DNA from: Bacteroidales bacterium
GTDB taxonomy: Bacteria > Bacteroidota > Bacteroidia > Bacteroidales > JAADJA01
Reading direction: 5' to 3'
NCBI GenBank assembly: GCA_020438105.1
Contig: JAGQVE010000017.1
Coordinates: forward strand, 1 to 64,000
Length of the DNA: 64,000 nucleotides
Shown here: piece by piece, positions 1 through 64,000 of the stretch
Numbering within the stretch: position 1 is the first letter of the stretch
Layout of the letters: each line of letters begins with the position of its first letter
Made by a program: the position numbers and the translations under genes
The notes under the pieces: model-generated
Told to the model about the DNA's origin: nothing
Databases searched by the model: none
The model's input: only the letters and a program-made list of their open reading frames with translations

Positions 1-2590
1 TGATCCCGAACTGAATGGTTGTTCCCGTTTGCATTTCCAATCCGCGGCAGTTATAAATAGGAAGCTCTGTTCTCAATTCATAAATATTTGCGTAAAGTAA
101 AGGTTCCGAAAAAGTCAATATCACGGAATAACCGATCGAATCGCCGGCAATAACCTGGGCAGGGTTTCCGACAGTATGATCCACAAAATAAGCCTCCGGA
201 TTTAATATTGAAACTGGATCCATAACCTGGTTGAATGTTAATTTGATTTCCTGTTCTGAAATTGAAACCACACTTATAAATACGGGATCTATTGGATTAT
301 CGCCATCCACCGAATTGAGTTTACCAGGCGTACCGCCTTCTGCTGCAATTGATTCGCTCCAGTTGTCAGCCCCGGCACAGGGATTATAAGGATCAATCTG
401 TTCAAGCGACCAGCCTCCTTCGGCTTTTTCATCATCAGCAAACCAATTGTTGTTATAAGTTACAGTACTGATCAGTTCGTCATTCCCATTCATTAAAGAA
501 ATAGAAGCGCCGCCATTGGTCAATCCGAGCGTGCTGAAACCTACAGTATGCCCAAACATCTCAAAAAGCCAGCTAACATCATCATCGGCAAAAAGCACAT
601 ATTCGCCGGGTTCAATGATAAAATCCGGAATATTTTTCTCAACCGTCCCCACCAGTAAAATCCAGTCATTTATGTCCAGGAATTTTTCAGTAGTATTGAA
701 GATCTCAATAAATTCATACTCAGGTAAACCAACCGGAGGATCAGGGTCAGCCATGATTTCATTGATTACAATATCCCATGGTTCTGCATTTGAAGGGCGA
801 ACCATTTCCATAGTTTTACCAGCTTCGATAAAATCACCTGCACAATTAAACAAGGTATCGGTAAAAATCAGGGTATAAACTACGTTTTCCTCAAAAGTAA
901 AATCAAAGTTGAGCAAAACCTGGCTGAAATGAATTTCAGAACAAATGGCCGAAACCGGCATCAGGGATGCATCAGCAAGTTGATATGCACCCAAATTAAT
1001 AATGCTCAAACTATCCATATCATGATTAAATTTCAGCAGTATTTCGTTCGGACCGGTTATTTGTACCAAATCAATTTGAGGAACAGCATAAATGTTTCCG
1101 TTGGCAGTGTTGGTTTTGCCGGGAGTGCCTCCTGCTACTTCAGCGGTAGCTATCCAGTCATCAATCCCAGCGCAGGGTTTGGATGGGTCGATCATTTCCA
1201 GTGCCCAGCCTCCCTCCTGCTTTTCTTCACTTTTGTACCATTCTTTGGTGTAACTTACCGTATGCAGCAGCTCGCCATTGGCATTTCTTAAAACGATGGT
1301 TCCTTCATTATTTAGCGAAAATCCGGGTAAACCCACAACATTTCCATAGGGCAAAAATGAAGCGGCATCAGCAGTATGCGTTACAATTAAAAAACTATCC
1401 GGTAAAATTATCCCGGTCTCAAACAGGATCGGGTCAGCTGAATCGCGGGGCTTTAGGGTGCAGCCGTTTAGATCAATTATTTCATTGGTATGATTGAAGA
1501 GTTCAATATAATCCGCAGCGGGCAAACCTGCGGGTTGCGGGTCAACATCCGCCATAATTTCTGTAATCAAAACACTTCCCGGTTCTGGTGTTTCGCCTTC
1601 GAAATAGTTAAAAGCCAGCGAATCAATTTCCAGGGTATTGCCAGCCAAATCCTCAATATTTTCTGCATAAAGCCAGTTTTGCCCAATCTCAAAAGTATTT
1701 TCAAATGTCAGGTGAACCAGGCTTTGATCATTCTCATCCAAGATAGCAGTTGCCGGATTGCCAACAGCATTACTTACCATATAATTACCAGCGTTTTGGG
1801 CAGAATTTTCAGTTAACGATTCTGAAAAATAAACATCCAGTAATTGATTTGACAAAACGGAAACAGATTGAATTTCTGGCGGAACCGTGTCCTGAATGGC
1901 TGGCCCCACATAAAAGTCGTCGAAATAAAATTTGGTGGCATTGCTGGCGGTGTATTGGCAAAATACGCCAAACCAATTTGTGGAAATGAAGCTATCATCA
2001 AAAACAGATCCTTCCGTCTGAAAATTATTCCCTCCTTCCGAATCGGCAAATAACTCCCATAAACCTTCCTGATCCCTGTTTACTTTTATTCGAAAGGTAT
2101 TGGTTGAACTTCCGGTATAGGCATTTTGCCCATTTAAAATCAGCTCACTTTCAATACCTGATTGTTTGAAAAGTCCGATGCTGTCATTGGTTCCACCAAT
2201 TTGCAAATAATAACCATTAAGGGGCCCTTCGAGGTTTTCCTGATCCGAAACCAGGTAAACACGTGCAAAATTATTGGCCGAAGTATTAAATGAAAGTTTT
2301 ATCCAGAAAGTCCACTCAACCTCGTTGAGCAGAGCATTCTCAAGATAAATAGAAGCCGTATCCGGATCGGTCCCATTTAATTGAAGGGCCGGTTTCATGG
2401 CAGCCGGAATGGCACTGCTGTTGGAAATCTGGAATAGTACAGTATCGCCCATCCAGGTTGGGTTTGTGGTGAAATTTCCGTCAGAAAAATCATCAAACAC
2501 CTGCCCGAATATGGGTTGTTGAAAACCTTCAAGCAATAAAATTGTTGTTACAAAAACCAGATGCAAAAAGAAACGGTATGTTTTGGTCAT
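1..2590 (-). CDS. secreted lamin-tail-domain (LTD) protein, 3' end outside window
   Basis: The frame stays open from an ATG at 2588-2590 to the left edge (over 860 codons), so the C-terminus is not visible. Residues 1-30 look like a signal peptide (hydrophobic core LVFVTTILLL, ending near FGQ). A jellyroll/LamG-like region follows (about 30-220), then a Big_5-like Ig stretch (IQSVSVLSNQLLDVYFSE) and two LTD domains, each opening with an (I)(T/N)EIMAD motif near nt 1555 and nt 755 and containing ADYIELFN or YEFIEIFN, with Big_5-like linkers between. LTD domains are common in large extracellular Bacteroidota proteins, often with a T9SS tail. Cell-surface location is inferred; substrate or function is unknown. 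It is divergent from ribF. Confidence 0.85.
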   Translation of the reverse strand, partial: MTKTYRFFLHLVFVTTILLLEGFQQPIFGQVFDDFSDGNFTTNPTWMGDTVLFQISNSSAIPAAMKPALQLNGTDPDTASIYLENALLNEVEWTFWIKLSFNTSANNFARVYLVSDQENLEGPLNGYYLQIGGTNDSIGLFKQSGIESELILNGQNAYTGSSTNTFRIKVNRDQEGLWELFADSEGGNNFQTEGSVFDDSFISTNWFGVFCQYTASNATKFYFDDFYVGPAIQDTVPPEIQSVSVLSNQLLDVYFSESLTENSAQNAGNYMVSNAVGNPATAILDENDQSLVHLTFENTFEIGQNWLYAENIEDLAGNTLEIDSLAFNYFEGETPEPGSVLITEIMADVDPQPAGLPAADYIELFNHTNEIIDLNGCTLKPRDSADPILFETGIILPDSFLIVTHTADAASFLPYGNVVGLPGFSLNNEGTIVLRNANGELLHTVSYTKEWYKSEEKQEGGWALEMIDPSKPCAGIDDWIATAEVAGGTPGKTNTANGNIYAVPQIDLVQITGPNEILLKFNHDMDSLSIINLGAYQLADASLMPVSAICSEIHFSQVLLNFDFTFEENVVYTLIFTDTLFNCAGDFIEAGKTMEMVRPSNAEPWDIVINEIMADPDPPVGLPEYEFIEIFNTTEKFLDINDWILLVGTVEKNIPDFIIEPGEYVLFADDDVSWLFEMFGHTVGFSTLGLTNGGASISLMNGNDELISTVTYNNNWFADDEKAEGGWSLEQIDPYNPCAGADNWSESIAAEGGTPGKLNSVDGDNPIDPVFISVVSISEQEIKLTFNQVMDPVSILNPEAYFVDHTVGNPAQVIAGDSIGYSVILTFSEPLLYANIYELRTELPIYNCRGLEMQTGTTIQFGI

Positions 2591-2610
2591 ACTTATAAAA
2601 TTCAATTTTA

Positions 2611-2618
2611 TACTTTTG
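2611..2618 (+). promoter_or_regulatory. TAnnTTTG -7 promoter element upstream of ribF
   Basis: TACTTTTG matches the Bacteroidota -7 consensus TAnnTTTG and lies 55 nt before the ribF start. No clear TTG -33 box lies at the usual spacing, so the call rests on the -7 element alone. Confidence 0.4.
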
Positions 2619-2673
2619 CATCCTTCTTACCAAGAGGTAAAGATAAAAAAAAGTAAGGATCTGCTCAATAATA

Positions 2674-3609
2674 TTGAAGATTTACAAAGACATAGAAGAT
2701 TTTCCGGGTTCTGATTTTGCAGTGGTAACAGTAGGAACTTTTGACGGGCTTCATTTGGGCCATCAGAAGATCATTTCCCGGATGAAAGCGATTGCGGCAG
2801 AACATGGAGGCGACACAGTGCTCGTTACCTTTGATCCCCACCCGCGTTTGGTGCTGAATAACAATCCCACTGAATTGCGCTTTATCAGCTCTCAACAGCG
2901 AAAAATGCAGTTGCTGGAGCAGTTCGGGATTGATAATATGATCGTGATCCCCTTTACCATCGAATTTTCAAAAACTCCTTCGGAACAATTCATCAAAGAG
3001 TACCTGGTCGATAAGATCCATGTAAAAAAACTGATCGTTGGGTATGATCATCATTTTGGGCGCAACCGTGAAGGCAACTATGAACAACTGGAAGAAACGG
3101 GTGAGAAGTATGGTTTTGAAGTGGAAGAAATAGATGCACAATACCTTGACGATGTTGCTGTGAGTTCAACTAAGATCAGAAATGCGCTGATGGAAGGCAA
3201 CGTAAAGCTGGCCAACCAGATGTTAGGGTATGAATACAGCATTGCCGGAAAAGTGATCGAAGGAAATAAAATCGGTCGTAAAATTGGATTCCCCACTGCC
3301 AATATTGATGTTCACGATAAGTTTAAACTGGTGGCTGCTGGCGGGGTTTATGCCTGCAAAGTGGGTGTGGATGATAAAATTTTCTATGGAATGGGTAACA
3401 TCGGGTGGCGACCAACGGTGGGCATCAATGGGCTGGTAACCGAAGTACATATTTTTAATTTTGATGCCGATATTTATGGCAAAGAAATTATCATCTACTT
3501 TATTGATCGTATCCGTGATGAAAAGAGGTTTGCAAATTTGGATGAATTGAAGATACAGCTTGAAAAGGACAAAATTGCAACACGAAAAATAGTGAATGAA
3601 ATATTATAA
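2674..3609 (+). CDS. ribF: bifunctional riboflavin kinase / FAD synthetase
   Basis: Converts riboflavin to FMN and FMN to FAD in the cytoplasm. The N-terminal nucleotidyltransferase domain carries GTFDGLHLGH at residues 21-30; the C-terminal riboflavin kinase domain carries GFPTAN at 205-210. The length of 311 aa is normal. The start is TTG: it gives MKIYKDI, as in Bacteroidota homologues, whereas the first in-frame ATG lies after the GTFDG/HxGH active site. AAGGAT lies upstream as a weak ribosome-binding site. The 3' end overlaps the convergent lipoprotein gene by 6 nt. Confidence 0.96.
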   Translation: MKIYKDIEDFPGSDFAVVTVGTFDGLHLGHQKIISRMKAIAAEHGGDTVLVTFDPHPRLVLNNNPTELRFISSQQRKMQLLEQFGIDNMIVIPFTIEFSKTPSEQFIKEYLVDKIHVKKLIVGYDHHFGRNREGNYEQLEETGEKYGFEVEEIDAQYLDDVAVSSTKIRNALMEGNVKLANQMLGYEYSIAGKVIEGNKIGRKIGFPTANIDVHDKFKLVAAGGVYACKVGVDDKIFYGMGNIGWRPTVGINGLVTEVHIFNFDADIYGKEIIIYFIDRIRDEKRFANLDELKIQLEKDKIATRKIVNEIL

Positions 3610-4080
3610 ATCCTCCTTGGATGCTTTTGCAATTAATCCCAACTCCAGAATTCCGGGCATTTCGAGTTTTGTATATTTATTTTCAATCTCAATTTTTAGC
3701 ACTCCTGCATCACTTACCAAAAGTCCCTTCCTGATTGGCATGGTTATATCGCACAAATCACCCAAACAATCACTGAGTGAATTGCCTTCCTTATCTTTAA
3801 ATTCCAACTCATAATCAGCAGTTCGTATTTCGCCGGAGGGCAATATGAAGGTGAAATTAAATTTTAGCTCTTTATAAGGTATTTCAGGAATATGCCTGAC
3901 TGTCAGGTAAAAATCTGCTTCAAAACCTCCTTCAGGAACCGGAATATCAAACTTTTGAATATCAAATCTATTCCAGCTCAAATTGGGCATTTTATGATAT
4001 TCTTCAAATATGATTTTATTTGAATTACACGAAACCACCATGAAAAGAAGCGAAATAAGCGCAAATACTATTTTTTTCAT
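3604..4080 (-). CDS. GldH-like lipoprotein
   Basis: 158-aa lipoprotein: signal peptide MKKIVFALISLLFMVVSC with the lipobox Cys at 18. The mature part is one all-beta domain with the layout of the GldH family (I(I/F)xEYxxMPN near the start, then a FDIPVP...DFYLTVRH strand pair and a PSG turn). GldH is an accessory gliding-motility/T9SS lipoprotein in Flavobacteriia, and relatives occur in non-gliding Bacteroidia. It is the last gene of a five-gene minus-strand run, 11 nt after the AlkD-like gene. Assignment is from overall pattern, not a diagnostic motif. Confidence 0.55.
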   Translation of the reverse strand: MKKIVFALISLLFMVVSCNSNKIIFEEYHKMPNLSWNRFDIQKFDIPVPEGGFEADFYLTVRHIPEIPYKELKFNFTFILPSGEIRTADYELEFKDKEGNSLSDCLGDLCDITMPIRKGLLVSDAGVLKIEIENKYTKLEMPGILELGLIAKASKEDL

Positions 4081-4091
4081 TCAATTATTTT

Positions 4092-4778
4092 TTAACCTTT
4101 TTTGTCAAGCCATTTAAGGGCTTCCCGGTAACTTAAACCGGCCAGCCGGCTTTTATTTTCATGTACATAATTTACCACCCATTCCGGATTTGTTTTGGAG
4201 TATTCCCTTAGTATCCAGCCGATGGCCTTATTGATAAAAAACTCCTTTGACCCAAATAATCTTTCAATATAACGGGTCATTAAATCAACATCGGTTTTGG
4301 ATTTGTATTTCAACTGGAACAACAACGAAACCCGCTGCAACCACATATTCCCGCTGATCATCCATATTTCCGTACGGGGATTGATCTGATCCGGGTATTT
4401 CTGGAAATGCACCCCAACCAGGTTGGAAGCAATGTAATCAATGGTATCCCACCACGATTTATGAACTGAGATATATTCGTAAAGCTCAATGCTGGATGGA
4501 TCAGCTTTTTTGGCCATTTTCCCCAGCACCTCCATGATAAAATACTGATATTCCCGCTCAGGTTGATTCCAGCAATCTTTGGTAATCTCCTCCAAATCAT
4601 TCTCCTTTGGAAGCCCGTTTGTTTTCAAAAAATCACGCAGTATTTCTCTTCTGAGCGGTGACGGAATTCCAAAATAGGCATACTGGTCCTTCATATATTG
4701 TTTCATCCGAACGGCCAGTGCCTCGTTCCGGTTTTTTTCAAACTGTTCTTTGAGTGGCAGCAGGTATGTGTGCATCAT
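4092..4778 (-). CDS. AlkD-like DNA alkylation repair protein (HEAT-repeat glycosylase)
   Basis: 228 aa, all-helical HEAT-like protein of the AlkD/AlkC family, which removes bulky or cationic alkylated purines without base flipping. Recognisable blocks are YFGIPSPLRREI near the N-terminus, YEYISVHKSWWDTIDYIASNLVG in the middle (the WWDTID block holds the conserved Trp and catalytic Asp), and FFINKAIGWILREYSKTNP near the C-terminus. The start has two adjacent Met codons (4776-4778 or 4773-4775). It sits 7 nt after the M1 peptidase stop. Confidence 0.93.
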   Translation of the reverse strand: MMHTYLLPLKEQFEKNRNEALAVRMKQYMKDQYAYFGIPSPLRREILRDFLKTNGLPKENDLEEITKDCWNQPEREYQYFIMEVLGKMAKKADPSSIELYEYISVHKSWWDTIDYIASNLVGVHFQKYPDQINPRTEIWMISGNMWLQRVSLLFQLKYKSKTDVDLMTRYIERLFGSKEFFINKAIGWILREYSKTNPEWVVNYVHENKSRLAGLSYREALKWLDKKG

Positions 4779-4785
4779 TTGAAGT

Positions 4786-7149
4786 TTACTGATCTTTCGA
4801 TAATATCAATTTTTCGACACCCAACGTTTGATTTTCATTATTCAGATATCTTACAAAATAAGTTCCGGCCGCCAGGTTGGTCGGTTTCCAGGAAACTGAT
4901 TTTTGACCTTTGTCAATTTTCACAAAATCCACAGTTTTACCGGTACTGTCATAAAAATGCAATGTACCAGCCTGTTGTGTTTCAATGCGAAATTTTGAAT
5001 CGGAGGGGTTTGGATAAATATTAAATCCTGCTTTGGGTTCCCTATTATCCGATGTTCCCACAAAAGTGTCGTCACACACGGCAATGGTGTACTCACCTGG
5101 TTGCAGATCATCCACAAAGATTTTACCGATGCTCCACAAACCGATAACACTGAAATCAATAAATTGCCAGTCGTAAGCTGCCGAAGGGCGGTACATGATC
5201 ACAACCGAATCGCTTTCACTGGTGATGATCCCATTGTCGAGGTTCGCATTTTTATTGTACCAAAATACACCTGTTGCATTAAAATCCTGCGGGAATATAC
5301 CCTTGATAATCCAGTAACGATAGTCAGAAATGGTGAGACCCTGTACCGGCTCTTTCAATGGATCAGGCGGTGCCCATTGGTGTCCCACCCATACAAAAGC
5401 CGAATCAGAAACCGACTCAACCTCCATATCGAAGAATGTGTTATCAAAAACAAAATCACCTGTTTCCTTAATCGAAATTGCCTTATCAGTGATGGCATCA
5501 CATTGTTTTTCATTCAGGTCAGGAATCACAAAGTCGGGTTCAAAAGGAAGCTGAACCACTTCCATTCCGGTTTCGCCATCAAATTCCACATCTCCGGAAA
5601 CCATTGCCCAGCTATTGTTTCCAAAGCTGAGTTCAATCTTGTTTCCATCTCCGATAAATACAGGACCATGTCTTTTTTGCTTCAGGTAAACTGTTACCTC
5701 CGCTCCGGCCGTATTGGGCTGCACTTTCATCGAGTCAACCGAATAATGTGGCGTTCCCGAATGGAAAACCCAGTTTTCGAACCAGGGAGATAAATCAATA
5801 CCGCTGGAGGCACTCATCGCATCACGCAGATCATAACTTGAGGCAGCACTGTATTTAAAAGTCTCCTGATAATAAGCCAATGCATCAAAAAACAGATCGT
5901 CGCCCAGATAACCTCTTAATGAATAAGCGATGGTAGCTCCCCGATCATAGGCACTCATACCGTAAGTAACTTCCTGTGGAATTTGATTGATGGGAAAATA
6001 AGACCCATCACCACTCGACGTATGGCATTGCTGGATCACATTTTTGTGCATGTCGCGGAAAAACTCTTTGTACTGTTCATCACCATACAGGGCTTGTTGT
6101 GCCAATGCATCTGAAAAAACCGCCCAGCCTTCGTTGAGCCACATATCTTCTGCTGTTGAGCAAGTAACATTATCACCAAACCACATGTGCGAAAGTTCAT
6201 GAGCCACATAAGGTTCGCCGGAGGTTCCGCCGTTGATCATACTGTGCGGAAGGGCAATATTGGTAACATGTTCCATGGCTCCAATGGAAGTTCCAACATA
6301 CCCGATACGATCCCAACGGTAAGGGCCATAACTTTGCTCAAACAAATTGGTGATCTCATCCAGATGAACAAAACTTCCGTCAACATTTGATGAATCCCCT
6401 GGTTTTACCCAGATCCCGATAGGAATTTCTTCATTTAATCCATTGTATGTGCCCGACCAGTGGGCATAATCACCCACCGCTACCGATGCCAGATAGGTAG
6501 GTATGGTTTGATCCAGGGTCCAGTGATAAGTGCTGGTTCCATTTCCATTGTTTACAATTTCCTGCAAAATGCCACCACAAACAGCATCTTTTCCATTTTC
6601 AACAGTAACAAAAAGTTCATAGGTAGCGCGGTCCTGAAAGTCATCTATGCATGGGAACCAGGCCTTGCCCAAATTATGTGGAATACTCACAAAACCCACC
6701 CCCAGATTAAAGGCATACTCACCATTCCAGTGAAAACCACCCCAGCTCTCATGAAAAGGCTGACCATGATAAAAAACACTTGCGGTGACACTTTCGCCGG
6801 TTGAAATAGTGGAAGAAAGTGGTATGTTCAGGTAAAAATCTTCGTGAGTAAAATCCGTTACTTCCGAACCGTTTACAAAAACCTGGTCAACTGTTAAATC
6901 CTGAAGTTCAAGGGTGATGTGATCCAGATTATCAATTTTGCTTTGAAGTACCACATCCGTTTGGGCAGTGATCTCCTGATTGGTAAAATCCAGTTCGGTG
7001 AGGTAGATGGTATAACTTACCGCATCCAGGGTATCACTTAGCCATGATTTTTGGAAGGTGGCTTTATGCGAACAGGTATGCATTTGCTGGGCCAAAACAC
7101 CCAGGCTCAATAAAACTAATGTTGCAGAAAGGTAAATTATCTTTTTCAT
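4786..7149 (-). CDS. secreted M1 family aminopeptidase-like metallopeptidase with T9SS sorting domain
   Basis: 787 aa. Signal peptide 1-20 (ends LAQ). The gluzincin zinc site HELSH is at 317-321 and the third ligand Glu340 lies in WLNEGW, the HEXXH-18-E spacing of M1 peptidases. The upstream exopeptidase motif reads GAMEH instead of GxMEN. A C-terminal T9SS type A domain begins at NIYPNPS and ends with a YFVRYLN...EKLIL strand pair, so the protein should be secreted and anchored or released by the type IX system. It overlaps lpxH by 4 nt, suggesting translational coupling. Peptide substrate unknown. Confidence 0.93.
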   Translation of the reverse strand: MKKIIYLSATLVLLSLGVLAQQMHTCSHKATFQKSWLSDTLDAVSYTIYLTELDFTNQEITAQTDVVLQSKIDNLDHITLELQDLTVDQVFVNGSEVTDFTHEDFYLNIPLSSTISTGESVTASVFYHGQPFHESWGGFHWNGEYAFNLGVGFVSIPHNLGKAWFPCIDDFQDRATYELFVTVENGKDAVCGGILQEIVNNGNGTSTYHWTLDQTIPTYLASVAVGDYAHWSGTYNGLNEEIPIGIWVKPGDSSNVDGSFVHLDEITNLFEQSYGPYRWDRIGYVGTSIGAMEHVTNIALPHSMINGGTSGEPYVAHELSHMWFGDNVTCSTAEDMWLNEGWAVFSDALAQQALYGDEQYKEFFRDMHKNVIQQCHTSSGDGSYFPINQIPQEVTYGMSAYDRGATIAYSLRGYLGDDLFFDALAYYQETFKYSAASSYDLRDAMSASSGIDLSPWFENWVFHSGTPHYSVDSMKVQPNTAGAEVTVYLKQKRHGPVFIGDGNKIELSFGNNSWAMVSGDVEFDGETGMEVVQLPFEPDFVIPDLNEKQCDAITDKAISIKETGDFVFDNTFFDMEVESVSDSAFVWVGHQWAPPDPLKEPVQGLTISDYRYWIIKGIFPQDFNATGVFWYNKNANLDNGIITSESDSVVIMYRPSAAYDWQFIDFSVIGLWSIGKIFVDDLQPGEYTIAVCDDTFVGTSDNREPKAGFNIYPNPSDSKFRIETQQAGTLHFYDSTGKTVDFVKIDKGQKSVSWKPTNLAAGTYFVRYLNNENQTLGVEKLILSKDQ

Positions 7150-7925
7150 GATCCGGAGATTTCATTTTTAAAATAATGATGCTCTAATGTTTCGCCATCA
7201 AATACAAGGTATGAATAATAATTGATCCAGTCGCCAATGCTGAAATATTTTGCTTTTCCGTTCAAATCAACCACTTCGGGTTTGTGTACATGCCCAAAAA
7301 TGAAATATTCAATGTCGGGATCTTTTTCCAGCTCCGCTTTACAAAATCCGGAAATCCGATCAATTCCAGCCTGGTTAACCGCTTCCAGGCCGCTGTTTTC
7401 GTTGGCAACCCGGCTCTGATTCGACCAATAGAGCCCCATGCCGGTGCCGATATCAGGGTGCAGCCATCTGAACAGAAACTGGTTCACCTTGTTTCGAAAA
7501 ACCTTTTTCAGGAATTTATATCCGTTATCCCCTTCTCCCAATCCGTCGCCATGGCCCAGGAAAAACTTGTGCCCTTTCAGCATAGTGGTTTGGGTATCGG
7601 GGTAAATTTTAATGCCCAGTTCCTCTGCCAAATAATCAAAAGCCCATACATCGTGGTTTCCGCGGAAAAAAGTGACCGGGATTCCTGAATCAGTGATCTC
7701 AGCAAGCTTTCCCAGCAAACGCACATATCCCTTTTGAACAACAGTTTTATATTCGAACCAAAACTCAAAGAGGTCGCCCATGATGTACAATGCTTCAGCT
7801 TCTGGTTTGATCATGTCAAGCCAGCGAATGAACAGGTCCTCACGGATACGGGAAAGTTCACGATTGGGAACACCAAAATGGCTATCGCTGACGAAGTAGA
7901 TTTTTTTATGCTTCTGATCTGTCAA
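7146..7925 (-). CDS. lpxH: UDP-2,3-diacylglucosamine diphosphatase LpxH
   Basis: Calcineurin-like phosphoesterase that cleaves UDP-2,3-diacylglucosamine to lipid X in lipid A synthesis, acting at the inner face of the cytoplasmic membrane. Metal-binding blocks are all present: SDSHFG, GDLFEFW, RGNHD, GHGDG and GHVHKP. The length of 259 aa is typical for Bacteroidota LpxH. It lies 12 nt downstream of the redoxin-like lipoprotein gene and overlaps the M1 peptidase start by 4 nt. A second lipid A gene, lpxK, is elsewhere in the window. Confidence 0.95.
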   Translation of the reverse strand: MTDQKHKKIYFVSDSHFGVPNRELSRIREDLFIRWLDMIKPEAEALYIMGDLFEFWFEYKTVVQKGYVRLLGKLAEITDSGIPVTFFRGNHDVWAFDYLAEELGIKIYPDTQTTMLKGHKFFLGHGDGLGEGDNGYKFLKKVFRNKVNQFLFRWLHPDIGTGMGLYWSNQSRVANENSGLEAVNQAGIDRISGFCKAELEKDPDIEYFIFGHVHKPEVVDLNGKAKYFSIGDWINYYSYLVFDGETLEHHYFKNEISGS

Positions 7926-7937
7926 AATCGGGTAAGT

Positions 7938-9116
7938 TTATTGGGTTGGTAAAGTTAACTGTTCCAGTTGAATTAGCACCGAATCAATAGAACTATTCTT
8001 ATAAACGATTGTAAGGTCATTATCGAGCAAATAGTAATAAGGCAGCTCTTCAGGCAAATTATAAGTTTTCGCTATTTCGGAGCGCATGCCCTGAAGATCA
8101 CTCACCTGTGGCCAGGGCAACTCATCCAGTTTAATGGCACCTTTCCATATCATACCGTTGTCGTCAAATGACACTCCCAGAATTTTTACGCCTGATTTTT
8201 GAAAGGATGGATAAAGTTTAACCAACTGCTGATTATCTTGCCTTGCCACCGCATTCCAGCCAGCCCAAAACTGAATGAGGACCGGATGACCAGCAAATGA
8301 TTTTAATGAAACCGGATTGCCAGTGGTATCATTCAAAACAATATCAGGAGCCTTTTTACCGGGAAGCACCTTATCTTCAGCCACCCGCCTGTCGAATATC
8401 CGGCCCTGTATTTCTTTCACCCGGTCATGATGATCCAATGCATGTTTGTTACTGGGATAATTAACCATCAAAGCAGAGTCGATGCTGTGAAACAATTTAA
8501 AATCCGCCTCCTCATCAAGCACCTGGTTTTGCCCAAGCCGGCGATTGATCACAATGAGCGAAGTTAAAGAAGCTGGATGTTTTTTCCCAAAATCATAAAT
8601 ATAATCCCGTTGTTTTGATACGATATTGTTATAAGATGAATCCAAAGCTGCTTTGCGCTCAAGAAAGTTGTCTTTGCCCCGGGCATTATAATACACCTCA
8701 GCCAGCGAATCTATTTGCCGGTGTTGCTTTGCCATGAAAAATTCATAATCCATCAAAAGTTTTGAACCAGGTGATCCTTCCACCTCATATCCTTTATTGA
8801 AAAGTGCATTTTTACAATTCAAATTCACATTTTCGCCTTTTTCAAGTTGCAACAGTAAAAGGTTATCATCCGAAGTTTTTAAAACATAAAATCCGGCATC
8901 ATCAATCGGAAACTCAAACCGAAATGATCCATCTTTTTCAATGGTTACAGAATCAATTGGCCGGGTATTTCTGATCTCTAATTCTTCCAGGATTAGTTGC
9001 TTTTCTGCCAGTTCAGGAAATTTACCTGCAATGATAGATTGAATGCCTTCGGGCTCATTTTTACAACCTATAAGTAAGAAAACAAATAATCCGATATAAA
9101 CTATGAAATGTCTCAT
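7938..9116 (-). CDS. TlpA/AhpC-like thioredoxin-fold lipoprotein lacking the CXXC
   Basis: 392 aa. Lipoprotein signal with Cys18 (FVFLLIGC). An N-terminal DUF4369-type beta domain (about 25-110) is followed by a helical linker and a C-terminal thioredoxin fold (about 255-390, PGKKAPDIVLND...PVLIQFWAGW). Where TlpA/ResA proteins have WCxxC, this reads WNAVARQ, with Asn288 and Ala291 in place of both cysteines, so disulphide exchange is not possible at the usual site. It is the first gene of the minus-strand operon leading to lpxH. A binding or chaperone role is a guess. Confidence 0.85.
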   Translation of the reverse strand: MRHFIVYIGLFVFLLIGCKNEPEGIQSIIAGKFPELAEKQLILEELEIRNTRPIDSVTIEKDGSFRFEFPIDDAGFYVLKTSDDNLLLLQLEKGENVNLNCKNALFNKGYEVEGSPGSKLLMDYEFFMAKQHRQIDSLAEVYYNARGKDNFLERKAALDSSYNNIVSKQRDYIYDFGKKHPASLTSLIVINRRLGQNQVLDEEADFKLFHSIDSALMVNYPSNKHALDHHDRVKEIQGRIFDRRVAEDKVLPGKKAPDIVLNDTTGNPVSLKSFAGHPVLIQFWAGWNAVARQDNQQLVKLYPSFQKSGVKILGVSFDDNGMIWKGAIKLDELPWPQVSDLQGMRSEIAKTYNLPEELPYYYLLDNDLTIVYKNSSIDSVLIQLEQLTLPTQ

Positions 9117-9240
9117 TATTCAAAATTTGGCACAAAATTACAAAATGCATTGGATGCAATTTCATTGTGAGAATTAACATTTTTTAGGAGCTAAAAGGCT
9201 GAATATACATTAATTTAGCTTCAAATTCGTTAATACGGAT

Positions 9241-9756
9241 ATGAAAATGCTACCCAAATACCTTACATTTCTTTTTCTATTGCTTTTTGTATTCGGATCA
9301 GCTCAAAATGTATTGATCCTTGAAAAAGCCAATAAACGTAAATTATTCAAATTCAAAGAAGGCGACAGGATCAAGATTTATGCTGAACCCGATAGTATTT
9401 TTGTTTCAGGCAGGATAGCCTATCTCACCGATTCAAGTATTTATTTCGAAAATAGTCCTTATGAAATCCGGATCAGTCAGGTTCAGGTGGCATATACCCC
9501 CAGGTGGGGCTTTGGCTTTTTAAGTGAGTTATTTTTCAAAGGAGGAATTGGTTACGCATTGGTAGCCGGTGCAAACCGGGCTATAAGCGGTGATCAACCC
9601 GATTTATTGAAATATCCGATCCTAATTGGAGCGGGCCTGGTAGCAACTTCATTTTTGATCAAACCGCTGGCTACTCATAAACACAAAATCTACGATCACA
9701 GCTGGCGGATTGCAATCCTCGATTTTCCGGGTATGGCTTTGCAAAAACCGCAGTAA
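9241..9756 (+). CDS. uncharacterised exported/membrane protein
   Basis: 171 aa, not recognised. An N-terminal signal or anchor (LTFLFLLLFVFGSAQ, residues 8-22) is followed by a short beta domain with KFKEGDRIKIYAEPDS and LTDSSIYF, a pattern seen in small Bacteroidota secreted proteins, then two short hydrophobic segments (GGIGYALVAGA and YPILIGAGLVATSFLI). It is a single gene, divergent from the redoxin-like lipoprotein gene and followed by a promoter-like element for the haem-binding pair. Confidence 0.75.
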   Translation: MKMLPKYLTFLFLLLFVFGSAQNVLILEKANKRKLFKFKEGDRIKIYAEPDSIFVSGRIAYLTDSSIYFENSPYEIRISQVQVAYTPRWGFGFLSELFFKGGIGYALVAGANRAISGDQPDLLKYPILIGAGLVATSFLIKPLATHKHKIYDHSWRIAILDFPGMALQKPQ

Positions 9757-9777
9757 ACTTTTCGGGATCTTAGTTGT

Positions 9778-9785
9778 TATTTTTG
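9778..9785 (+). promoter_or_regulatory. TAnnTTTG -7 element upstream of haem-binding pair
   Basis: TATTTTTG matches the Bacteroidota -7 consensus, 37 nt before the first haem-binding gene. No -33 box was recognised. Confidence 0.4.
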
Positions 9786-9822
9786 ATCAAGACAATTCGT
9801 AATCAATAAAAAAATTAAACCA

Positions 9823-10233
9823 ATGAGCAAAAAATTAACAATATTGATGATAGTTCCGGTAGCTTTGATGGCGCTGGTAATTAGTGGATTTTCATACCAA
9901 AATCAGGATAATAAATTTACGGCCAATCCATCGGATAATCTCGTAATTCCGGATAATGTAAATGAAATATTGGACAATAAATGTTTTGGTTGCCATAATG
10001 TAGATGCAAAATCAGATAAAGCCAAAGAAAAATTACTACTTGACCAACTAACTACCTTATCAAAGGCCAAAATAGTTGCCAAACTTGATGATATTCATGA
10101 AGTGGTTGAAAAAGGTGAAATGCCACCTGAGAAATTCCTTGAAAAATTTCCTGATAAAGCCCTGACTGATGAGGAGGCTACCATTTTAAAAAATTGGGCC
10201 AAATCAGCTTCAGACGAATTAATGGGTGAATAA
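9823..10233 (+). CDS. c-type haem-binding protein (Haem_bd-like)
   Basis: 136 aa with an N-terminal hydrophobic anchor (LTILMIVPVALMALVISGF) and one CXXCH haem site, CFGCHN. After the haem site comes GEMPPEKFLEKFP followed by LTDEEATILKNWA, the C-terminal pattern of haem-binding-domain (PF14376-type) periplasmic proteins in which the MP or downstream Met region can supply the distal ligand. The stop overlaps the start of the next gene as TAATG. An electron-transfer or haem-sensing role is inferred only from family context. Confidence 0.85.
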   Translation: MSKKLTILMIVPVALMALVISGFSYQNQDNKFTANPSDNLVIPDNVNEILDNKCFGCHNVDAKSDKAKEKLLLDQLTTLSKAKIVAKLDDIHEVVEKGEMPPEKFLEKFPDKALTDEEATILKNWAKSASDELMGE

Positions 10234-10694
10234 TGAGTAAGGAATTAAAGATCATTTTGCTGGCATTAGCAGGAATATTTGTAATAATTCAATTTATTCC
10301 TGCCAACAAACCAGCCAACGAACCTTCCGATTATGACTTTTTCGCAAGTAACATGGTACCTGCTGATATTGAGTTGATGATCCGAACCTCCTGTTTTGAT
10401 TGCCACTCACAGGAAGTTAAATATCCCTGGTATGCTCATATTGCGCCAAGTTCATGGTTAGTTGCACGCGATATTCGCCATGGCCGTCATCATCTCGACT
10501 TTAGTAAATGGAATGACCTGGATAAACGTAAAAAGCTTGATGCACTGGATGAAATAAGTGATGAAGTAAAACATGGCGATATGCCAATGCCCATTTATAC
10601 GATTATACATACAGATGCGAAATTAACCCAGGAGCAACGAAATAAGCTCATCGATTGGGCGGATGATCTTGCTGAAAAGGTGTTTGAAGAATAA
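10233..10694 (+). CDS. haem-binding domain (PF14376-type) protein
   Basis: 153 aa with an N-terminal membrane anchor (LKIILLALAGIFVIIQFI), one CXXCH (CFDCHS) and the strongly conserved block YPWYAHIAPSSWLVARD followed by GRxHLDFSKW. It ends with a MPMPIYTxIH...A.LTxEQR segment, also typical of the family. Such proteins are membrane-anchored periplasmic mono-haem proteins. Its ATG overlaps the stop of the upstream haem-binding gene by one base (TAATG), so the pair is probably translationally coupled and may act together. Confidence 0.92.
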   Translation: MSKELKIILLALAGIFVIIQFIPANKPANEPSDYDFFASNMVPADIELMIRTSCFDCHSQEVKYPWYAHIAPSSWLVARDIRHGRHHLDFSKWNDLDKRKKLDALDEISDEVKHGDMPMPIYTIIHTDAKLTQEQRNKLIDWADDLAEKVFEE

Positions 10695-10701
10695 AAATCA
10701 A

Positions 10702-11520
10702 TTACAGATTCAACTTCTCAAGTAGTTCTTTCAGGATCAGTGTTACTTTGGGTTCAACATTGCTTGCGGCATCAATAACGTCATCATGAGAAATCTCAAC
10801 AATTTTTCCTTCAACACCAAGATCGGAAATTACCGAAACGGCAAAAACCGGAAGGTTCATATGCCTCGCCACAATCGCCTCCGGAACGGTTGACATTCCT
10901 ACAGCATCGGCTCCCAATACCCTGATATACTTGTATTCTGCCGGCGTTTCAAACGTGGGTCCGCTCACGGCTGCATAAACCCCCACCTGGAAATGAATCG
11001 CATGCTGACGCGCAATTTTGGTAAATTCACGGATCACTTTCTTATCGTAGGTTTCGCTCATATCCGGAAACCTGGGGCCAAGCTCATCATCATTACGTCC
11101 GATCAGCGGATTATTTCCCATCAAATTAATGTGATCTTTGATTACCATCAAATCGCCAATTTCAAAGCCCGGATTAACACCACCTGAAGCATTTGAAAGG
11201 ATGAGCAATTTTATTCCTAACTGTTTCATTACCCGAATGGGAAAGGTGAGCTCCTGCATGGAATAACCTTCATAATAGTGAAACCTGCCCTGCATGGCCA
11301 CCACTCTTTTACCACCAAGGTTTCCAAATATCAGTTTACCTTCATGCCCTTTAACGGTACTTACCGGAAAATTAGGTATTTCACTGTACGGCAAACTGCC
11401 AATGTTTTCAATTTCTTTGGTTAAACCACCAAGCCCGGTTCCCAGCACGATACCGATTTGGGGCGCAAAGTCAATCTTTTGCCTGATGTAACTTGTTGTT
11501 TCCTCTAGTTTCTTTAACAT
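10702..11520 (-). CDS. punA: purine-nucleoside phosphorylase, trimeric (PNP-I/MTAP) type
   Basis: 272 aa. Phosphorolysis of purine nucleosides (inosine, guanosine) to base plus ribose-1-phosphate in purine salvage. Visible family blocks are GIVLGTGLGGL (phosphate site), GHEGKL, QGRFHYYEGYS, LSNASGGVNP, SGPTFETPAEY and GADAVGMSTVPE. Its start overlaps the 3' end of lpxK by 50 nt, which is large; the start is kept because the sequence before GIVLGTGLGG has the usual length and helical character. Confidence 0.96.
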   Translation of the reverse strand: MLKKLEETTSYIRQKIDFAPQIGIVLGTGLGGLTKEIENIGSLPYSEIPNFPVSTVKGHEGKLIFGNLGGKRVVAMQGRFHYYEGYSMQELTFPIRVMKQLGIKLLILSNASGGVNPGFEIGDLMVIKDHINLMGNNPLIGRNDDELGPRFPDMSETYDKKVIREFTKIARQHAIHFQVGVYAAVSGPTFETPAEYKYIRVLGADAVGMSTVPEAIVARHMNLPVFAVSVISDLGVEGKIVEISHDDVIDAASNVEPKVTLILKELLEKLNL

Positions 11521-12559
11521 ATTGCAAAACGAATTTATCGAATTCTTCCCTGTCGTCCTTGTTAAGTTTTACCTCTATCGGGACATAACACAAAGGAAGT
11601 GATTTTAATTTAATTAATAAATCAGGTTGTTTTAAACGCATCATATCCTTTTCTGTTGTGACCAGGATTTTATTTTTCGATAAAAGCTGGTCAAACTTCT
11701 CAATGACGTTTTCAATATCTCTTGATGTAAATTGATGATGATCAGGAAAAATCATTGTTTCAACGTGATTGATCTCCTCTTTCAGGTGAGCTTCCAACGG
11801 ATACGGGTTTGCGATACCGGCCACCAGCAGGGCAGCATTGTATTTACTTCGGCCTTCAGGCTTAAAGTCAATTCCGGAAATCGGAGTGAGCGCACCATGC
11901 CGGATGTAAGAAAAAAATAATCTCTGATCTTCTGATGGTTTGAGTTCTTCTAATATTCGTTTCCGGGTGAAAGGCGATAATACCCTGGGAGATTTGCTAA
12001 CGATAATTACATCGGCCCTTGTTGATCCACATCTAAATTCTCTCAGCTTGCCGGTGGGGAGCATATAATCTTTTGAATATAAATGGTAAAAGTCAGTTAG
12101 TAAAATGGATAATCCCGGTTTTATTTTTCGGTGCTGAAAGGCATCATCCAGCAAAATAACCTCCGGCTTATCTGTAAGTTTTAAAAGTTCCTGGGCACCG
12201 TGTACCCTTCGTTCATCTACAGCAACAATAATTTCATGGAACTTGTTTTTAAATTGGGTAGGCTCATCGCCCAATGCTTCAACCCCATGATTTTCAGTGG
12301 CCAGTAAAAAACCTTTGGTTTTCCGCTTATATCCTCTGCTTAGTGTTGCAACCTTGTATTTTTTAGTTAATAAATTTATCAAATACTCTATATGAGGTGA
12401 TTTACCGGTACCCCCAACTGAAATATTACCCACAGAAATAACAGGTTCATCAAATGAAGTAACCTTCAGGATTTTCCAATCATAAAATTTATTTCTGAAC
12501 CAAACTATCAGTCCAAATAATAAACTAAAAGGATAGAAGAGGATGCGCAGAAAGACCAT
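11471..12559 (-). CDS. lpxK: tetraacyldisaccharide 4'-kinase LpxK
   Basis: 362 aa. ATP-dependent 4'-phosphorylation of the tetraacyldisaccharide-1-phosphate in lipid A synthesis, at the inner membrane. An N-terminal hydrophobic anchor (FLRILFYPFSLLFGLIVWF) precedes the Walker A GNISVGGTGKSP; DDAFQHRKI is the conserved LpxK block, and PDHHQFT with TTEKDMMRL follows in the C-terminal half. It is upstream of and overlaps punA by 50 nt on the same strand. Confidence 0.95.
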   Translation of the reverse strand: MVFLRILFYPFSLLFGLIVWFRNKFYDWKILKVTSFDEPVISVGNISVGGTGKSPHIEYLINLLTKKYKVATLSRGYKRKTKGFLLATENHGVEALGDEPTQFKNKFHEIIVAVDERRVHGAQELLKLTDKPEVILLDDAFQHRKIKPGLSILLTDFYHLYSKDYMLPTGKLREFRCGSTRADVIIVSKSPRVLSPFTRKRILEELKPSEDQRLFFSYIRHGALTPISGIDFKPEGRSKYNAALLVAGIANPYPLEAHLKEEINHVETMIFPDHHQFTSRDIENVIEKFDQLLSKNKILVTTEKDMMRLKQPDLLIKLKSLPLCYVPIEVKLNKDDREEFDKFVLQYVKETRGNNKLHQAKD

Positions 12560-12645
12560 TCGCTAAAATTACAAATTGTTTCGGAGGTTGGATTATTTGA
12601 GCCGCAAAGTTTTTTACCCTAATTTTACATTTCAAATGCACTGGA

Positions 12646-13740
12646 ATGAAATTAAAAAACATCATAACCAAACTGGAAGAATTTGCTCATCCTGCTTTGC
12701 AGGAATCGTATGACAATGCGGGATTGCTAATCGGCGATCGCGATCAGGAAATAAGTGGGGTGCTAATAACACTTGATGTTACAGAAGCTGTGTTGGAAGA
12801 AGCAGCGCAAAAAAGTTGCAACCTGATTGTTGCTCATCATCCTGTAATTTTTAAAGGTCTCAAATCCATAACAGGGAAAAACTTTGTGGAGCGAATTGTA
12901 AAAATAGCGATCAAAAATGATATAGCCATTTATGCCATTCACACCAACCTCGACAATGTTAAACATGGGGTAAATGGCATTTTAGCTCAAAAACTTGGAT
13001 TAACAAATACCCGCATACTGGCTCCTCAAAAGGAAATGCTGCGCAAGCTGGCAACCTTTTGCCCTACAGAACATGCTGATGCTGTACGCGAAGCCATGTT
13101 TTCAGCTGGTGCCGGACACATCGGCAATTATGATAGTTGCAGTTTCAATGCTGAAGGCAAAGGCACATTCAGAGGATCGGAAGATACCAATCCATTTGTT
13201 GGAGAAAAGGGAAAATTACATTTTGAGCAGGAAATTCGCATCGAAATCATTTACCCGGTATACCTCGAAAATAAGATCATTAGCAGTATGATTCAGGCAC
13301 ACCCTTACGAAGAGGTGGCCTATGATATTTATCCCCTGGCGAATGAGTTTGCCGAAACAGGTGCCGGAATGATTGGTGAACTTGATAAACCAATTGACCC
13401 TTTACAATTTCTTGAATTTGTGAAATCACTTACGGGAACGCCCTGCATTCGTCATTCCGAAATCATTAAAAAACCCGTACAAAAAATTGCCGTCTGCGGA
13501 GGTGCAGGCAGTTTTCTGATCGGGGATGCAATAAGGGCCGGGGCTGATATGTTTATAACCGGCGATGTGAAATATCATGACTTTTTTGAAGCAGATGGTA
13601 AACTGATCATTGCGGATATTGGGCATTATGAAAGTGAGCAATTTGCAAAAGATTTAATTTTGAGCATTTTAATCGAAAATTTTTCTAATTTTGCAGTCCT
13701 TATTTCAGAGACCCGTACAAACTCTGTTAATTATCTATAA
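12646..13740 (+). CDS. Nif3-like dinuclear metal centre protein
   Basis: 364 aa, the long Nif3/YbgI form with a PII-like insert (about residues 130-235). Metal-ligand blocks are visible: VAHHPVIFKG and IHTNLDN in the N-terminal half, and GDVKYHDFFEADG followed by DIGHYESEQF near the C-terminus. Family members form toroidal hexamers with a di-metal site and have been annotated as GTP cyclohydrolase I type 2, but the physiological reaction is unsettled. It is followed after 11 nt by the coiled-coil zinc-ribbon gene, an arrangement repeatedly found in Bacteroidota and other phyla. Confidence 0.95.
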   Translation: MKLKNIITKLEEFAHPALQESYDNAGLLIGDRDQEISGVLITLDVTEAVLEEAAQKSCNLIVAHHPVIFKGLKSITGKNFVERIVKIAIKNDIAIYAIHTNLDNVKHGVNGILAQKLGLTNTRILAPQKEMLRKLATFCPTEHADAVREAMFSAGAGHIGNYDSCSFNAEGKGTFRGSEDTNPFVGEKGKLHFEQEIRIEIIYPVYLENKIISSMIQAHPYEEVAYDIYPLANEFAETGAGMIGELDKPIDPLQFLEFVKSLTGTPCIRHSEIIKKPVQKIAVCGGAGSFLIGDAIRAGADMFITGDVKYHDFFEADGKLIIADIGHYESEQFAKDLILSILIENFSNFAVLISETRTNSVNYL

Positions 13741-13751
13741 ATTAATAAGAT

Positions 13752-14564
13752 ATGGCAAAAAAAGTTCAGGAAGCAGAGGAGAAAATCGAACAAAAAGCTT
13801 CTGTAGAAAAGCAAGAGCAGGATGTAACCGTTGAAAAGAAGCTCATTGCTCTGTATGAATTGCAGCAACTCGACTCAAAAGTTGATAAGATCCGCATCGT
13901 AAGAGGTGAATTACCACTGGAGGTTCAGGACCTTGAAGATGAAATTGCAGGTTTGGAAACCCGTATTGAAAATTACAGCACTGAAACAGAAACCTTACAA
14001 AATCAGATAACTGAAAAGCAGAACGCAATCAAGGAAAGTAAAACCATGATTGAAAAGTATGAAAAACAGCAGATGAACGTAAGGAATAACCGTGAATATG
14101 ATTCACTTTCAAAAGAGATTGAGTTTCAATCACTCGAAATTCAACTGAGCGAAAAAAGAATCAATGAATTCAAGGATAAACTTGAGGTGATTAAAGAAGA
14201 AATTGAAAAATCAAAAAGCGAACTTGACGAACGCAAAAAGGACCTCGATGTTAAAAAAGGTGAACTAACTGATATTGTAGCCGAAACAGAAAAAGAAGAG
14301 CTGGACCTGATAAAAACATCTGAAAACAATGAAAAACTGATTGAAGATCGCCTTTTAACAGCTTACAAAAGAATACGTAAAAATGCGCGCAATGGCCTAG
14401 CAGTGGTACAAATCGAGCGTGATGCCTGCGGTGGATGCTTTAACAAAATTCCGCCTCAACATCAAATGGATATTCGTATGCATAAAAAAATTATTGTTTG
14501 CGAATACTGCGGCCGAATCCTGGTGGATGAAGAAATCGCTAATTTGGTGAATGTTGAAAACTAA
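13752..14564 (+). CDS. coiled-coil C4-type zinc-ribbon protein (zf-RING_7/CdsZ family)
   Basis: 270 aa. A long charged coiled coil (about residues 25-200, rich in E, K and L heptads) is followed by a zinc ribbon with two Cys pairs, CGGC and CEYC, and the sequence IPPQHQMDIR between them. The family (PF02591) is linked to cell-division or biogenesis roles; in Bacteroidetes and Chlamydiae some members are called CdsZ. Partner and function here are inferred only. It is the second gene of the Nif3 operon and is followed by a strong terminator. Confidence 0.92.
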   Translation: MAKKVQEAEEKIEQKASVEKQEQDVTVEKKLIALYELQQLDSKVDKIRIVRGELPLEVQDLEDEIAGLETRIENYSTETETLQNQITEKQNAIKESKTMIEKYEKQQMNVRNNREYDSLSKEIEFQSLEIQLSEKRINEFKDKLEVIKEEIEKSKSELDERKKDLDVKKGELTDIVAETEKEELDLIKTSENNEKLIEDRLLTAYKRIRKNARNGLAVVQIERDACGGCFNKIPPQHQMDIRMHKKIIVCEYCGRILVDEEIANLVNVEN

Positions 14565-14584
14565 TCAATATTAACGACGTAAAA

Positions 14585-14618
14585 AGAGGGGTTTGATTTT
14601 CATACCCCTCTTTTTTTT
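14585..14618 (+). terminator. intrinsic terminator after Nif3/zinc-ribbon operon
   Basis: AGAGGGGT (14585-14592) pairs with ACCCCTCT (14604-14611), followed by a run of eight T. Confidence 0.9.
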
Positions 14619-14640
14619 ATCTTTATAATGTTCTATTTTA

Positions 14641-16155
14641 ATGCTGATGGCCCGAAAGTATATAATCCTCGCGTTAATGTTTGTCCTGACATATGTCACT
14701 GTTTCAGGGCAATACACCTATGATTTTAATGATGGGTGCAGGGAGGCTTATTCAAAAATTATTTCGCTAAAGTTTGAGGCAGGTCAAAAATTGATTGATC
14801 AGGAAAAGTTGAGCCATCCTCAAAATAATATTCCCTATTTACTCGAAAATTACATTTACTTTTTAAAGGTTTTTATTAGTGAAGAAGAAGCTTTATTTGA
14901 AGAACTTGATGAAAAAAAAGATGATATAATTGACAGGCTGGAAGATGGCGACGAAAACTCACCGTATTACCGGTATTGTCTTGCTCAGGTAAATCTTCAA
15001 TGGGCTGTAGCGCGCACTAAATTTAAAGAATACGTGTCGGCCACACTCGAAATAAACCGGGCTTACCGTTTGCTTGAAGACAATAAAGAAGATTTCCCAA
15101 ATTTTCTTCCAAACAACATAAATCTGGGATTATTACATACCATGATCGGGACCATCCCCGATAATTATAACTGGGTAAAACGAATGGTTGGTATTGAAGG
15201 AACCGTGGATGAAGGGGTAAATGAAATCCTTGCTGTTTTGAATGAATCCATCGAAAACCCAGAATTCAGCCATTACAAAGCAGAGTGTTTGTTTTACCTG
15301 AGTTTTATTCAAATGAACCTGATGACGAATAAATCCAAAACGCTGGATTATATCAGGATAATTGAACAGGACAAATCGAGTATGGAGAATCCGATGGCCA
15401 TTTATGCGATTGCCCGGATTTACATGTCGAATGGCATGAATGATAAAGCCATCGACCTTTTAGTGAACCGGCCTACCGGAGTGGAATATTTCCCCTTTTA
15501 TTACCTCGATTATCTTACGGGGTTGGCCAAGTTACACCGGCTTGATGATGATGCGAATAAGTATTTTTTTAAGTATGTCATCAACTTCAAGGGCATTAAT
15601 TATATCAAGGATGCCTACCAGAAAGTTGCGTGGCATTATTTCGTTCATGGCAATACTGAAAAATACAAAGAATATATCGCAAAGGTGGAAAAATATGGTA
15701 ATACCGTAGTGGATGCTGACAAACAAGCTGAACGTGAAGCTGAAAAAGATAATATGCCCAACTATCACCTGCTTAGGGCACGTTTGCTTTTTGATGGTGG
15801 TTATTACCAGGAAGCTGTTGAAGATTTAACGACTGAGAAAAGAGACAATTTTCTGAGAAATGAAGAGGATGAACTGGAATACACCTACAGGTTAGGCAGG
15901 ATATACCACGAATGGGGCAAAATAAATGATGGCATTCGTTACTATGAGCAAACCATCAAAGAGGGATCGGAATCTGAAACATATTTTGCTGCTAATGCTG
16001 CATTACAATTGGGTAAAATCTACGAACAACAAAAACAATATGATTTGGCTGTTCAGTATTATGAAGCTGCGCAATCGATGGAAAATAAAGAATACCGGAA
16101 TAGCATCAATCAAAAAGCAAAGGCGGGCCTGAATCGGGTTGAGAACCGAAACTAG
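14641..16155 (+). CDS. secreted TPR-repeat protein
   Basis: 504 aa. An N-terminal signal peptide (KYIILALMFVLTYVTVSGQ, residues 6-24) precedes a helical repeat protein with TPR units clearest in the C-terminal third (RIYHEWGKINDGIRYYEQ, then AALQLGKIYEQQKQYDLAVQYYEAA). The start may be residue 1 or the second Met at residue 3. The central block GTIPDNYNWVKRMVGIEGTVDEG is distinctive and common to a Bacteroidota TPR family of unknown function. It probably acts in the periplasm as a scaffold. It is a single gene, convergent with the FadL-like porin gene. Confidence 0.85.
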   Translation: MLMARKYIILALMFVLTYVTVSGQYTYDFNDGCREAYSKIISLKFEAGQKLIDQEKLSHPQNNIPYLLENYIYFLKVFISEEEALFEELDEKKDDIIDRLEDGDENSPYYRYCLAQVNLQWAVARTKFKEYVSATLEINRAYRLLEDNKEDFPNFLPNNINLGLLHTMIGTIPDNYNWVKRMVGIEGTVDEGVNEILAVLNESIENPEFSHYKAECLFYLSFIQMNLMTNKSKTLDYIRIIEQDKSSMENPMAIYAIARIYMSNGMNDKAIDLLVNRPTGVEYFPFYYLDYLTGLAKLHRLDDDANKYFFKYVINFKGINYIKDAYQKVAWHYFVHGNTEKYKEYIAKVEKYGNTVVDADKQAEREAEKDNMPNYHLLRARLLFDGGYYQEAVEDLTTEKRDNFLRNEEDELEYTYRLGRIYHEWGKINDGIRYYEQTIKEGSESETYFAANAALQLGKIYEQQKQYDLAVQYYEAAQSMENKEYRNSINQKAKAGLNRVENRN

Positions 16156-16165
16156 TACCGCAAAA

Positions 16166-17644
16166 CTACATCCTGAATCCCAAGGTCAGCACAATATTAT
16201 CCGTGAACGATTTATTATCAACCGGCTCAGGAACCACATTTGGAGAACTATACATATAATAATTGTAGTTGCTCATAGAGTGAGCGTAGGCTATGTCCAA
16301 AAAGAAATTTTTATCGCGCACACCTAATCCACCCGTCAGGTAAAATCTTTCAGCATTGTTTATGTCATTATTGTATGGGCTCATATAGTAGGCAGCTCCA
16401 AGACGGTAATACATTGCATCAACACGTAATTCAGTACCCAATCTGAAATTGTGTGTTGGTCGGTATTTATTTTGAATATCGCGGTTTTCATCATAAAAAC
16501 TGTAACCGGGTGATCTCAACTTTGCCGATGTATAATCAATGTATTCATACTCGGTACTGATGATCCAGCTTCTAAAGAAAAGTAATGAAGCACTCCCCAT
16601 GGCCCTCCAGGGTGTTTCAAGCCGGTAATTATAGTTTCCAATGGGTGAACGTTTGAAGTAAGAATCGCCATTGTCAAATTGGGTTGAATATTCGGAATAC
16701 CAGCTATCCGACATATTATCATACCAGGTAGGAGTATGCACTGAGCCACCCAGTCGTAACCAATCAGTAGCCTTCAGGATCATTCCGAATTTAAAATTAA
16801 ACCCGCTGCCGGTAGTAGTAAGTTTATTGTATTGTCTGAGTTCGCTGAAATCATCAATGGATCCATCCTTATCGATTTCGGTGTAGGATAATTCTTCAAA
16901 GTACCTGATGTACGGAAACCCAAGGGTTGCGCCAAGATATAACCGGTCTGAAACACTGGTTCCAAATGAAAGTACCATTTCATTCATTGAACCCCAGGTG
17001 TTTTTTTCAAGTCTCTGGTAAAGGTTACTCCCAGCCGGAACAGCCGGATAATACTCATACCCTCCGGAACCGGCAATGGTATCAATCATATAGGCATACC
17101 ACGCCGGCGAAAGATCAAATGCATAATTTCCATTTGGATCATCTTCCAAATCTATATAACTAATTCCATTAGCAAAGTCAACATAGGTATCAGTTATTGA
17201 ATTCATGGAGTTATAACCTTCCATCAGTTGCCTGTCGTTAAAGTTATTGATGCGGTTTACCCCAAATCCAAATTGAAATCTTTTAAAAACTGAAGTTCCG
17301 GAACTTGTAGGTGAACTCAATACAAAACCTGCATTACTCAAATTAAAGTTGTATTGCACATCTTTAGCGTCTATCCCATTATAAGTTGATTTAGTAGATC
17401 CGATATAAAATGATGGGGTGATAGTTAGTTCGGATTTAGTGAATAATCCAATGCCTGCCGGATTGGTACTTAATGAACTGAAATCAGCTCCCAAACTTCC
17501 AAAAGCACCACCCATCGACATATACCTGGCTGTTCCGCCAAAAGTAGTACTGCTGTACCGAAGGGCATCAATATCATTTTGGGCAAATGACCAGGAAGAT
17601 ATCAGGAATAAACTGGAAATGAGAGGCAATACGATCCGTTTCAT
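16166..17644 (-). CDS. FadL/OmpP1/TodX-type outer membrane transport protein
   Basis: 492 aa. A signal peptide ending SFAQ is followed by an N-terminal hatch region with RYMSMGGAFGSLGADFSSLSTNPAG; the G-A-x-x-NPAG pattern is the hallmark of the FadL family. The remainder has the alternating aromatic/polar strands of a beta-barrel and ends in a strand finishing VLTLGFRM. Family members carry hydrophobic compounds across the outer membrane; the substrate here is unknown. Convergent with the TPR gene, 10 nt apart, without a clear terminator. Confidence 0.9.
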   Translation of the reverse strand: MKRIVLPLISSLFLISSWSFAQNDIDALRYSSTTFGGTARYMSMGGAFGSLGADFSSLSTNPAGIGLFTKSELTITPSFYIGSTKSTYNGIDAKDVQYNFNLSNAGFVLSSPTSSGTSVFKRFQFGFGVNRINNFNDRQLMEGYNSMNSITDTYVDFANGISYIDLEDDPNGNYAFDLSPAWYAYMIDTIAGSGGYEYYPAVPAGSNLYQRLEKNTWGSMNEMVLSFGTSVSDRLYLGATLGFPYIRYFEELSYTEIDKDGSIDDFSELRQYNKLTTTGSGFNFKFGMILKATDWLRLGGSVHTPTWYDNMSDSWYSEYSTQFDNGDSYFKRSPIGNYNYRLETPWRAMGSASLLFFRSWIISTEYEYIDYTSAKLRSPGYSFYDENRDIQNKYRPTHNFRLGTELRVDAMYYRLGAAYYMSPYNNDINNAERFYLTGGLGVRDKNFFLDIAYAHSMSNYNYYMYSSPNVVPEPVDNKSFTDNIVLTLGFRM

Positions 17645-17731
17645 GGTGATATGATTTTATAAAATTTATACCTGGGAAATATTTCAAAAAAAGAACAAAG
17701 CAACAATAAATGCTGCCTTGTTTTATTAATG

Positions 17732-19135
17732 TTATCTTCTTCCACCACGTGAGCTGCTTGAAGAAGACCTGGAGGATCCGGAGCTACTGCTGCTGCTGCT
17801 ACTGCTTGAACGAGAGGGCGAACTATAGGAACTTCCTGATGACCTTGAAGGTGTTGAATACGACCTGCTGCTTCCTGAGTTCGAAGGCGTTGAGTAGCTT
17901 CGTGTATTCGACGACCTGCTTGGTGAAGAGTAGCTCCTGGTATTCGACCTGGCTGGCTGAGAGTAACGTTGGCTGTTCGATGATTGCGAACTGCTTCTGC
18001 TTGAGTTATAATTTGAGGGCTTTGAAAAACTATTATTACTATTCGACTTTGGTTTCGAATAAACCTGTGAATTGCTGTTTCTGGTATTTTGCGTATTGGT
18101 AGCCCTTTCAGTTGTCGTAGCCGGTTTTGTATATCGTTGCGATGGTTGTGTATTGCTTGATTTACTCTGCCGGGAGTTTATTGATTCACCGGGACGATAC
18201 TGAGATCCTGAAGTAGACTCTGCCGGTTTTTTATAAGTATACCTCGACTGGGTATTAGTTTGAGCTCGTGTAGTTGTTTCGGTTCTGGAACCTGTAGTTG
18301 TAGCAGCCCTGGTTTGGGTAGCTTGTGTGGTTCTGCTTGCGGGATCAACTACAAGTGCATTGCTTCGCCCTGTTTCACGCGATTTGGCTTCCAAACTCCC
18401 TGACCGACTTGTACGATTCACTGCCATATATGTACCCGCTCTGTTAACTGGAGTTGATGTGCGATACCTGTTGTTTTCTCCCTGGGGGGTATATGTGCCG
18501 CCGCTTCGGTTACTTCTGTGACCATAATAACCATTGTAGCCATAATCCGGATAATAACCACTTCCATAATATCCATCATAGTACCCATTCCAGTAGCCGT
18601 TATTGTAACCATACCAGTAGTTATTGTAAGGATAATATGAATAATAAGGATATCCCCATCCAATACTTCCCCAGCCCCACGACAAACCAAAATAGAAGGA
18701 AGGGCTGTACCAGTAAGGATTATACCAGGGATCGTAATAAAACCCAACATAATATGGGGAGTAATAACCAAATCCTGCGTAAGGACTGTAAAATCGATTT
18801 ATCCGGGCGGCATAGGAATAATCATATGCAGAACTGCCATAATAATTGTTGGTAATGTATGTATTTCCGTTTGGATCTTCAGAAGTTTCGGAATAAACCG
18901 GCTCTTCTTCATAAGCTACATAATCGCCTGCAGCATAATCTTCAGAAACATAATCATCAGCCACTTCCTCGTTTTGAACAAAATAATCAGGTTCCGCAGT
19001 TTGTTCTTCTGGTTGTGTTGTTTCTTTATTTGAAGAAGTTGCATAAATATCGTCATAATCCGAGGTTGATTTTGTAGTGGAGCAACCCGCAAGAATCAGG
19101 ATAGACAGGACTGTTGGAATAAGATAAGATTTCAT
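17732..19135 (-). CDS. low-complexity Tyr/Asn- and Ser/Arg-rich lipoprotein
   Basis: 467 aa, no known domain. Lipoprotein signal with Cys18 (ILILAGC). Then follow an acidic segment (to about 95), a Tyr/Gly/Asn/Trp-rich segment with many YY, NGY and YWY runs (about 100-210), and a Thr/Ser/Arg/Gln/Asn-rich tail in which RSS, YS(S/T)P and SGSS units recur, ending RSSSSSSRGGRR. Composition suggests an extended, surface-exposed or aggregation-prone lipoprotein. Its repetitive DNA also creates long spurious frames on the opposite strand. Function unknown. Confidence 0.8.
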   Translation of the reverse strand: MKSYLIPTVLSILILAGCSTTKSTSDYDDIYATSSNKETTQPEEQTAEPDYFVQNEEVADDYVSEDYAAGDYVAYEEEPVYSETSEDPNGNTYITNNYYGSSAYDYSYAARINRFYSPYAGFGYYSPYYVGFYYDPWYNPYWYSPSFYFGLSWGWGSIGWGYPYYSYYPYNNYWYGYNNGYWNGYYDGYYGSGYYPDYGYNGYYGHRSNRSGGTYTPQGENNRYRTSTPVNRAGTYMAVNRTSRSGSLEAKSRETGRSNALVVDPASRTTQATQTRAATTTGSRTETTTRAQTNTQSRYTYKKPAESTSGSQYRPGESINSRQSKSSNTQPSQRYTKPATTTERATNTQNTRNSNSQVYSKPKSNSNNSFSKPSNYNSSRSSSQSSNSQRYSQPARSNTRSYSSPSRSSNTRSYSTPSNSGSSRSYSTPSRSSGSSYSSPSRSSSSSSSSSSGSSRSSSSSSRGGRR

Positions 19136-19166
19136 TTTTAAAGCCTCCTTCAGTTATGTTTTTTTA

Positions 19167-19174
19167 TACTTTTG
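19167..19174 (+). promoter_or_regulatory. TAnnTTTG -7 element upstream of proS
   Basis: TACTTTTG matches the Bacteroidota -7 consensus and lies 49 nt before the proS ATG. It overlaps the alternative TTG codon at 19172, which argues against starting translation there. Confidence 0.5.
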
Positions 19175-19222
19175 TCGCAATTTACAGTCAAAAATATACA
19201 AACACTATACCATAAACAAGTT

Positions 19223-20698
19223 ATGGCAAAAGATTTTCCTACAAGAGAAGAGAATTATGCACAATGGTACAATGATCTGGTAATAAAAGCTGATCTTGCT
19301 GAGAATTCGGCTGTACGCGGCAGTATGGTTATAAAACCCTACGGATATGCCATTTGGGAAAGAATGCAGGCTGCACTCGATAAAATGTTTAAAGATACAG
19401 GTCACGTTAATGCTTATTTCCCATTATTCATTCCAAAATCATTTTTCAGTAAAGAAGCTGCCCATGTTGAAGGGTTTGCCAAGGAATGTGCAGTTGTAAC
19501 ACATTACCGGTTAAAAAACGATCCTGATGGTAAAGGCGTGGTAGTTGATGAATCAGCAAAGCTGGAAGAGGAACTGATCGTTCGCCCAACCTCAGAAACC
19601 ATAATTTGGGATACTTATCGTAACTGGATCCAATCCTATCGTGATTTACCTATATTGGTTAATCAATGGGCCAATGTGGTGCGATGGGAAATGCGAACCC
19701 GGTTGTTTTTAAGGACCGCTGAATTCCTCTGGCAGGAAGGGCATACCGCTCATGAAACCAAGGAAGAAGCAATTGCAGAAACAGAAAAAATTCTTGATGT
19801 TTATACAAAATTCGCAGAAGAGTGGATGGCAGTACCTGTTTTACAAGGGGTAAAATCACCCAACGAGCGTTTTGCCGGCGCAGTTGAAACCTACTGTATT
19901 GAAGCGTTGATGCAGGATGGGAAAGCATTACAGGCAGGCACATCACATTTTCTCGGTCAAAATTTTGCCAAAGCCTTTGATGTAAAATTTCTTTCAAAGG
20001 AAAATAAACTTGAACACGTATGGGCTACTTCCTGGGGCGTTTCAACTCGCCTGATGGGTGCCCTGATCATGTCGCACTCCGATGATAATGGTTTGGTATT
20101 GCCTCCAAAGCTTGCTCCTATTCAGGTTGCAATTGTTCCTATATACAGGAAGATTGAGCAACTGGCCGAAATTTCAGAAGTTGCTGTTAAAATAAAAGAC
20201 GCACTTGAGAATTTAGGTATTCGGGTAAAATATGATGACAGGGATACCTATAAACCGGGTTGGAAATTTTCAGAATATGAATTCAAAGGTGTTCCGGTTC
20301 GGCTGGCAATCGGCCCCCGCGATTTGGAAAACAAAACCGTAGAAGTTGCACGAAGAGATACCCTTGAGAAAGAGGTTCTGCATATTGAAGATATCGACAT
20401 AAAAGTGAAAAATTTGCTGGAGCAAATCCAGAAGAATCTATTCCAGAAAGCACTCAATTTCAGGGAGGATAATACACGTGTTGCCAATACCTGGGATGAA
20501 TTTAAAGACATCATTGAAAATAAAGGAGGTTTTGTTTTGGCTCATTGGGACGGAACTACCGAAACAGAAGAAAAAATAAAAGAGGAAACAAAAGCTACCA
20601 TCCGCACCATTCCTTTAAATGCAAAATCTGATCCGGGAAATTGCATATACTCCGGGAAACCAAGTAATAAGCGTGTAATTTTTGCCAGGGCATATTAA
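19223..20698 (+). CDS. proS: prolyl-tRNA synthetase, archaeal/eukaryal type (ProS type 3)
   Basis: 491 aa from the ATG at 19223 ([17 protein letters not shown]), the usual Bacteroidota start; the frame extends upstream to a TTG at 19172, but that codon lies inside the promoter element. Class II motifs are visible: [14 protein letters not shown], the RPTSETIIW motif 2 region and [16 protein letters not shown]. It lacks the large editing insertion of the typical bacterial enzyme and ends in Tyr (VIFARAY), features of the ProS type 3 group used by Bacteroidota. Confidence 0.97.
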
Positions 20699-20812
20699 AC
20701 CATTACACACTTTATTGCGTTTAATTTATTGATTAATTTTACCTTAAAATCTACGGTATAAAGTTTTGGTGGTTTTGGGCAAAAATTCAATTGAGTTATT
20801 TACTGTATTTCA

Positions 20813-23707
20813 ATGTTTAATAAAATCATTTCCTTTACGGTACTTTTCAACGTGGTGCTGGGTTTGTCCGCTATGGGTCAAAACCCGGGAAAAAACTCCA
20901 CATTGGATAGTGAATACCCTGACAAGGAACTACAGCTTGCCGAAGACCTGGCGAATATAGCCAAACTCAAGTGGATTGAAAATCCTGACACGTCGATCCT
21001 GCTTGCCCAGGAAATCCTTGAAATTGCTGAAAACACCGATAATGACACCCTGTTATTCAAAGCTTTTAATATTTTGGGAGCTGCGCATTATTTCAAGCAA
21101 AAACCTTACAAAGCAATTCAATATTTTGAAAAAGCACTGGAAATCAGTAATAATGCAAACTATAAAAATGGCATAAGTACCTCCGCAAATAATATCGGGC
21201 TTACTTATGATTACCTGGGGAACTACAATTTAGCAGCAACTTACTTCTATGAGGCGCTTAAAACCGACCAGGAACTTGAAAACCAGCGTGGTGTTGCATC
21301 CATTTACCTGAACATTGGAAATGTATATTTCCACACAAAGGATTTTGATCGTGCACTTGAATATATGACAAACAGCCTGAAGATATATCAAAACCTGGGA
21401 GATTCACTCGGTATTTTAAATGCCTATAGCAATATTGGAACTACCTATTCGGAATTCAACGTAACTGAAAGCGCACTGAGCTATTTAAACACCGCGTATG
21501 CTATCAGCATTAAACTGGGCAACCGTGATATGGAGGCAACAAATTTGAATAATATTGGAAAGGTGTATTTCAATGAAGGTGATTATTTTAAGGCTCTTGA
21601 CTTCTATAATCGGGCTTTAGAAATTGAAAAAAGCCTGAATGATCCCTGGTCAGAAGCAAATACATTACGAAATATCGGTGGAGTTTATCTACAAATAAAT
21701 ATTCCCAATGAGGCAAAAAACCACTTTGAAAGATCTCTTCAAATTGCCAATGAAATCAATGCTTACGATTTGGTTGGGGAACTTTATATGGATATCTCTC
21801 ATCTTTTTGAAACCAAAGGTGACTTGCAAAAGGCCCTCAATTACCACAAGCTTTATGTTCAGATTAAGGACAGTCTTACCAATAGTGAATCCCGGAAACA
21901 TATTGCTGAAGTGGAAGCCAGGTTCCGGTCCGATAATATTAACCAGGACTTACTTAACCTTCGCAAAGAGAACGAAGTTAAATCGTTGCAACTTAAAACA
22001 CAAAACTATTTTCTCATAATTAGTATTTCAATCTCACTTTTTATTTTGTCGCTCCTGGTTCTGTTTTATTACAGATCAAAAGTTAGCCGGCGCGAAAAAC
22101 AGATTCAGGAAGAAAAGAACATTGAAATAACCAAACAAAAGGTTTTGCTCGAAAGAGCCATTAAAAGACTTAAAGAAACACAGCAAATTTACAAATCGCT
22201 CACAGAGAGTATTCAAGAGGCCCTGGTAATCGTTCAGGAGAAAAAAATTGTATATGCCAACCTTTACCTGGCCAAATTGCTGGGTTACGATACACCCGAT
22301 GAAATACAAAAATTTAGCTTTAAGGATGTTATATCTGAGTTGGATTTGCCTAAGATTAATGAAAATTTTGAGAAAAGAATGGCGGGCGATGAAGTCCCCG
22401 AAAACTACTCTTTCCATATTTTGCACAAATCGGGAACCCCACGCCTGGTAAACATGAATGTAAAACTTACCACCTACAAAGGGAAACCTGCTGTTTTAGC
22501 AACCCTTAAAGACATTACAGAAATAAAAGAATACGAAGAGAAACTCATCAGTGAAAAAGAAAGGGCACAACGGGCAACTCATTCAAAATCTATGTTTGTG
22601 GCTGGCATCAGTCATGAGATCAGGAACCATATGCACAGCATTATTGGTATTTCTGAAATTCTGGGAGAATCGAATCTTGATAGTGAGCAAAAAGAATTTG
22701 TAGACGTAATTAAACTCTCAGGAAATAATTTGCTTGAGATTATAAATGAAGTTCTTGATTTGTCAAAAATTGAATCCGGCCAAATTGACCTGGAAAATAA
22801 AAAGATTAAAATTGGTAAACTGATCGATGATGTTGTTTCGATCAATTCACTCAAAGCAAAGGAAAATGGCTTATATATCCGTTCCGAAATACATGAGAAT
22901 GTCCCTAAAGAAGTGATTGGAGATGCTTTGCGTATTACTCAAATACTGATCAATTTTGTGTCGAATGCTATAAAATTTACCGACAATGGTGGGATTACAA
23001 TCAAACTTGAAAGACTTGATCAGGAAAAGGAAAATGAAGAATCTTATCTTGTTAAGTTTAGTGTAACAGATACCGGTATTGGAATTTCAAAAGAAAGCCA
23101 GAGCAAATTGTTTAAACCTTTTTCACAAACGCATGCCGCCCAGGAGAGAAAAACGAATGGCAGTGGGCTCGGACTGGCCATTTGTAAAAGACTTGCCGAA
23201 TTAATGGGGGGTGAAATCGGAATTGAATCAATATTGGGTCAGGGAAGTACATTTTGGTTTACTGCCGAATTACTCAAAGTGGGAGCTGAACCTAAAAAAC
23301 AAGTAGTAAATCAACCACGGAAAAAAGTAGGGAAAAAAATATTGCTTGTTGAAGATAACCTTTTAAATCAACAACTTACTACCAGCATATTAAGAAAAGA
23401 AGGTTATAAAATGGATATTGGTGACAATGGCCAGCGAGGATTTGAACTCTTTAAAAATAATGATTACAGCCTGGTATTAATGGATATTCAAATGCCCATT
23501 ATGGATGGAATTGAAGCTACCAAAATGATCCGAACATTTGAAACCAACAATAACAAACCCAAAACAAGGATTATTGCTGTTACTGCCCATTCGAAAGATG
23601 AGGAGGAAAAACGCATGCATGAGGCCGGCATCGACGATTACCTGCAAAAACCTTTCACGCCCTCTGAGTTGCTAACCATTGTTAAAAAGCAATCCGAACC
23701 ATTATAA
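20813..23707 (+). CDS. TPR-PAS hybrid histidine kinase with C-terminal receiver
   Basis: 964 aa. Signal peptide (about 1-22), six to seven TPR units in the periplasmic part (about 50-360; motifs such as NNIGLTYDYLGNYNLAATYF), one TM segment (about 398-420), coiled coil, PAS (about 456-575), HisKA with the phospho-acceptor His601 in GISHEIRNHMHS, HATPase_c (NAIKFTDNGG, DTGIGIS, GSGLGLAI) and a receiver with Asp891 in LVLMDIQMP and a C-terminal LQKPF. No HPt or DNA-binding domain, so a separate phosphotransfer protein or regulator is needed. The signal probably reaches it through the periplasmic TPR array. Confidence 0.93.
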   Translation: MFNKIISFTVLFNVVLGLSAMGQNPGKNSTLDSEYPDKELQLAEDLANIAKLKWIENPDTSILLAQEILEIAENTDNDTLLFKAFNILGAAHYFKQKPYKAIQYFEKALEISNNANYKNGISTSANNIGLTYDYLGNYNLAATYFYEALKTDQELENQRGVASIYLNIGNVYFHTKDFDRALEYMTNSLKIYQNLGDSLGILNAYSNIGTTYSEFNVTESALSYLNTAYAISIKLGNRDMEATNLNNIGKVYFNEGDYFKALDFYNRALEIEKSLNDPWSEANTLRNIGGVYLQINIPNEAKNHFERSLQIANEINAYDLVGELYMDISHLFETKGDLQKALNYHKLYVQIKDSLTNSESRKHIAEVEARFRSDNINQDLLNLRKENEVKSLQLKTQNYFLIISISISLFILSLLVLFYYRSKVSRREKQIQEEKNIEITKQKVLLERAIKRLKETQQIYKSLTESIQEALVIVQEKKIVYANLYLAKLLGYDTPDEIQKFSFKDVISELDLPKINENFEKRMAGDEVPENYSFHILHKSGTPRLVNMNVKLTTYKGKPAVLATLKDITEIKEYEEKLISEKERAQRATHSKSMFVAGISHEIRNHMHSIIGISEILGESNLDSEQKEFVDVIKLSGNNLLEIINEVLDLSKIESGQIDLENKKIKIGKLIDDVVSINSLKAKENGLYIRSEIHENVPKEVIGDALRITQILINFVSNAIKFTDNGGITIKLERLDQEKENEESYLVKFSVTDTGIGISKESQSKLFKPFSQTHAAQERKTNGSGLGLAICKRLAELMGGEIGIESILGQGSTFWFTAELLKVGAEPKKQVVNQPRKKVGKKILLVEDNLLNQQLTTSILRKEGYKMDIGDNGQRGFELFKNNDYSLVLMDIQMPIMDGIEATKMIRTFETNNNKPKTRIIAVTAHSKDEEEKRMHEAGIDDYLQKPFTPSELLTIVKKQSEPL

Positions 23708-23728
23708 TTCATTCCTGATCAATTTCAT

Positions 23729-23736
23729 TACTTTTG
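23729..23736 (+). promoter_or_regulatory. TAnnTTTG -7 element upstream of mazG
   Basis: TACTTTTG matches the Bacteroidota -7 consensus, 33 nt before the mazG start and just after the kinase stop, so mazG likely has its own promoter. Confidence 0.45.
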
Positions 23737-23769
23737 CGCGACATTTGAAATGTTGTACATTTAAATATT

Positions 23770-24558
23770 ATGACTTCACAACAAGAAAAAATACAGGCAT
23801 TTGAAAGGCTGTTGACCATCATGAACGAATTGCGTGAGCAATGCCCCTGGGACCGCGAACAAACCTTTGAAAGCCTGCGTCATCTCACCATCGAAGAAAC
23901 CTACGAGCTTTCCGAGGCTATCCTCGACAAAGATATTGATAGCATTAAAAAAGAACTGGGTGATTTGATGCTTCACTTGGTGTTTTATGCAAAAATCGGC
24001 ACCGAAAAAAACAGCTTCGACATCGGCGATGTAATCCAATATATCAATGACAAACTGGTATTTCGCCATCCGCATATTTATGGGGATGTGGAGGCAAACG
24101 ATGCGAAAACTGTAAAAGATAACTGGGAAAAATTAAAATTAAAGGAGGGTAGAAAGTCAGTATTGTCAGGAGTGCCGGTGGCGTTGCCTCCACTTGTAAA
24201 AGCCTACAGAATTCAGGAAAAAGCTAAAGGTGTGGGGTTCGACTGGGAAAAACCTGAGCAGGTGTGGGACAAAGTGCTGGAAGAAATGGAAGAGTTAAAA
24301 ACTGAAGTGGATTCGGGCAACGATCAGGATAAAATGGAACACGAACTTGGCGATCTGCTTTTTGCACTCGTTAATTATGCCCGTTTCATTGGTGTGAATC
24401 CTGAAGACGCACTTGAACGTACCAATAGAAAATTCATCAGTCGCTTTATGCATCTCGAAAAAAAAGCAACTGAATCAGGTCGTTCGCTGAAGGACATGAC
24501 CCTTGCTGAAATGGACGTGTTTTGGGAAGAAGCAAAAAAAATGGAAAACATTGGTTAA
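23770..24558 (+). CDS. mazG: nucleoside triphosphate pyrophosphohydrolase MazG
   Basis: 262 aa with the two tandem MazG domains of the standard housekeeping enzyme, which hydrolyses NTPs/dNTPs to monophosphate and pyrophosphate. The first domain shows CPWDREQTFESLRHLTIEETYE followed by ELGDLMLHLVFYAKI (the EExxE and ExxD metal sites); the second has EELKTEV and ELGDLLFALVNYARF. The 3' end runs into the start region of the PAP2 gene in another frame. Confidence 0.96.
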   Translation: MTSQQEKIQAFERLLTIMNELREQCPWDREQTFESLRHLTIEETYELSEAILDKDIDSIKKELGDLMLHLVFYAKIGTEKNSFDIGDVIQYINDKLVFRHPHIYGDVEANDAKTVKDNWEKLKLKEGRKSVLSGVPVALPPLVKAYRIQEKAKGVGFDWEKPEQVWDKVLEEMEELKTEVDSGNDQDKMEHELGDLLFALVNYARFIGVNPEDALERTNRKFISRFMHLEKKATESGRSLKDMTLAEMDVFWEEAKKMENIG

Positions 24559-24575
24559 TTTTTAAATTTAAACAA

Positions 24576-25409
24576 TTGAATAATTTTCGTTCCAAAAATC
24601 AAATCGTTGTTTTACTTTTCATCATTTTACTTGGAATAAACCCAAAGCTATTTGCACAAAATACTGAGGATTCCATTTACCGTTTCAATGGTAAATACCT
24701 GGTTTCATACTGGCACGACACCAAATATATTGTTACTGAACCAATACGCTGGAAAGGGCAACAATGGGCTACTTTTGCCGGTATTGCCACTGCCTGGACC
24801 GTTACCTTTGCAATGGATGAAGATATTTACGAGTTTTTTCAAAGCAACCGCTCAGGTGCCACCAATAAAACCAGTAAATGGGTGGAACCCTTTGGAAGCG
24901 GCTATTATTCTCTTCCGGTACTGGCCGGAATTTATGTTTTAAGCGACCGACACAGCCGGCATCGCAACATTGCACTCACCGGGTTAAAAGCTTACATCCT
25001 GGCTGGCGGAGCGGCAGCGGTTGGCAAGCACCTTTTTCACCGCCACCGCCCTGATGAAAATGATCCCCCAAATCCATATCTCTGGGATGGCCCCTACCCT
25101 TTTACTTTTGATCATGTATCTTTTCCTTCTGGTCATACTACTTCTGCATTTGCCGTGGCATCGGTACTGGCCATGGGATATCGCGATAAACCCTGGGTCG
25201 GCATTGCGAGCTACACCCTTGCATCACTGGTTGGTTTATCCAGGGTCAACGACACAAGGCACTGGACCAGCGATGTGGTTGCCGGGGCAGCTTTAGGCTC
25301 ATTTATCGGCCTTACTTTAAGCAAAATTCATTTTAGTAAAAATGTGCGGGTAGAGCCGGGATATTCATACAACGGAGCCGGGCTAAAGCTCTCGTGGACA
25401 TTGCAATAA
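24576..25409 (+). CDS. PAP2-family (type 2 phosphatidic acid phosphatase) membrane protein
   Basis: 277 aa from a TTG at 24576, which directly precedes a good signal peptide (NQIVVLLFIILLGINPKLFAQ); an upstream TTG at 24522 would add residues coded inside mazG and no ATG is available. The three PAP2 phosphatase motifs are complete: KHLFHRHRP (KX6RP), FPSGHTT (PSGH) and SRVNDTRHWTSD (SRX5HX3D). Likely substrates are lipid phosphates such as undecaprenyl pyrophosphate or phosphatidylglycerol phosphate, but the motif set cannot tell which. Convergent with the glycosyltransferase gene. Confidence 0.92.
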   Translation: MNNFRSKNQIVVLLFIILLGINPKLFAQNTEDSIYRFNGKYLVSYWHDTKYIVTEPIRWKGQQWATFAGIATAWTVTFAMDEDIYEFFQSNRSGATNKTSKWVEPFGSGYYSLPVLAGIYVLSDRHSRHRNIALTGLKAYILAGGAAAVGKHLFHRHRPDENDPPNPYLWDGPYPFTFDHVSFPSGHTTSAFAVASVLAMGYRDKPWVGIASYTLASLVGLSRVNDTRHWTSDVVAGAALGSFIGLTLSKIHFSKNVRVEPGYSYNGAGLKLSWTLQ

Positions 25410-25410
25410 T

Positions 25411-26541
25411 TTATCTTTCAGCAAGTACTTTCTCCATGGAATTCCATAGCCGTTCGGCTGATTTATCCCAGGTGAATTTTTTCCTTTGAATTTTACCCTT
25501 TTCAATCAATTCCTGACGCAATTTTTCATCCGACGACATCCGATTAAGTGCATCGCAAATGGAATCCACCGAAAAAGGATCAATTAGTAATGCTGCATCA
25601 CCTGCCACCTCGGGCATGGAGGTAACATTAGATGTGATCACTGGTGTTTCAGCATTAAAAGCTTCCACAATGGGAATTCCGAAGCCTTCGAAATAGGAAA
25701 CATAAGTAAGAGCAATTGCAGCACCTACAGCTTCCTTCAATTCCGGTAACTTCAAACGACCACTAAAGATAACTTCCTGCTTGTATTTCATTTGCTCATA
25801 AGCCTTCGCAATTTGATCTGACCAATACATTTTTTCACCTACAACCAGCAATTTGATCCCTTTTTGATCGGCAGATTTGAATGCATCAAATGCTTTAAAA
25901 AGATTTACCAGGTTTTTTCGCGGATTAAGCGCCCCGACATACACAAAATAGGGACTTCCCTCAGTACGTTCAGCCCTTACAGCTTTTTTTTGATCCCCGG
26001 TGAGTGGGGCAAAAGTTTCATTTGCCCCGTTATAAACCACATCAATTTTATCAGGAGAAACTCCATATTGTTTCACAATATCAGATTTTGAATACTCCGA
26101 AACAGTGGCAATACGGGCTGCTTTTTGAGCATACTTTGGGAAAAAATGACGGTAATATTTTCGCTCAAAAAATGGCAGGTCGGCAGGGTAATGTTCAAAG
26201 TTCAAATCATGAAAAACGTTCATCGATTTGTATGGGGTTCGAAGCGAAAGGTATCCATCCGGTGAAAAAAACAAATCGGGATTGATCTTTTTGAGTGCCC
26301 TGGGAATTGATTGCTCAAACCATAAATAATACAAAAACGGATGGCGTGCCTCCGGAAATACCTCAACGGGAGTTATGTTATCCGAAAAAATAAACGACTC
26401 ATCATGCGGGCGATCGAAAATAAAATAAAACTGATGTTCACTGTGCTGCTGTGTAATTCGACTCAGGTTTTCGTAAGTAAACCAACCGATACCTTCCAGC
26501 TTATTTTTGATCAGCAATCGTGTATTAACAGCAATTTTCAA
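25411..26541 (-). CDS. GT4-family glycosyltransferase
   Basis: 376 aa GT-B retaining transferase. The C-terminal nucleotide-sugar domain shows YVGALNPRKNL and the EX7E motif as EGFGIPIVE followed by FNAETPVITSNVTSMPEVAGDAA. The N-terminal part opens MKIAVNTRLLI. Such enzymes add sugars to lipopolysaccharide, capsule or exopolysaccharide. A divergent flippase gene starts 108 nt away, which fits a role in surface polysaccharide, though no other polysaccharide genes are adjacent. Confidence 0.93.
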   Translation of the reverse strand: MKIAVNTRLLIKNKLEGIGWFTYENLSRITQQHSEHQFYFIFDRPHDESFIFSDNITPVEVFPEARHPFLYYLWFEQSIPRALKKINPDLFFSPDGYLSLRTPYKSMNVFHDLNFEHYPADLPFFERKYYRHFFPKYAQKAARIATVSEYSKSDIVKQYGVSPDKIDVVYNGANETFAPLTGDQKKAVRAERTEGSPYFVYVGALNPRKNLVNLFKAFDAFKSADQKGIKLLVVGEKMYWSDQIAKAYEQMKYKQEVIFSGRLKLPELKEAVGAAIALTYVSYFEGFGIPIVEAFNAETPVITSNVTSMPEVAGDAALLIDPFSVDSICDALNRMSSDEKLRQELIEKGKIQRKKFTWDKSAERLWNSMEKVLAER

Positions 26542-26649
26542 TTTATTTCAGTTTGTTTTACATCTTCAAAACTGAACCAATCAGTTTATTGATAAATTTG
26601 CACAAATTTAATATTTAAAGCATTCATCGATCGTTAATGAAGCTATTTC

Positions 26650-28134
26650 ATGCAAAAGAAATTCCTTACAAATCTTGGCATTTTATTATTCCTGAATCTG
26701 TTAGTTAAGCCCTTCTGGATTTTCGGGATTGATCGTTCGGTTCAGAATGCGGTGGGGCCTGAGGATTTCGGGTTTTATTTTTCAATATTGAACTTCTCTT
26801 TTCTTTTCAACATTATCCTCGATTTCGGAATTACCAACTTCAACAACCGAAATATTGCACAAAACCATCAGCTTCTCAATAAACACTTTTCGGGAATTTT
26901 AATCCTAAAAATCCTGCTTGGTGTGGTTTACCTCGCTGTTTCATTTATCGTTGGGTATTTTGCCGGTTATGATTCGAAGCAGTTTTACATTTTGAGCTGG
27001 GTGGTTATCAACCAGTTTTTACTTTCTTTTATTTTATATCTGCGATCAAATATATCCGGTTTATTGCTCTTTAAAACGGATAGTGTTCTTTCGGTAACTG
27101 ACCGATTGTTGATGATCATCTTTTGCGGAGTGCTTTTGTTAAATCATGATACGCGCGAAAACTTTAAAATTGAATGGTTTGTTTATACCCAAACAGCCGC
27201 TTATGGGCTTACAGCACTGATTGCCATCGGAATTGTGATCCGCAAAGCCGCCTTCCGGAAATTAAACTGGAACATTCCTTTCCTGGTTATGATCCTCCGG
27301 AAAAGCATGCCTTACGCACTTTTGGTTTTTTTAATGGCGCAATATTTCCGCATTGATGCGGTGATCATTGAGCGGCTGTTACCGGATGATACGGGGAAAT
27401 TACAGGCCGGAATTTATGCCCAGGCTTTCAGGCTGCTCGATGCTGCCATTATGATCTCGTTTTTATTTTCGGTTTTACTTCTGCCAATCTTTTCGAGGAT
27501 GATAAAGAAGAATGAACCAATCGAAGACCTTACAAAACTTTCATTTTCCCTGCTTTTTACCATTAGCATCGTTGCTGCCATTGCCACCCTTTTTTACAGC
27601 ACTGATATCATGCAATGGTTATATCCGCATCATAAGGATGAGGCCCTGGCTGCATATCAACTGCGTATTGATGAATCATCGCAGATTTTTAAAATTCTGA
27701 TGTTTGGGTATATTTCCATTGCCTCCACCTATGTTTTCGGAACCCTGCTTACTGCCAACGGAAGTCTTAAAGTGCTTAATATTATTGCCTTTTCAGGGGT
27801 GGTAGTGAGCCTTTCGGTCAATTTTATGCTGGTACCCAAAATGGAAGCTGTAGGGTCGGCGTGGGCGAGTATGAGTGCACAAAGCATCACGGCCATTGCG
27901 CAGATTATTTTATCCTTTTACATTTTTAAATTTAGAAAAGATTTCCGCTATTTTGCTGCGCTCGCAATATTTGTTGGTGGGGTTTATGGCCTGGGGTATC
28001 TTTCAACGTTGATGGGCTTTGCATGGCAACTCAACCTTGTTATGATGGTGTTTTTATCGGTGATCCTTGCGCTTTCTCTCAGGTTATTAAATATCCGCGA
28101 AGTCATAAAAATCATCCGAACCGAAAAAGCATAA
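26650..28134 (+). CDS. polysaccharide/oligosaccharide flippase (MOP superfamily)
   Basis: 494 aa integral membrane protein with about 14 predicted TM segments, an N-terminal NLGILLFLNLLVKPFWIFGIDRSVQNAVGPEDFGFYFSI block and the arrangement of Wzx-like PST/MVF transporters. It would move lipid-linked glycans across the inner membrane. A conserved Bacteroidota subfamily sits beside single glycosyltransferases as here. A bidirectional terminator follows the stop. Confidence 0.9.
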   Translation: MQKKFLTNLGILLFLNLLVKPFWIFGIDRSVQNAVGPEDFGFYFSILNFSFLFNIILDFGITNFNNRNIAQNHQLLNKHFSGILILKILLGVVYLAVSFIVGYFAGYDSKQFYILSWVVINQFLLSFILYLRSNISGLLLFKTDSVLSVTDRLLMIIFCGVLLLNHDTRENFKIEWFVYTQTAAYGLTALIAIGIVIRKAAFRKLNWNIPFLVMILRKSMPYALLVFLMAQYFRIDAVIIERLLPDDTGKLQAGIYAQAFRLLDAAIMISFLFSVLLLPIFSRMIKKNEPIEDLTKLSFSLLFTISIVAAIATLFYSTDIMQWLYPHHKDEALAAYQLRIDESSQIFKILMFGYISIASTYVFGTLLTANGSLKVLNIIAFSGVVVSLSVNFMLVPKMEAVGSAWASMSAQSITAIAQIILSFYIFKFRKDFRYFAALAIFVGGVYGLGYLSTLMGFAWQLNLVMMVFLSVILALSLRLLNIREVIKIIRTEKA

Positions 28135-28136
28135 AA

Positions 28137-28157
28137 AAACCCCGATGAACGGGGTTT
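28137..28157. terminator. bidirectional terminator between flippase and yebC genes
   Basis: AAACCCCG (28137-28144), loop ATGAA, CGGGGTTT (28150-28157). It lies between two convergent genes, with A-rich sequence on the left and T-rich on the right, so it can serve both. Confidence 0.8.
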
Positions 28158-28177
28158 CGTATTTCCAGAATATTTTT

Positions 28178-28918
28178 TTACATTTCTTCCATGATCTCAT
28201 CCGAAACTTCAAGATTATGAAATACATTTTGAACATCATCTTCGTCTTCAAATATTTCAATAACCTTTAAAATTTTGCGGGTACTGTCATCGTCAAGTTT
28301 CACAGTTTCGTGCGGAATGCGCTGCAACTCGGCACTTTCGGGCTCCACACCAAGTGCTTCCAGTTTTTTCTGCATTTTACCAAAATCTTCCATTGCAGTA
28401 GTTACAGAAAATGAGCCGTCGTCAAACTCAATATCTTCAGCCCCGGCATCGATCATTTCCAGCTCAAATTCATCATGATCCAGATTTCCGGCAGGAACCA
28501 AAAAAACACCTTTCCGGTCGAACATAAAACTCAGGGAGCCATTGGTTCCAAGGTTTCCGCTGTATTTATTGAAAACCGATCGTACCCAACTTACAGTCCG
28601 CTGTTGATTATCCGTTGTGCATTCCACATAAACAGCCACCCCGTGCGACAGGTAACCCTCGTAGGTAAGTTCCAGAAAATCGGCCCCATCCTTTTCTTTA
28701 CCTTTACTAATGGCACGTTCGATATTGTCCTTGGGCATGCTGATCCCCTTGGCATTGGCAATGGCTAACCTCAACCTTGGGTTTCCGTCCGGATCAGGCC
28801 CGCCTTCTTTTACCGCAACGGTAATCTCTTTTACTACTTTTGAAAACATCTTGGAGCGCTTGGCATCGGCAGCACCTTTTGCCCGTTTTATTTTTGACCA
28901 TTTACTGTGTCCTGACAT
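28178..28918 (-). CDS. yebC: YebC/PmpR-family protein
   Basis: 246 aa. Opens with the nearly invariant MSGHSKWSKIKRAKGAADAKRSKMFSK signature and shows GGPDPDGNPRLRLAI and AKGISMPKDNIERAI, followed by the three-domain YebC layout and an acidic C-terminus. YebC-family proteins were described as transcription regulators (PmpR); recent work links the family to translation of difficult nascent chains. Which role applies here cannot be read from sequence. Confidence 0.96.
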   Translation of the reverse strand: MSGHSKWSKIKRAKGAADAKRSKMFSKVVKEITVAVKEGGPDPDGNPRLRLAIANAKGISMPKDNIERAISKGKEKDGADFLELTYEGYLSHGVAVYVECTTDNQQRTVSWVRSVFNKYSGNLGTNGSLSFMFDRKGVFLVPAGNLDHDEFELEMIDAGAEDIEFDDGSFSVTTAMEDFGKMQKKLEALGVEPESAELQRIPHETVKLDDDSTRKILKVIEIFEDEDDVQNVFHNLEVSDEIMEEM

Positions 28919-29070
28919 ATTGTTTAATCTTAGTTAACTAATTCTCCGGAAGTAATTTATTGTGGGTGTAAAATTAAAAATTTTGATACAAATGCCAGAC
29001 AAGTTATGAAAGGTAAATAATATGAATCTCTGTTTTACTTATTTTATTTTTAATGTTTATTACGAACGTT

Positions 29071-29361
29071 CAACCCCTTCGGGGTTGCAGGCACTTTGAT
29101 CGATTTAGGTTATTCAAATTCAACCCTTACAGGGTTGCTGTTCTATTCTTTCAAGTTTTGTTATTCAAATTGAACCCCTTCGGGGTTGCAAAGCCCGCGA
29201 AGATTATAGGTCAACATGTAAAATAACCGTATGAGCTTAAAGGTGAAATTCCCTACTTTCATGTTTTTATTCTAGCTTCAGTTGTTTTCAATTAAGCCCG
29301 AAGGGCTTAAATGTGAATAACAGTTGATAAATGCTGGAAAAGTCCAACCCTGAAGGGGTTG
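29071..29361. repeat. cluster of palindromic REP-like repeats in a 579-bp gene-free region
   Basis: Between yebC and the head-GIN gene (28919-29497) there is no convincing gene. It holds five short palindromes: CAACCCCTTCGGGGTTG (29071-29087), a variant with loop TTAC (29121-29137), AACCCCTTCGGGGTT (29173-29187), TAAGCCCGAAGGGCTTA (29293-29309) and CAACCCTGAAGGGGTTG (29345-29361, inverted orientation). The second and third are preceded by the same TTATTCAAAT stretch and the first by a related one, making direct repeats 50-52 nt apart. The rest of the region shows nothing else recognisable. Confidence 0.8.
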
Positions 29362-29497
29362 AACAATTTTACTGTTTAACTATTTGTACACCTTTAGGAT
29401 TGGTACTTTAAGAAGATCAAAAAACCAAAAACGCCTTAACAAAAAAAGGAAACAACCGGCTTGCGGCAGTTTCCCATTTCTAAGCTGTTGGTCGCTA

Positions 29498-31069
29498 TCA
29501 GAAATTAACAAATGTAATTCCGATGGTCCAGGGATAAACTTCAGGACCTTTACCTTTCTTGAACATTTCGTTCACCGAATAGGTAGCAAATAAGTTTACA
29601 AAACCCCAGCCAATCCGCACAGTTGCATCAAACTTGAATGGCTGCATGTGAAAATCGTCGAAGTTTTTTGTTTTCGAATTATTGGGTGAAACAGGATTTT
29701 GAATATTATCCACCAATTCATATTTACCCGATTCAGCACTGTACCTCGACAAGGTGTATTCTTTATTATGTTCGTCGTAATATATTTTGGTATGCGACGA
29801 TAACCTGGCACTTGCAATCATACCTGCTCCGATATGAAAACTGTTTTTTTTGTGCTCGCTGTTAGTTTGGAATTCAAAAAGCAGCGGTACGCTCAGGTAC
29901 ATGGCCGTGAGTTTGGTTTTACGAATGCTGATGCCATCCATTCGGTATCCGATGAGGTAGGAAGAATCCGGATCGAGGCGGGTATTTTTACTGAAGCGGT
30001 AGTTGTTCCAGTTAATACCCAGCCCGGTAACCATTCCCCATTTCTGGTTTTTTGAAAACGCAACATTTTGTTCGAAAAAGTTCACGTGAACAGCTACTGA
30101 TTTTGGCATTCTCAATTCCAGGAATTCATATTCGGGAGGAAAGCTCTGGTTGAAATCGGTATTAACAAAACCATTCAGCCCCATATCGAAACCGGCCCAG
30201 TGACCATTAAACCTCGGTTTTTTATTTCGCCAGTATTTTACATTTCCTTCATCATCCACCTTAAATTCCCGGTCACCCACAATCACCCTTACAGAATCAT
30301 CACCATCATAAACCTCAACTTTAATTTTCCCAACTTTCACTTTAACCGAATCGTAATAATTTTCTGAATGAACAGTATAATTTTCATCATCCCAGTCACC
30401 TCCCTGAACCGATGATTTTGCCGGGTTACCAGCTACAGATATATCCGCAGCTCCCTTTTTGGTTCCGCTGATTTCCTCAGTTACCATTAAATTTGCATCA
30501 CCGGCACCACTCAGGTTATACATTGCCTTTTCCGTTTGCAGGTTAACAGCATTTAATGAACCTGCACCACTAACATTAAGCTTATGCGTTTTTGCATCAC
30601 CTTCTAACTTAAGATCAGCTGCACCTGAAACTTCAGTTTCAAGGTAATCCACCATAATGTTTAGCTCAACGGAAGCAGCCCCACTCGCAACGATGATCAT
30701 TTCATCGGTTTCGAAAACTGATTTACCAACAACATCGGTTGCTCCACTTGCCCTTAAATACTTGAGTTCGGGCATGTGAACATATACATTCAATTTTGTT
30801 GGATTTTTAATTTTGGTGGATTTGACGATCAACTTATTTCCATCCAACTCGGTAATCACATTGTCCTGCAAATTATCATCGGTTTCCACTTTTACCAAAA
30901 AAGCTGCATCCTGCTCCAAATGAACAGTAACAGCTCCGCTAACTACCAGGCCGGTAAATCCGTTGATGGTCCTTTCTTCAGTAACCACATTTTTATTCCC
31001 TTTTTCCTGGGCTTGCAGATTTATTCCAACTAAAACTGCAACAATTAATAAAATCGATTTAATTCTCAT
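29498..31069 (-). CDS. head-GIN (DUF2807) domain plus outer-membrane beta-barrel protein
   Basis: 523 aa. Signal peptide ending LQAQ. The N-terminal half (about 30-215) is a DUF2807 'head GIN' beta-helix with repeated SGA(A/G) turns (VSGAVTV, ASGATDV, ASGAASV, VSGAADL, VSGAGSL, LSGAGDA). The C-terminal half (about 280-523) resembles the 8-stranded porin-like domain PF13568, ending TIGITFVNF. It lies downstream of an anti-sigma/sigma pair on the same strand; such genes are often controlled by the adjacent ECF sigma factor, which is inference here. Function unknown. Confidence 0.88.
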   Translation of the reverse strand: MRIKSILLIVAVLVGINLQAQEKGNKNVVTEERTINGFTGLVVSGAVTVHLEQDAAFLVKVETDDNLQDNVITELDGNKLIVKSTKIKNPTKLNVYVHMPELKYLRASGATDVVGKSVFETDEMIIVASGAASVELNIMVDYLETEVSGAADLKLEGDAKTHKLNVSGAGSLNAVNLQTEKAMYNLSGAGDANLMVTEEISGTKKGAADISVAGNPAKSSVQGGDWDDENYTVHSENYYDSVKVKVGKIKVEVYDGDDSVRVIVGDREFKVDDEGNVKYWRNKKPRFNGHWAGFDMGLNGFVNTDFNQSFPPEYEFLELRMPKSVAVHVNFFEQNVAFSKNQKWGMVTGLGINWNNYRFSKNTRLDPDSSYLIGYRMDGISIRKTKLTAMYLSVPLLFEFQTNSEHKKNSFHIGAGMIASARLSSHTKIYYDEHNKEYTLSRYSAESGKYELVDNIQNPVSPNNSKTKNFDDFHMQPFKFDATVRIGWGFVNLFATYSVNEMFKKGKGPEVYPWTIGITFVNF

Positions 31070-31142
31070 GGTTTAAAAATTTAAAGTTATTATTGTGATT
31101 TTGTGGTGTGACGGGATGCCATATTCAAAAGTTACAACGCAT

Positions 31143-32201
31143 TTATTCTACACCCTGTTTTTTGACTTTTCTTGTGAAAGCCACATTATCGCCCCTGACG
31201 TTATAGGCAATAACATTGCCTGCTTCATCGGTTTCCTTTTCAACTTCTACCTCACGATCGGCCATTAAATTATAACCCTCAACGGAAAGCTCCAGAATAG
31301 TTTTTTTATCAGGATTGGGATTGCCGATAACTTTGCTTGCCAATCCTGAAATAAACCGGGCGGCAAAGGATGGACGATTTTCTTCAGCTTCTAAAACTTC
31401 AAATTGGGTAACATCGATTGCTGCATTCGCATAAATGGGCTGGGCCTGATGGTGATTTGCATTCGAGCTTATTTGAATATTATTTACATGAAGGCTGCGT
31501 AAACTTTGCATGGGCTCAAAAAGTTCATGATCGTCCATTTCGCGAGTTGATTCCTCAATGCCAATATTCACCGCAACAAATTGTTCCCGTTCTTTAGGAG
31601 CAGCAACAGGCGATTCATTAACCGGGATTTGCTCCTGCACTTTTGCGGGCAATTCAACATTGGTTATCGGTGCTGGGTTTTCAACTTCAGCTCCCTGACG
31701 AAGCAATGAAAAGAGGCCAAACAAAATTATAATTGCGGCAGCGGTGCTAACAGTATAAAATAAGGGTCTTCTAAAAAGCAACAATACACCGCCTTTCTTC
31801 AATTCGGATTTGTTAGGATAGCTAATATTTTCAGGTTGCAGGATGGTTTTCCTGAAGAAGTTAAGTTCTAACCTTGCTTTGGGATTGATGGTAATAAAAT
31901 GCTGGACATCACTTTTTCCCTTCTCATCCAGATCACCCTCCAGAAAAGCCACCATTTTTTCTTCGTAGTTCCATGCATCAACCGAACCGGTGGTTTTGTA
32001 TTCCTGCTTTTTAAGGTTAGAAAAAGAGACGGACGCAACTTTTTCAGTTTCCAGTTCGATCAGTTCAAAAGTATCAAATTCGGCTTTAAGCTCCGGATTT
32101 TGTTCAAGGAAAACCATCAGCTCAGCTACCTGCTCCGGCGCCAGCCGCTTCTCGAAATAATCGAGAAAATAAATTTCGTAGTTTTCCTTGTTAATTTTCA
32201 T
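31143..32201 (-). CDS. single-TM anti-sigma-factor-like membrane protein
   Basis: 352 aa with one TM segment at about 146-167 (PLFYTVSTAAAIIILFGLFSLL). The cytoplasmic N-terminus contains two related copies of a short helical unit: YFLDYFEKRLAPEQVAELMVFLEQNPELKAEF and, near 82, MVAFLEGDLDEKGKSDVQHFITINPKARLE, a pattern seen in Bacteroidota anti-sigma proteins that lack a zinc finger. The periplasmic part has no known domain. It follows an ECF sigma gene on the same strand, the usual order for a sigma/anti-sigma pair. Confidence 0.75.
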   Translation of the reverse strand: MKINKENYEIYFLDYFEKRLAPEQVAELMVFLEQNPELKAEFDTFELIELETEKVASVSFSNLKKQEYKTTGSVDAWNYEEKMVAFLEGDLDEKGKSDVQHFITINPKARLELNFFRKTILQPENISYPNKSELKKGGVLLLFRRPLFYTVSTAAAIIILFGLFSLLRQGAEVENPAPITNVELPAKVQEQIPVNESPVAAPKEREQFVAVNIGIEESTREMDDHELFEPMQSLRSLHVNNIQISSNANHHQAQPIYANAAIDVTQFEVLEAEENRPSFAARFISGLASKVIGNPNPDKKTILELSVEGYNLMADREVEVEKETDEAGNVIAYNVRGDNVAFTRKVKKQGVE

Positions 32202-32230
32202 TTTTTAAACAATCTCATTTTTTTTCAAAC

Positions 32231-32305
32231 CCTGAACTCCCGCCCGAATTCGCCAACCAGCGGAGGCGGGCTGAACCCTGAACCCGCCAGAAGGCGGGCA
32301 GGCTC
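32231..32305. repeat. GC-rich inverted repeats between sigma and anti-sigma-like genes
   Basis: Two CCCGCC...GGCGGG inverted pairs, 32239-32244 with 32265-32270 and 32283-32288 with 32293-32298, are embedded in repeated CCTGAA(C) words. The stretch is much richer in G+C than the surrounding DNA. It could form RNA hairpins that lower readthrough from the sigma gene to the anti-sigma-like gene, or be a small repeated palindromic element. Confidence 0.6.
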
Positions 32306-32309
32306 TGAA

Positions 32310-32795
32310 CTAAATAACATTATCAATCTTCACCAAATAGTTTTTTAAAAATACCCGCGCCCGGTAAATGTAAACCTTCACCTGCGATTCGTTCAAGCCG
32401 GTAATCTCGCCAATCTCCTGGTACGAATACCCTTCATAATCACGTAACATCACTACCGACCTTTGTATTTCAGGCAACTTTTCAACCGCCTCCTCAAGTA
32501 CCTCTTTCAAATCGGTATAAACTGAATCCGTATAAGAAATCGCCTCGGGTACTTGCTCAATATCAGTTTTGATCTTTTCTTTTCGGATTACGTCTATCAT
32601 GGTATGATATGCAGCTGTAAAAAGGTATGATTTCGATTTGCCAAACGAAATATCGCGTGCCTTTTCCCACATTTTTGCAAACGCATCCTGAACAATATCA
32701 CGGGCATATTCCTCATTTCTGATATTTTTGAGGATAAACCGGTAAACACCGTCAGCATGCTTATCTACACATTGATTGTATTCTGCCGCAGTCAT
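32310..32795 (-). CDS. ECF-type RNA polymerase sigma-70 factor
   Basis: 161 aa with sigma region 2 (YRFILKNIRNEEYARDIVQDAFAKMWE) and region 4 (LPEIQRSVVMLRDYEGYSYQEIGEITGLNESQVKVYIYRAR), the SigW/RpoE-like minimal form. It redirects RNA polymerase to a small regulon. The downstream single-TM gene is its probable anti-sigma partner and the head-GIN/barrel gene a possible target; both are inferred from order. The gap to the next gene holds a GC-rich repeat. Confidence 0.95.
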   Translation of the reverse strand: MTAAEYNQCVDKHADGVYRFILKNIRNEEYARDIVQDAFAKMWEKARDISFGKSKSYLFTAAYHTMIDVIRKEKIKTDIEQVPEAISYTDSVYTDLKEVLEEAVEKLPEIQRSVVMLRDYEGYSYQEIGEITGLNESQVKVYIYRARVFLKNYLVKIDNVI

Positions 32796-32902
32796 TTGCT
32801 AATTTCTTTCCGACCAACTGTAACTACGACGGCCGGGTTATTTCTTTTGTTACAGCTTTCTACAAAAATAACAACAATGAATTTATCGTGTTTAGAAACC
32901 GT

Positions 32903-32910
32903 TATATTTG
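32903..32910 (+). promoter_or_regulatory. TAnnTTTG -7 element upstream of MBL hydrolase gene
   Basis: TATATTTG matches the Bacteroidota -7 consensus 20 nt before the chosen ATG; it lies inside a longer open frame from a GTG at 32888, supporting the downstream start. Confidence 0.5.
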
Positions 32911-32929
32911 CCAGCATCAAAATTCGCTT

Positions 32930-33571
32930 ATGATCAAAATTGAAAAATTCGTTTTTAATCCTTTCCAGGAAAACACTTTTGTAATTTATGATGAAACCAA
33001 AGAATGCCTGATTATTGATCCGGGTTGTATGGATCGACATGAATGCAGTGAAATGACAGTTTTTATTTCGGCCAAAGGATTAAAACCGGTGCGTTTGCTA
33101 TACACGCACTGCCATGTGGATCATGTAGTTGGGAATAATTTTGTTTGTGAAAATTACGAGCTGAAACCTGAGCTGCATAAGGCGGGTCTTCCGTTTTTAA
33201 AGGAATCACCGCGTCACGGACAGATCTATGGATTTGATATTCCCCAACCTGTCCTGCCTGAAAATTTTCTCGAACATGGTGATATTATTCAATTTGGCCA
33301 TTCGGAATTAAAGGTGGTTTACACACCCGGGCACGTGGATGGTCATGTTTGTTTTATCAACGAAAAGCAGCATTTTGTGATCACCGGCGATGTGTTATTT
33401 AAAGATAGCATTGGTCGCACTGATTTTCCAACGGGTGATTTCGACAAATTAATGAACAGCATTCATTCGCAACTTTTCACCCTTGATGACGATTACAAGG
33501 TTTACTGCGGCCATGGCCCGGAAACCAGCATTGGATATGAAAAAGTGAATAATCCGTTTATTAAATTTTAA
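32930..33571 (+). CDS. MBL-fold metallo-hydrolase (glyoxalase II-like)
   Basis: 213 aa from the ATG at 32930 (MIKIEKFVFNPFQENTF); a GTG at 32888 would start translation upstream of the promoter. The metal-binding motif is THCHVDH (HxHxDH), with PGHVDGH, ITGDVLF and a C-terminal YCGHGPET supplying the other ligands. The N-terminal FNPFQENTFVIYDE is typical of glyoxalase II-like bacterial hydrolases acting on thioesters such as S-lactoylglutathione analogues or persulphides. True substrate unknown. Confidence 0.92.
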   Translation: MIKIEKFVFNPFQENTFVIYDETKECLIIDPGCMDRHECSEMTVFISAKGLKPVRLLYTHCHVDHVVGNNFVCENYELKPELHKAGLPFLKESPRHGQIYGFDIPQPVLPENFLEHGDIIQFGHSELKVVYTPGHVDGHVCFINEKQHFVITGDVLFKDSIGRTDFPTGDFDKLMNSIHSQLFTLDDDYKVYCGHGPETSIGYEKVNNPFIKF

Positions 33572-33629
33572 ACATCTGAAGATCATTTCTTTGGCATTGT
33601 ATGTGTTATTTAAACAGAAAATTCCAACT

Positions 33630-34016
33630 ATGAAAATAACTCATATACTCCCCTTCATTTTTATTTTAATTATAGGTAACGCATGCACTAATAATACAGA
33701 AGAAAAGCTCAAACCTGCCAACTATTGCGGAACCCAAAATCCACTTGATGATCTTGACTGGTTAAAAGAAATTAAAACAACGATGGAAATGACAGCCAAC
33801 GCAATAGGTGGTCAGATCATTGCCTGGAAATATAAAGGTGAAACTGTTTTTTGGGTGGATGACTGCTATAGTTGCGATGATAAACTGATATTTATATACG
33901 ATTGCTCAGGTACAAAAATTTGTGAATTTGGCGGTATTGGTGGATGGGATACCTGCGGAGATTTTCAGGTGAACGCTTCAGATAGTACTATGCTTTTTAA
34001 TCATGTTGCTCAATAA
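33630..34016 (+). CDS. small cysteine-rich lipoprotein
   Basis: 128 aa from the ATG at 33630, which gives a proper lipoprotein signal (FIFILIIGNAC, Cys19); an upstream in-frame start would add 13 residues that spoil it. The mature part contains NPLDDLDWLKEI, a motif shared with other small uncharacterised Bacteroidota lipoproteins, and six more cysteines (YCG, DDCYSCDD, YDCSG, KIC, DTCG). Disulphides or metal binding are plausible. Function unknown. Convergent with the GT9 gene. Confidence 0.75.
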   Translation: MKITHILPFIFILIIGNACTNNTEEKLKPANYCGTQNPLDDLDWLKEIKTTMEMTANAIGGQIIAWKYKGETVFWVDDCYSCDDKLIFIYDCSGTKICEFGGIGGWDTCGDFQVNASDSTMLFNHVAQ

Positions 34017-34026
34017 GAAAAGAAAG

Positions 34027-35016
34027 TTATAATTGATCCAAAAGCTGCTCCTTGTCAATTTGTTTCATACAGTTAAAATGGCCCTTTGGACATTTATCAA
34101 AACCGATTTTACTGCATGGCCGACAGGATAAATTTTTCACTTCCAAAATCGTAGATTTTTCCTCCTCGCCCGGAAGGTAAGGATACATCCCAAACTCAGG
34201 AATAGTGTTTCCCCAAAAACTGATGATTTCCTTTTTGAAAGCGGCGGCAATATGCATTAATCCAGTGTCATTGGTCAGAATTTTGGAAGCTTGTTTTACC
34301 AATGAAGCAGACTGATTCAGATTGTACTTTCCGCAGGCATTAAACACTTTGGAGTCACAGGCTTGTGCAATTCGATCACCTTTTTCAGCATCTTCCGGGC
34401 CACCCAAAAGAATGAACTGATAATTCGATTGTTTGATCGCTTCAATAACTTTTTCCTCGGGATAAATTTTTGTATTGTGTTTTCCTCCAATAACCCATCC
34501 TACGTATGCATTGCGAAATCCTTGAGGCATATCCGAAGTTTTAATCTCATCCCGCTCCGGAATAAAATAATCCAGCCCTTTCAGATCATTTTTTACACCC
34601 AAATTTTTAACCGCCTGGAAATACCGGTCGACAATATGGATATTGGGAAGTTTATTAGTCTTCAAATTAACGATCAGCCACTTTTGCCTGTTAAGTTTAT
34701 CGAAAGAGGTGCCTGGTTTTTTTAAGTTCATCACCACCCCTTTGGATCGAATATTTTTATGAAGATCGATGACCTGCTCAAAATTCTCTTTTTTCAGATC
34801 GGGCAAAACTTCGCTGATCTTTTCTTTGATCGTGTAAATTTTATCAATGTAAGGATTGGATTCCAAAACAGTTTGAAAGGCCGACTTGGTAAGCACATGA
34901 ATTTCAGCCCCCTCAATTTGCTGCTTCAAGCAACGGATAACGGGCGAGGTGAGCACTATATCGCCGATTGAACTGAATCGTATGAGCAGAAATTTACGCA
35001 ATGCAATTTTTTTCAA
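34027..35016 (-). CDS. GT9-family glycosyltransferase (heptosyltransferase-like)
   Basis: 329 aa GT-B transferase of the ADP-heptose:LPS heptosyltransferase family. The N-terminus has RFSSIGDIVLTSPVIRCLK (the phosphate-binding SxGD(I/V)xxT motif); the C-terminal half has LLGGPEDAEKG, LTNDTGLMHIAAAF and the Cys-rich SCRPCSKIGFDKCP...NC end common in Bacteroidota members. It probably builds the LPS or LOS inner core. Divergent from the TatD-family gene. Confidence 0.93.
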   Translation of the reverse strand: MKKIALRKFLLIRFSSIGDIVLTSPVIRCLKQQIEGAEIHVLTKSAFQTVLESNPYIDKIYTIKEKISEVLPDLKKENFEQVIDLHKNIRSKGVVMNLKKPGTSFDKLNRQKWLIVNLKTNKLPNIHIVDRYFQAVKNLGVKNDLKGLDYFIPERDEIKTSDMPQGFRNAYVGWVIGGKHNTKIYPEEKVIEAIKQSNYQFILLGGPEDAEKGDRIAQACDSKVFNACGKYNLNQSASLVKQASKILTNDTGLMHIAAAFKKEIISFWGNTIPEFGMYPYLPGEEEKSTILEVKNLSCRPCSKIGFDKCPKGHFNCMKQIDKEQLLDQL

Positions 35017-35139
35017 AAATAAGATTTATAAGCGACTATTATTTTCAGGATAAAAAATTAGAAAAATATATTTTACAAATACACAGTTGTAATTACCAAT
35101 TAACCGGTTAAACTATTTCAACCAGATTAACCAATTCTA

Positions 35140-35147
35140 TATTTTTG
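35140..35147 (+). promoter_or_regulatory. TAnnTTTG -7 element immediately before the TatD-family gene
   Basis: TATTTTTG ends 4 nt before the ATG at 35152. Transcription would then begin at or next to the start codon, suggesting a leaderless or near-leaderless mRNA. Confidence 0.5.
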
Positions 35148-35151
35148 CAGC

Positions 35152-35931
35152 ATGATTTTTACTGATACGCATACCCATTTGTATTTGAACGCTTTCGACG
35201 ATGATCGGGCAAATGTTGTAAAAAATGCCATTGAGCAGGGTGTTAAATACATGCTTTTGCCCAATATTGACAGTAGCTCGATAGATCCTATGTTTGAGCT
35301 TTGTAAGGCATTCCCTGAAAATTGCTTTCCGATGATGGGCTTGCATCCAACCTCGGTAAAGGAAAATTATAAGGAAGAATTGGAGATCATTTCCGGTTGG
35401 TTTGAGAAACAAAATTTTATTGCTGTCGGCGAAATCGGTATTGATCTGTATTGGGATCAATCATTTCAAAAACAACAGGAAGAAGCCTTTCGGTTTCAAA
35501 TTGATCTGGCCCTGAAAAACGAGATCCCGATTGTGATCCATTCGCGGGATTCGTTCGATGAAATTTTCAATGTTTTGGAAGATTATCGCGGCTCTGGTTT
35601 GAAAGGCGTTTTTCATTGTTTTACCGGAAGCCTGGAGCAGGCTAATAAAGCAATTGATCTTGGGTTTTATCTTGGGATTGGAGGTGTGTTAACTTTTAAA
35701 AATTCGGGTTTGGATAAAGTGATTGCCGAAATTGACCTTAAACATATTTTACTCGAAACCGATTCACCCTTTTTGGCGCCGACACCTTTTCGGGGCAAAC
35801 GAAATGAAAGCGCCTATATTAATCTGGTGGCGAATCGCCTGAGCCAGATAAAAAATATTGACAGGGAAGAAATTGCAAAAATCACCACTCAAAATGCCAT
35901 CGATCTTTTTAAATTTACCGATCATGCGTGA
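35152..35931 (+). CDS. TatD-family metal-dependent hydrolase / DNase
   Basis: 259 aa TIM-barrel hydrolase. Metal ligands sit in DTHTHLYLNAF (HxH), GEIGIDLYW, IHSRDSFDE, HCFTGS and LETDSPFL. Family members are 3'-5' exonucleases/AP endonucleases acting in DNA repair, or in some bacteria D-aminoacyl-tRNA or other hydrolases. The stop overlaps the asparaginase start by 8 nt, so the two are coupled; TatD next to a type I asparaginase is a recurring Bacteroidota pair. Confidence 0.95.
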   Translation: MIFTDTHTHLYLNAFDDDRANVVKNAIEQGVKYMLLPNIDSSSIDPMFELCKAFPENCFPMMGLHPTSVKENYKEELEIISGWFEKQNFIAVGEIGIDLYWDQSFQKQQEEAFRFQIDLALKNEIPIVIHSRDSFDEIFNVLEDYRGSGLKGVFHCFTGSLEQANKAIDLGFYLGIGGVLTFKNSGLDKVIAEIDLKHILLETDSPFLAPTPFRGKRNESAYINLVANRLSQIKNIDREEIAKITTQNAIDLFKFTDHA

Positions 35932-36958
35932 AAAACCATCCATATTAATTTTGAACACCGGCGGAACCATCGGGATGGTTCTGGATGAAAAAACAGGAGC
36001 GCTCAAACCCGTAAACTTCGATGACTTGTTTGACCTCATCCCAACTTTGCGGCTCTTCAATTTCAATATTGACCATTTTTGTTTCGATCCACTCATCGAT
36101 TCATCCAATATGAACCCAACTACCTGGGCTTCCATCGCAAAAGTGATCGAAGAAAAATATGAACTTTATGATGGGTTTGTGATCCTGCATGGCTCCGATA
36201 CCATGGCTTTTACAGCATCTGCGCTAAGTTTTATGTTACAAAATCTGAACAAACCGGTCATTCTCACTGGATCACAACTGCCCCTGGGAATGATCAGGAC
36301 CGATGGACGTGAAAACCTGCTAACGGCTGTTGAAATTGCAGCTGCCAAAGAGGATGATACGCCGGTTGTTCCGGAAGTATGTATCTGTTTCGAAAATCAA
36401 CTTTTCCGCGGAAACCGCACACATAAATTCAATGCTCAGAATTTTGAGGCTTTTCGTTCTTCAAACTATCCTGAATTGGCTACTGCCGGGGTATCTGTGG
36501 AGTATAACCGGGCTGCCATTCACAAACCGAATTTTAAAAAGTTGAAGTTGTACACTAAATTCGATACCAACGTGGCCATTTTGAGGCTTTATCCCGGAAT
36601 TAGCGAAAAGGTGGTACAGGCACATCTTGAAATTCCGGGTTTAAAAGCATTGATTTTAGAAACTTATGGTTCAGGCAATGCACCTGATGAAACCTGGTTT
36701 ATTAACTTGATAAAAAGGTCGATTGAAAAGGGATTGATAATTTTTAATGTAACTCAGTGTCAGGTAGGCAAGGTGGAAATGGGTAAATATGCCACCAGTG
36801 TGCACTTAAAAGCGGCAGGAGTGGTGAGTGGACATGACATTACAACTGAGGCCGCCATTACCAAGTTGATGTTCCTTTTGGGCAACTATGAAAATCGCCA
36901 GGAAATATTGAATTTATTAGATGTTTCGATTGTTGGTGAAATGACTGTAAACAGTTAA
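35924..36958 (+). CDS. ansA: type I (cytoplasmic) L-asparaginase
   Basis: 344 aa from the ATG at 35924, which lies inside the TatD-family stop region (ATGCGTGA); an upstream in-frame start at 35858 would lie fully inside the TatD-family gene. Hydrolyses asparagine to aspartate and ammonia. Both threonine active-site motifs are present: LNTGGTIGM near the N-terminus and HGSDTMAFTASALSFML near residue 90. Lack of a signal peptide fits the cytoplasmic class. Confidence 0.95.
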   Translation: MREKPSILILNTGGTIGMVLDEKTGALKPVNFDDLFDLIPTLRLFNFNIDHFCFDPLIDSSNMNPTTWASIAKVIEEKYELYDGFVILHGSDTMAFTASALSFMLQNLNKPVILTGSQLPLGMIRTDGRENLLTAVEIAAAKEDDTPVVPEVCICFENQLFRGNRTHKFNAQNFEAFRSSNYPELATAGVSVEYNRAAIHKPNFKKLKLYTKFDTNVAILRLYPGISEKVVQAHLEIPGLKALILETYGSGNAPDETWFINLIKRSIEKGLIIFNVTQCQVGKVEMGKYATSVHLKAAGVVSGHDITTEAAITKLMFLLGNYENRQEILNLLDVSIVGEMTVNS

Positions 36959-36978
36959 AAAAATAACTGTTCCGTGTT

Positions 36979-37005
36979 TTGAAAATGAATTTTTTTGTAC
37001 TTTAG
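36979..37005 (+). promoter_or_regulatory. putative promoter of tRNA-Ser
   Basis: TTG (36979-36981) and TACTTTAG (36998-37005), one base off TAnnTTTG, with 16 nt between, 45 nt before the tRNA. Confidence 0.4.
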
Positions 37006-37049
37006 CCCCCTGTTTAAACGCGAACTTCAAGAGCCTAAATGACTTAGAA

Positions 37050-37137
37050 GGAGAGGTGACCGAGTGGCTGAAGGTGCACGCCTGGAAAGTGTGTGTACGC
37101 CAAAAGCGTACCGAGGGTTCGAATCCCTCTCTCTCCG
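37050..37137 (+). tRNA. tRNA-Ser(GGA)
   Basis: 88-nt class II cloverleaf. Acceptor GGAGAGG pairs with TCTCTCC (last pair G-U), D arm ACC/GGT, anticodon stem CACGC/GTGTG with loop CTGGAAA (anticodon GGA, reading UCC/UCU), long variable hairpin GTACGC/GCGTAC and T arm GAGGG/CCCTC with TTCGAAT. Discriminator G; CCA is not encoded. Confidence 0.98.
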
Positions 37138-37208
37138 CAAGCGTGACTTTAAACAATAAAAAAACTAGGTAATAAGTTAAATAATTTACGAATCAATAAA
37201 AAGTAACA

Positions 37209-38030
37209 ATGAAAAGATTAATTGCCTTTTTGACATTAGCAGGTTTGCTAACTTTAGGAATAACAAATGTGGTTTTGGCGCAGGATGATGATACCGCAGC
37301 AATACAGCAGGTTGATACCAACATGGTAGATACCCCCGAAGATGCTAAAACACCGGCAATGACTCCAGGAAATATGGAAGAACAAGCCGATGAACCACAA
37401 TCATTCCATCAGATGTTGAAGGAAAAATTTATTGAAGGTAGTCCCGGGTTTATGGGAATCGTATTGCTTACCCTGATCCTCGGTCTGGCACTTGCTATCG
37501 AAAGGATTATCTACCTGAATTTATCCACCACCAACACCCAAAAACTGCTTAATAAAGTTGAAACATCACTTGAAAATGGTGGCATTGAAGCAGCCAAAGA
37601 GGTTTGTAAAAACACACGTGGCCCGGTTGCCGGTATTTTCCTGCAAGGTCTTGATCGTTTCAATGAAGGACTTGATGTAGTTGAAAAATCAATTATTTCT
37701 TATGGTGGCGTATTAATGGGTCGTTTGGAAAAAGGATTAAGCTGGGTTTCATTATTTATTGCTCTGGCGCCCATGCTTGGATTTATGGGAACAGTAATCG
37801 GTATGATTCAGGCCTTTGACAAAATCGCAGCTGTAGGTGATATTTCTCCTACCATTGTTGCTGATGGTATCAAAGTAGCCTTGTTAACAACTGTATTCGG
37901 TTTGATCGTTGCGATCATTCTGCAGATCTTTTACAACTACCTGGTTTCAAAAATTGACAGCCTTGTAAATGATATGGAAGACAGCTCTATCACTTTTGTT
38001 GACATTCTTGCTAAACACACTCAAAAATAA
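37209..38030 (+). CDS. MotA/TolQ/ExbB proton channel family protein
   Basis: 273 aa. A signal-like N-terminus (LIAFLTLAGLLTLGITNVVLAQ) and an acidic linker precede TM1 (PGFMGIVLLTLILGLALAIERII); TM2 and TM3 are in the C-terminal half (VSLFIALAPMLGFMGTVIGMIQAF, then VADGIKVALLTTVFGLIVAIILQIFYNYL). The LGFMGTVIGMIQAF block is the ExbB/TolQ signature. With ExbD-type partners it forms an inner-membrane proton-driven motor that energises outer-membrane processes. It is the first gene of a cluster with a small TM protein and four ExbD-type proteins. Confidence 0.95.
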   Translation: MKRLIAFLTLAGLLTLGITNVVLAQDDDTAAIQQVDTNMVDTPEDAKTPAMTPGNMEEQADEPQSFHQMLKEKFIEGSPGFMGIVLLTLILGLALAIERIIYLNLSTTNTQKLLNKVETSLENGGIEAAKEVCKNTRGPVAGIFLQGLDRFNEGLDVVEKSIISYGGVLMGRLEKGLSWVSLFIALAPMLGFMGTVIGMIQAFDKIAAVGDISPTIVADGIKVALLTTVFGLIVAIILQIFYNYLVSKIDSLVNDMEDSSITFVDILAKHTQK

Positions 38031-38036
38031 CAGATC

Positions 38037-38474
38037 ATGGATAAAACTATTTTGAACATATTCAAAGGAGTAATGCTGGTCCTGATCGCCCTTGCTGTGA
38101 TTTTACAGATTTTGGTATTAATTAAGGGAGAAGAGGGTTTGGTAGGAAGCAGCGTTCTTGACAACTATGCATATCTGGCCTATGTAGCAATTATTCTCAC
38201 TACTTTCCTGGCAATATTATTTCCAGTAATGTTCATGATCCAGAATCCAAAAAATGCATTGAAAATTTTGGCTGGAATCGCTGGACTGGTGGTGTTAGGG
38301 TTTATTTGTTACAGCATTGCTGATAATACATTTAACGTTGTAAGACTTGAAGAATTGAAAACTACCAAAGAGGTTTCCCGCCTGGTTGGTGGAGCCTTAT
38401 ACTTTACCTACATTGTAGGCGGTATTGCAGTTGTTTCAATCATTTTCTCCGGTATTGCCGGATTATTTAAATAA
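38037..38474 (+). CDS. small four-TM membrane protein of the ExbB/ExbD cluster
   Basis: 145 aa with four predicted TM segments (about 10-30, 45-68, 78-98 and 118-142) and no known domain. It sits 6 nt after the ExbB gene and 13 nt before the first ExbD gene, the position this protein has in many Bacteroidota ExbB clusters. It is probably an accessory subunit of the motor, by context only. Confidence 0.88.
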   Translation: MDKTILNIFKGVMLVLIALAVILQILVLIKGEEGLVGSSVLDNYAYLAYVAIILTTFLAILFPVMFMIQNPKNALKILAGIAGLVVLGFICYSIADNTFNVVRLEELKTTKEVSRLVGGALYFTYIVGGIAVVSIIFSGIAGLFK

Positions 38475-38487
38475 AATTTAAAACATT

Positions 38488-39078
38488 ATGGCAAGACCAG
38501 TTAATGAAATAAATGCCGGCTCTATGGCAGACATCGCTTTCCTCTTGCTGATTTTCTTCCTGGTAACTACAACTATGGATACTGATAGCGGTATCACAAG
38601 GAAATTGCCCCCACCTCCTCCGGAGGATATGGAAGATATCAAAGTTAAAGAAAGGAATATTTTTAAGGTTTTGGTTAATAAAAACGACCGTTTGTTAGTG
38701 AATGGAGAACCAGGTGATGTTCGCGATTTACGCAGACAAGCGAAAGAGTTTTTAGCCAATAAAAACCTGAAGAGCGGTGCTGTACCAGAGGATCGTCCTG
38801 AAAAGAAAGAAGTGGATATTCCTTTGCTTGGTGGAAATGTGTGGATATCAAAAGGGATTATATCGCTCAAGAACGATAGGGGTACTTCCTATGACATGTA
38901 TATACAGGTACAAAATGAGCTGGCTGCGGCCATCCGGGAGCTCAGGGATGAAATGACACAGGATTATTTCGGAATGCGTTTCGACCAGCTCACGGATGAA
39001 GATAAAATTAAGGCTATTCAGAAGGCAATTCCTGTTGCTATCTCTGAAGCGGAACCAGAAGACATAGGAGGTAAATAA
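38488..39078 (+). CDS. ExbD/TolR-like protein, copy 1 of type A
   Basis: 196 aa. Short cytoplasmic N-terminus, one TM (GSMADIAFLLLIFFLVTTTMD) with the proton-carrying Asp15, and a periplasmic domain longer than in classical ExbD. It contains a Pro-rich stretch (KLPPPPPEDM), the block ISKGIISLKNDRGTSYDMY and ends ISEAEPEDIGGK. Its closest relative in the window is the gene at 39657-40244. One base separates it from the next ExbD gene. Confidence 0.93.
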   Translation: MARPVNEINAGSMADIAFLLLIFFLVTTTMDTDSGITRKLPPPPPEDMEDIKVKERNIFKVLVNKNDRLLVNGEPGDVRDLRRQAKEFLANKNLKSGAVPEDRPEKKEVDIPLLGGNVWISKGIISLKNDRGTSYDMYIQVQNELAAAIRELRDEMTQDYFGMRFDQLTDEDKIKAIQKAIPVAISEAEPEDIGGK

Positions 39079-39079
39079 A

Positions 39080-39547
39080 ATGGCAAAATTTAAGAAAAAA
39101 GGAGGTAAAGGAACGCCGGGTATTTCCACGGCATCGCTACCGGATATTATTTTTATGTTGCTGTTTTTCTTTATGGTAACAACCACCATGCGTGAGGCTA
39201 CGTTGCTTGTTAGGATTACTGCTCCGCAAGCCACAGAGGTTCAAAAACTGGAAAAGAAATCCCTTGTGGATTATATTTACATTGGCCCTCCTCAACGAAA
39301 AGCGCTTGGTACGGATTCGCGTATTCAGCTTAATGACCAGTTTGCCGAAGTAAAAGATATTCGGGAGTTTATTGAACTTGGAAGGTCACAACGGGATGAA
39401 TCAGAAAAGCAATTAATCACTACTTCCCTGAAGGTTGACAAAGAAACCAAAATGGGTATTGTTACCGATGTTAAACAGGAATTACGTGAAGTAGGAGCAT
39501 TTAAAATAAACTATTCTACTGCAAAAAAACAAGACTCTAAAAAGTAG
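39080..39547 (+). CDS. ExbD/TolR-like protein, copy 1 of type B
   Basis: 155 aa. A basic N-terminus (KFKKKGGKG) precedes STASLPDIIFMLLFFFMVTTTMRE, the ExbD TM with Asp22. The periplasmic domain has VQKLEKKSLVDYIYIGPP and TTSLKVDKETKMGIVTDVKQELRE, close to the ExbD peptidoglycan/TonB-binding fold. Its paralogue is at 40246-40713. A strong terminator follows, ending the first transcription unit. Confidence 0.95.
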   Translation: MAKFKKKGGKGTPGISTASLPDIIFMLLFFFMVTTTMREATLLVRITAPQATEVQKLEKKSLVDYIYIGPPQRKALGTDSRIQLNDQFAEVKDIREFIELGRSQRDESEKQLITTSLKVDKETKMGIVTDVKQELREVGAFKINYSTAKKQDSKK

Positions 39548-39572
39548 TCATGTGAATAAATTAATCATTTTT

Positions 39573-39602
39573 AGGAGGTGATACCCAATCACCTCCTTTT
39601 TT
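39573..39602 (+). terminator. intrinsic terminator between the two ExbD pairs
   Basis: AGGAGGTGA (39573-39581), loop TACCCAA, TCACCTCCT (39589-39597), then a T run. It separates the ExbB-led unit from the second ExbD pair. The AGGAGGTGA arm also resembles a Shine-Dalgarno sequence but no start follows it. Confidence 0.92.
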
Positions 39603-39656
39603 ATTTTGAAATACTAAAATACAAGGTTTGTGGGTTAAATAATAAACACACAAGCC

Positions 39657-40244
39657 ATGTCAAAAAAAATCACTGAAATCTCTGCAGGTTCAATGGCTGA
39701 TATTGCCTTTCTCCTGCTTATTTTTTTCCTGGTAACAACCACCATGGATGTGGATGTTGGAATCACCAGAATTTTACCACCTCCCTTGCAGGACTCAATA
39801 AAAATAATTGTTGAAAGAAGAAACCTGATGAATATCTGGATCAATAAATCCGATCGAATCCAGGTTAACGAAAATGAAGTTCAGGTAGAAGATATCAGGC
39901 AACTTGTTGCAGAATTTCTTGCCAATGATGATTTCAGAATTGAAGAAACACCGCCTTCCATGCCTGAAAAGAAGCCCAAAGCGATCCCCCTGTTAGGACA
40001 GCAAGTTTACGTTTCAAAAGGAATTATCAGCCTAAAAAACGACCGCGGAACATCTTATGAAATGTATGTTAGGGTACAAAACGAACTTGCTGCTGCAATC
40101 AATAAGTTAAGAGAAGATTTTTCTGAAAAACAATTTGGGATCAGATACAGTCAACTTTCGGATGAAGCAAAACTAAAAGCTGTTCAAAAGCAATTTCCAA
40201 TGGCCATTTCTGAGGCTGAACCCGCTATAATAGGAGGAAATTAA
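39657..40244 (+). CDS. ExbD/TolR-like protein, copy 2 of type A
   Basis: 195 aa paralogue of the protein at 38488-39078, with the same TM (GSMADIAFLLLIFFLVTTTMD, Asp15), ISLKNDRGTSYEMYVRVQNELAAAI and C-terminal FPMAISEAEPAIIGGN. It differs mostly in the region after the TM (PPPLQDS instead of the long Pro run). Starts downstream of a terminator, so it is probably transcribed separately, with the next gene 1 nt away. Confidence 0.93.
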   Translation: MSKKITEISAGSMADIAFLLLIFFLVTTTMDVDVGITRILPPPLQDSIKIIVERRNLMNIWINKSDRIQVNENEVQVEDIRQLVAEFLANDDFRIEETPPSMPEKKPKAIPLLGQQVYVSKGIISLKNDRGTSYEMYVRVQNELAAAINKLREDFSEKQFGIRYSQLSDEAKLKAVQKQFPMAISEAEPAIIGGN

Positions 40245-40245
40245 T

Positions 40246-40713
40246 ATGAAAATGAAACTCAAAAAGTCAGCTAAGGGAAATTCGGAAATTTCAACTGCTT
40301 CATTACCCGACATCATTTTTATGTTGCTTTTTTTCTTTATGGTAACTACCACCATGCGCGATACCAAATTACTTGTAAAAGTAATTCCTCCTGATGCTAC
40401 CGAGGTGCAACGGCTTGAAAAAAAATCATTGGTAGAATACATTTACATTGGGCCACCGGTAAATAAAAAATATGGCGATGAAACACGCATTCAGATCAAT
40501 GACCAGTTCATATCAGGCTTACACGAAATCAGCGAGTGGGCAACAACAATAATTATCAACCGACCTGAAGATGAACGCAAGTTTTTAACCACCTCATTGA
40601 AAGTTCATAAGGATACCAAAATGGGTATAGTTACTGACATAAAGCAGGAGCTTAGAAAAGCCAATGCTTTAAAAATCAATTATTCTACCCGAAAAAATCT
40701 TGCAAATAAATAA
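40246..40713 (+). CDS. ExbD/TolR-like protein, copy 2 of type B
   Basis: 155 aa paralogue of the protein at 39080-39547, of the same length, with STASLPDIIFMLLFFFMVTTTMRD (Asp22), EKKSLVEYIYIGPP and KVHKDTKMGIVTDIKQELRKA. The sequence is most divergent in the middle (about 80-110). Together with the preceding gene it makes a duplicated A+B pair with no ExbB of its own, so it must share the upstream channel or a distant one. Confidence 0.95.
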   Translation: MKMKLKKSAKGNSEISTASLPDIIFMLLFFFMVTTTMRDTKLLVKVIPPDATEVQRLEKKSLVEYIYIGPPVNKKYGDETRIQINDQFISGLHEISEWATTIIINRPEDERKFLTTSLKVHKDTKMGIVTDIKQELRKANALKINYSTRKNLANK

Positions 40714-40718
40714 GGGGA

Positions 40719-41657
40719 TTATTGCGGTTCAAATTTCACCATCCGGCGATTGAGCAGATACATCACAGCAAGTGAACCGATAGCGCTTGCCAGCACAATA
40801 AGGTTGTTTTGATTAGTCCCCAGCGCCTCATAATTGGTTTCAATATTCCCGTTGGCAAATAAATATGCAGCAACTACAGAAATGCCATTAAAAATGAAAT
40901 GTAAAATAATTGGAATCCAGATACTGCCCGACCAAACGAATAAATACCCAAATATAATACCCAATAAGGTCCTTGGTAAAAAACCATAAAATTGCATATG
41001 AAGTGCACTAAAAAGTATGGCACTGAAAAGCACCGCAACATGGATATTTCTGTATGATTTATAAAACAATTGCAAAATGACTCCCCTGAATAATAATTCT
41101 TCACTGAGGGCAGCTAAAAGGGCAATCACAAATAAATTAATAATTAAACCGGAGATCGTGTTGGTATTTAAAAATGCTGAGGTGAGTTCCTGGGTTTGAT
41201 CCTCGCTACTTCGCATCCATGACTCAATACGCCATAAAAAACCAGGTAGTTGCATTTGCTCATTGATCTCAACAAGCCTGTTTATAAAAGGGATAACCAT
41301 AATGATCAACACAACCGAAAGAATAAAAAACTGTAAACCAAAACCGTTGTTTGTATGCAAATAAGCTGCAGCTCGGCGGTTATACAGATAAGCAAAGAGG
41401 ATTGCAGGAGCAATAAAAACCCCGATTTGATTAACCACCTGAAAATATTTCAGGAAACTGATCAGTTCATCGTTGTTGGAGAAATTCATGTTACTTAGAT
41501 ACGCAAAGGCCTCTTTTCCATAAAAAGGAAGAGCCACCAGCGTTCCAATTGCCATAAATATGACTGTACTAACAAGGATAAGCAGAAGCAGTACCAGAAA
41601 TTGAATTATTACAGGTCGTTCGATTAGTCTTGGTAAAAAAAATTTTAATGAAGACAT
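40719..41657 (-). CDS. CPBP-family intramembrane protease-like protein
   Basis: 312 aa with about eight TM segments. The CPBP (CAAX protease/bacteriocin-processing, ABI) motifs are present: EELLFRGVILQ (motif 1, EExxxR), HMQFYGFLPRTLLGIIFGYLF (motif 2, FxxxH region) and HFIFNGISV (motif 3). Members are Rce1-like glutamate intramembrane proteases; the substrate is unknown. Convergent with the last ExbD gene and 11 nt after the HAD phosphatase on the same strand. Confidence 0.92.
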   Translation of the reverse strand: MSSLKFFLPRLIERPVIIQFLVLLLLILVSTVIFMAIGTLVALPFYGKEAFAYLSNMNFSNNDELISFLKYFQVVNQIGVFIAPAILFAYLYNRRAAAYLHTNNGFGLQFFILSVVLIIMVIPFINRLVEINEQMQLPGFLWRIESWMRSSEDQTQELTSAFLNTNTISGLIINLFVIALLAALSEELLFRGVILQLFYKSYRNIHVAVLFSAILFSALHMQFYGFLPRTLLGIIFGYLFVWSGSIWIPIILHFIFNGISVVAAYLFANGNIETNYEALGTNQNNLIVLASAIGSLAVMYLLNRRMVKFEPQ

Positions 41658-41668
41658 CTTTTAAATAA

Positions 41669-42340
41669 TTATATCATCGACTTTACTAGTTCTGGGATTA
41701 GTAAAGCGTTTTTAAAAAGAGTAGAAATATCCTGCTGATCATTTAAATGAAGCGCTAAAATATTCAATTTCCGGGCAGCATGAATATTTTGAACAGAATC
41801 ATCAATAAATAAAGTTTCGCCGGGTTGGAGATTTTCCTGTTTGAGAAGATGCAGATAAGGATCAGGATCGGGCTTACGCATTCCAAACTGAAACGACCAG
41901 TATGCACCATCGAATAACGATTCAAATGCAAAACCAAATTGGTCCTGAAACATGGATATATAATATCGAAAGTGGATGCTATTGGTATTGCTTAACAAAA
42001 AAAGCCGGTAATTGGATCTTAAGTTTTTCAAAAGATCAATACGATGCGGGGGATATTCACCAATGATCTGGTTCCAGGTGTGGTCAAGATCTTCATCATT
42101 AATATTCAATCCGGTAATATCACGGATTTCATCTCTGAATTCCTGCTCAATGATTTCACCTTTTTCGAGCTTTTGAAATAAATCGGATTGTGAAGCCTGA
42201 TTGAATAATCGTTCAAAATCTTTAACACCAATGGCTTTAAATGCATTTTCAACACGCTCATGGTGAATATTGATGATTACTCCTCCAAAATCAAATATGA
42301 TATTTTTAATATCCGGGATACCAGGTTCGGAACCTTCCAT
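41669..42340 (-). CDS. HAD-superfamily phosphatase
   Basis: 223 aa from the ATG at 42340 (MEGSEPGIPDIKN); a TTG at 42403 would extend 21 residues upstream of the conserved N-terminus. HAD motifs: I DFGGVI (nucleophile Asp, with the second Asp replaced by Gly, as in many family members), II LLSNTNS, III KPDPDPY and IV FIDDSVQNI. Similar to epoxide hydrolase-like/YihX HAD hydrolases. It probably dephosphorylates a small metabolite. Followed by the CPBP gene. Confidence 0.9.
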   Translation of the reverse strand: MEGSEPGIPDIKNIIFDFGGVIINIHHERVENAFKAIGVKDFERLFNQASQSDLFQKLEKGEIIEQEFRDEIRDITGLNINDEDLDHTWNQIIGEYPPHRIDLLKNLRSNYRLFLLSNTNSIHFRYYISMFQDQFGFAFESLFDGAYWSFQFGMRKPDPDPYLHLLKQENLQPGETLFIDDSVQNIHAARKLNILALHLNDQQDISTLFKNALLIPELVKSMI

Positions 42341-42429
42341 ATATTTTGAATTTTGTTTTTGAAATTGAAATGCAAAGTTGTAAATTTGCACCCCTATTTC
42401 CAAACGCAGGGAATAAAATTTTGTTTACC

Positions 42430-42505
42430 GGGCCTTTAGCTCATCCCGATAGTTTTGGGAGGTTGAGCACCTAGCTCTCCCGAAAGTTTTCGGGACAGGT
42501 GACCC
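42430..42505 (+). pseudogene. tRNA-derived copy A with palindromes in D and anticodon loops
   Basis: GGGCCTTTAGCTCA (42430-42443) matches the 5' end of the intact tRNA at 42627. Then a degenerate palindrome TCCCGATAGTTTTGGGA (42444-42460) takes the place of the D-loop GTT, GGTTGAGCACCTAGCTC follows, then TCCCGAAAGTTTTCGGGA (42478-42495) takes the place of the anticodon-loop bases, then CAGGTGACCC. The T arm and 3' acceptor strand are missing. The D stem (GCTC/GAGC) and most of the anticodon stem (CACCT/AGGTG) are kept. Not a working tRNA. Confidence 0.9.
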
Positions 42506-42527
42506 GAACAGAAAACAATAAATTAAT

Positions 42528-42605
42528 GGGCCTATAGCTCATCCCGATGGTTATCGGGAGGTTAGAGCACCTGACTCTCCCGAAAGCTTTCGGGACAGGT
42601 GGTCC
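42528..42605 (+). pseudogene. tRNA-derived copy B with palindromes in D and anticodon loops
   Basis: GGGCCTATAGCTCA (42528-42541) is identical to the intact tRNA. TCCCGATGGTTATCGGGA (42542-42559) replaces the D-loop GTT, GGTTAGAGCACCTGACTC follows, TCCCGAAAGCTTTCGGGA (42578-42595) replaces ATAAT of the anticodon loop, then CAGGTGGTCC. The T arm and the normal acceptor 3' strand are absent, but GGGCC (42528-42532) can pair with GGTCC (42601-42605), closing a two-armed fold with a 4-bp D stem and a 6-bp CACCTG/CAGGTG stem. It is 98 nt from copy A, 99 nt from the intact gene, and preceded by the same AAATTAAT word. Confidence 0.92.
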
Positions 42606-42626
42606 AGAAGAAGTTATTAAATTAAT

Positions 42627-42700
42627 GGGCCTATAGCTCAGTTGGTTAGAGCACCTGACTCATAATCAGGTGGTCCCAGGTTCAAGTCCTGGTGGGCCCA
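42627..42700 (+). tRNA. tRNA with CAU anticodon (Met or Ile2)
   Basis: 74-nt cloverleaf: acceptor GGGCCTA/TGGGCCC, D arm, anticodon stem CCTGA/TCAGG with loop CTCATAA (anticodon CAU), T arm CCAGG/CCTGG with TTCAAGT, discriminator A, no encoded CCA. It resembles E. coli elongator-Met and lysidine-modified Ile2 genes; the TTCAAG T loop and the overall match with ileX lean to Ile2(CAU), but the identity cannot be settled by eye. Confidence 0.97.
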
Positions 42701-42708
42701 CTACAGAG

Positions 42709-42735
42709 AAGGGTTGATATTCAACCCTTTTTTTT
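42709..42735 (+). terminator. intrinsic terminator of the CAU tRNA
   Basis: AAGGGTTGA (42709-42717), loop TAT, TCAACCCTT (42721-42729), followed by a T run. It lies only 12 nt before the GIY-YIG start codon. A second copy is present at 43131. Confidence 0.92.
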
Positions 42736-42746
42736 ATTTTTAAACC

Positions 42747-43043
42747 ATGAAAGCCTGTTGTTACATTCTTTTTAGCGAAAAGCTTGGGAAGTTCTACATT
42801 GGTGCTACTCAGGATAATCTTGACAATAGGATCCGAAAACATAATTTGCACCTATATGGAAGCCATCGGTTTACTGCTGTATCTAACGATTGGAAACTTT
42901 TCATTTCTATTCCTGCAACTGACTTTGCTCATGCTGTTAGAATTGAACGTTATATCAAATCTCAAAAAAGCAGTAAATACATCAGAAACTTGAAGGTTTA
43001 TCCGGAATTAATCGACAAAATAATCGAAAAATCGAGCACCTGA
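42747..43043 (+). CDS. GIY-YIG nuclease-domain protein (UPF0213-like)
   Basis: 98 aa, a single GIY-YIG domain: CYILFSEKLGKFYIGAT (the YIL...YIG strands), RIRKHN with the catalytic Arg, and RIERYIKSQKSSKYI with the Glu region. Single-domain UPF0213 proteins are common in Bacteroidota; substrates are mostly unknown, though homing nucleases use the same core. The start lies 12 nt after the tRNA terminator with no visible ribosome-binding site. The last codons (S-S-T-stop) are read from the tRNA remnant that follows, so the gene end was set by junction with tRNA sequence. Confidence 0.9.
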   Translation: MKACCYILFSEKLGKFYIGATQDNLDNRIRKHNLHLYGSHRFTAVSNDWKLFISIPATDFAHAVRIERYIKSQKSSKYIRNLKVYPELIDKIIEKSST

Positions 43044-43122
43044 CTCTCCCGTCATGATAACTATCGGGATCGGGACAGGTGGTCCCAGGTTCAATCCCGA
43101 TAGCTATCGGGAGGTGGGCCCA
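43034..43122 (+). pseudogene. tRNA-derived remnant C, with palindromes in anticodon and T loops
   Basis: GAGCACCTGACTC (43034-43046) matches the intact tRNA from the end of the D arm. A 29-nt stretch, TCCCG...CGGGA with a further TATCGGGA inside (43047-43075), sits in the anticodon loop. CAGGTGGTCCCAGGTTCA follows, TCCCGATAGCTATCGGGA (43095-43112) sits in the T loop, then GGTGGGCCCA, the tRNA 3' end. The 5' half of the tRNA is absent and the start overlaps the last codons of the GIY-YIG gene. Not a working tRNA. Confidence 0.9.
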
Positions 43123-43130
43123 CAACAGAG

Positions 43131-43156
43131 AAGGGTTGGTATTCAACCCTTTTTTT
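43131..43156 (+). terminator. second copy of the tRNA terminator
   Basis: AAGGGTTG, loop GTATT, CAACCCTT, then a T run: the same hairpin as at 42709, following remnant C at a similar distance. The flanking ACAGAG is also shared. Confidence 0.85.
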
Positions 43157-43167
43157 ATTTTTAGATC

Positions 43168-43216
43168 CTGAAAGCATGTTATTAATTTCTTTTCAGAGAA
43201 AAATTCGATGAGAAAT
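43168..43216 (+). pseudogene. remnant of a second GIY-YIG gene start
   Basis: Downstream of the second terminator, CTG AAA GCA TGT TAT TAA ... reads K-A-C-Y-stop-F-L-F-R-E-K-F and aligns with the start of the intact GIY-YIG protein (MKACCYILFSEKLGKF). The start codon is changed to CTG and there is an in-frame stop. Similarity fades after about 16 codons. The remaining sequence to 43387 shows no gene. Confidence 0.75.
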
Positions 43217-43387
43217 CCTGAAAATCATGCTTTACTCCTGATTGCTTTGGTTAACAAATTTGAAGTTGACAATTTATTGCCATTTTTAAAAATTTAACTT
43301 AATTCCGATTTCCGGCCTTTCTAAATTAAATTATTGTTAAGTTTGTAACAATAAATCCCGGGGAACCCCAAAAACGATTTTTGATCA

Positions 43388-43708
43388 ATGTTTAATAACC
43401 AGGGAGTCGAAATAGAAATCTTTATTATTGGGATTATTATCTACTTATTTTTAGTGATAACGGTCGCCAAATTAGGCACATACAAAAAATGTGGCGGATT
43501 TAAGGCTTTTATTATAAGTCTGCTCCTATCACCTATTATCGGAATTTTATACGTTTCCGTATCCCCGGTGAAATCTGTATTAAAAATTGTTCATTATCGT
43601 TGTCATCATTGCGGACTTGAATTTACGACTAGTCATAAATATTGTCCTACATGCCTAAAAGATGGAGAAAAACATCATTTGGAGCGAATAAGCATGCGGA
43701 CCTACTAA
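43388..43708 (+). CDS. small two-TM protein with C-terminal zinc ribbon
   Basis: 106 aa. Two hydrophobic segments (about 9-30, IFIIGIIIYLFLVITVAKLG, and 38-58, AFIISLLLSPIIGILYVSVSP) are followed by a short linker and a zinc-ribbon-like RCHHCGLEF...HKYCPTCLKD with two CxxC pairs. The combination is common in small uncharacterised Bacteroidota membrane proteins. Stand-alone gene; function unknown. Confidence 0.8.
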   Translation: MFNNQGVEIEIFIIGIIIYLFLVITVAKLGTYKKCGGFKAFIISLLLSPIIGILYVSVSPVKSVLKIVHYRCHHCGLEFTTSHKYCPTCLKDGEKHHLERISMRTY

Positions 43709-43830
43709 TTATTAACCATTTGAGTTGGATAACTTTTGATTATTTGAAATTTTAAAAACTGGTATTGAATTAATTTCATATCCTTAATCGCAGATAGTTT
43801 TAAATCCTGATTATATTAAATCACATTAAT

Positions 43831-45021
43831 ATGAAACCTCAAGTTCAATTCAATAATAGCAAAAGCTTTACACGTCTTTTTTTAATATTGACGGTAATTG
43901 CTACAAGTCTTAACTTATTTGCCCAACCCGATTTCAACCCCAATTCACTGAAGTTAACCATCGTTGGTAATGGGTATTCAGATCAAACTTTTGTAGTGAT
44001 CATTCCCGGATCAACAACCGGCTTCGACTCACAATACGATGCTTACAAATTAATGGGGATTTATGCTGCGCCCCAGTTGTATTCAATCATTTCGTGTTGT
44101 AATCTATCGGTTAATACAATTCCGGAATTGTACAATGGTATGGAAATCCAGCTTGGAAACAGGTTTGGCGCCGATAATTCATATACCATTTCCGCCAACG
44201 GATTATATACCTTCGGAACTGATACCACGATTGTGTTGGAGGATACCAAAGAAAATGAATTTATCAACCTTATGTCGGATTCAAGCTATACATTTACAGG
44301 GCTTGAATCGGATGCACATGATCGCTTCAAGCTGCATTATTACTGCCCCATGAAATTTGAAATCAATACTTTTATGGAAGGCCCGTATCAGGGAGCCGGA
44401 TTGATGTCGGCAACACTTGATATTCAATCTATATTACCTACCACCCAACCTTATGGTGTTGCCCCATGGAATTATTCAGGGACTGAATTTGTTCCATTTT
44501 TCCCGTTTAACAATGTTGTGGATTGGTTGCTGCTTGAATTAAGAGATGCTCCTGATGCGGCATCTGCTAATGCATCCACAATGATTGAACAGCGGGCATG
44601 TTTGCTTCTGAAAAATGGCACTATTACCGGAATCGATAATGAAACGGCACCGCTATTTACAGGGGTAATTAGTCAAAATGCTTTTATCGTTGTCCGCCAC
44701 AGGAATCATTTAAGTATAATGTCTTCCGGACCACTGGTTAGAGATGGGGGCACCTATTCCTGGGACTTTACCAATTCTATGACTCAAGCTTACGGCACCG
44801 ATGCCATGATAGATTTTGGAGATGGACATTTTGGTATGTTCACAGGTGATGGTAATGCCGATAACACTGTAAATAATGGTGATAAAATCTCCATCTGGCA
44901 AACACTTGTTGGTAAAAGCGGATATATGGCTGCTGACTATAATCTAAGCGGCCAGGTAAACAATACTGATAAAAATGAAAGCTGGCTTCCCAATGTTGGA
45001 GAGGCAACGCAAATCCCTTAA
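43831..45021 (+). CDS. secreted protein with dockerin-like C-terminal module
   Basis: 396 aa. Signal peptide ending LFAQ (about residue 31). The N-terminal half has no known domain. From about residue 185 it shares a module with the proteins at 45164 and 57525: VDWLLLELRDAPDAASANAST, a strand with LLLKNGTITGID, VRHRNHLSIMSSGPL, GGTYSWDFT and then two Ca-binding-like segments, DGNADNTVNNGDK and DYNLSGQVNNTDKN, similar to dockerin type I repeats. No T9SS tail and no cohesin in the window. Probably cell-surface; function unknown. Confidence 0.85.
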   Translation: MKPQVQFNNSKSFTRLFLILTVIATSLNLFAQPDFNPNSLKLTIVGNGYSDQTFVVIIPGSTTGFDSQYDAYKLMGIYAAPQLYSIISCCNLSVNTIPELYNGMEIQLGNRFGADNSYTISANGLYTFGTDTTIVLEDTKENEFINLMSDSSYTFTGLESDAHDRFKLHYYCPMKFEINTFMEGPYQGAGLMSATLDIQSILPTTQPYGVAPWNYSGTEFVPFFPFNNVVDWLLLELRDAPDAASANASTMIEQRACLLLKNGTITGIDNETAPLFTGVISQNAFIVVRHRNHLSIMSSGPLVRDGGTYSWDFTNSMTQAYGTDAMIDFGDGHFGMFTGDGNADNTVNNGDKISIWQTLVGKSGYMAADYNLSGQVNNTDKNESWLPNVGEATQIP

Positions 45022-45163
45022 AAATTAGCGTAAACACCTGGTTTCCCATCTGTTAATTATATGTTAAAGTGATTGGTCACAGTGGAAATTCGTGACTTCA
45101 ATGCTTATATTTGTTTTCCCTTTTCTTTTAACTACGCTTGCTATCTTACTAAAATTAACTGCT

Positions 45164-48100
45164 ATGAAACCTCGAAATTTACTACTGGGAATGTTGTTCC
45201 TTATATTTTCTACAATTCAAAACAGCCAATCTTTTGCGGCGGTATACAAAACCACAAACACAGGAGGGATTTGGACATCACCTACTACCTGGCAGGGTGG
45301 TGTAGTTCCCAATTCGCCGCTTGATACAGTAATCATTCGCGGTAATTTGGAGATTAATACAAATGTGACCACCGGATATGTACAAGTAGATTCTGTTGGA
45401 ATTTTACAGGGTTCCAACTTCGGCACCTATCAAATTTCAACCGGCATTGGGCTTACCAATTATGGTATTATCAAAAATAATGCATACAACCTAACCGTGA
45501 ATCTTAATGGCTTTCTTAAGCAATATGGTTCAATGACGAATTATCAGCTGATTTTAAACGGACCCACTACCGATATTGACGCAAAAGAACCCATCTCTTG
45601 TGCCAGTATTTATGATCCTGCAGGAACAAATAATGTTAACATTCTGTCAGATACACTCGAGTTTAACAACACAATACTTAACATTAATGCATGCCTTATT
45701 ACCTTTAACAACGGTGTGTGGATACAAAATGGCGGCGCAATTATCTATCCTAAGATTTATAGTGATCAACTTGAAATGAATCTTAACTCAGGAGCTTATT
45801 TGCAGGGTTTTAATTGTTATGCCGACCAGGTTACACTTAACGGAACCATTGATGTTAACAGTGCTACTTTCCACCCAAATGGTTCTACTTTGGTAGTTGA
45901 ATCAAATGGATTACTACGTAATAAAGATAATGGTAATTATACCATGACTGTTGAGGGTGATTTTATAAATAACGGAACAATCCAGAATAATTACTACAAT
46001 TTCACACTGGACCTGAAAGGTGACATAACCAATAATGGAACCTGGTCTAATTTTGTTACAAACCTTAAAGGAGCTGGAAATCAGAATTTAGCCCTTAATC
46101 AACCTTTTAATGGCCAGTACTTAACCAGCCTTAATGGTGGGCATATTGTAGCCACTTCCAACCTGGTATTCAATAACACTTTTGTTGATTTGAACGGCGA
46201 CACAATCTTTTATAACAATAACCTCAGCCCGGTGACCCTAAATGGCGGTTACATGCGTGAGTTTGTAATGGCAGGAAATGCTGCACCCTTTGAAGTGACT
46301 ATTTCACTTAATTCGGATGCTTTTGTATTCAGTTCCGTTTTTGATTATAACAATGTATTTACTACCAGCACTTTTCAATTTCAAACAGGGATTACCATCA
46401 ATGGTAATCTAATTGTTCAGGGAACTTTCCAAAATGATGACAATAACATTCAAACAGCCAATATAAACGGGAATATAATAAACGATGGTATCATTAAGGA
46501 TAATTATTACAACCTGACGATAAATGTAACCGGCGACCTCACAAACAATGGCACCTGGTCTAATTATTTTACCTATCTCACCGGGGCGATGGATCAAACA
46601 CTATCTTTTAGCCAGCCTTTTGATGGTGAAATATTTACAAATTCCAATATCGTTGGTAAAATCCTGACTTCAACCAACCTCCATTTTAATAATAATACGG
46701 TTGATTTTAATAACGACACCCTTATTTTTAGCGGTGCGGCCGACAGTCTTTACCTGAACAATTCCAACCTGAAAAACTGTAAATTTATCAGGGAGAGTGT
46801 AAAAGCTTCAGGTGACATGAAATTCAATCTTGTAAACAATTCATACCTTTCAAATACAAATGTTGAAGCTGATAACATTACACTTTTCGGGACCTGTTGG
46901 TTTTCATCAAATATGAATTTTTACGGAAATGTATTTGTTGAAGGTACGTTACAGAATCACTCATCCAGTAACTACGCTGCCTACGTATACGGCAATTTGA
47001 CCAATAACGGAATAATCAGCAACAACTTCTATAATCTAAACCTTTACATTACCGGCGATATTCATCAAAATGGCCAGTGGCAAAACTTCTTCACCTATCT
47101 TACCGGTTCCCTTGATCAGCACCTCTTCTTCACCCAGGATTTTAATGGATCGTATTTAACCAATTCAAATATTGCGGGTAAGATCATTTCACATACCAAT
47201 TTAAAATTTAACAACACCCTTTTTGAAATGATGAATGATACCCTGGTTTTTGCTGGTGTAGCCGACAGCCTGGTGATCAACCAAAATTACCTGAATGCCG
47301 CAGTCATTATCCGGGATGATGCAGCGAAAGCTTCCGGTACCATGAAGTTATTTTTAATGAATACTGCGTATGTTCAAAATCTGAATGTATTTGCCGACGA
47401 AATAAAACTTTATGGCATTTACCAGTTTTCGCAAATCATGAATTTTTACGGAAACGTTACTGTTTACGGTACTTTACAAAACAGGGACAACGGCAATTTT
47501 ACAGCCAATATGAGCTCAAACCTGGTGAACAAAGGAATCATTAAAAACAATTATTACAACCTCACCCTCAATATTGCAGGTAATTTATGGCAACAGGGAA
47601 GCTGGACCTGTTTCACAACAAATCTCAACGGAGCTTCTGATCAAATTTTAAATTTCAACAATGACTTTAACGGGCAATATTTTACCAATACAAACAATGA
47701 TGGAAAAATCATTGCCAACACTGATTTAATCTTCAACAATACAATTGTAGATTTAAATAACGACACCCTTGAATTTGCCGGAGCGGCCGACAGCCTTAAG
47801 CTGAACGGGCAATATTTAATTGATGCCATTGTTATCCGTGAGGCGGCAAAGGCATCAGGAGGGCTCAAATACAACTTAACAGGAGGAGCATACACGAATA
47901 ACCTGATAACTGCCGCTGACGAAATTTTACTTTATGGCATTTTTCAGTTCAGTTTTACCATGCAATTCTACGGAAATGTAACGGTTATGGACCTTTTCCA
48001 AAACAGGGACAACGGCAATTTCAACGCTTATATTTATGGAAATTTAACCAACAACGGAACCATTACCAACAACTATTACAACCTCTCATTGTATCTGTAT

Positions 48101-49597
48101 GGCAATGTTAACCAGCATGGCTCATGGACGGCTTATTACACCTATTTAAGCTCTGCTTCAGATCAAACAATTGATCTGTCCCAACCATTTTCAGGTTCCT
48201 TTTTTGTGGACAATAATGCAGGAAGTAGCATAATTACAACTTCTGATCTCGTGTTTCAGGGATTATCGGTTGACTTGAACGGCGCCGCTCTTATCATGCC
48301 CCCAAACGCAGTACTTGCAGTTAAAGGAGGTTATTTAAGAGAAACTGATATTACCAATAAAATTGAATTGTACATGGATGGTGATAGTTACATTGAAAAT
48401 GTTTCGTTGATCAGCCCAACTTTTTCGGGAACAGTGCAACTTAGAAATAACATTGCTATTTCAGGGCATGTGGTTGTGAATGGCATATTGCAAAATGACG
48501 ATGTAAATACCTACAATGTAACCATTAATGGTAGTTTGGAAAACCATGGTACCATCCAGGACAATTATTACCAATTACGGCTATTTATTCAGGAAGACAT
48601 CTTAAACAATGGTAGTTGGACCAATACCTATACGCAACTCGAAGGTTATTCCGGCTCCATAAACCAAACTGTTGAGCTGCAGGATGGCCATTACATTACG
48701 GGTCAGCTAAAGCTATTTTCCAATAATTCCACCAATTTTCTTTGGTATAAAAACAATGCTCCATTATCAGGAAATCCGGATTATACCGGGGCAAGTTCTC
48801 AAATCTTAACTTTCAATGTGCCAGCAGATAACATCCGGGCCGGAGTTTATAATTGTAATACATTGGCAGGTTGGTCACGGAATATTATCATAACGACTAC
48901 CTCCTCTGACTATCCCATTATTGACTTAACTGTTATACTCGAAGGCCCCTTTAACGGTATTGATATGAATACCGACCTGAATGACAATGGAAGTTTGCCA
49001 ATTTCGCAACCTTATGATGATTATCCAAATAACTATTTTGGCACTGAAAACGTCGCTTCAATCCCCGATCCGAATATTGTAGATTGGGTGCTCATCGAAT
49101 TCAGGGATGCTGTAGACGGCAATAATGCAAACCAAAGTACGCGCGTTAACCGGCAGCCGGCCTTTTTACTCTCCGATGGATCGGTGGTTGGAATTGATGG
49201 TTCGAGCTTTTTAACCGTACCGCACAATTTTATCCATAATGTTTTTGTGCTTGTTCATCACCGCAATCACCTGGGTGTGATGTCGGCAGTACAACTGAAT
49301 GAAGTGGGTGGTGTTTACAGTTACGATTTCAGTTACGATACCTGGAACTCCTATGGCGGACCCAATGCCTCCAAAAATATCGGCACCGATCTTAGTCCCA
49401 TTTACGGCATGATGGGTGGCGATGCAGACGGCAATGGCGTAGTTGATTCCGGTGATTATGAAATCTGGAAACTCAAAGCAGGGAATAAATCCATATATGA
49501 GGGTGCTGATGTTGATTGTAATGGTGAAATCAATAACCTCGACAAAAACGATGTGTGGTACGAAAATAAAAATGCCCAAACGCAGTATCCTCAATAA
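45164..49597 (+). CDS. large repeat (beta-solenoid-like) secreted protein with dockerin-like end
   Basis: 1477 aa from the ATG at 45164, which starts a signal peptide (NLLLGMLFLIFSTIQNSQSFA); an upstream start at 45092 would bury it. The body has seven units with a period of about 490-525 nt, each containing NNG.I..NYYNL, a (G/E)(D/N)(L/I)..NG.W strand, DQ.L and, in most, FNNT.V(D/E)(L/M)N.DTL; four units also carry (A/V)ADSL. The pattern suggests a parallel beta-solenoid. The C-terminus has VDWVLIEFRDA, VHHRNHLGVMSA and two dockerin-like segments (DADGNGVVDSGDY, DVDCNGEINNLDKN). Likely surface-exposed; adhesin or scaffold role is inferred. Confidence 0.9.
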   Translation: MKPRNLLLGMLFLIFSTIQNSQSFAAVYKTTNTGGIWTSPTTWQGGVVPNSPLDTVIIRGNLEINTNVTTGYVQVDSVGILQGSNFGTYQISTGIGLTNYGIIKNNAYNLTVNLNGFLKQYGSMTNYQLILNGPTTDIDAKEPISCASIYDPAGTNNVNILSDTLEFNNTILNINACLITFNNGVWIQNGGAIIYPKIYSDQLEMNLNSGAYLQGFNCYADQVTLNGTIDVNSATFHPNGSTLVVESNGLLRNKDNGNYTMTVEGDFINNGTIQNNYYNFTLDLKGDITNNGTWSNFVTNLKGAGNQNLALNQPFNGQYLTSLNGGHIVATSNLVFNNTFVDLNGDTIFYNNNLSPVTLNGGYMREFVMAGNAAPFEVTISLNSDAFVFSSVFDYNNVFTTSTFQFQTGITINGNLIVQGTFQNDDNNIQTANINGNIINDGIIKDNYYNLTINVTGDLTNNGTWSNYFTYLTGAMDQTLSFSQPFDGEIFTNSNIVGKILTSTNLHFNNNTVDFNNDTLIFSGAADSLYLNNSNLKNCKFIRESVKASGDMKFNLVNNSYLSNTNVEADNITLFGTCWFSSNMNFYGNVFVEGTLQNHSSSNYAAYVYGNLTNNGIISNNFYNLNLYITGDIHQNGQWQNFFTYLTGSLDQHLFFTQDFNGSYLTNSNIAGKIISHTNLKFNNTLFEMMNDTLVFAGVADSLVINQNYLNAAVIIRDDAAKASGTMKLFLMNTAYVQNLNVFADEIKLYGIYQFSQIMNFYGNVTVYGTLQNRDNGNFTANMSSNLVNKGIIKNNYYNLTLNIAGNLWQQGSWTCFTTNLNGASDQILNFNNDFNGQYFTNTNNDGKIIANTDLIFNNTIVDLNNDTLEFAGAADSLKLNGQYLIDAIVIREAAKASGGLKYNLTGGAYTNNLITAADEILLYGIFQFSFTMQFYGNVTVMDLFQNRDNGNFNAYIYGNLTNNGTITNNYYNLSLYLYGNVNQHGSWTAYYTYLSSASDQTIDLSQPFSGSFFVDNNAGSSIITTSDLVFQGLSVDLNGAALIMPPNAVLAVKGGYLRETDITNKIELYMDGDSYIENVSLISPTFSGTVQLRNNIAISGHVVVNGILQNDDVNTYNVTINGSLENHGTIQDNYYQLRLFIQEDILNNGSWTNTYTQLEGYSGSINQTVELQDGHYITGQLKLFSNNSTNFLWYKNNAPLSGNPDYTGASSQILTFNVPADNIRAGVYNCNTLAGWSRNIIITTTSSDYPIIDLTVILEGPFNGIDMNTDLNDNGSLPISQPYDDYPNNYFGTENVASIPDPNIVDWVLIEFRDAVDGNNANQSTRVNRQPAFLLSDGSVVGIDGSSFLTVPHNFIHNVFVLVHHRNHLGVMSAVQLNEVGGVYSYDFSYDTWNSYGGPNASKNIGTDLSPIYGMMGGDADGNGVVDSGDYEIWKLKAGNKSIYEGADVDCNGEINNLDKNDVWYENKNAQTQYPQ

Positions 49598-49668
49598 TTG
49601 GTTGTTGCTTGCATTTGATAAATTCCAATTTTCTCTATAACTTTACCTGTTCATTGTAAGGTGCATCA

Positions 49669-52600
49669 ATGAGAAAAACATTTTGGGTCGTTTTATCATT
49701 CTATATCCTTCAGCTTTCTGGTTTTTCGCAATCAGAAATTGTTGATGATCCTTTCATAAAATATTCGCATATCACCAAAAAAGAAGGCTTATCTTCAAAT
49801 TATATACTTGATTTTCTTCAGGATAAGGAGGGTTATATGTGGATTGCTACAAATGATGGGCTGAACCGGTATGATGGTTATAACATTGAACAGTTTTTAC
49901 ATAACCCGGCCGACAGCACCTCTTTGTCAGATAATTTGGTGACCTGCTTAGCCTGCTTAAACGACTCCATACTGCTGGTTGGGACCCGAACAGGACTGAA
50001 TTATTTTAATTGCCGGCAGCGCATATTTTCACATTCTGGTTTTAGTTTTCCCGAAACAGATTATCTTGACCGAAAGCATATCAGGGCTTTGCTTGTAAGT
50101 GAAGATTTAGTATGGGCGGAAACTGCCGATGGAGAGCTTGTAAAAATAAATTTTTCAGAACAAACGCTTTTAATTTTTAAGCACCGACCGCCCAGCATGG
50201 TAAACACCTATTTTTACCACCATATTTGTTTGGCTCCAGATGGTAAAATTTACCTCGGAGGAAGATACATGGGCCTGCTGCAATTTGATCCGCAAACCGA
50301 AACATTTCGCGAGTTTAAAACAGATGCTGAAAACGCAAAGAAAAAACGGGATGAGGATGCAGCAGTTTACTTTGTCGACTCAAAAGGAAATTATTGGGTT
50401 GGCGGAATTGACGGGCTCTATATTTTTAATCCCGAAACAGAGGTCTTTCAGAAAAAGCTTAGCATCAGCACTTTTAGCATTGTGGAACCTGAGCCGGGGC
50501 TTTTATGGATTGCAACAGGTAGCGGATTGTTCAGGTATCTATTGAAAGAAGATCTATTCTTGCAAAGCAGTCACAATGATAACATTGCACATTCGCTTTC
50601 GCATAACCACCTCAATAAACTTTATATCGACCACAGTGGAAATATCTGGATAGGAACCCTCGACGGCGTTAGTATTTACCAGCCAACACGAAACAAATTC
50701 AAGCATATTTATCATATTCCTGAAAATGAAAATTCGCCGGTTTCAAATCATGTTTCTGCAATCGCCGAAGATGAGCAAAACCACATTTGGATTGGAACCG
50801 AAAACAACGGCCTGGATGTTTTTGATGATAACTGGAACAGGCTCGGCAGTTATTCAGCCCAGCAAACAGGATCACATAAACTGGCTTCAAATTCCATATC
50901 CACTTTAATGGTCGACAGTGAAAACGATGTTTGGGTCGGTCAGTGGTCGGGCCGGGGATTTAATATCATCAATCCCGATAAAAATAAAAATGAGGCTTAC
51001 AACCTGCTCGAAAATGAATTAAAAGCCGATTGGTACCACGATTTTCTGGAAGACGCTGAAGGCAATTACTGGGTGGGCATTTGGGGCGCACAGGGACTTT
51101 ATCAATTTGATAAAAAAGAAGGGTACTTTCTGAATGCAAGATACATCGAAACACCTGACATGCTGGGATTACCGGTTCACTCCATGGCCTTCGACGGATC
51201 TAAAATTTGGCTGGCGCTGCGTTCGCAAGCCCGGTTCTATTGCTTTGATCCCATCCTGGAAAAAACTTCGTTTTACAGTTACAAACATTACCATCAATTC
51301 AATTTCAACAGAATAGATTCAATACTTGCTCTTGATGATGCACTTTATTTTTTCACCAACGATGGCATTTATCGCAAATCGGATGAAAACTCCTATGTTT
51401 TTGAAAAAACGACATATAAACCTAAAAGATCAAAGAAAAAGGAGGCTGATACATCACTTAATAAACAGGCAATTGCCAATGAATTAAGTGCCCATGTTTA
51501 TGACCTGGCGAAAGATTCGGAAGGCTTTGTTTGGGTGGCAACTGATAAGGGTCTTTATAAAACGCAATTGGGTTTGCCTTTGGCAAGGTATCACGTTAAC
51601 GATGGCCAGTCAAATGCATTACTCAGCGACACAATTTACAGCATTATTTATCAGGAGCCTGATAATTTGTGGCTGGGAACAGATCAAGGATTGGTAAAGT
51701 TTTCAATCCACGACAAGCTATTTTACAACTTTCAAAATGAGGGACCTAAATATCTCAGTTCTCACCTGGTAAAATTCCTTTTTGAGGATTCAGAAGCCAA
51801 TTTGTGGATCGGAACTACCAATAAAGGCCTCAATAAGCTCAATAAAAAAACAGGAGAAATTACCCAGTACCAGGAAAACAGAAAGGATCAAAATGCATTT
51901 TGGGGAAGTCAGGCTTCGTGTATGGTGGAAGACCTAAATGGAAACCTGTGGATTGGTGGTTTTGGACTCAATAAATTTAATCCTCAAACCAACAACTTTA
52001 CTCATTTTACCACAGAAAACGGGTTAACCGACAACCAGGTGATGGCCATTTTATGTGATGATCAAAACCGCTTGTGGATCAGTACGGCAAATGGCCTGAA
52101 CTGTTTTAACCCAGCCGATACATCATTTCAGCATTTTTATGAAAAAGACGGATTGCAGGAAAATGAATTCACGGCGGCAGCTTGTAAGCTTAAAAACGGA
52201 AAACTATTGTTTGGAGGGAAAAATGGATTAAATATCATTGATCCTGCTAAAATCCCACTCAATTCAATAGCCCCTGAAGTGATGCTCTCCGGGTTTTCAA
52301 TTTTTGAAGAAGATCATTCAAACCTTCTTTCGGGTAATAACACCATTCGATTAAAACATAATCAGAACTATTTTTCTTTTTCATTTACAGCGCTCGATTT
52401 TTCTGATCCGGAGCAAAACCAGTTTCGTTACAAACTCGAAAACTTTGACGACAACTGGATAGATGCTGCTTCATTAAACCGGGTGGCCAAATACACCAAT
52501 GTGGATCCGGGCACCTACACATTCAAGGTAATTGCAGCCAATAACGACGGCATTTGGAACGAAACCGGCATATCTATTCCATTGATAATCCGGCCCCCGT

Positions 52601-53352
52601 TTTGGCGGACGAATATTTTTTATGCAGCCATTTTGCTAATGCTTATTGTGCTGGTGTATTTTTGGGTAAAATACCGTGAAAAGCAAATCAGGGAGCAAAA
52701 TCAATATCTCATCCTTGAACAGAAATTGTTGCGCTCGCAAATGAATCCCCATTTTATTTTTAATTCGCTTAGCTCCATTCAGAGTTTTATTTTTGAAAAT
52801 GACCCTGTGGCTGCCGGCTCCTATTTATCACGATTTTCAGAACTTATACGTTCAATTTTATACAATTCACGAGAAGAATTTATTACCATCGAAAAGGAGA
52901 TCAAAACACTGCAAAATTACCTGGAACTGCAACAGTTGAGGTATCAAAATAAATTTAAGTACGAGCTGAGCATCGATCCGGAAATTGAACCCGAAACCCT
53001 GAAAATACCTCCAATGCTTGCTCAACCTTTTATCGAAAATGCCATCGAACATGGATTAAAAGACCTGGATCGGGAAGGTTTTTTGAAAATCGAATTTTTA
53101 CTCCATTTTAATAACCTGCACATCAGGGTGGAAGACAATGGCGTTGGTATAGAAAATACGAGAAATGAGAAACTGGACAAAGCCAGGGAGCACCAGTCTC
53201 TGGCAACGATCATAACAAATGAGCGAATTACTATTTTAAACAAGGGTCGTAAAAACAACCCTTACATGCTCAATATTTCCGACCTGAAAAACATCAGAGA
53301 AAATGCACAGGGGACCCTGGTTGAATTTATTATTCCGCTTGATAAACGATGA
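49669..53352 (+). CDS. Reg_prop / Y_Y_Y sensor with LytS-type histidine kinase
   Basis: 1227 aa. Signal peptide (ends GFSQ), then two beta-propellers built from Reg_prop repeats (YMWIATNDGLNRYDG, IWIGTLDGVSIYQP, LWIGTTNKGLNKLN), a Y_Y_Y domain (about 860-970, RYKLENFDDNW), one TM (about 983-1003) and a short coiled coil. The kinase is the LytS type (PF06580) with His1028 in SQMNPHFIFNSLSS, and the HATPase has PPMLAQPFIENAIEHG and DNGVGI. It lacks the receiver and AraC domains of hybrid HTCS proteins, so its output is the LytTR regulator 97 nt downstream. The ligand is likely a glycan or other surface cue. Confidence 0.95.
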   Translation: MRKTFWVVLSFYILQLSGFSQSEIVDDPFIKYSHITKKEGLSSNYILDFLQDKEGYMWIATNDGLNRYDGYNIEQFLHNPADSTSLSDNLVTCLACLNDSILLVGTRTGLNYFNCRQRIFSHSGFSFPETDYLDRKHIRALLVSEDLVWAETADGELVKINFSEQTLLIFKHRPPSMVNTYFYHHICLAPDGKIYLGGRYMGLLQFDPQTETFREFKTDAENAKKKRDEDAAVYFVDSKGNYWVGGIDGLYIFNPETEVFQKKLSISTFSIVEPEPGLLWIATGSGLFRYLLKEDLFLQSSHNDNIAHSLSHNHLNKLYIDHSGNIWIGTLDGVSIYQPTRNKFKHIYHIPENENSPVSNHVSAIAEDEQNHIWIGTENNGLDVFDDNWNRLGSYSAQQTGSHKLASNSISTLMVDSENDVWVGQWSGRGFNIINPDKNKNEAYNLLENELKADWYHDFLEDAEGNYWVGIWGAQGLYQFDKKEGYFLNARYIETPDMLGLPVHSMAFDGSKIWLALRSQARFYCFDPILEKTSFYSYKHYHQFNFNRIDSILALDDALYFFTNDGIYRKSDENSYVFEKTTYKPKRSKKKEADTSLNKQAIANELSAHVYDLAKDSEGFVWVATDKGLYKTQLGLPLARYHVNDGQSNALLSDTIYSIIYQEPDNLWLGTDQGLVKFSIHDKLFYNFQNEGPKYLSSHLVKFLFEDSEANLWIGTTNKGLNKLNKKTGEITQYQENRKDQNAFWGSQASCMVEDLNGNLWIGGFGLNKFNPQTNNFTHFTTENGLTDNQVMAILCDDQNRLWISTANGLNCFNPADTSFQHFYEKDGLQENEFTAAACKLKNGKLLFGGKNGLNIIDPAKIPLNSIAPEVMLSGFSIFEEDHSNLLSGNNTIRLKHNQNYFSFSFTALDFSDPEQNQFRYKLENFDDNWIDAASLNRVAKYTNVDPGTYTFKVIAANNDGIWNETGISIPLIIRPPFWRTNIFYAAILLMLIVLVYFWVKYREKQIREQNQYLILEQKLLRSQMNPHFIFNSLSSIQSFIFENDPVAAGSYLSRFSELIRSILYNSREEFITIEKEIKTLQNYLELQQLRYQNKFKYELSIDPEIEPETLKIPPMLAQPFIENAIEHGLKDLDREGFLKIEFLLHFNNLHIRVEDNGVGIENTRNEKLDKAREHQSLATIITNERITILNKGRKNNPYMLNISDLKNIRENAQGTLVEFIIPLDKR

Positions 53353-53449
53353 AAATAAAAACCTGTTAGCTATTTTTCATAACTATCAGTCTGATTTAAA
53401 ACCTATTTCAATTTAATTTGTAAAAGTATTCAGGTCAATTTACATCAAC

Positions 53450-54196
53450 ATGCGGGTTATCATTATCGACGACGAAGAAAGAACACGTAAAAGTTTACAG
53501 AATTTACTCAAGATTAGCAATACAGATACCCTTGTAATTGCTGAGGCCGATACCGTAAAATCTGGCATTCAGGCTATAAAGGAACACCTTCCCGACCTTG
53601 TTTTACTTGATATTAACATGCCCGATGGAACCGGTTTTGACCTACTTAAGCAAATTGATAGCATCAGCTTTAAAATCATCTTTATCACAGCCTACGAAGA
53701 ATATGCGGTGAAAGCATTTGAGTTTTCGGCCATTGATTACCTGCTCAAACCGGTAGATCCGGCTAAATTGATTGAAGCAATTGAAAAGGCAAGGCATGCT
53801 GTTGAACAGGAAAACCTCAGTCTGAAACTGAAAGCCCTTTTTGCCAACCTGGATAATGCCGATTCACATACTAAAAAGCTGGTTTTAAAAACAGCTGAAA
53901 ACATCTACATTGTCAGTACTTCCGATATTTTTCGTTGTGAATCGGATTGCGGTTATACCCAATTTTTTCTGCAGGATGGAAAAAAGATACTGGTTTCCCG
54001 GAATTTAAAAGATTACGAAGAAATGCTGAATGGATTCGGGTTTTACCGTATTCACCAGTCTCATCTCATCAACCTTCGGTACATCGATCATTACAGTAAA
54101 TTAGATGGAGGCGCCGTGGTTATGAAAGACAAAACCAACATACCAGTTGCCAGGCGCAAAAAAGAGGATTTCCTTAAACTACTGGAAATGATCTAA
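53450..54196 (+). CDS. LytTR-family response regulator
   Basis: 248 aa. Receiver domain (1-118) with acidic pair DD near residue 7, phosphorylated Asp54 (LLDINMPDGTGF), Thr in FITAYEEYAVKAF and Lys in LLKPVD. C-terminal LytTR DNA-binding domain (about 145-248) with IFRCESDCGYTQFF, FYRIHQSHLINL and a basic ARRKKEDF end. It is the cognate regulator of the LytS-type kinase just upstream and probably controls the neighbouring secreted-protein genes, by position only. Confidence 0.96.
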   Translation: MRVIIIDDEERTRKSLQNLLKISNTDTLVIAEADTVKSGIQAIKEHLPDLVLLDINMPDGTGFDLLKQIDSISFKIIFITAYEEYAVKAFEFSAIDYLLKPVDPAKLIEAIEKARHAVEQENLSLKLKALFANLDNADSHTKKLVLKTAENIYIVSTSDIFRCESDCGYTQFFLQDGKKILVSRNLKDYEEMLNGFGFYRIHQSHLINLRYIDHYSKLDGGAVVMKDKTNIPVARRKKEDFLKLLEMI

Positions 54197-54334
54197 CTTG
54201 CCGAATCTAAATTTTCTCCCGCCTAATTCAAATCCATAAAAACCGAATCTGGATCGTCAAGACCCAAAAGACGTTTCCACCCGTATATTTGACTGATTAT
54301 AAATGATTCAGGTTAGGTAATAAAACTACACGTA

Positions 54335-55810
54335 ATGAAAAGAATTCTATTTTCGCTGCTTTTCAGCGCAATTTCCCTGTTTACAATTCAGCAAATTTCT
54401 GCACAGGGCGTTTCCATCAATGAGGATGGCGCTGACCCGGATGCTTCGGCAATGCTCGATATTCAATCAACATCCAAAGGGTTATTGATACCCAGGATGA
54501 ATTTCATTGAGATGTATAGCATAAGTAATCCTGCTGTTGGTCTGCTTGTTTATTGTACCACTGATAATAATTTTTATTTCTACAGCAGTGGCAACTGGCA
54601 TAAAGTGGTGGGCAGCGAGGACGATGACTGGACATTGGATGGCAACGATATGTATTCAAACAATTCAGGGTTAATGGGTATTGGAACCACCAATTTTCTG
54701 CCAACTCATAAGCTAACCATCGAAAACAGCGAATCGAGCCTGGTACTGAGGCTGATTGGCGATGGTAGTTTTGGCGAAAATGCCAAACTGAATTTTGGGG
54801 ATGGTGACTATGTTTACCTCCATGAGTTTTTTGATGATAAACTTTTGATGTATGGCGGCGGTGGGCTGGCCCTTGCATCCAACTATAATATTGAAGTCCA
54901 ATCAGGCTATGGCAATATTCAGGTCTACATTCCCCAGGGAACCATGTCGATCAAAGATGATCCATCAGCCGGTGAGGCAAGCGCAGTTCTGGATGTGAAC
55001 AGCTCCACCAAAGGAATGCTTATTCCGCGAATGACAACTGAGCAAATTTCAAACATAAGCAATCCTGCTGATGGATTGCAGGTATATAATACTTCTGATG
55101 GTAAATTATACATATTTGTAAGCTCTGCCAATGGCTGGAAAGAAGTGAGTTATGGTTCTAATACCATCTACCAGCAAACATTTGCTAGCTGTGGTGATGA
55201 CTTAGTTGACATTCGCGATGGTCAATCATATGCAACTGTAGATATAAATGGTCAATGCTGGTTTGCTGAAAATTTGAACTATGGCACCATGATTTCAACA
55301 GGAAGCTATCAAAACAACAATGGCACTCCAGAAAAATATTGCTTGAACAACAGTTCTTCTTTCTGCGATAATCTTGGAGGATTATACCAATGGAATGAGA
55401 TGATGAACTACAATTCAACTCCCGGGGGTCAGGGCCTTTGTCCTAATGGCTGGCACGTACCAACAGATGCCGAATGGTATGCCATGGAAAATTTTGTAGA
55501 TCCGTCTATTTCAAATCCAACTCAAACTAGTTGGCGAGGTAGTTATGGAGGTCAAAAACTTAAGAGCACTTCTGTTGGTGGTTCATATAACTGGCCAGCT
55601 AACCCTGGAACAGATGATTATGGATTTAATATTCATCCGAGTGGATATAGAAATACCAGCGGTGGCTCAAGTGGTACAACAACTAACGCTGCCTTCTGGA
55701 CTTCAACACAATACTATGACCGGGAATTTATTTACAGTTCAAACTCCATTTATCGGGGTGCAGGCTTAAATATGTATTTTGGTTTTGCGGTTCGCTGCCT
55801 GAAGGACTAA
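54335..55810 (+). CDS. FISUMP-domain secreted protein
   Basis: 491 aa. Signal peptide ending ISAQ. Two related segments (about 30-90 and 215-275) share DPSA.A.LD(I/V)(Q/N)S(T/S)(S/T)KG(L/M)LIPRM and an SNPA.GL.VY stretch. The C-terminal 190 residues are a Fib_succ_major (FISUMP, TIGR02145) domain: VDINGQCWFAENLNY, GLYQWNEMMNY, CPNGWHVPTDAEWYAME, the GGQKLKS stretch and FWTST...YFGFAVRCLKD. FISUMP proteins are secreted; a lectin-like or surface role is possible. It lies 17 nt before the next gene. Confidence 0.94.
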   Translation: MKRILFSLLFSAISLFTIQQISAQGVSINEDGADPDASAMLDIQSTSKGLLIPRMNFIEMYSISNPAVGLLVYCTTDNNFYFYSSGNWHKVVGSEDDDWTLDGNDMYSNNSGLMGIGTTNFLPTHKLTIENSESSLVLRLIGDGSFGENAKLNFGDGDYVYLHEFFDDKLLMYGGGGLALASNYNIEVQSGYGNIQVYIPQGTMSIKDDPSAGEASAVLDVNSSTKGMLIPRMTTEQISNISNPADGLQVYNTSDGKLYIFVSSANGWKEVSYGSNTIYQQTFASCGDDLVDIRDGQSYATVDINGQCWFAENLNYGTMISTGSYQNNNGTPEKYCLNNSSSFCDNLGGLYQWNEMMNYNSTPGGQGLCPNGWHVPTDAEWYAMENFVDPSISNPTQTSWRGSYGGQKLKSTSVGGSYNWPANPGTDDYGFNIHPSGYRNTSGGSSGTTTNAAFWTSTQYYDREFIYSSNSIYRGAGLNMYFGFAVRCLKD

Positions 55811-55827
55811 TAGGAAAGGAGGACCAA

Positions 55828-57378
55828 ATGAATATAGTACGACTACTCAGACTTTTCACGATATTTTTACTGATTATATTAACCAATATTTCAATAGGGC
55901 AAGGCACCCTTAATCTCAATGACGGTGGAAGGGTTCAAATTCAGTCCGGCACAACTTTCCAAAGTACCGACCTGAATATCGGAGCCGGATGTCAGCTCTC
56001 CAACAGGGGCAACCTTACGGTTAACGGAATCCTGGCAAACTATGCCGGGACTTCCGGGCTGATCCTTCAGGCTGATGAAAGTGGTTATGGTTCTTTGCTG
56101 CATACCACTAACATGGCTCCTGCATCTGTTGAGCAATACCTTACTTCGGAGCGCTGGCACCTCATAACACCTCCCGTGCAGGGTGCAACCATCGGGCTTT
56201 ATGAAAATACATACCTCAAGCAATGGCATGAAAATACTGTCGCCTGGGAATATTTGGTAACTCCTCTAACCATGCCCATGAACATGAACCAGGGCTATGC
56301 AGTTTGGGCCGCTGATGAGCTAACCGGACCCAAAACCATTGTTTTTGAAGGAAGCACACGAGCCGGTAATACAGCATTCACCGGATTATCTTATACAACC
56401 GGTACGGGGCAGGATGGATGGAACCTGGTGGGCAACCCCTACCCTTCGCCGGTAGAATGGAATACCGACTGGACCTTGAGCAACGTAGGTGGCTGGGCCA
56501 TCGTTTATGAAAACGGAATCTTTAAGGGCTGGAATCCATGGATGCCAGCAGGTGAGCAGTCGTTCAATGGCAAAACGGATGGATTTATAGCTCCAACGCA
56601 GGGTTTCTGGATCAGGGCCACCGGTGCAAGTCCATATGTTTCAATTCCACAAAGTGCAAGAGCTCACAGTTCAGTTAATTTTTTGAAAGATGACCTGGAT
56701 TCTGATGCCCTGAGTTTACACATTTCGGTTACTGCCAACGAGTATACAGATGAAACAGCCGTGATTTTCATGGAAGGAGCTGAAACCGCTTTTGATCCGC
56801 TTTACGATCTTGAAAAGCACATGAATGTTGCCGAATCGCCAAATATTTATTCTATACCTCAAACCGGTAAAACATATGCTATCAATGTTTTGCCAGCGGA
56901 TTGGATAGAAAATACCGCTCCATCTATCATCCCAATTGGGTTTGCTATTGAACCCATGTCGACATGTATTCTGAATGTCTCCGGTATTGAAGAGTTTGAC
57001 CCATCAGTGCCTATTTACCTTGAAGACTTGAAGGAAGGGACCCTGCAAAACCTTTCTGAAAGTAGCGTTTATGAATTTTTTGCATCAGTTGAGGATGATC
57101 CCAACAGATTTCTGCTTCATTTTGGTCAGCCTGCAATAGCAAATGAAAATACAGAATTGGAATGTAAAATTTATGCCTGGGAACACAATGTTTATGTTCA
57201 GCTACCTCAAAACATAAAAGCCAATGTGCTTATTCATGATTATATGGGAAGGTTGGTAGCTAAACGAAATTTGAACAGCAGCTTATCAAAGATTTGGCTA
57301 AATAAAGGGGGACAATACATTGTGACGATTGCTACACAAGGCATGATTAAAACACAAAAGATTTATATTGGTTACTAA
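55828..57378 (+). CDS. secreted protein with T9SS C-terminal sorting domain
   Basis: 516 aa. Signal peptide ending SIGQ. The central region has the pattern common in Bacteroidota secreted proteins of unknown function (ERWHLITPPVQG near 110, GWNLVGNPYPSPVEW near 195, GFIAPTQGFWIRA near 255). The C-terminal ~75 residues form a T9SS type A sorting domain (CKIYAWEHNVYVQLPQ, then VLIHDYMGRLV, GGQYIVTI and KTQKIYIGY). It is likely exported by the type IX system. A short FISUMP-linked pair: 17 nt from the upstream gene. Confidence 0.9.
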   Translation: MNIVRLLRLFTIFLLIILTNISIGQGTLNLNDGGRVQIQSGTTFQSTDLNIGAGCQLSNRGNLTVNGILANYAGTSGLILQADESGYGSLLHTTNMAPASVEQYLTSERWHLITPPVQGATIGLYENTYLKQWHENTVAWEYLVTPLTMPMNMNQGYAVWAADELTGPKTIVFEGSTRAGNTAFTGLSYTTGTGQDGWNLVGNPYPSPVEWNTDWTLSNVGGWAIVYENGIFKGWNPWMPAGEQSFNGKTDGFIAPTQGFWIRATGASPYVSIPQSARAHSSVNFLKDDLDSDALSLHISVTANEYTDETAVIFMEGAETAFDPLYDLEKHMNVAESPNIYSIPQTGKTYAINVLPADWIENTAPSIIPIGFAIEPMSTCILNVSGIEEFDPSVPIYLEDLKEGTLQNLSESSVYEFFASVEDDPNRFLLHFGQPAIANENTELECKIYAWEHNVYVQLPQNIKANVLIHDYMGRLVAKRNLNSSLSKIWLNKGGQYIVTIATQGMIKTQKIYIGY

Positions 57379-57524
57379 ACGATTAGAGGAAATCCCATGG
57401 ATAATTTGTTAAGAGTCAACAGTTCATAATAACATTAATTTAGTTTGATTCTAAATTTAATATTTCCGTAATTGCACTCATAACCTTACCTATTACGCTT
57501 CTAAACTTTTAAAAAACAAGAGAA

Positions 57525-60500
57525 ATGAAACAGTATCGTACCCTTTTCATAGCAGGACTGGTCGTCCTCCTATTTCATTATTCAGCCTATACCCAAATCC
57601 ATTCGACTTCTGCAGGTGGCAACTGGGGAGACTATACAACATGGATCGGAGGGATAATTCCAGGGGCCGCTGATGATGTTGTTATCAATGGAATGGTAGA
57701 CTGCAACAGCAACCCTTCCTGTAACAACATTCTTATTACATCGGCAGGGACTATCCGAAACGACTATTATTCTGGCAGCCTCACGGTAAATGGAAACATA
57801 ACCAACAATGGCTCTGTCCAAAACTACTCCTATGGCTTCACCCTTTACATAAAAGGCGACATTGTAAACAATGGAAACTGGTCGAACTACTATACCAGAC
57901 CGAATGGCATTGGGGATCAAACGGTGAGTTGTTTGAATGGAAATAATTTTAGCGGCAATCAATTCAATAATGAAAAGCCTTCCGGAAACCTGCATTTCAG
58001 TGGTACGGTAAACTTTGAAAATTGCGATGTTTATTTGAATAATGCTGATGTTTACTTACAAGCAAACAGTACGCTTAATTTGCATAACGGCAAATTAAGA
58101 AATTGCAATTTGCTGGGAAGTGGTAGTACATCCGTTGTGTTTGCTGAAGGAGTTTACAATGTAGATGCCACAACTATTGAAAATGTAAGTTTCAATAACC
58201 TGTCACTTGACGGGGAAATAACCCTTTATGTAGGTTGCTCAACACATGGTACCGTTATCAACAATGGATTTATACAAAACGATTACTATTCAACAACAAC
58301 CAACTTGTATGACAATTTTATAAATAATGGCACCATAAGGGATTATTCAAGCGGATTCACAATGAATGTGTATGGCAATTTTACCAATAACAATGTGGTT
58401 GATAATTACTACCTGAATTTCGCGAGTGATACCGATCAGCAGATCAGTCTGATGGCCGGAAAAACATTTAGCCCAAACTATTTTCAAAGCCTCAAACCAA
58501 CCGGCGCGATCATTGCTCTGACAGATCTACATTTCACCGATGCCACCATCGACATGAATTATGATACCTTGTTGATGCAAAATAATGGTACAATTACACT
58601 TTCAAACAGCTACTTTACTGAAGGTAAAGTTCAGGCCCTGGATGCTAAATCAGGCTACTTTACCTACAATAGCGAAAACAATTCCAGCACGGATTATATG
58701 ACCCTGACCAATGCTACCCTAGCCGGTGAGTTTCAATGCGGTAATTATGTCTACTTCAGAGGGACCACCACCAATAATAGTTTAATGCATAACGATTATT
58801 ATTCCTCGACTCCTGAACTTCATGACCTCTTCATTAATAATGGCACTATCCAAACCGAAGCCAATGGGTTTTCATTAAAGATATATGGCGACTTTATCAA
58901 TAATAATGTCGTTGAAAACGGTGCCATGGATTTCTATAGTGCCGCCGACCAGTACATTTCATTGGCCAGTGGTAAGCAATTCACACCAACCTATTTTACA
59001 AGCTTAAAACCTTCAGGAAAGATCATTGCAACCACCGACCTCTATTTTAACAATACGATAGTCGATTTCAATTACGATACCTTGCTGCTGCAAAACAACG
59101 GTAAACTTTCATTGGACGATGGATACCTTACAGAGTGCTATCTGTTAAGCACAGAAACCAAAGGCGGTAACCTTAAGCTTTGGATGGACAATGATGCTAA
59201 CATTGACTATTGCGAAGTGACAAATCCTGAGATACTGGGGACTACTAAAATTGGCCCTTATATTTCATTTATAGGAGAGGTCATAATAACAGACACCCTT
59301 CAAAACGATTACTACAATTACAATGTAAATATTGAAGGGAACATTACAAATAACGGAGTTATAAGGAACCAGGCAGCCGGCAGTGCTACATTAAGATTGG
59401 ACATATCCGGAAATATCATTAATAATGGAATCTGGCAGCAATCCTATACTTATCTGGACGGCACCACCGACCAGCATGTGACCTGTTTGAACAACGCCTC
59501 TTTTTCAGGATGGCGTTTTTATGTAACCAACACTTCAGGTTTGATATACTTCGACAATGAAGTCAGTTTTGAAAACACGGAGGTTAAGTTTGAAGGAAAC
59601 AACCTCGAACTACCTGCTAATTCATTGCTCTATGTTCATGATGGGTTTATTGAAAATTGCAACCTGCATGGCAATGGCGAAACCTCAGTATTGCATGGTG
59701 AAGGTGTTTATGTGACAGATGGCCCAACCATTTTCAATACCACTATTGAAGATGTAAAATTGACTGGTGACTGGGGATTGGCTCAAAATCTAATCTTTAA
59801 CGGCACTATAATTAACGATGGTATTTTACAAAATGACTACTACAATTACACTGTAGATGTATTTGCTGATCTAATCAATAATGGAACCATTAAAAACTAC
59901 AATGCCGGACTAACCATGAAGATGTATGGAAACTTTACCAACAACGGGCTTTGGGGAGCACATGCCATTGATCTTTACGGAAGCACTGACCAGAAAATAA
60001 CATTAACCAAAGGATTGGTTTTTAATCCAACCTACTTCACAAGTTTCAAACCCTCAGGTAAAATAATTTCCTTAACCGATTTGTCTTTTACAGATACCTA
60101 TATCAACCTGCAAAATGATTCATTGGTCATGCCGGAAGGCAGTCTTTTATCATTGAACAACAGATATCTTCAAAATGCAAATGTGAGTGCACCAACAGGA
60201 AGGTTTAACTTGTTGATGGAGAATGAAGCCTATCTGTGGGATTGTATTTTTCGCGATGTTGACCTCTATGGTAACATTGATCTCCAAAATAACGATTTTT
60301 ATGGTATCACCATCAATAATGGAATCATGCAAAACGATTATTATGGATAAACTGCCAATTTCTATGGCCACCTTATCAACAACGGAACAATCCAGAATTA
60401 TAGTTCTGCCTTTTACTTAAATGCATATTCAGATATTACTAATAATGGTACCTGGACAAATTATTACACGACCATGGTCGGAACTACCGATCAATATATT

Positions 60501-61493
60501 CATTTAAAAGATGGCCACTGGATCGATGGTCAAATGCGAATGTTATCGGATGTTCAGAATGGAAATTATCAATGGTACTGGAATACCTGGCCGATACAGT
60601 CATTATATCCCGACCCGGATCCATTTAGTGGGTATACCAATACAGAATTGCAATTTAACACCGCTGTATCTTCCACCTGGCTTGGAACTTTTAAATGCTT
60701 ATCGAACGGTGCATATTCGCGAAATATTTTTGTAGATCAAGTAGAAAGCAAGCAATTGGATATTTCAGTCTTGTTGGAAGGACCCTACAACACTGGCACC
60801 AACCTGATGTCGACCAGCCTGAATACGCAGAATTATATTCCGCTTGATCAACCATACAATCCATATCTTCCTTATTACAATGAAAATAGCCCGGTATGGA
60901 AATACACCGGACTTGAATCTGTAGCATCCATTCCATCCGGAGTGGTCGACTGGATTGTTGTCCAATTGCGTGATGCTGCGACTCCTGCTACAGCTTCATC
61001 CTCTACTGCAATTTATACAACTGCTGCATTCTTATTCGAAGACGGCTCGGTTGTTGACCTGGATGGTAGCAGCCTTCTGCGTTTTGATCCCATCCAATCA
61101 CAAAATCTTTATGTTGTTATTTTCCATCGAAATCATCTGGGCGTTATTTCAGCAGCAGGCCTCACAGAAAGTGGTGGAATATACAGCTATGATTTCAGTT
61201 CAGGTTCAGCGCAAGCCTATGGAGGAACTAACGGACATAAAGAACTGGAACCCGGCGTTTGGGGTATGGTTGCCGGAGATGGTTCTGGAAATGGATTAAT
61301 TCAGAATACGGATGAAACAGCCGTTTGGAAAGTTGATCTCGGGCAATCAGGCTATAAAGGAGGCGATTTTGATATGAATGGCCTTGTTCAAAATACCGAT
61401 GAAACCAATTACTGGAAAGTAAATTTAGGGGCCGGCGGACAAACACCTGATAACGCAAGCGGCAAAACATTTAAATCATACATCCCTGAATAA
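57525..61493 (+). pseudogene. large repeat secreted protein interrupted by in-frame TAA
   Basis: One reading frame of 1323 codons with a single internal stop TAA at 60348-60350. The N-terminal part (57525-60350, 941 aa) has a signal peptide and repeats with NDYY...NNGTI...GNFTNNN, spaced 507-527 nt. After the stop the frame goes on with TANFYGHLINNGTIQNYSS, the rest of the last repeat, then the shared C-terminal module (VVDWIVVQLRDA, HRNHLGVISA) and two dockerin-like segments (DGSGNGLIQNTDE, DMNGLVQNTDE). Aligned with other repeats, the stop replaces a Ser/Thr, e.g. TCA to TAA. Without readthrough the C-terminal module is lost. Paralogue of the protein at 45164. Confidence 0.88.
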
Positions 61494-61501
61494 AATAACT
61501 G

Positions 61502-61550
61502 AACTTTAAGTTAAGCCCGGTAAATCCGGGCTTAACTTGAAGTTTTTATT
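61502..61550 (+). terminator. strong terminator after the repeat-protein gene
   Basis: AACTTTAAGTTAAGCCCGG (61502-61520), loop TAAAT, CCGGGCTTAACTTGAAGTT (61526-61544), then T-rich sequence. The stem is 19 bp with one G-U wobble. Confidence 0.93.
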
Positions 61551-61570
61551 AATTTAGAAGCCATATTCTA

Positions 61571-61599
61571 TTGAATGATCTTAATCATTTTTATATTTG
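61571..61599 (+). promoter_or_regulatory. -33/-7 promoter of the TPR-AraC regulator
   Basis: TTG (61571-61573) and TATATTTG (61592-61599) with 18 nt between, a good match to the Bacteroidota TTG/TAnnTTTG pair, 21 nt before the ATG at 61621. Confidence 0.65.
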
Positions 61600-61620
61600 T
61601 GGACAGCAAAGAGGTTATTA

Positions 61621-63630
61621 ATGTTTGGTAAGGTTCTATTATCGTTTATAATTTTTATATTTTTCAGTTACCCTTTCAAAGGATTTTCACAATATAATCC
61701 TGACAGCCTTTTGAATGTGCTAGAAAATTCAAAAGAAAAAGCCGCAATCCTCAATTTACTTGCCGAAGCCACCCTGGAAGATTCCCTTGACTTGAGTTTG
61801 CAGTATGCAGATCAGGCTTTAGCAGCAGCAAAAAATGAAAACAATCTTAGGGAAGAAGGACTTGCCTTTTTTGGCATTGCCGAAGTATTCGCCTATAAGT
61901 TTGAACTTGATTCGGCCACGGTTTACTATGAAAAAGCACTCTCTTTCTTAAAATCTGCAAACGACAATTATAACGTTAGTTATTGCCTCAATAACCTGGG
62001 CTGGATCTATAACTATTACGGGAAACACCAAAAGGCCATCGAAAAATATTCGGAATCGTTGCAATATCTTGATCAGGAAAAACACCTCGAAGAAGTGCCT
62101 AATGTATTTATAAACATTGGTAATGCCTACCATCATATCGGGAGTTATAACACGGCCATTGATTATTTTAATAAAGCCATTCCGATCATACTGAAAATAG
62201 AAGACAAGCGGGCACTTCCCATAGCATACAACGGAATGGGGCTGGCCTGGAAATACCTTGGCAATTTTGATTCGGCAATTGTGTATTACAATAAAATGCT
62301 TGAAATTGATAAGCAAACAGGTACCCCATTCGATCTGGCCATTGATTATGGTAATATCGGGGCACTTTATTTTGATTGGGGCGACCTGGAACAATCCAAA
62401 AGATTTCACCTGTTGTCATTAAAAACATACCTTGCTGAAGGCAAACGCAATAGTGTTTCCATATCTTATAATAATCTGGGCGAAGTTTACCGGGCCCTGA
62501 AACAACCCGACTCAGCCTTATATTATCTGAACGAAGCACTTAAAATTGACCGTGAAACAGGTATGCGTCATAACATGTCGACCCGATATAACAATATGGG
62601 CGACGTTTATAAAGACCTGAAGCAATTTCAGAAAGCTCTTGAATATTACAACCTCTCACTTGCAATCAATAAAGAGTCAGGTAATCCTTATGATATAGCA
62701 TTGGTGCAGAGGAATATTGCCCGGGTTCAGCATCTTATCGGAAATAACACAAAAGCTGAAAAATTGTACCAGGAAAGTCTGGAACTGGCGCGAAATATAG
62801 ATTCAAAAGCCTTACTTGCATCCATACTTGAATCGATGGCACTTTTCTATGCTGAAACAGGTAGGTATGCCAAAGCATTTCAATTGCATATGCAACTCGA
62901 TACTATTCAGGATAGTATATTCAAAGAGAAGAATCAGAAACTTTTTGCCGATCTGCAAAGTCGGTATGAGCTTGACCAGAAAGAAAAGGCGATCAAATTA
63001 TTAAATGCGGAAAATTACCAGCGTACCCTGGAAGCAAAACAATACCGCACCACAACCTACTTTCTCGGATTTGGGATTTTTATTATTACCGGATTGCTGG
63101 TAGTAATGATCTATCAATACAACCTGAGGAAAAAAGCCTACAAAAAACTGGTCCAGAAAAATAAACAACTTGCCGAATCGCATGGAATGCAAAAAGAGAA
63201 AGCCGCCATCCACAGCATAAATTTGGTCCCCGTTAAAATCAAATACGGAAATGGAAACGGCAACGGAAATGGTAACGGATCACTTGAAGTGCTCGAAGAA
63301 AAATTGAACAAGTGCCTTGAAACAGAAAAGCCCTACCTGAATTCAAATCTCACCATGAAAACACTGGCTGCACAACTTGAAACTAACACTCATTATCTTT
63401 CGGAGGTGATAAACCAAAAATTCGGGAATAACTTTACCAGCCTCATCAATGAATTTAGGGTGCGTGAAGCATGCAGATTATTGGTTGATGAAACCAACGA
63501 CCACCTGACCATCGAAAGCATAGCAAGTCAGGCCGGGTTTAATTCAAAATCGGCATTCAACAATGCTTTTAAATCCATCACAGGATTAACTCCTTCCTAC
63601 TATAAAAGAACCGCCAGGGCAGACCAATAG
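61621..63630 (+). CDS. TPR-TM-AraC family transcriptional regulator
   Basis: 669 aa from the ATG at 61621 (signal-like MFGKVLLSFIIFIFFSYPFKGFSQ); an in-frame TTG at 61597 is inside the promoter. About seven TPR units follow (30-430; SYCLNNLGWIYNYYGKHQKAIEKYSES and similar), one TM at about 480-500, a linker with a (GN)5G tract at 543-553, and a C-terminal AraC HTH (about 565-669; LTIESIASQAGFNSKSAFNNAFKSITGLTP). It seems a one-component, membrane-bound regulator with a periplasmic TPR sensor, a Bacteroidota type. The target genes may be the surface proteins nearby, which is inference. Confidence 0.93.
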   Translation: MFGKVLLSFIIFIFFSYPFKGFSQYNPDSLLNVLENSKEKAAILNLLAEATLEDSLDLSLQYADQALAAAKNENNLREEGLAFFGIAEVFAYKFELDSATVYYEKALSFLKSANDNYNVSYCLNNLGWIYNYYGKHQKAIEKYSESLQYLDQEKHLEEVPNVFINIGNAYHHIGSYNTAIDYFNKAIPIILKIEDKRALPIAYNGMGLAWKYLGNFDSAIVYYNKMLEIDKQTGTPFDLAIDYGNIGALYFDWGDLEQSKRFHLLSLKTYLAEGKRNSVSISYNNLGEVYRALKQPDSALYYLNEALKIDRETGMRHNMSTRYNNMGDVYKDLKQFQKALEYYNLSLAINKESGNPYDIALVQRNIARVQHLIGNNTKAEKLYQESLELARNIDSKALLASILESMALFYAETGRYAKAFQLHMQLDTIQDSIFKEKNQKLFADLQSRYELDQKEKAIKLLNAENYQRTLEAKQYRTTTYFLGFGIFIITGLLVVMIYQYNLRKKAYKKLVQKNKQLAESHGMQKEKAAIHSINLVPVKIKYGNGNGNGNGNGSLEVLEEKLNKCLETEKPYLNSNLTMKTLAAQLETNTHYLSEVINQKFGNNFTSLINEFRVREACRLLVDETNDHLTIESIASQAGFNSKSAFNNAFKSITGLTPSYYKRTARADQ

Positions 63631-63659
63631 CATTTATACCAGTTAAAAACAAAGTATTT

Positions 63660-63690
63660 TGTCCTGATTCATGAATCAGGACATCTTTTG
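63660..63690 (+). terminator. palindromic terminator after the TPR-AraC gene
   Basis: TGTCCTGATTCATGAATCAGGACA minus nothing: the 24-nt palindrome at 63660-63683 is perfect (arms TGTCCTGATTC and GAATCAGGACA around AT), flanked by ACAAAG and CTTTTGT that extend the stem, then T-rich sequence. Confidence 0.88.
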
Positions 63691-63753
63691 TTTGTATAAT
63701 AACAATTGAAGATATAGATTTACAATGGATTTTAACTGCACCGTAAACTTTCA

Positions 63754-63918
63754 ATGAAATCAAGGAAAAAAACAAGATTCAAAACAGGTGACATCTTTTT
63801 GGTGCCAGCTGAAACGATCCTATGGTTAGTAACAAGGAAACAAGAGGTTCCGAAGCAAGAGGTTTATGGTGCAGCTTATTCCAACAGCTTTATGCCTCTG
63901 TTTCCTTTTTTAATTTGA
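63754..63918 (+). CDS. possible 54-aa ORF, or structured leader with terminator-like hairpin
   Basis: In the 314-nt gap before the last gene, an ATG at 63754 opens a 54-codon frame (basic start MKSRKKTRFKTGDIFLVPAE, Trp and aromatic residues later) ending TGA at 63916. No family recognised with confidence; KTGDIFLVP loosely recalls the start of Imm26-like immunity proteins. The same DNA can pair GGAAACAAGAGG (63836-63847) with CCTCTGTTTCC (63895-63905), followed by six T, like an attenuator or small-RNA terminator. Coding and structural readings cannot be separated here. Confidence 0.3.
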   Translation: MKSRKKTRFKTGDIFLVPAETILWLVTRKQEVPKQEVYGAAYSNSFMPLFPFLI

Positions 63919-63944
63919 CAAAAGCATTTCAAAGACAAGCGGTT

Positions 63945-64000
63945 ATGAGAAATTATGTACATTTAGTCGTAGTAGCATTAGCTATCTTCTTTAGTAGCTC
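63945..64000 (+). CDS. start of a secreted protein, truncated by window end
   Basis: An ATG at 63945 opens a frame that runs to the window edge and begins MRNYVHLVVVALAIFFSSS, a clear signal-peptide hydrophobic core. No further domain is visible. The gene lies 27 nt after the possible 54-aa ORF and may be downstream of an attenuator-like hairpin. Confidence 0.6.
   Translation, partial: MRNYVHLVVVALAIFFSS

Follow-up and report, generated by a model that had tools for sequence, protein, structure and literature searches.

A GIY-YIG nuclease gene, broken tRNA copies and a recurrent 18-nt palindrome in Bacteroidota: what looks like an undescribed family of tRNA-gene parasites

Islands that encode a tyrosine integrase integrate in tRNA genes, restore the tRNA and leave a displaced tRNA fragment behind. 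The Seg proteins of phage T4 are freestanding GIY-YIG homing endonucleases, of which SegB is encoded in the T4 tRNA region, and I-TevI is their intron-borne relative. SLX1 and YhbQ-UPF0213 are structure-specific GIY-YIG nucleases; SLX1 acts on branched DNA together with a partner protein. Tiny hairpin elements are known as well, among them the small dispersed repeats (SDR5) of cyanobacteria. REP/REPIN sequences, which accompany RAYT transposases, are short palindromes found beside a single-domain nuclease/transposase gene and dispersed in the same genomes (PMC3116915), and the GC clusters, double-hairpin elements and repetitive hairpin-forming elements of mitochondria are tiny and gene-less (PMC2800124). 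Here we describe a tRNA locus of a Bacteroidales bacterium whose parts resemble freestanding GIY-YIG homing genes, REP-RAYT systems and the tiny hairpin elements of cyanobacteria and mitochondria, and which no single one of these systems fits.

The locus lies in a window of 64,000 nucleotides, the whole stretch of DNA that was analysed, and has the following features.

42430..42505, + strand: dead 5′ tRNA copy A (sequence reading, repeat analysis, palindrome count)
42444-42460, + strand: D-loop insert of copy A, 17 nt (sequence reading)
42478-42495, + strand: anticodon-loop palindrome of copy A, 18 nt (sequence reading)
42528..42605, + strand: dead 5′ tRNA copy B (sequence reading, repeat analysis, palindrome count)
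42542-42559, + strand: D-loop palindrome of copy B, in place of GTT
42578-42595, + strand: anticodon-loop palindrome of copy B, in place of ATAAT
42627..42701, + strand: intact tRNA-Met/Ile2 (CAU) (ARAGORN; Rfam RF00005, 76.2 bits)
42704..42736, + strand: terminator-like hairpin 3′ of the intact tRNA, a near-copy of which recurs after copy C (direct and inverted repeats)
42747..43043, + strand: GIY-YIG nuclease gene, 98 aa (PF01541, E 2.4e-12)
43034..43122, + strand: dead 3′ tRNA copy C (sequence reading, repeat analysis)
43047-43075, + strand: nested palindrome in the anticodon loop of copy C (palindrome within palindrome)
43095-43112, + strand: T-loop palindrome of copy C, TCCCGATAGCTATCGGGA, in place of GTCCT
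43128..43160, + strand: second copy of the terminator hairpin, after copy C (repeat analysis)

The initial annotation had described copies A and B as tandem 5′ tRNA copies in which the D-loop GTT and the anticodon-loop ATAAT are exchanged for palindromes, and sequence reading, repeats and ARAGORN bear this out. Specifically, the D-loop junction of copy B reads AGCTCA, then the insert TCCCGATGGTTATCGGGA standing for GTT, then GGTTAGAGC; at its anticodon loop, CTGACTC is followed by the insert TCCCGAAAGCTTTCGGGA, standing for ATAAT, and by CAGG. Sequence comparison identified the remainder of copy B as the 5′ part of the intact CAU tRNA. Copy A contains both of these inserts, the first as an imperfect 17-nt form (TCCCGATAGTTTTGGGA). 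The pairing GGGCC/GGTCC, put forward earlier as a new closing stem of copy B, consists of native tRNA letters from the acceptor 5′ strand and the variable loop, and therefore offers no evidence of a designed fold. Copies A, B and C did not reach the Rfam RF00005 gathering cut-off, the only matches being the intact tRNA and a tRNA-Ser. Overlooked at that stage were the GIY-YIG gene, copy C with its two palindromes and the duplicated terminator; the TGA stop codon of the GIY-YIG gene is at the same time the TGA of the copy C anticodon stem. On the minus strand, an ORF at 42666-42851 ending in GPPGLEPGTT is spurious, being tRNA antisense, a common annotation artefact.

TCCCGA-N6-TCGGGA, with at most one mismatch, occurs four times in the window, always within 42478-43112, compared with 0.10 expected; none of 100 shuffled sequences reached four. 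Even scatter of such palindromes over the genome would have spoken against targeting, and the distribution is uneven: the whole 4.3-Mb genome has only 16 TCCCGA-N4..8-TCGGGA sites (two for the reversed control), of which six are tRNA-derived (four at the window locus, one beside tRNA-Pro, in a dead copy whose D loop holds a different palindrome, and one beside tRNA-Gln). One further site lies in RNase P RNA, and the others are nested in one another or in tandem repeats.

Three side observations concern related palindromes. A dead tRNA-Pro copy next to an intact tRNA-Pro (L008, G000:C32 near 64869) holds a different palindrome, CCGCCAATGGGCGG, in its D loop and TCCCGACCGAAGCGTCGGGA in its anticodon arm; other palindrome families therefore use the same sites. 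A dead tRNA-Met copy (L063, G056:C61) has a long palindrome, CCCGCCCGTAC...GTCGGGCGGG, between D stem and anticodon arm; an intact tRNA and the beginning of a GIY-YIG gene follow downstream. At L001, L006 and L028 the 18-nt palindrome is part of a longer repeat, TATGGAA-palindrome-(C)GTGATAAAAGCTGTTG, which is common to several species and is perhaps another mobile repeat.

The 98-aa protein has the domain and the catalytic Tyr, Arg and Glu that define the GIY-YIG superfamily, and residues Y6, Y17, G19, R28 and E67 were invariant in 33 sequences. Its AlphaFold2 model has a pLDDT of 95. The best sequence and fold matches, though weak, were to SLX1-type, YhbQ-UPF0213 and I-TevI GIY-YIG domains; unlike the window nuclease, SLX1 and YhbQ-UPF0213 are not known to be linked to tRNA genes. 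A separate DNA-binding domain could not be accommodated in a protein of this size; this fits, without proving it, a predicted recognition of DNA structure. NCBIfam contains no family for this nuclease.

A profile scan with the nuclease alignment, which was not conditioned on palindromes and whose seed was drawn from tRNA-linked genes, identified 80 loci in named Bacteroidota, 71 of them untruncated; 65 of the 71 had a tRNA within 700 bp on the same strand and none on the opposite strand, and 62 had a palindrome within 250 bp. The neighbouring tRNAs are Met/Ile2, Asn, Leu or Phe. Palindromes numbered 101 in 39 kb near GIY-YIG genes versus seven in 196 kb farther out. The same tRNA is represented by a partial copy beyond the nuclease gene, namely its 5′ part where the order is GIY-tRNA and the 3′ part where it is tRNA-GIY. 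The copies are thus found in many species rather than in this assembly alone, and an assembly artefact was ruled out, as dozens of assemblies made independently, isolate genomes among them, show this architecture. Some dead 5′ copies have no GIY-YIG gene nearby (L051, L052). Elsewhere (L090 at G231:C13:73724-75331, L126, L138) we observed tandem arrays of 395-407-bp units of GIY-YIG gene plus dead tRNA, or of dead 5′ tRNA copies, which suggest repeated entry or unequal exchange.

The nuclease clades track tRNA identity (16 label changes, shuffled mean 41.6) and also palindrome site (13 changes among 36 tRNA-GIY loci, with 18-23 in the ten shuffles printed). The Leu clade spans Sphingobacteriaceae, Flavobacteriaceae and Chitinophagaceae; target-specific clades spread over host lineages in this way are a mark of homing elements. 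Beside the inserts, dead copies and intact tRNA disagree at only 2% of positions, although divergence among the nucleases is much greater, at about 40-59% identity with that of the window.

Homing elements are also recognised by empty and filled alleles of one target locus, and these are present within the genus of the window. The orthologous tRNA locus is empty in L097, L100 and L105; it is filled in L099, L101, L102, L103 and the window, the filled relatives having a GIY-YIG gene and split tRNA halves there. Compared with empty L100, the native leader of L101 enters the old tRNA as far as TGACTCATAATCAAGT; the insert then runs through a complete tRNA, a terminator and the GIY-YIG gene, after which come TGACTCATAATCAAGT again, the old 3′ half and native downstream sequence. 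Compared with empty L105, the insert of L102 comprises terminator, GIY-YIG gene and palindrome, and native downstream sequence follows the old 3′ end. In the aligned pairs, native upstream and downstream sequence thus border the insert, and we conclude that an element bringing a replacement tRNA part split the old gene, the split pieces being those that carry palindromes. The nucleases at the locus orthologous to that of the window are only ~40% alike and belong to different clades, so the locus has been entered more than once. A 106-aa zinc-ribbon-like ORF downstream of the tRNA locus (43388-43708 in the window) is found in empty and filled relatives alike (L098, L100, L105) and marks the native downstream neighbour.

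These elements share with T4 Seg genes a small GIY-YIG gene adjoining its target gene (here a putative one), linkage to tRNA, target-specific clades, and empty and filled alleles. Unlike the T4 genes, they are cellular and phylum-wide, their protein has the size of a catalytic domain and lacks a separate DNA-binding domain, and they carry a replacement tRNA part and leave palindrome-bearing dead halves. As with tyrosine-integrase islands, the tRNA is restored and a displaced fragment remains. In contrast to the islands, the element is about 0.4 kb long and has no integrase, and its fragments are 5′ or 3′ and palindrome-broken.

The palindrome, (Y)CCCGATAGCTATCGGG(R), occupies set positions in the D, anticodon, variable or T loop of the dead copy, where it stands for 3 or 5 nt. 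Break points fall at tRNA index 15-17, 36-40, 46-50, 54-56 or 60-62 (Asn, Met, Leu and Phe tRNAs), and the letters replaced are mostly GTT, GTC or AAT (3 nt) or GGTCC or ATAAT (5 nt). Twenty-one distinct 18-mers vary by matched changes on both sides: the outer pair is T-A or C-G, the second C-G, T-A or G-C, and the seventh T-A or A-T. A search for the D-loop junction pattern at order level, with the reversed pattern as control, gave 21 sites in 10 of 393 genomes (control, 0). Where AGCTCA^TCCCGA forms a direct junction, the locus is the dead 5′ copy of a tRNA (Val, Ala, Asn, Met, Lys and others). Almost all of these loci immediately precede an intact tRNA, and one comprises six 53-bp copies in tandem; L047 and L065 are cut off by contig ends. 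True T-arm cases adjoin a GIY-YIG gene. T-arm pattern matches outside tRNA were discarded as tRNA sites, being mostly ordinary dispersed palindromes. Carriage by phages was likewise set aside, as the D-loop junction pattern had no match in IMG/VR. Local quasi-palindrome correction (hairpin templating) was rejected because different loci share one insert, whose sequence does not come from the flanking stem. A CNNNG cut motif of the I-TevI type, judged by eye at the junctions, fits the D-loop site and neither the anticodon nor the variable sites, and was dropped.

Dispersed palindromes reach 56 copies per genome. The richest genome sampled (G429, with 56 copies) has only three nuclease matches. 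Some of the dispersed copies lie within terminator hairpins (L214, L223, L258), some in an RNase P RNA that is otherwise standard, at its P12 loop and a second peripheral loop, and some are nested in copies of the palindrome itself. The RNase P RNA genes concerned (L223:49-487 and L004:1965-2390), with palindromes at the P12 apex and in other peripheral loops, still score well above the Rfam cut-off. In a flank-swap test, the flanks paired more than expected in two independent sets (P 1e-4 and 1e-3), also after removal of nested copies (P 5e-5). The bias to hairpin loops is real and not exclusive: about one site in five is surrounded by a clear hairpin, and about 80% of dispersed palindromes are not. 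In three different 9-nt tandem arrays the insert took the place of exactly 3 nt, the same number as in the D and T loops. The earlier idea of a mobile mini-palindrome aimed at tRNA loops is therefore upheld in part. The same palindrome does recur at fixed loop sites of dead tRNA copies throughout the phylum, and elsewhere it favours loops, whether in terminators, in RNase P RNA or in hairpins of its own; tRNA loops are not its sole target, and the tRNA context is explained by the GIY-YIG element.

We propose, with a probability of roughly 0.6, that the locus harbours a tRNA-gene-invading GIY-YIG element of the homing-endonuclease sort, which supplies a replacement tRNA and leaves palindrome-broken halves, and that a mobile mini-element coupled to it, the palindrome, is aimed at loops. 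A minimal GIY-YIG gene would enter a tRNA gene together with a terminator and a replacement for the displaced tRNA part (or a whole tRNA), which would keep a working tRNA. As the empty and filled sites show, the old gene persists as a dead 5′ and/or 3′ piece beyond the nuclease gene, and in such pieces one conserved 18-nt palindrome has taken the place of 3 or 5 nt at fixed loop positions. The nuclease would break tRNA genes and the element be copied in by recombination, for which the near-perfect tRNA pieces may serve as portable homology arms. The palindrome could mark or destroy the cut region and interrupt the repeats, so that the dead piece escapes re-cutting or recombination. It may itself be a mobile mini-element, swapping about 3 nt at hairpin loops and neutral repeats, and, like REPs with RAYT, may travel with the GIY-YIG nuclease or depend on it. 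Of the copies in the window, A and B would be older dead 5′ remnants, and the current insertion would have left C as its dead 3′ piece. The dead piece is palindrome-broken, and the intact tRNA copy of a filled locus retains the presumed target sequence; self-cutting must therefore be tolerated or avoided somehow. How the intact copy escapes its own nuclease is the largest puzzle. Tandem GIY arrays (L090, L126, L124, L141) suggest re-entry, in which case it may not always have escaped, or could be plain duplications.

A bolder version, which we offer tentatively, is that the 18-nt perfect palindrome is itself transposable and is moved by the putative stand-alone, structure-recognising nuclease, which would open hairpin loops (in tRNA genes, terminators, RNase P RNA and its own copies) with replacement of 3 or 5 nt, while tRNA genes, broken and then provided with a replacement tRNA, would be the nuclease gene's own route of spread. 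It is unlikely, by comparison, that the palindrome is a mobile repeat in its own right, spread by some other enzyme (e.g. a Y1/RAYT transposase) or by replication slippage, that it gathers in dead tRNA pieces only because it aims at hairpin loops and does no harm there, and that its link to GIY-YIG is incidental. Palindromes do occur in terminators, RNase P RNA, tandem repeats and each other, far from any GIY-YIG gene, and each of the 21 genomes of the order that bear the palindrome also has Y1_Tnp. However, within the same loci palindromes are about 70 times as dense beside GIY-YIG genes as elsewhere, and palindrome site tracks GIY clade. In an order-level sample of 60 genomes, the palindrome occurred in 21 of the 33 with a GIY-YIG match and in none of the 27 without one; outside the genus of the window, the association held for GIY-YIG (7 of 16 versus 0 of 27, P 3.6e-4), compared with P 0.13 for Y1_Tnp. 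In the phylum sample all eight other genomes with at least two palindromes were GIY-positive, as were 59 of the 109 remaining (P about 0.01), a weak association, given how common GIY-YIG genes are in the phylum (68 of 118 genomes). Nor does the layout match REP/REPIN-RAYT. The palindromes do cluster at a single-domain enzyme gene and disperse through the same genomes, but that enzyme is GIY-YIG rather than a Y1 HUH transposase (Y1_Tnp lies elsewhere in the genomes), they lie within dead tRNA copies, and most sites hold a single 18-nt perfect palindrome without the GTAG tag or the inverted doublet of a REPIN.

Palindromes that are immobile and locally selected, as 18-nt hairpins keeping a dead half from pairing with the intact tRNA, from tRNA processing or from recombination with the intact copy, strike us as improbable. 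They are confined to dead pieces, none being found in an intact tRNA at the loci examined, they split the repeat into stretches of mostly 10-37 bp, and matched changes preserve the hairpin. Against such selection, a single sequence serves five sites and four types of tRNA throughout a phylum, uninterrupted stretches of 52-69 bp survive in some dead pieces (L152, L166, L170), and the same palindrome occurs in unrelated hairpins and replaces 3 nt in tandem repeats. The other possibility raised by the initial annotation, that the copies with their longer arms are transcribed as a family of functional, structured tRNA-like small RNAs, is hardly credible: although the stems beside the loops are retained and tandem copies lie upstream of several tRNAs, the part retained is 5′ in one arrangement and 3′ in the other, the ends vary with no conserved tRNA-like fold, presence is scattered with empty sister loci, and Rfam gave no tRNA-like match in the copies.

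With the cyanobacterial SDR5 and mitochondrial hairpin elements the palindrome has in common that it is tiny and gene-less, inserts in RNase P RNA, tRNA or intergenic hairpins, and nests. It differs from them in sequence and hosts (the SDRs being set apart by description) and in its tie to a nuclease gene and to fixed tRNA loop sites. The openly accessible literature, including searches on small dispersed repeats, yielded no description of the palindrome sequence or of the combination of GIY-YIG gene, tRNA and palindrome. We thus appear to be dealing with an undescribed family of tRNA-gene parasites travelling with a tiny mobile palindrome. It explains the small GIY-YIG genes and the many truncated tRNA copies found next to tRNAs in Bacteroidota, and cautions annotators against false tRNA fragments. 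It also joins two things usually handled apart, a homing-type nuclease in cellular tRNA genes throughout a phylum and a tiny dispersed palindrome. No settled account exists of how gene-less palindromes such as REP, SDR and mitochondrial hairpin elements spread, and the replacement of 3 nt by 18 nt at fixed loop sites provides a sharp, testable signature of such spread.
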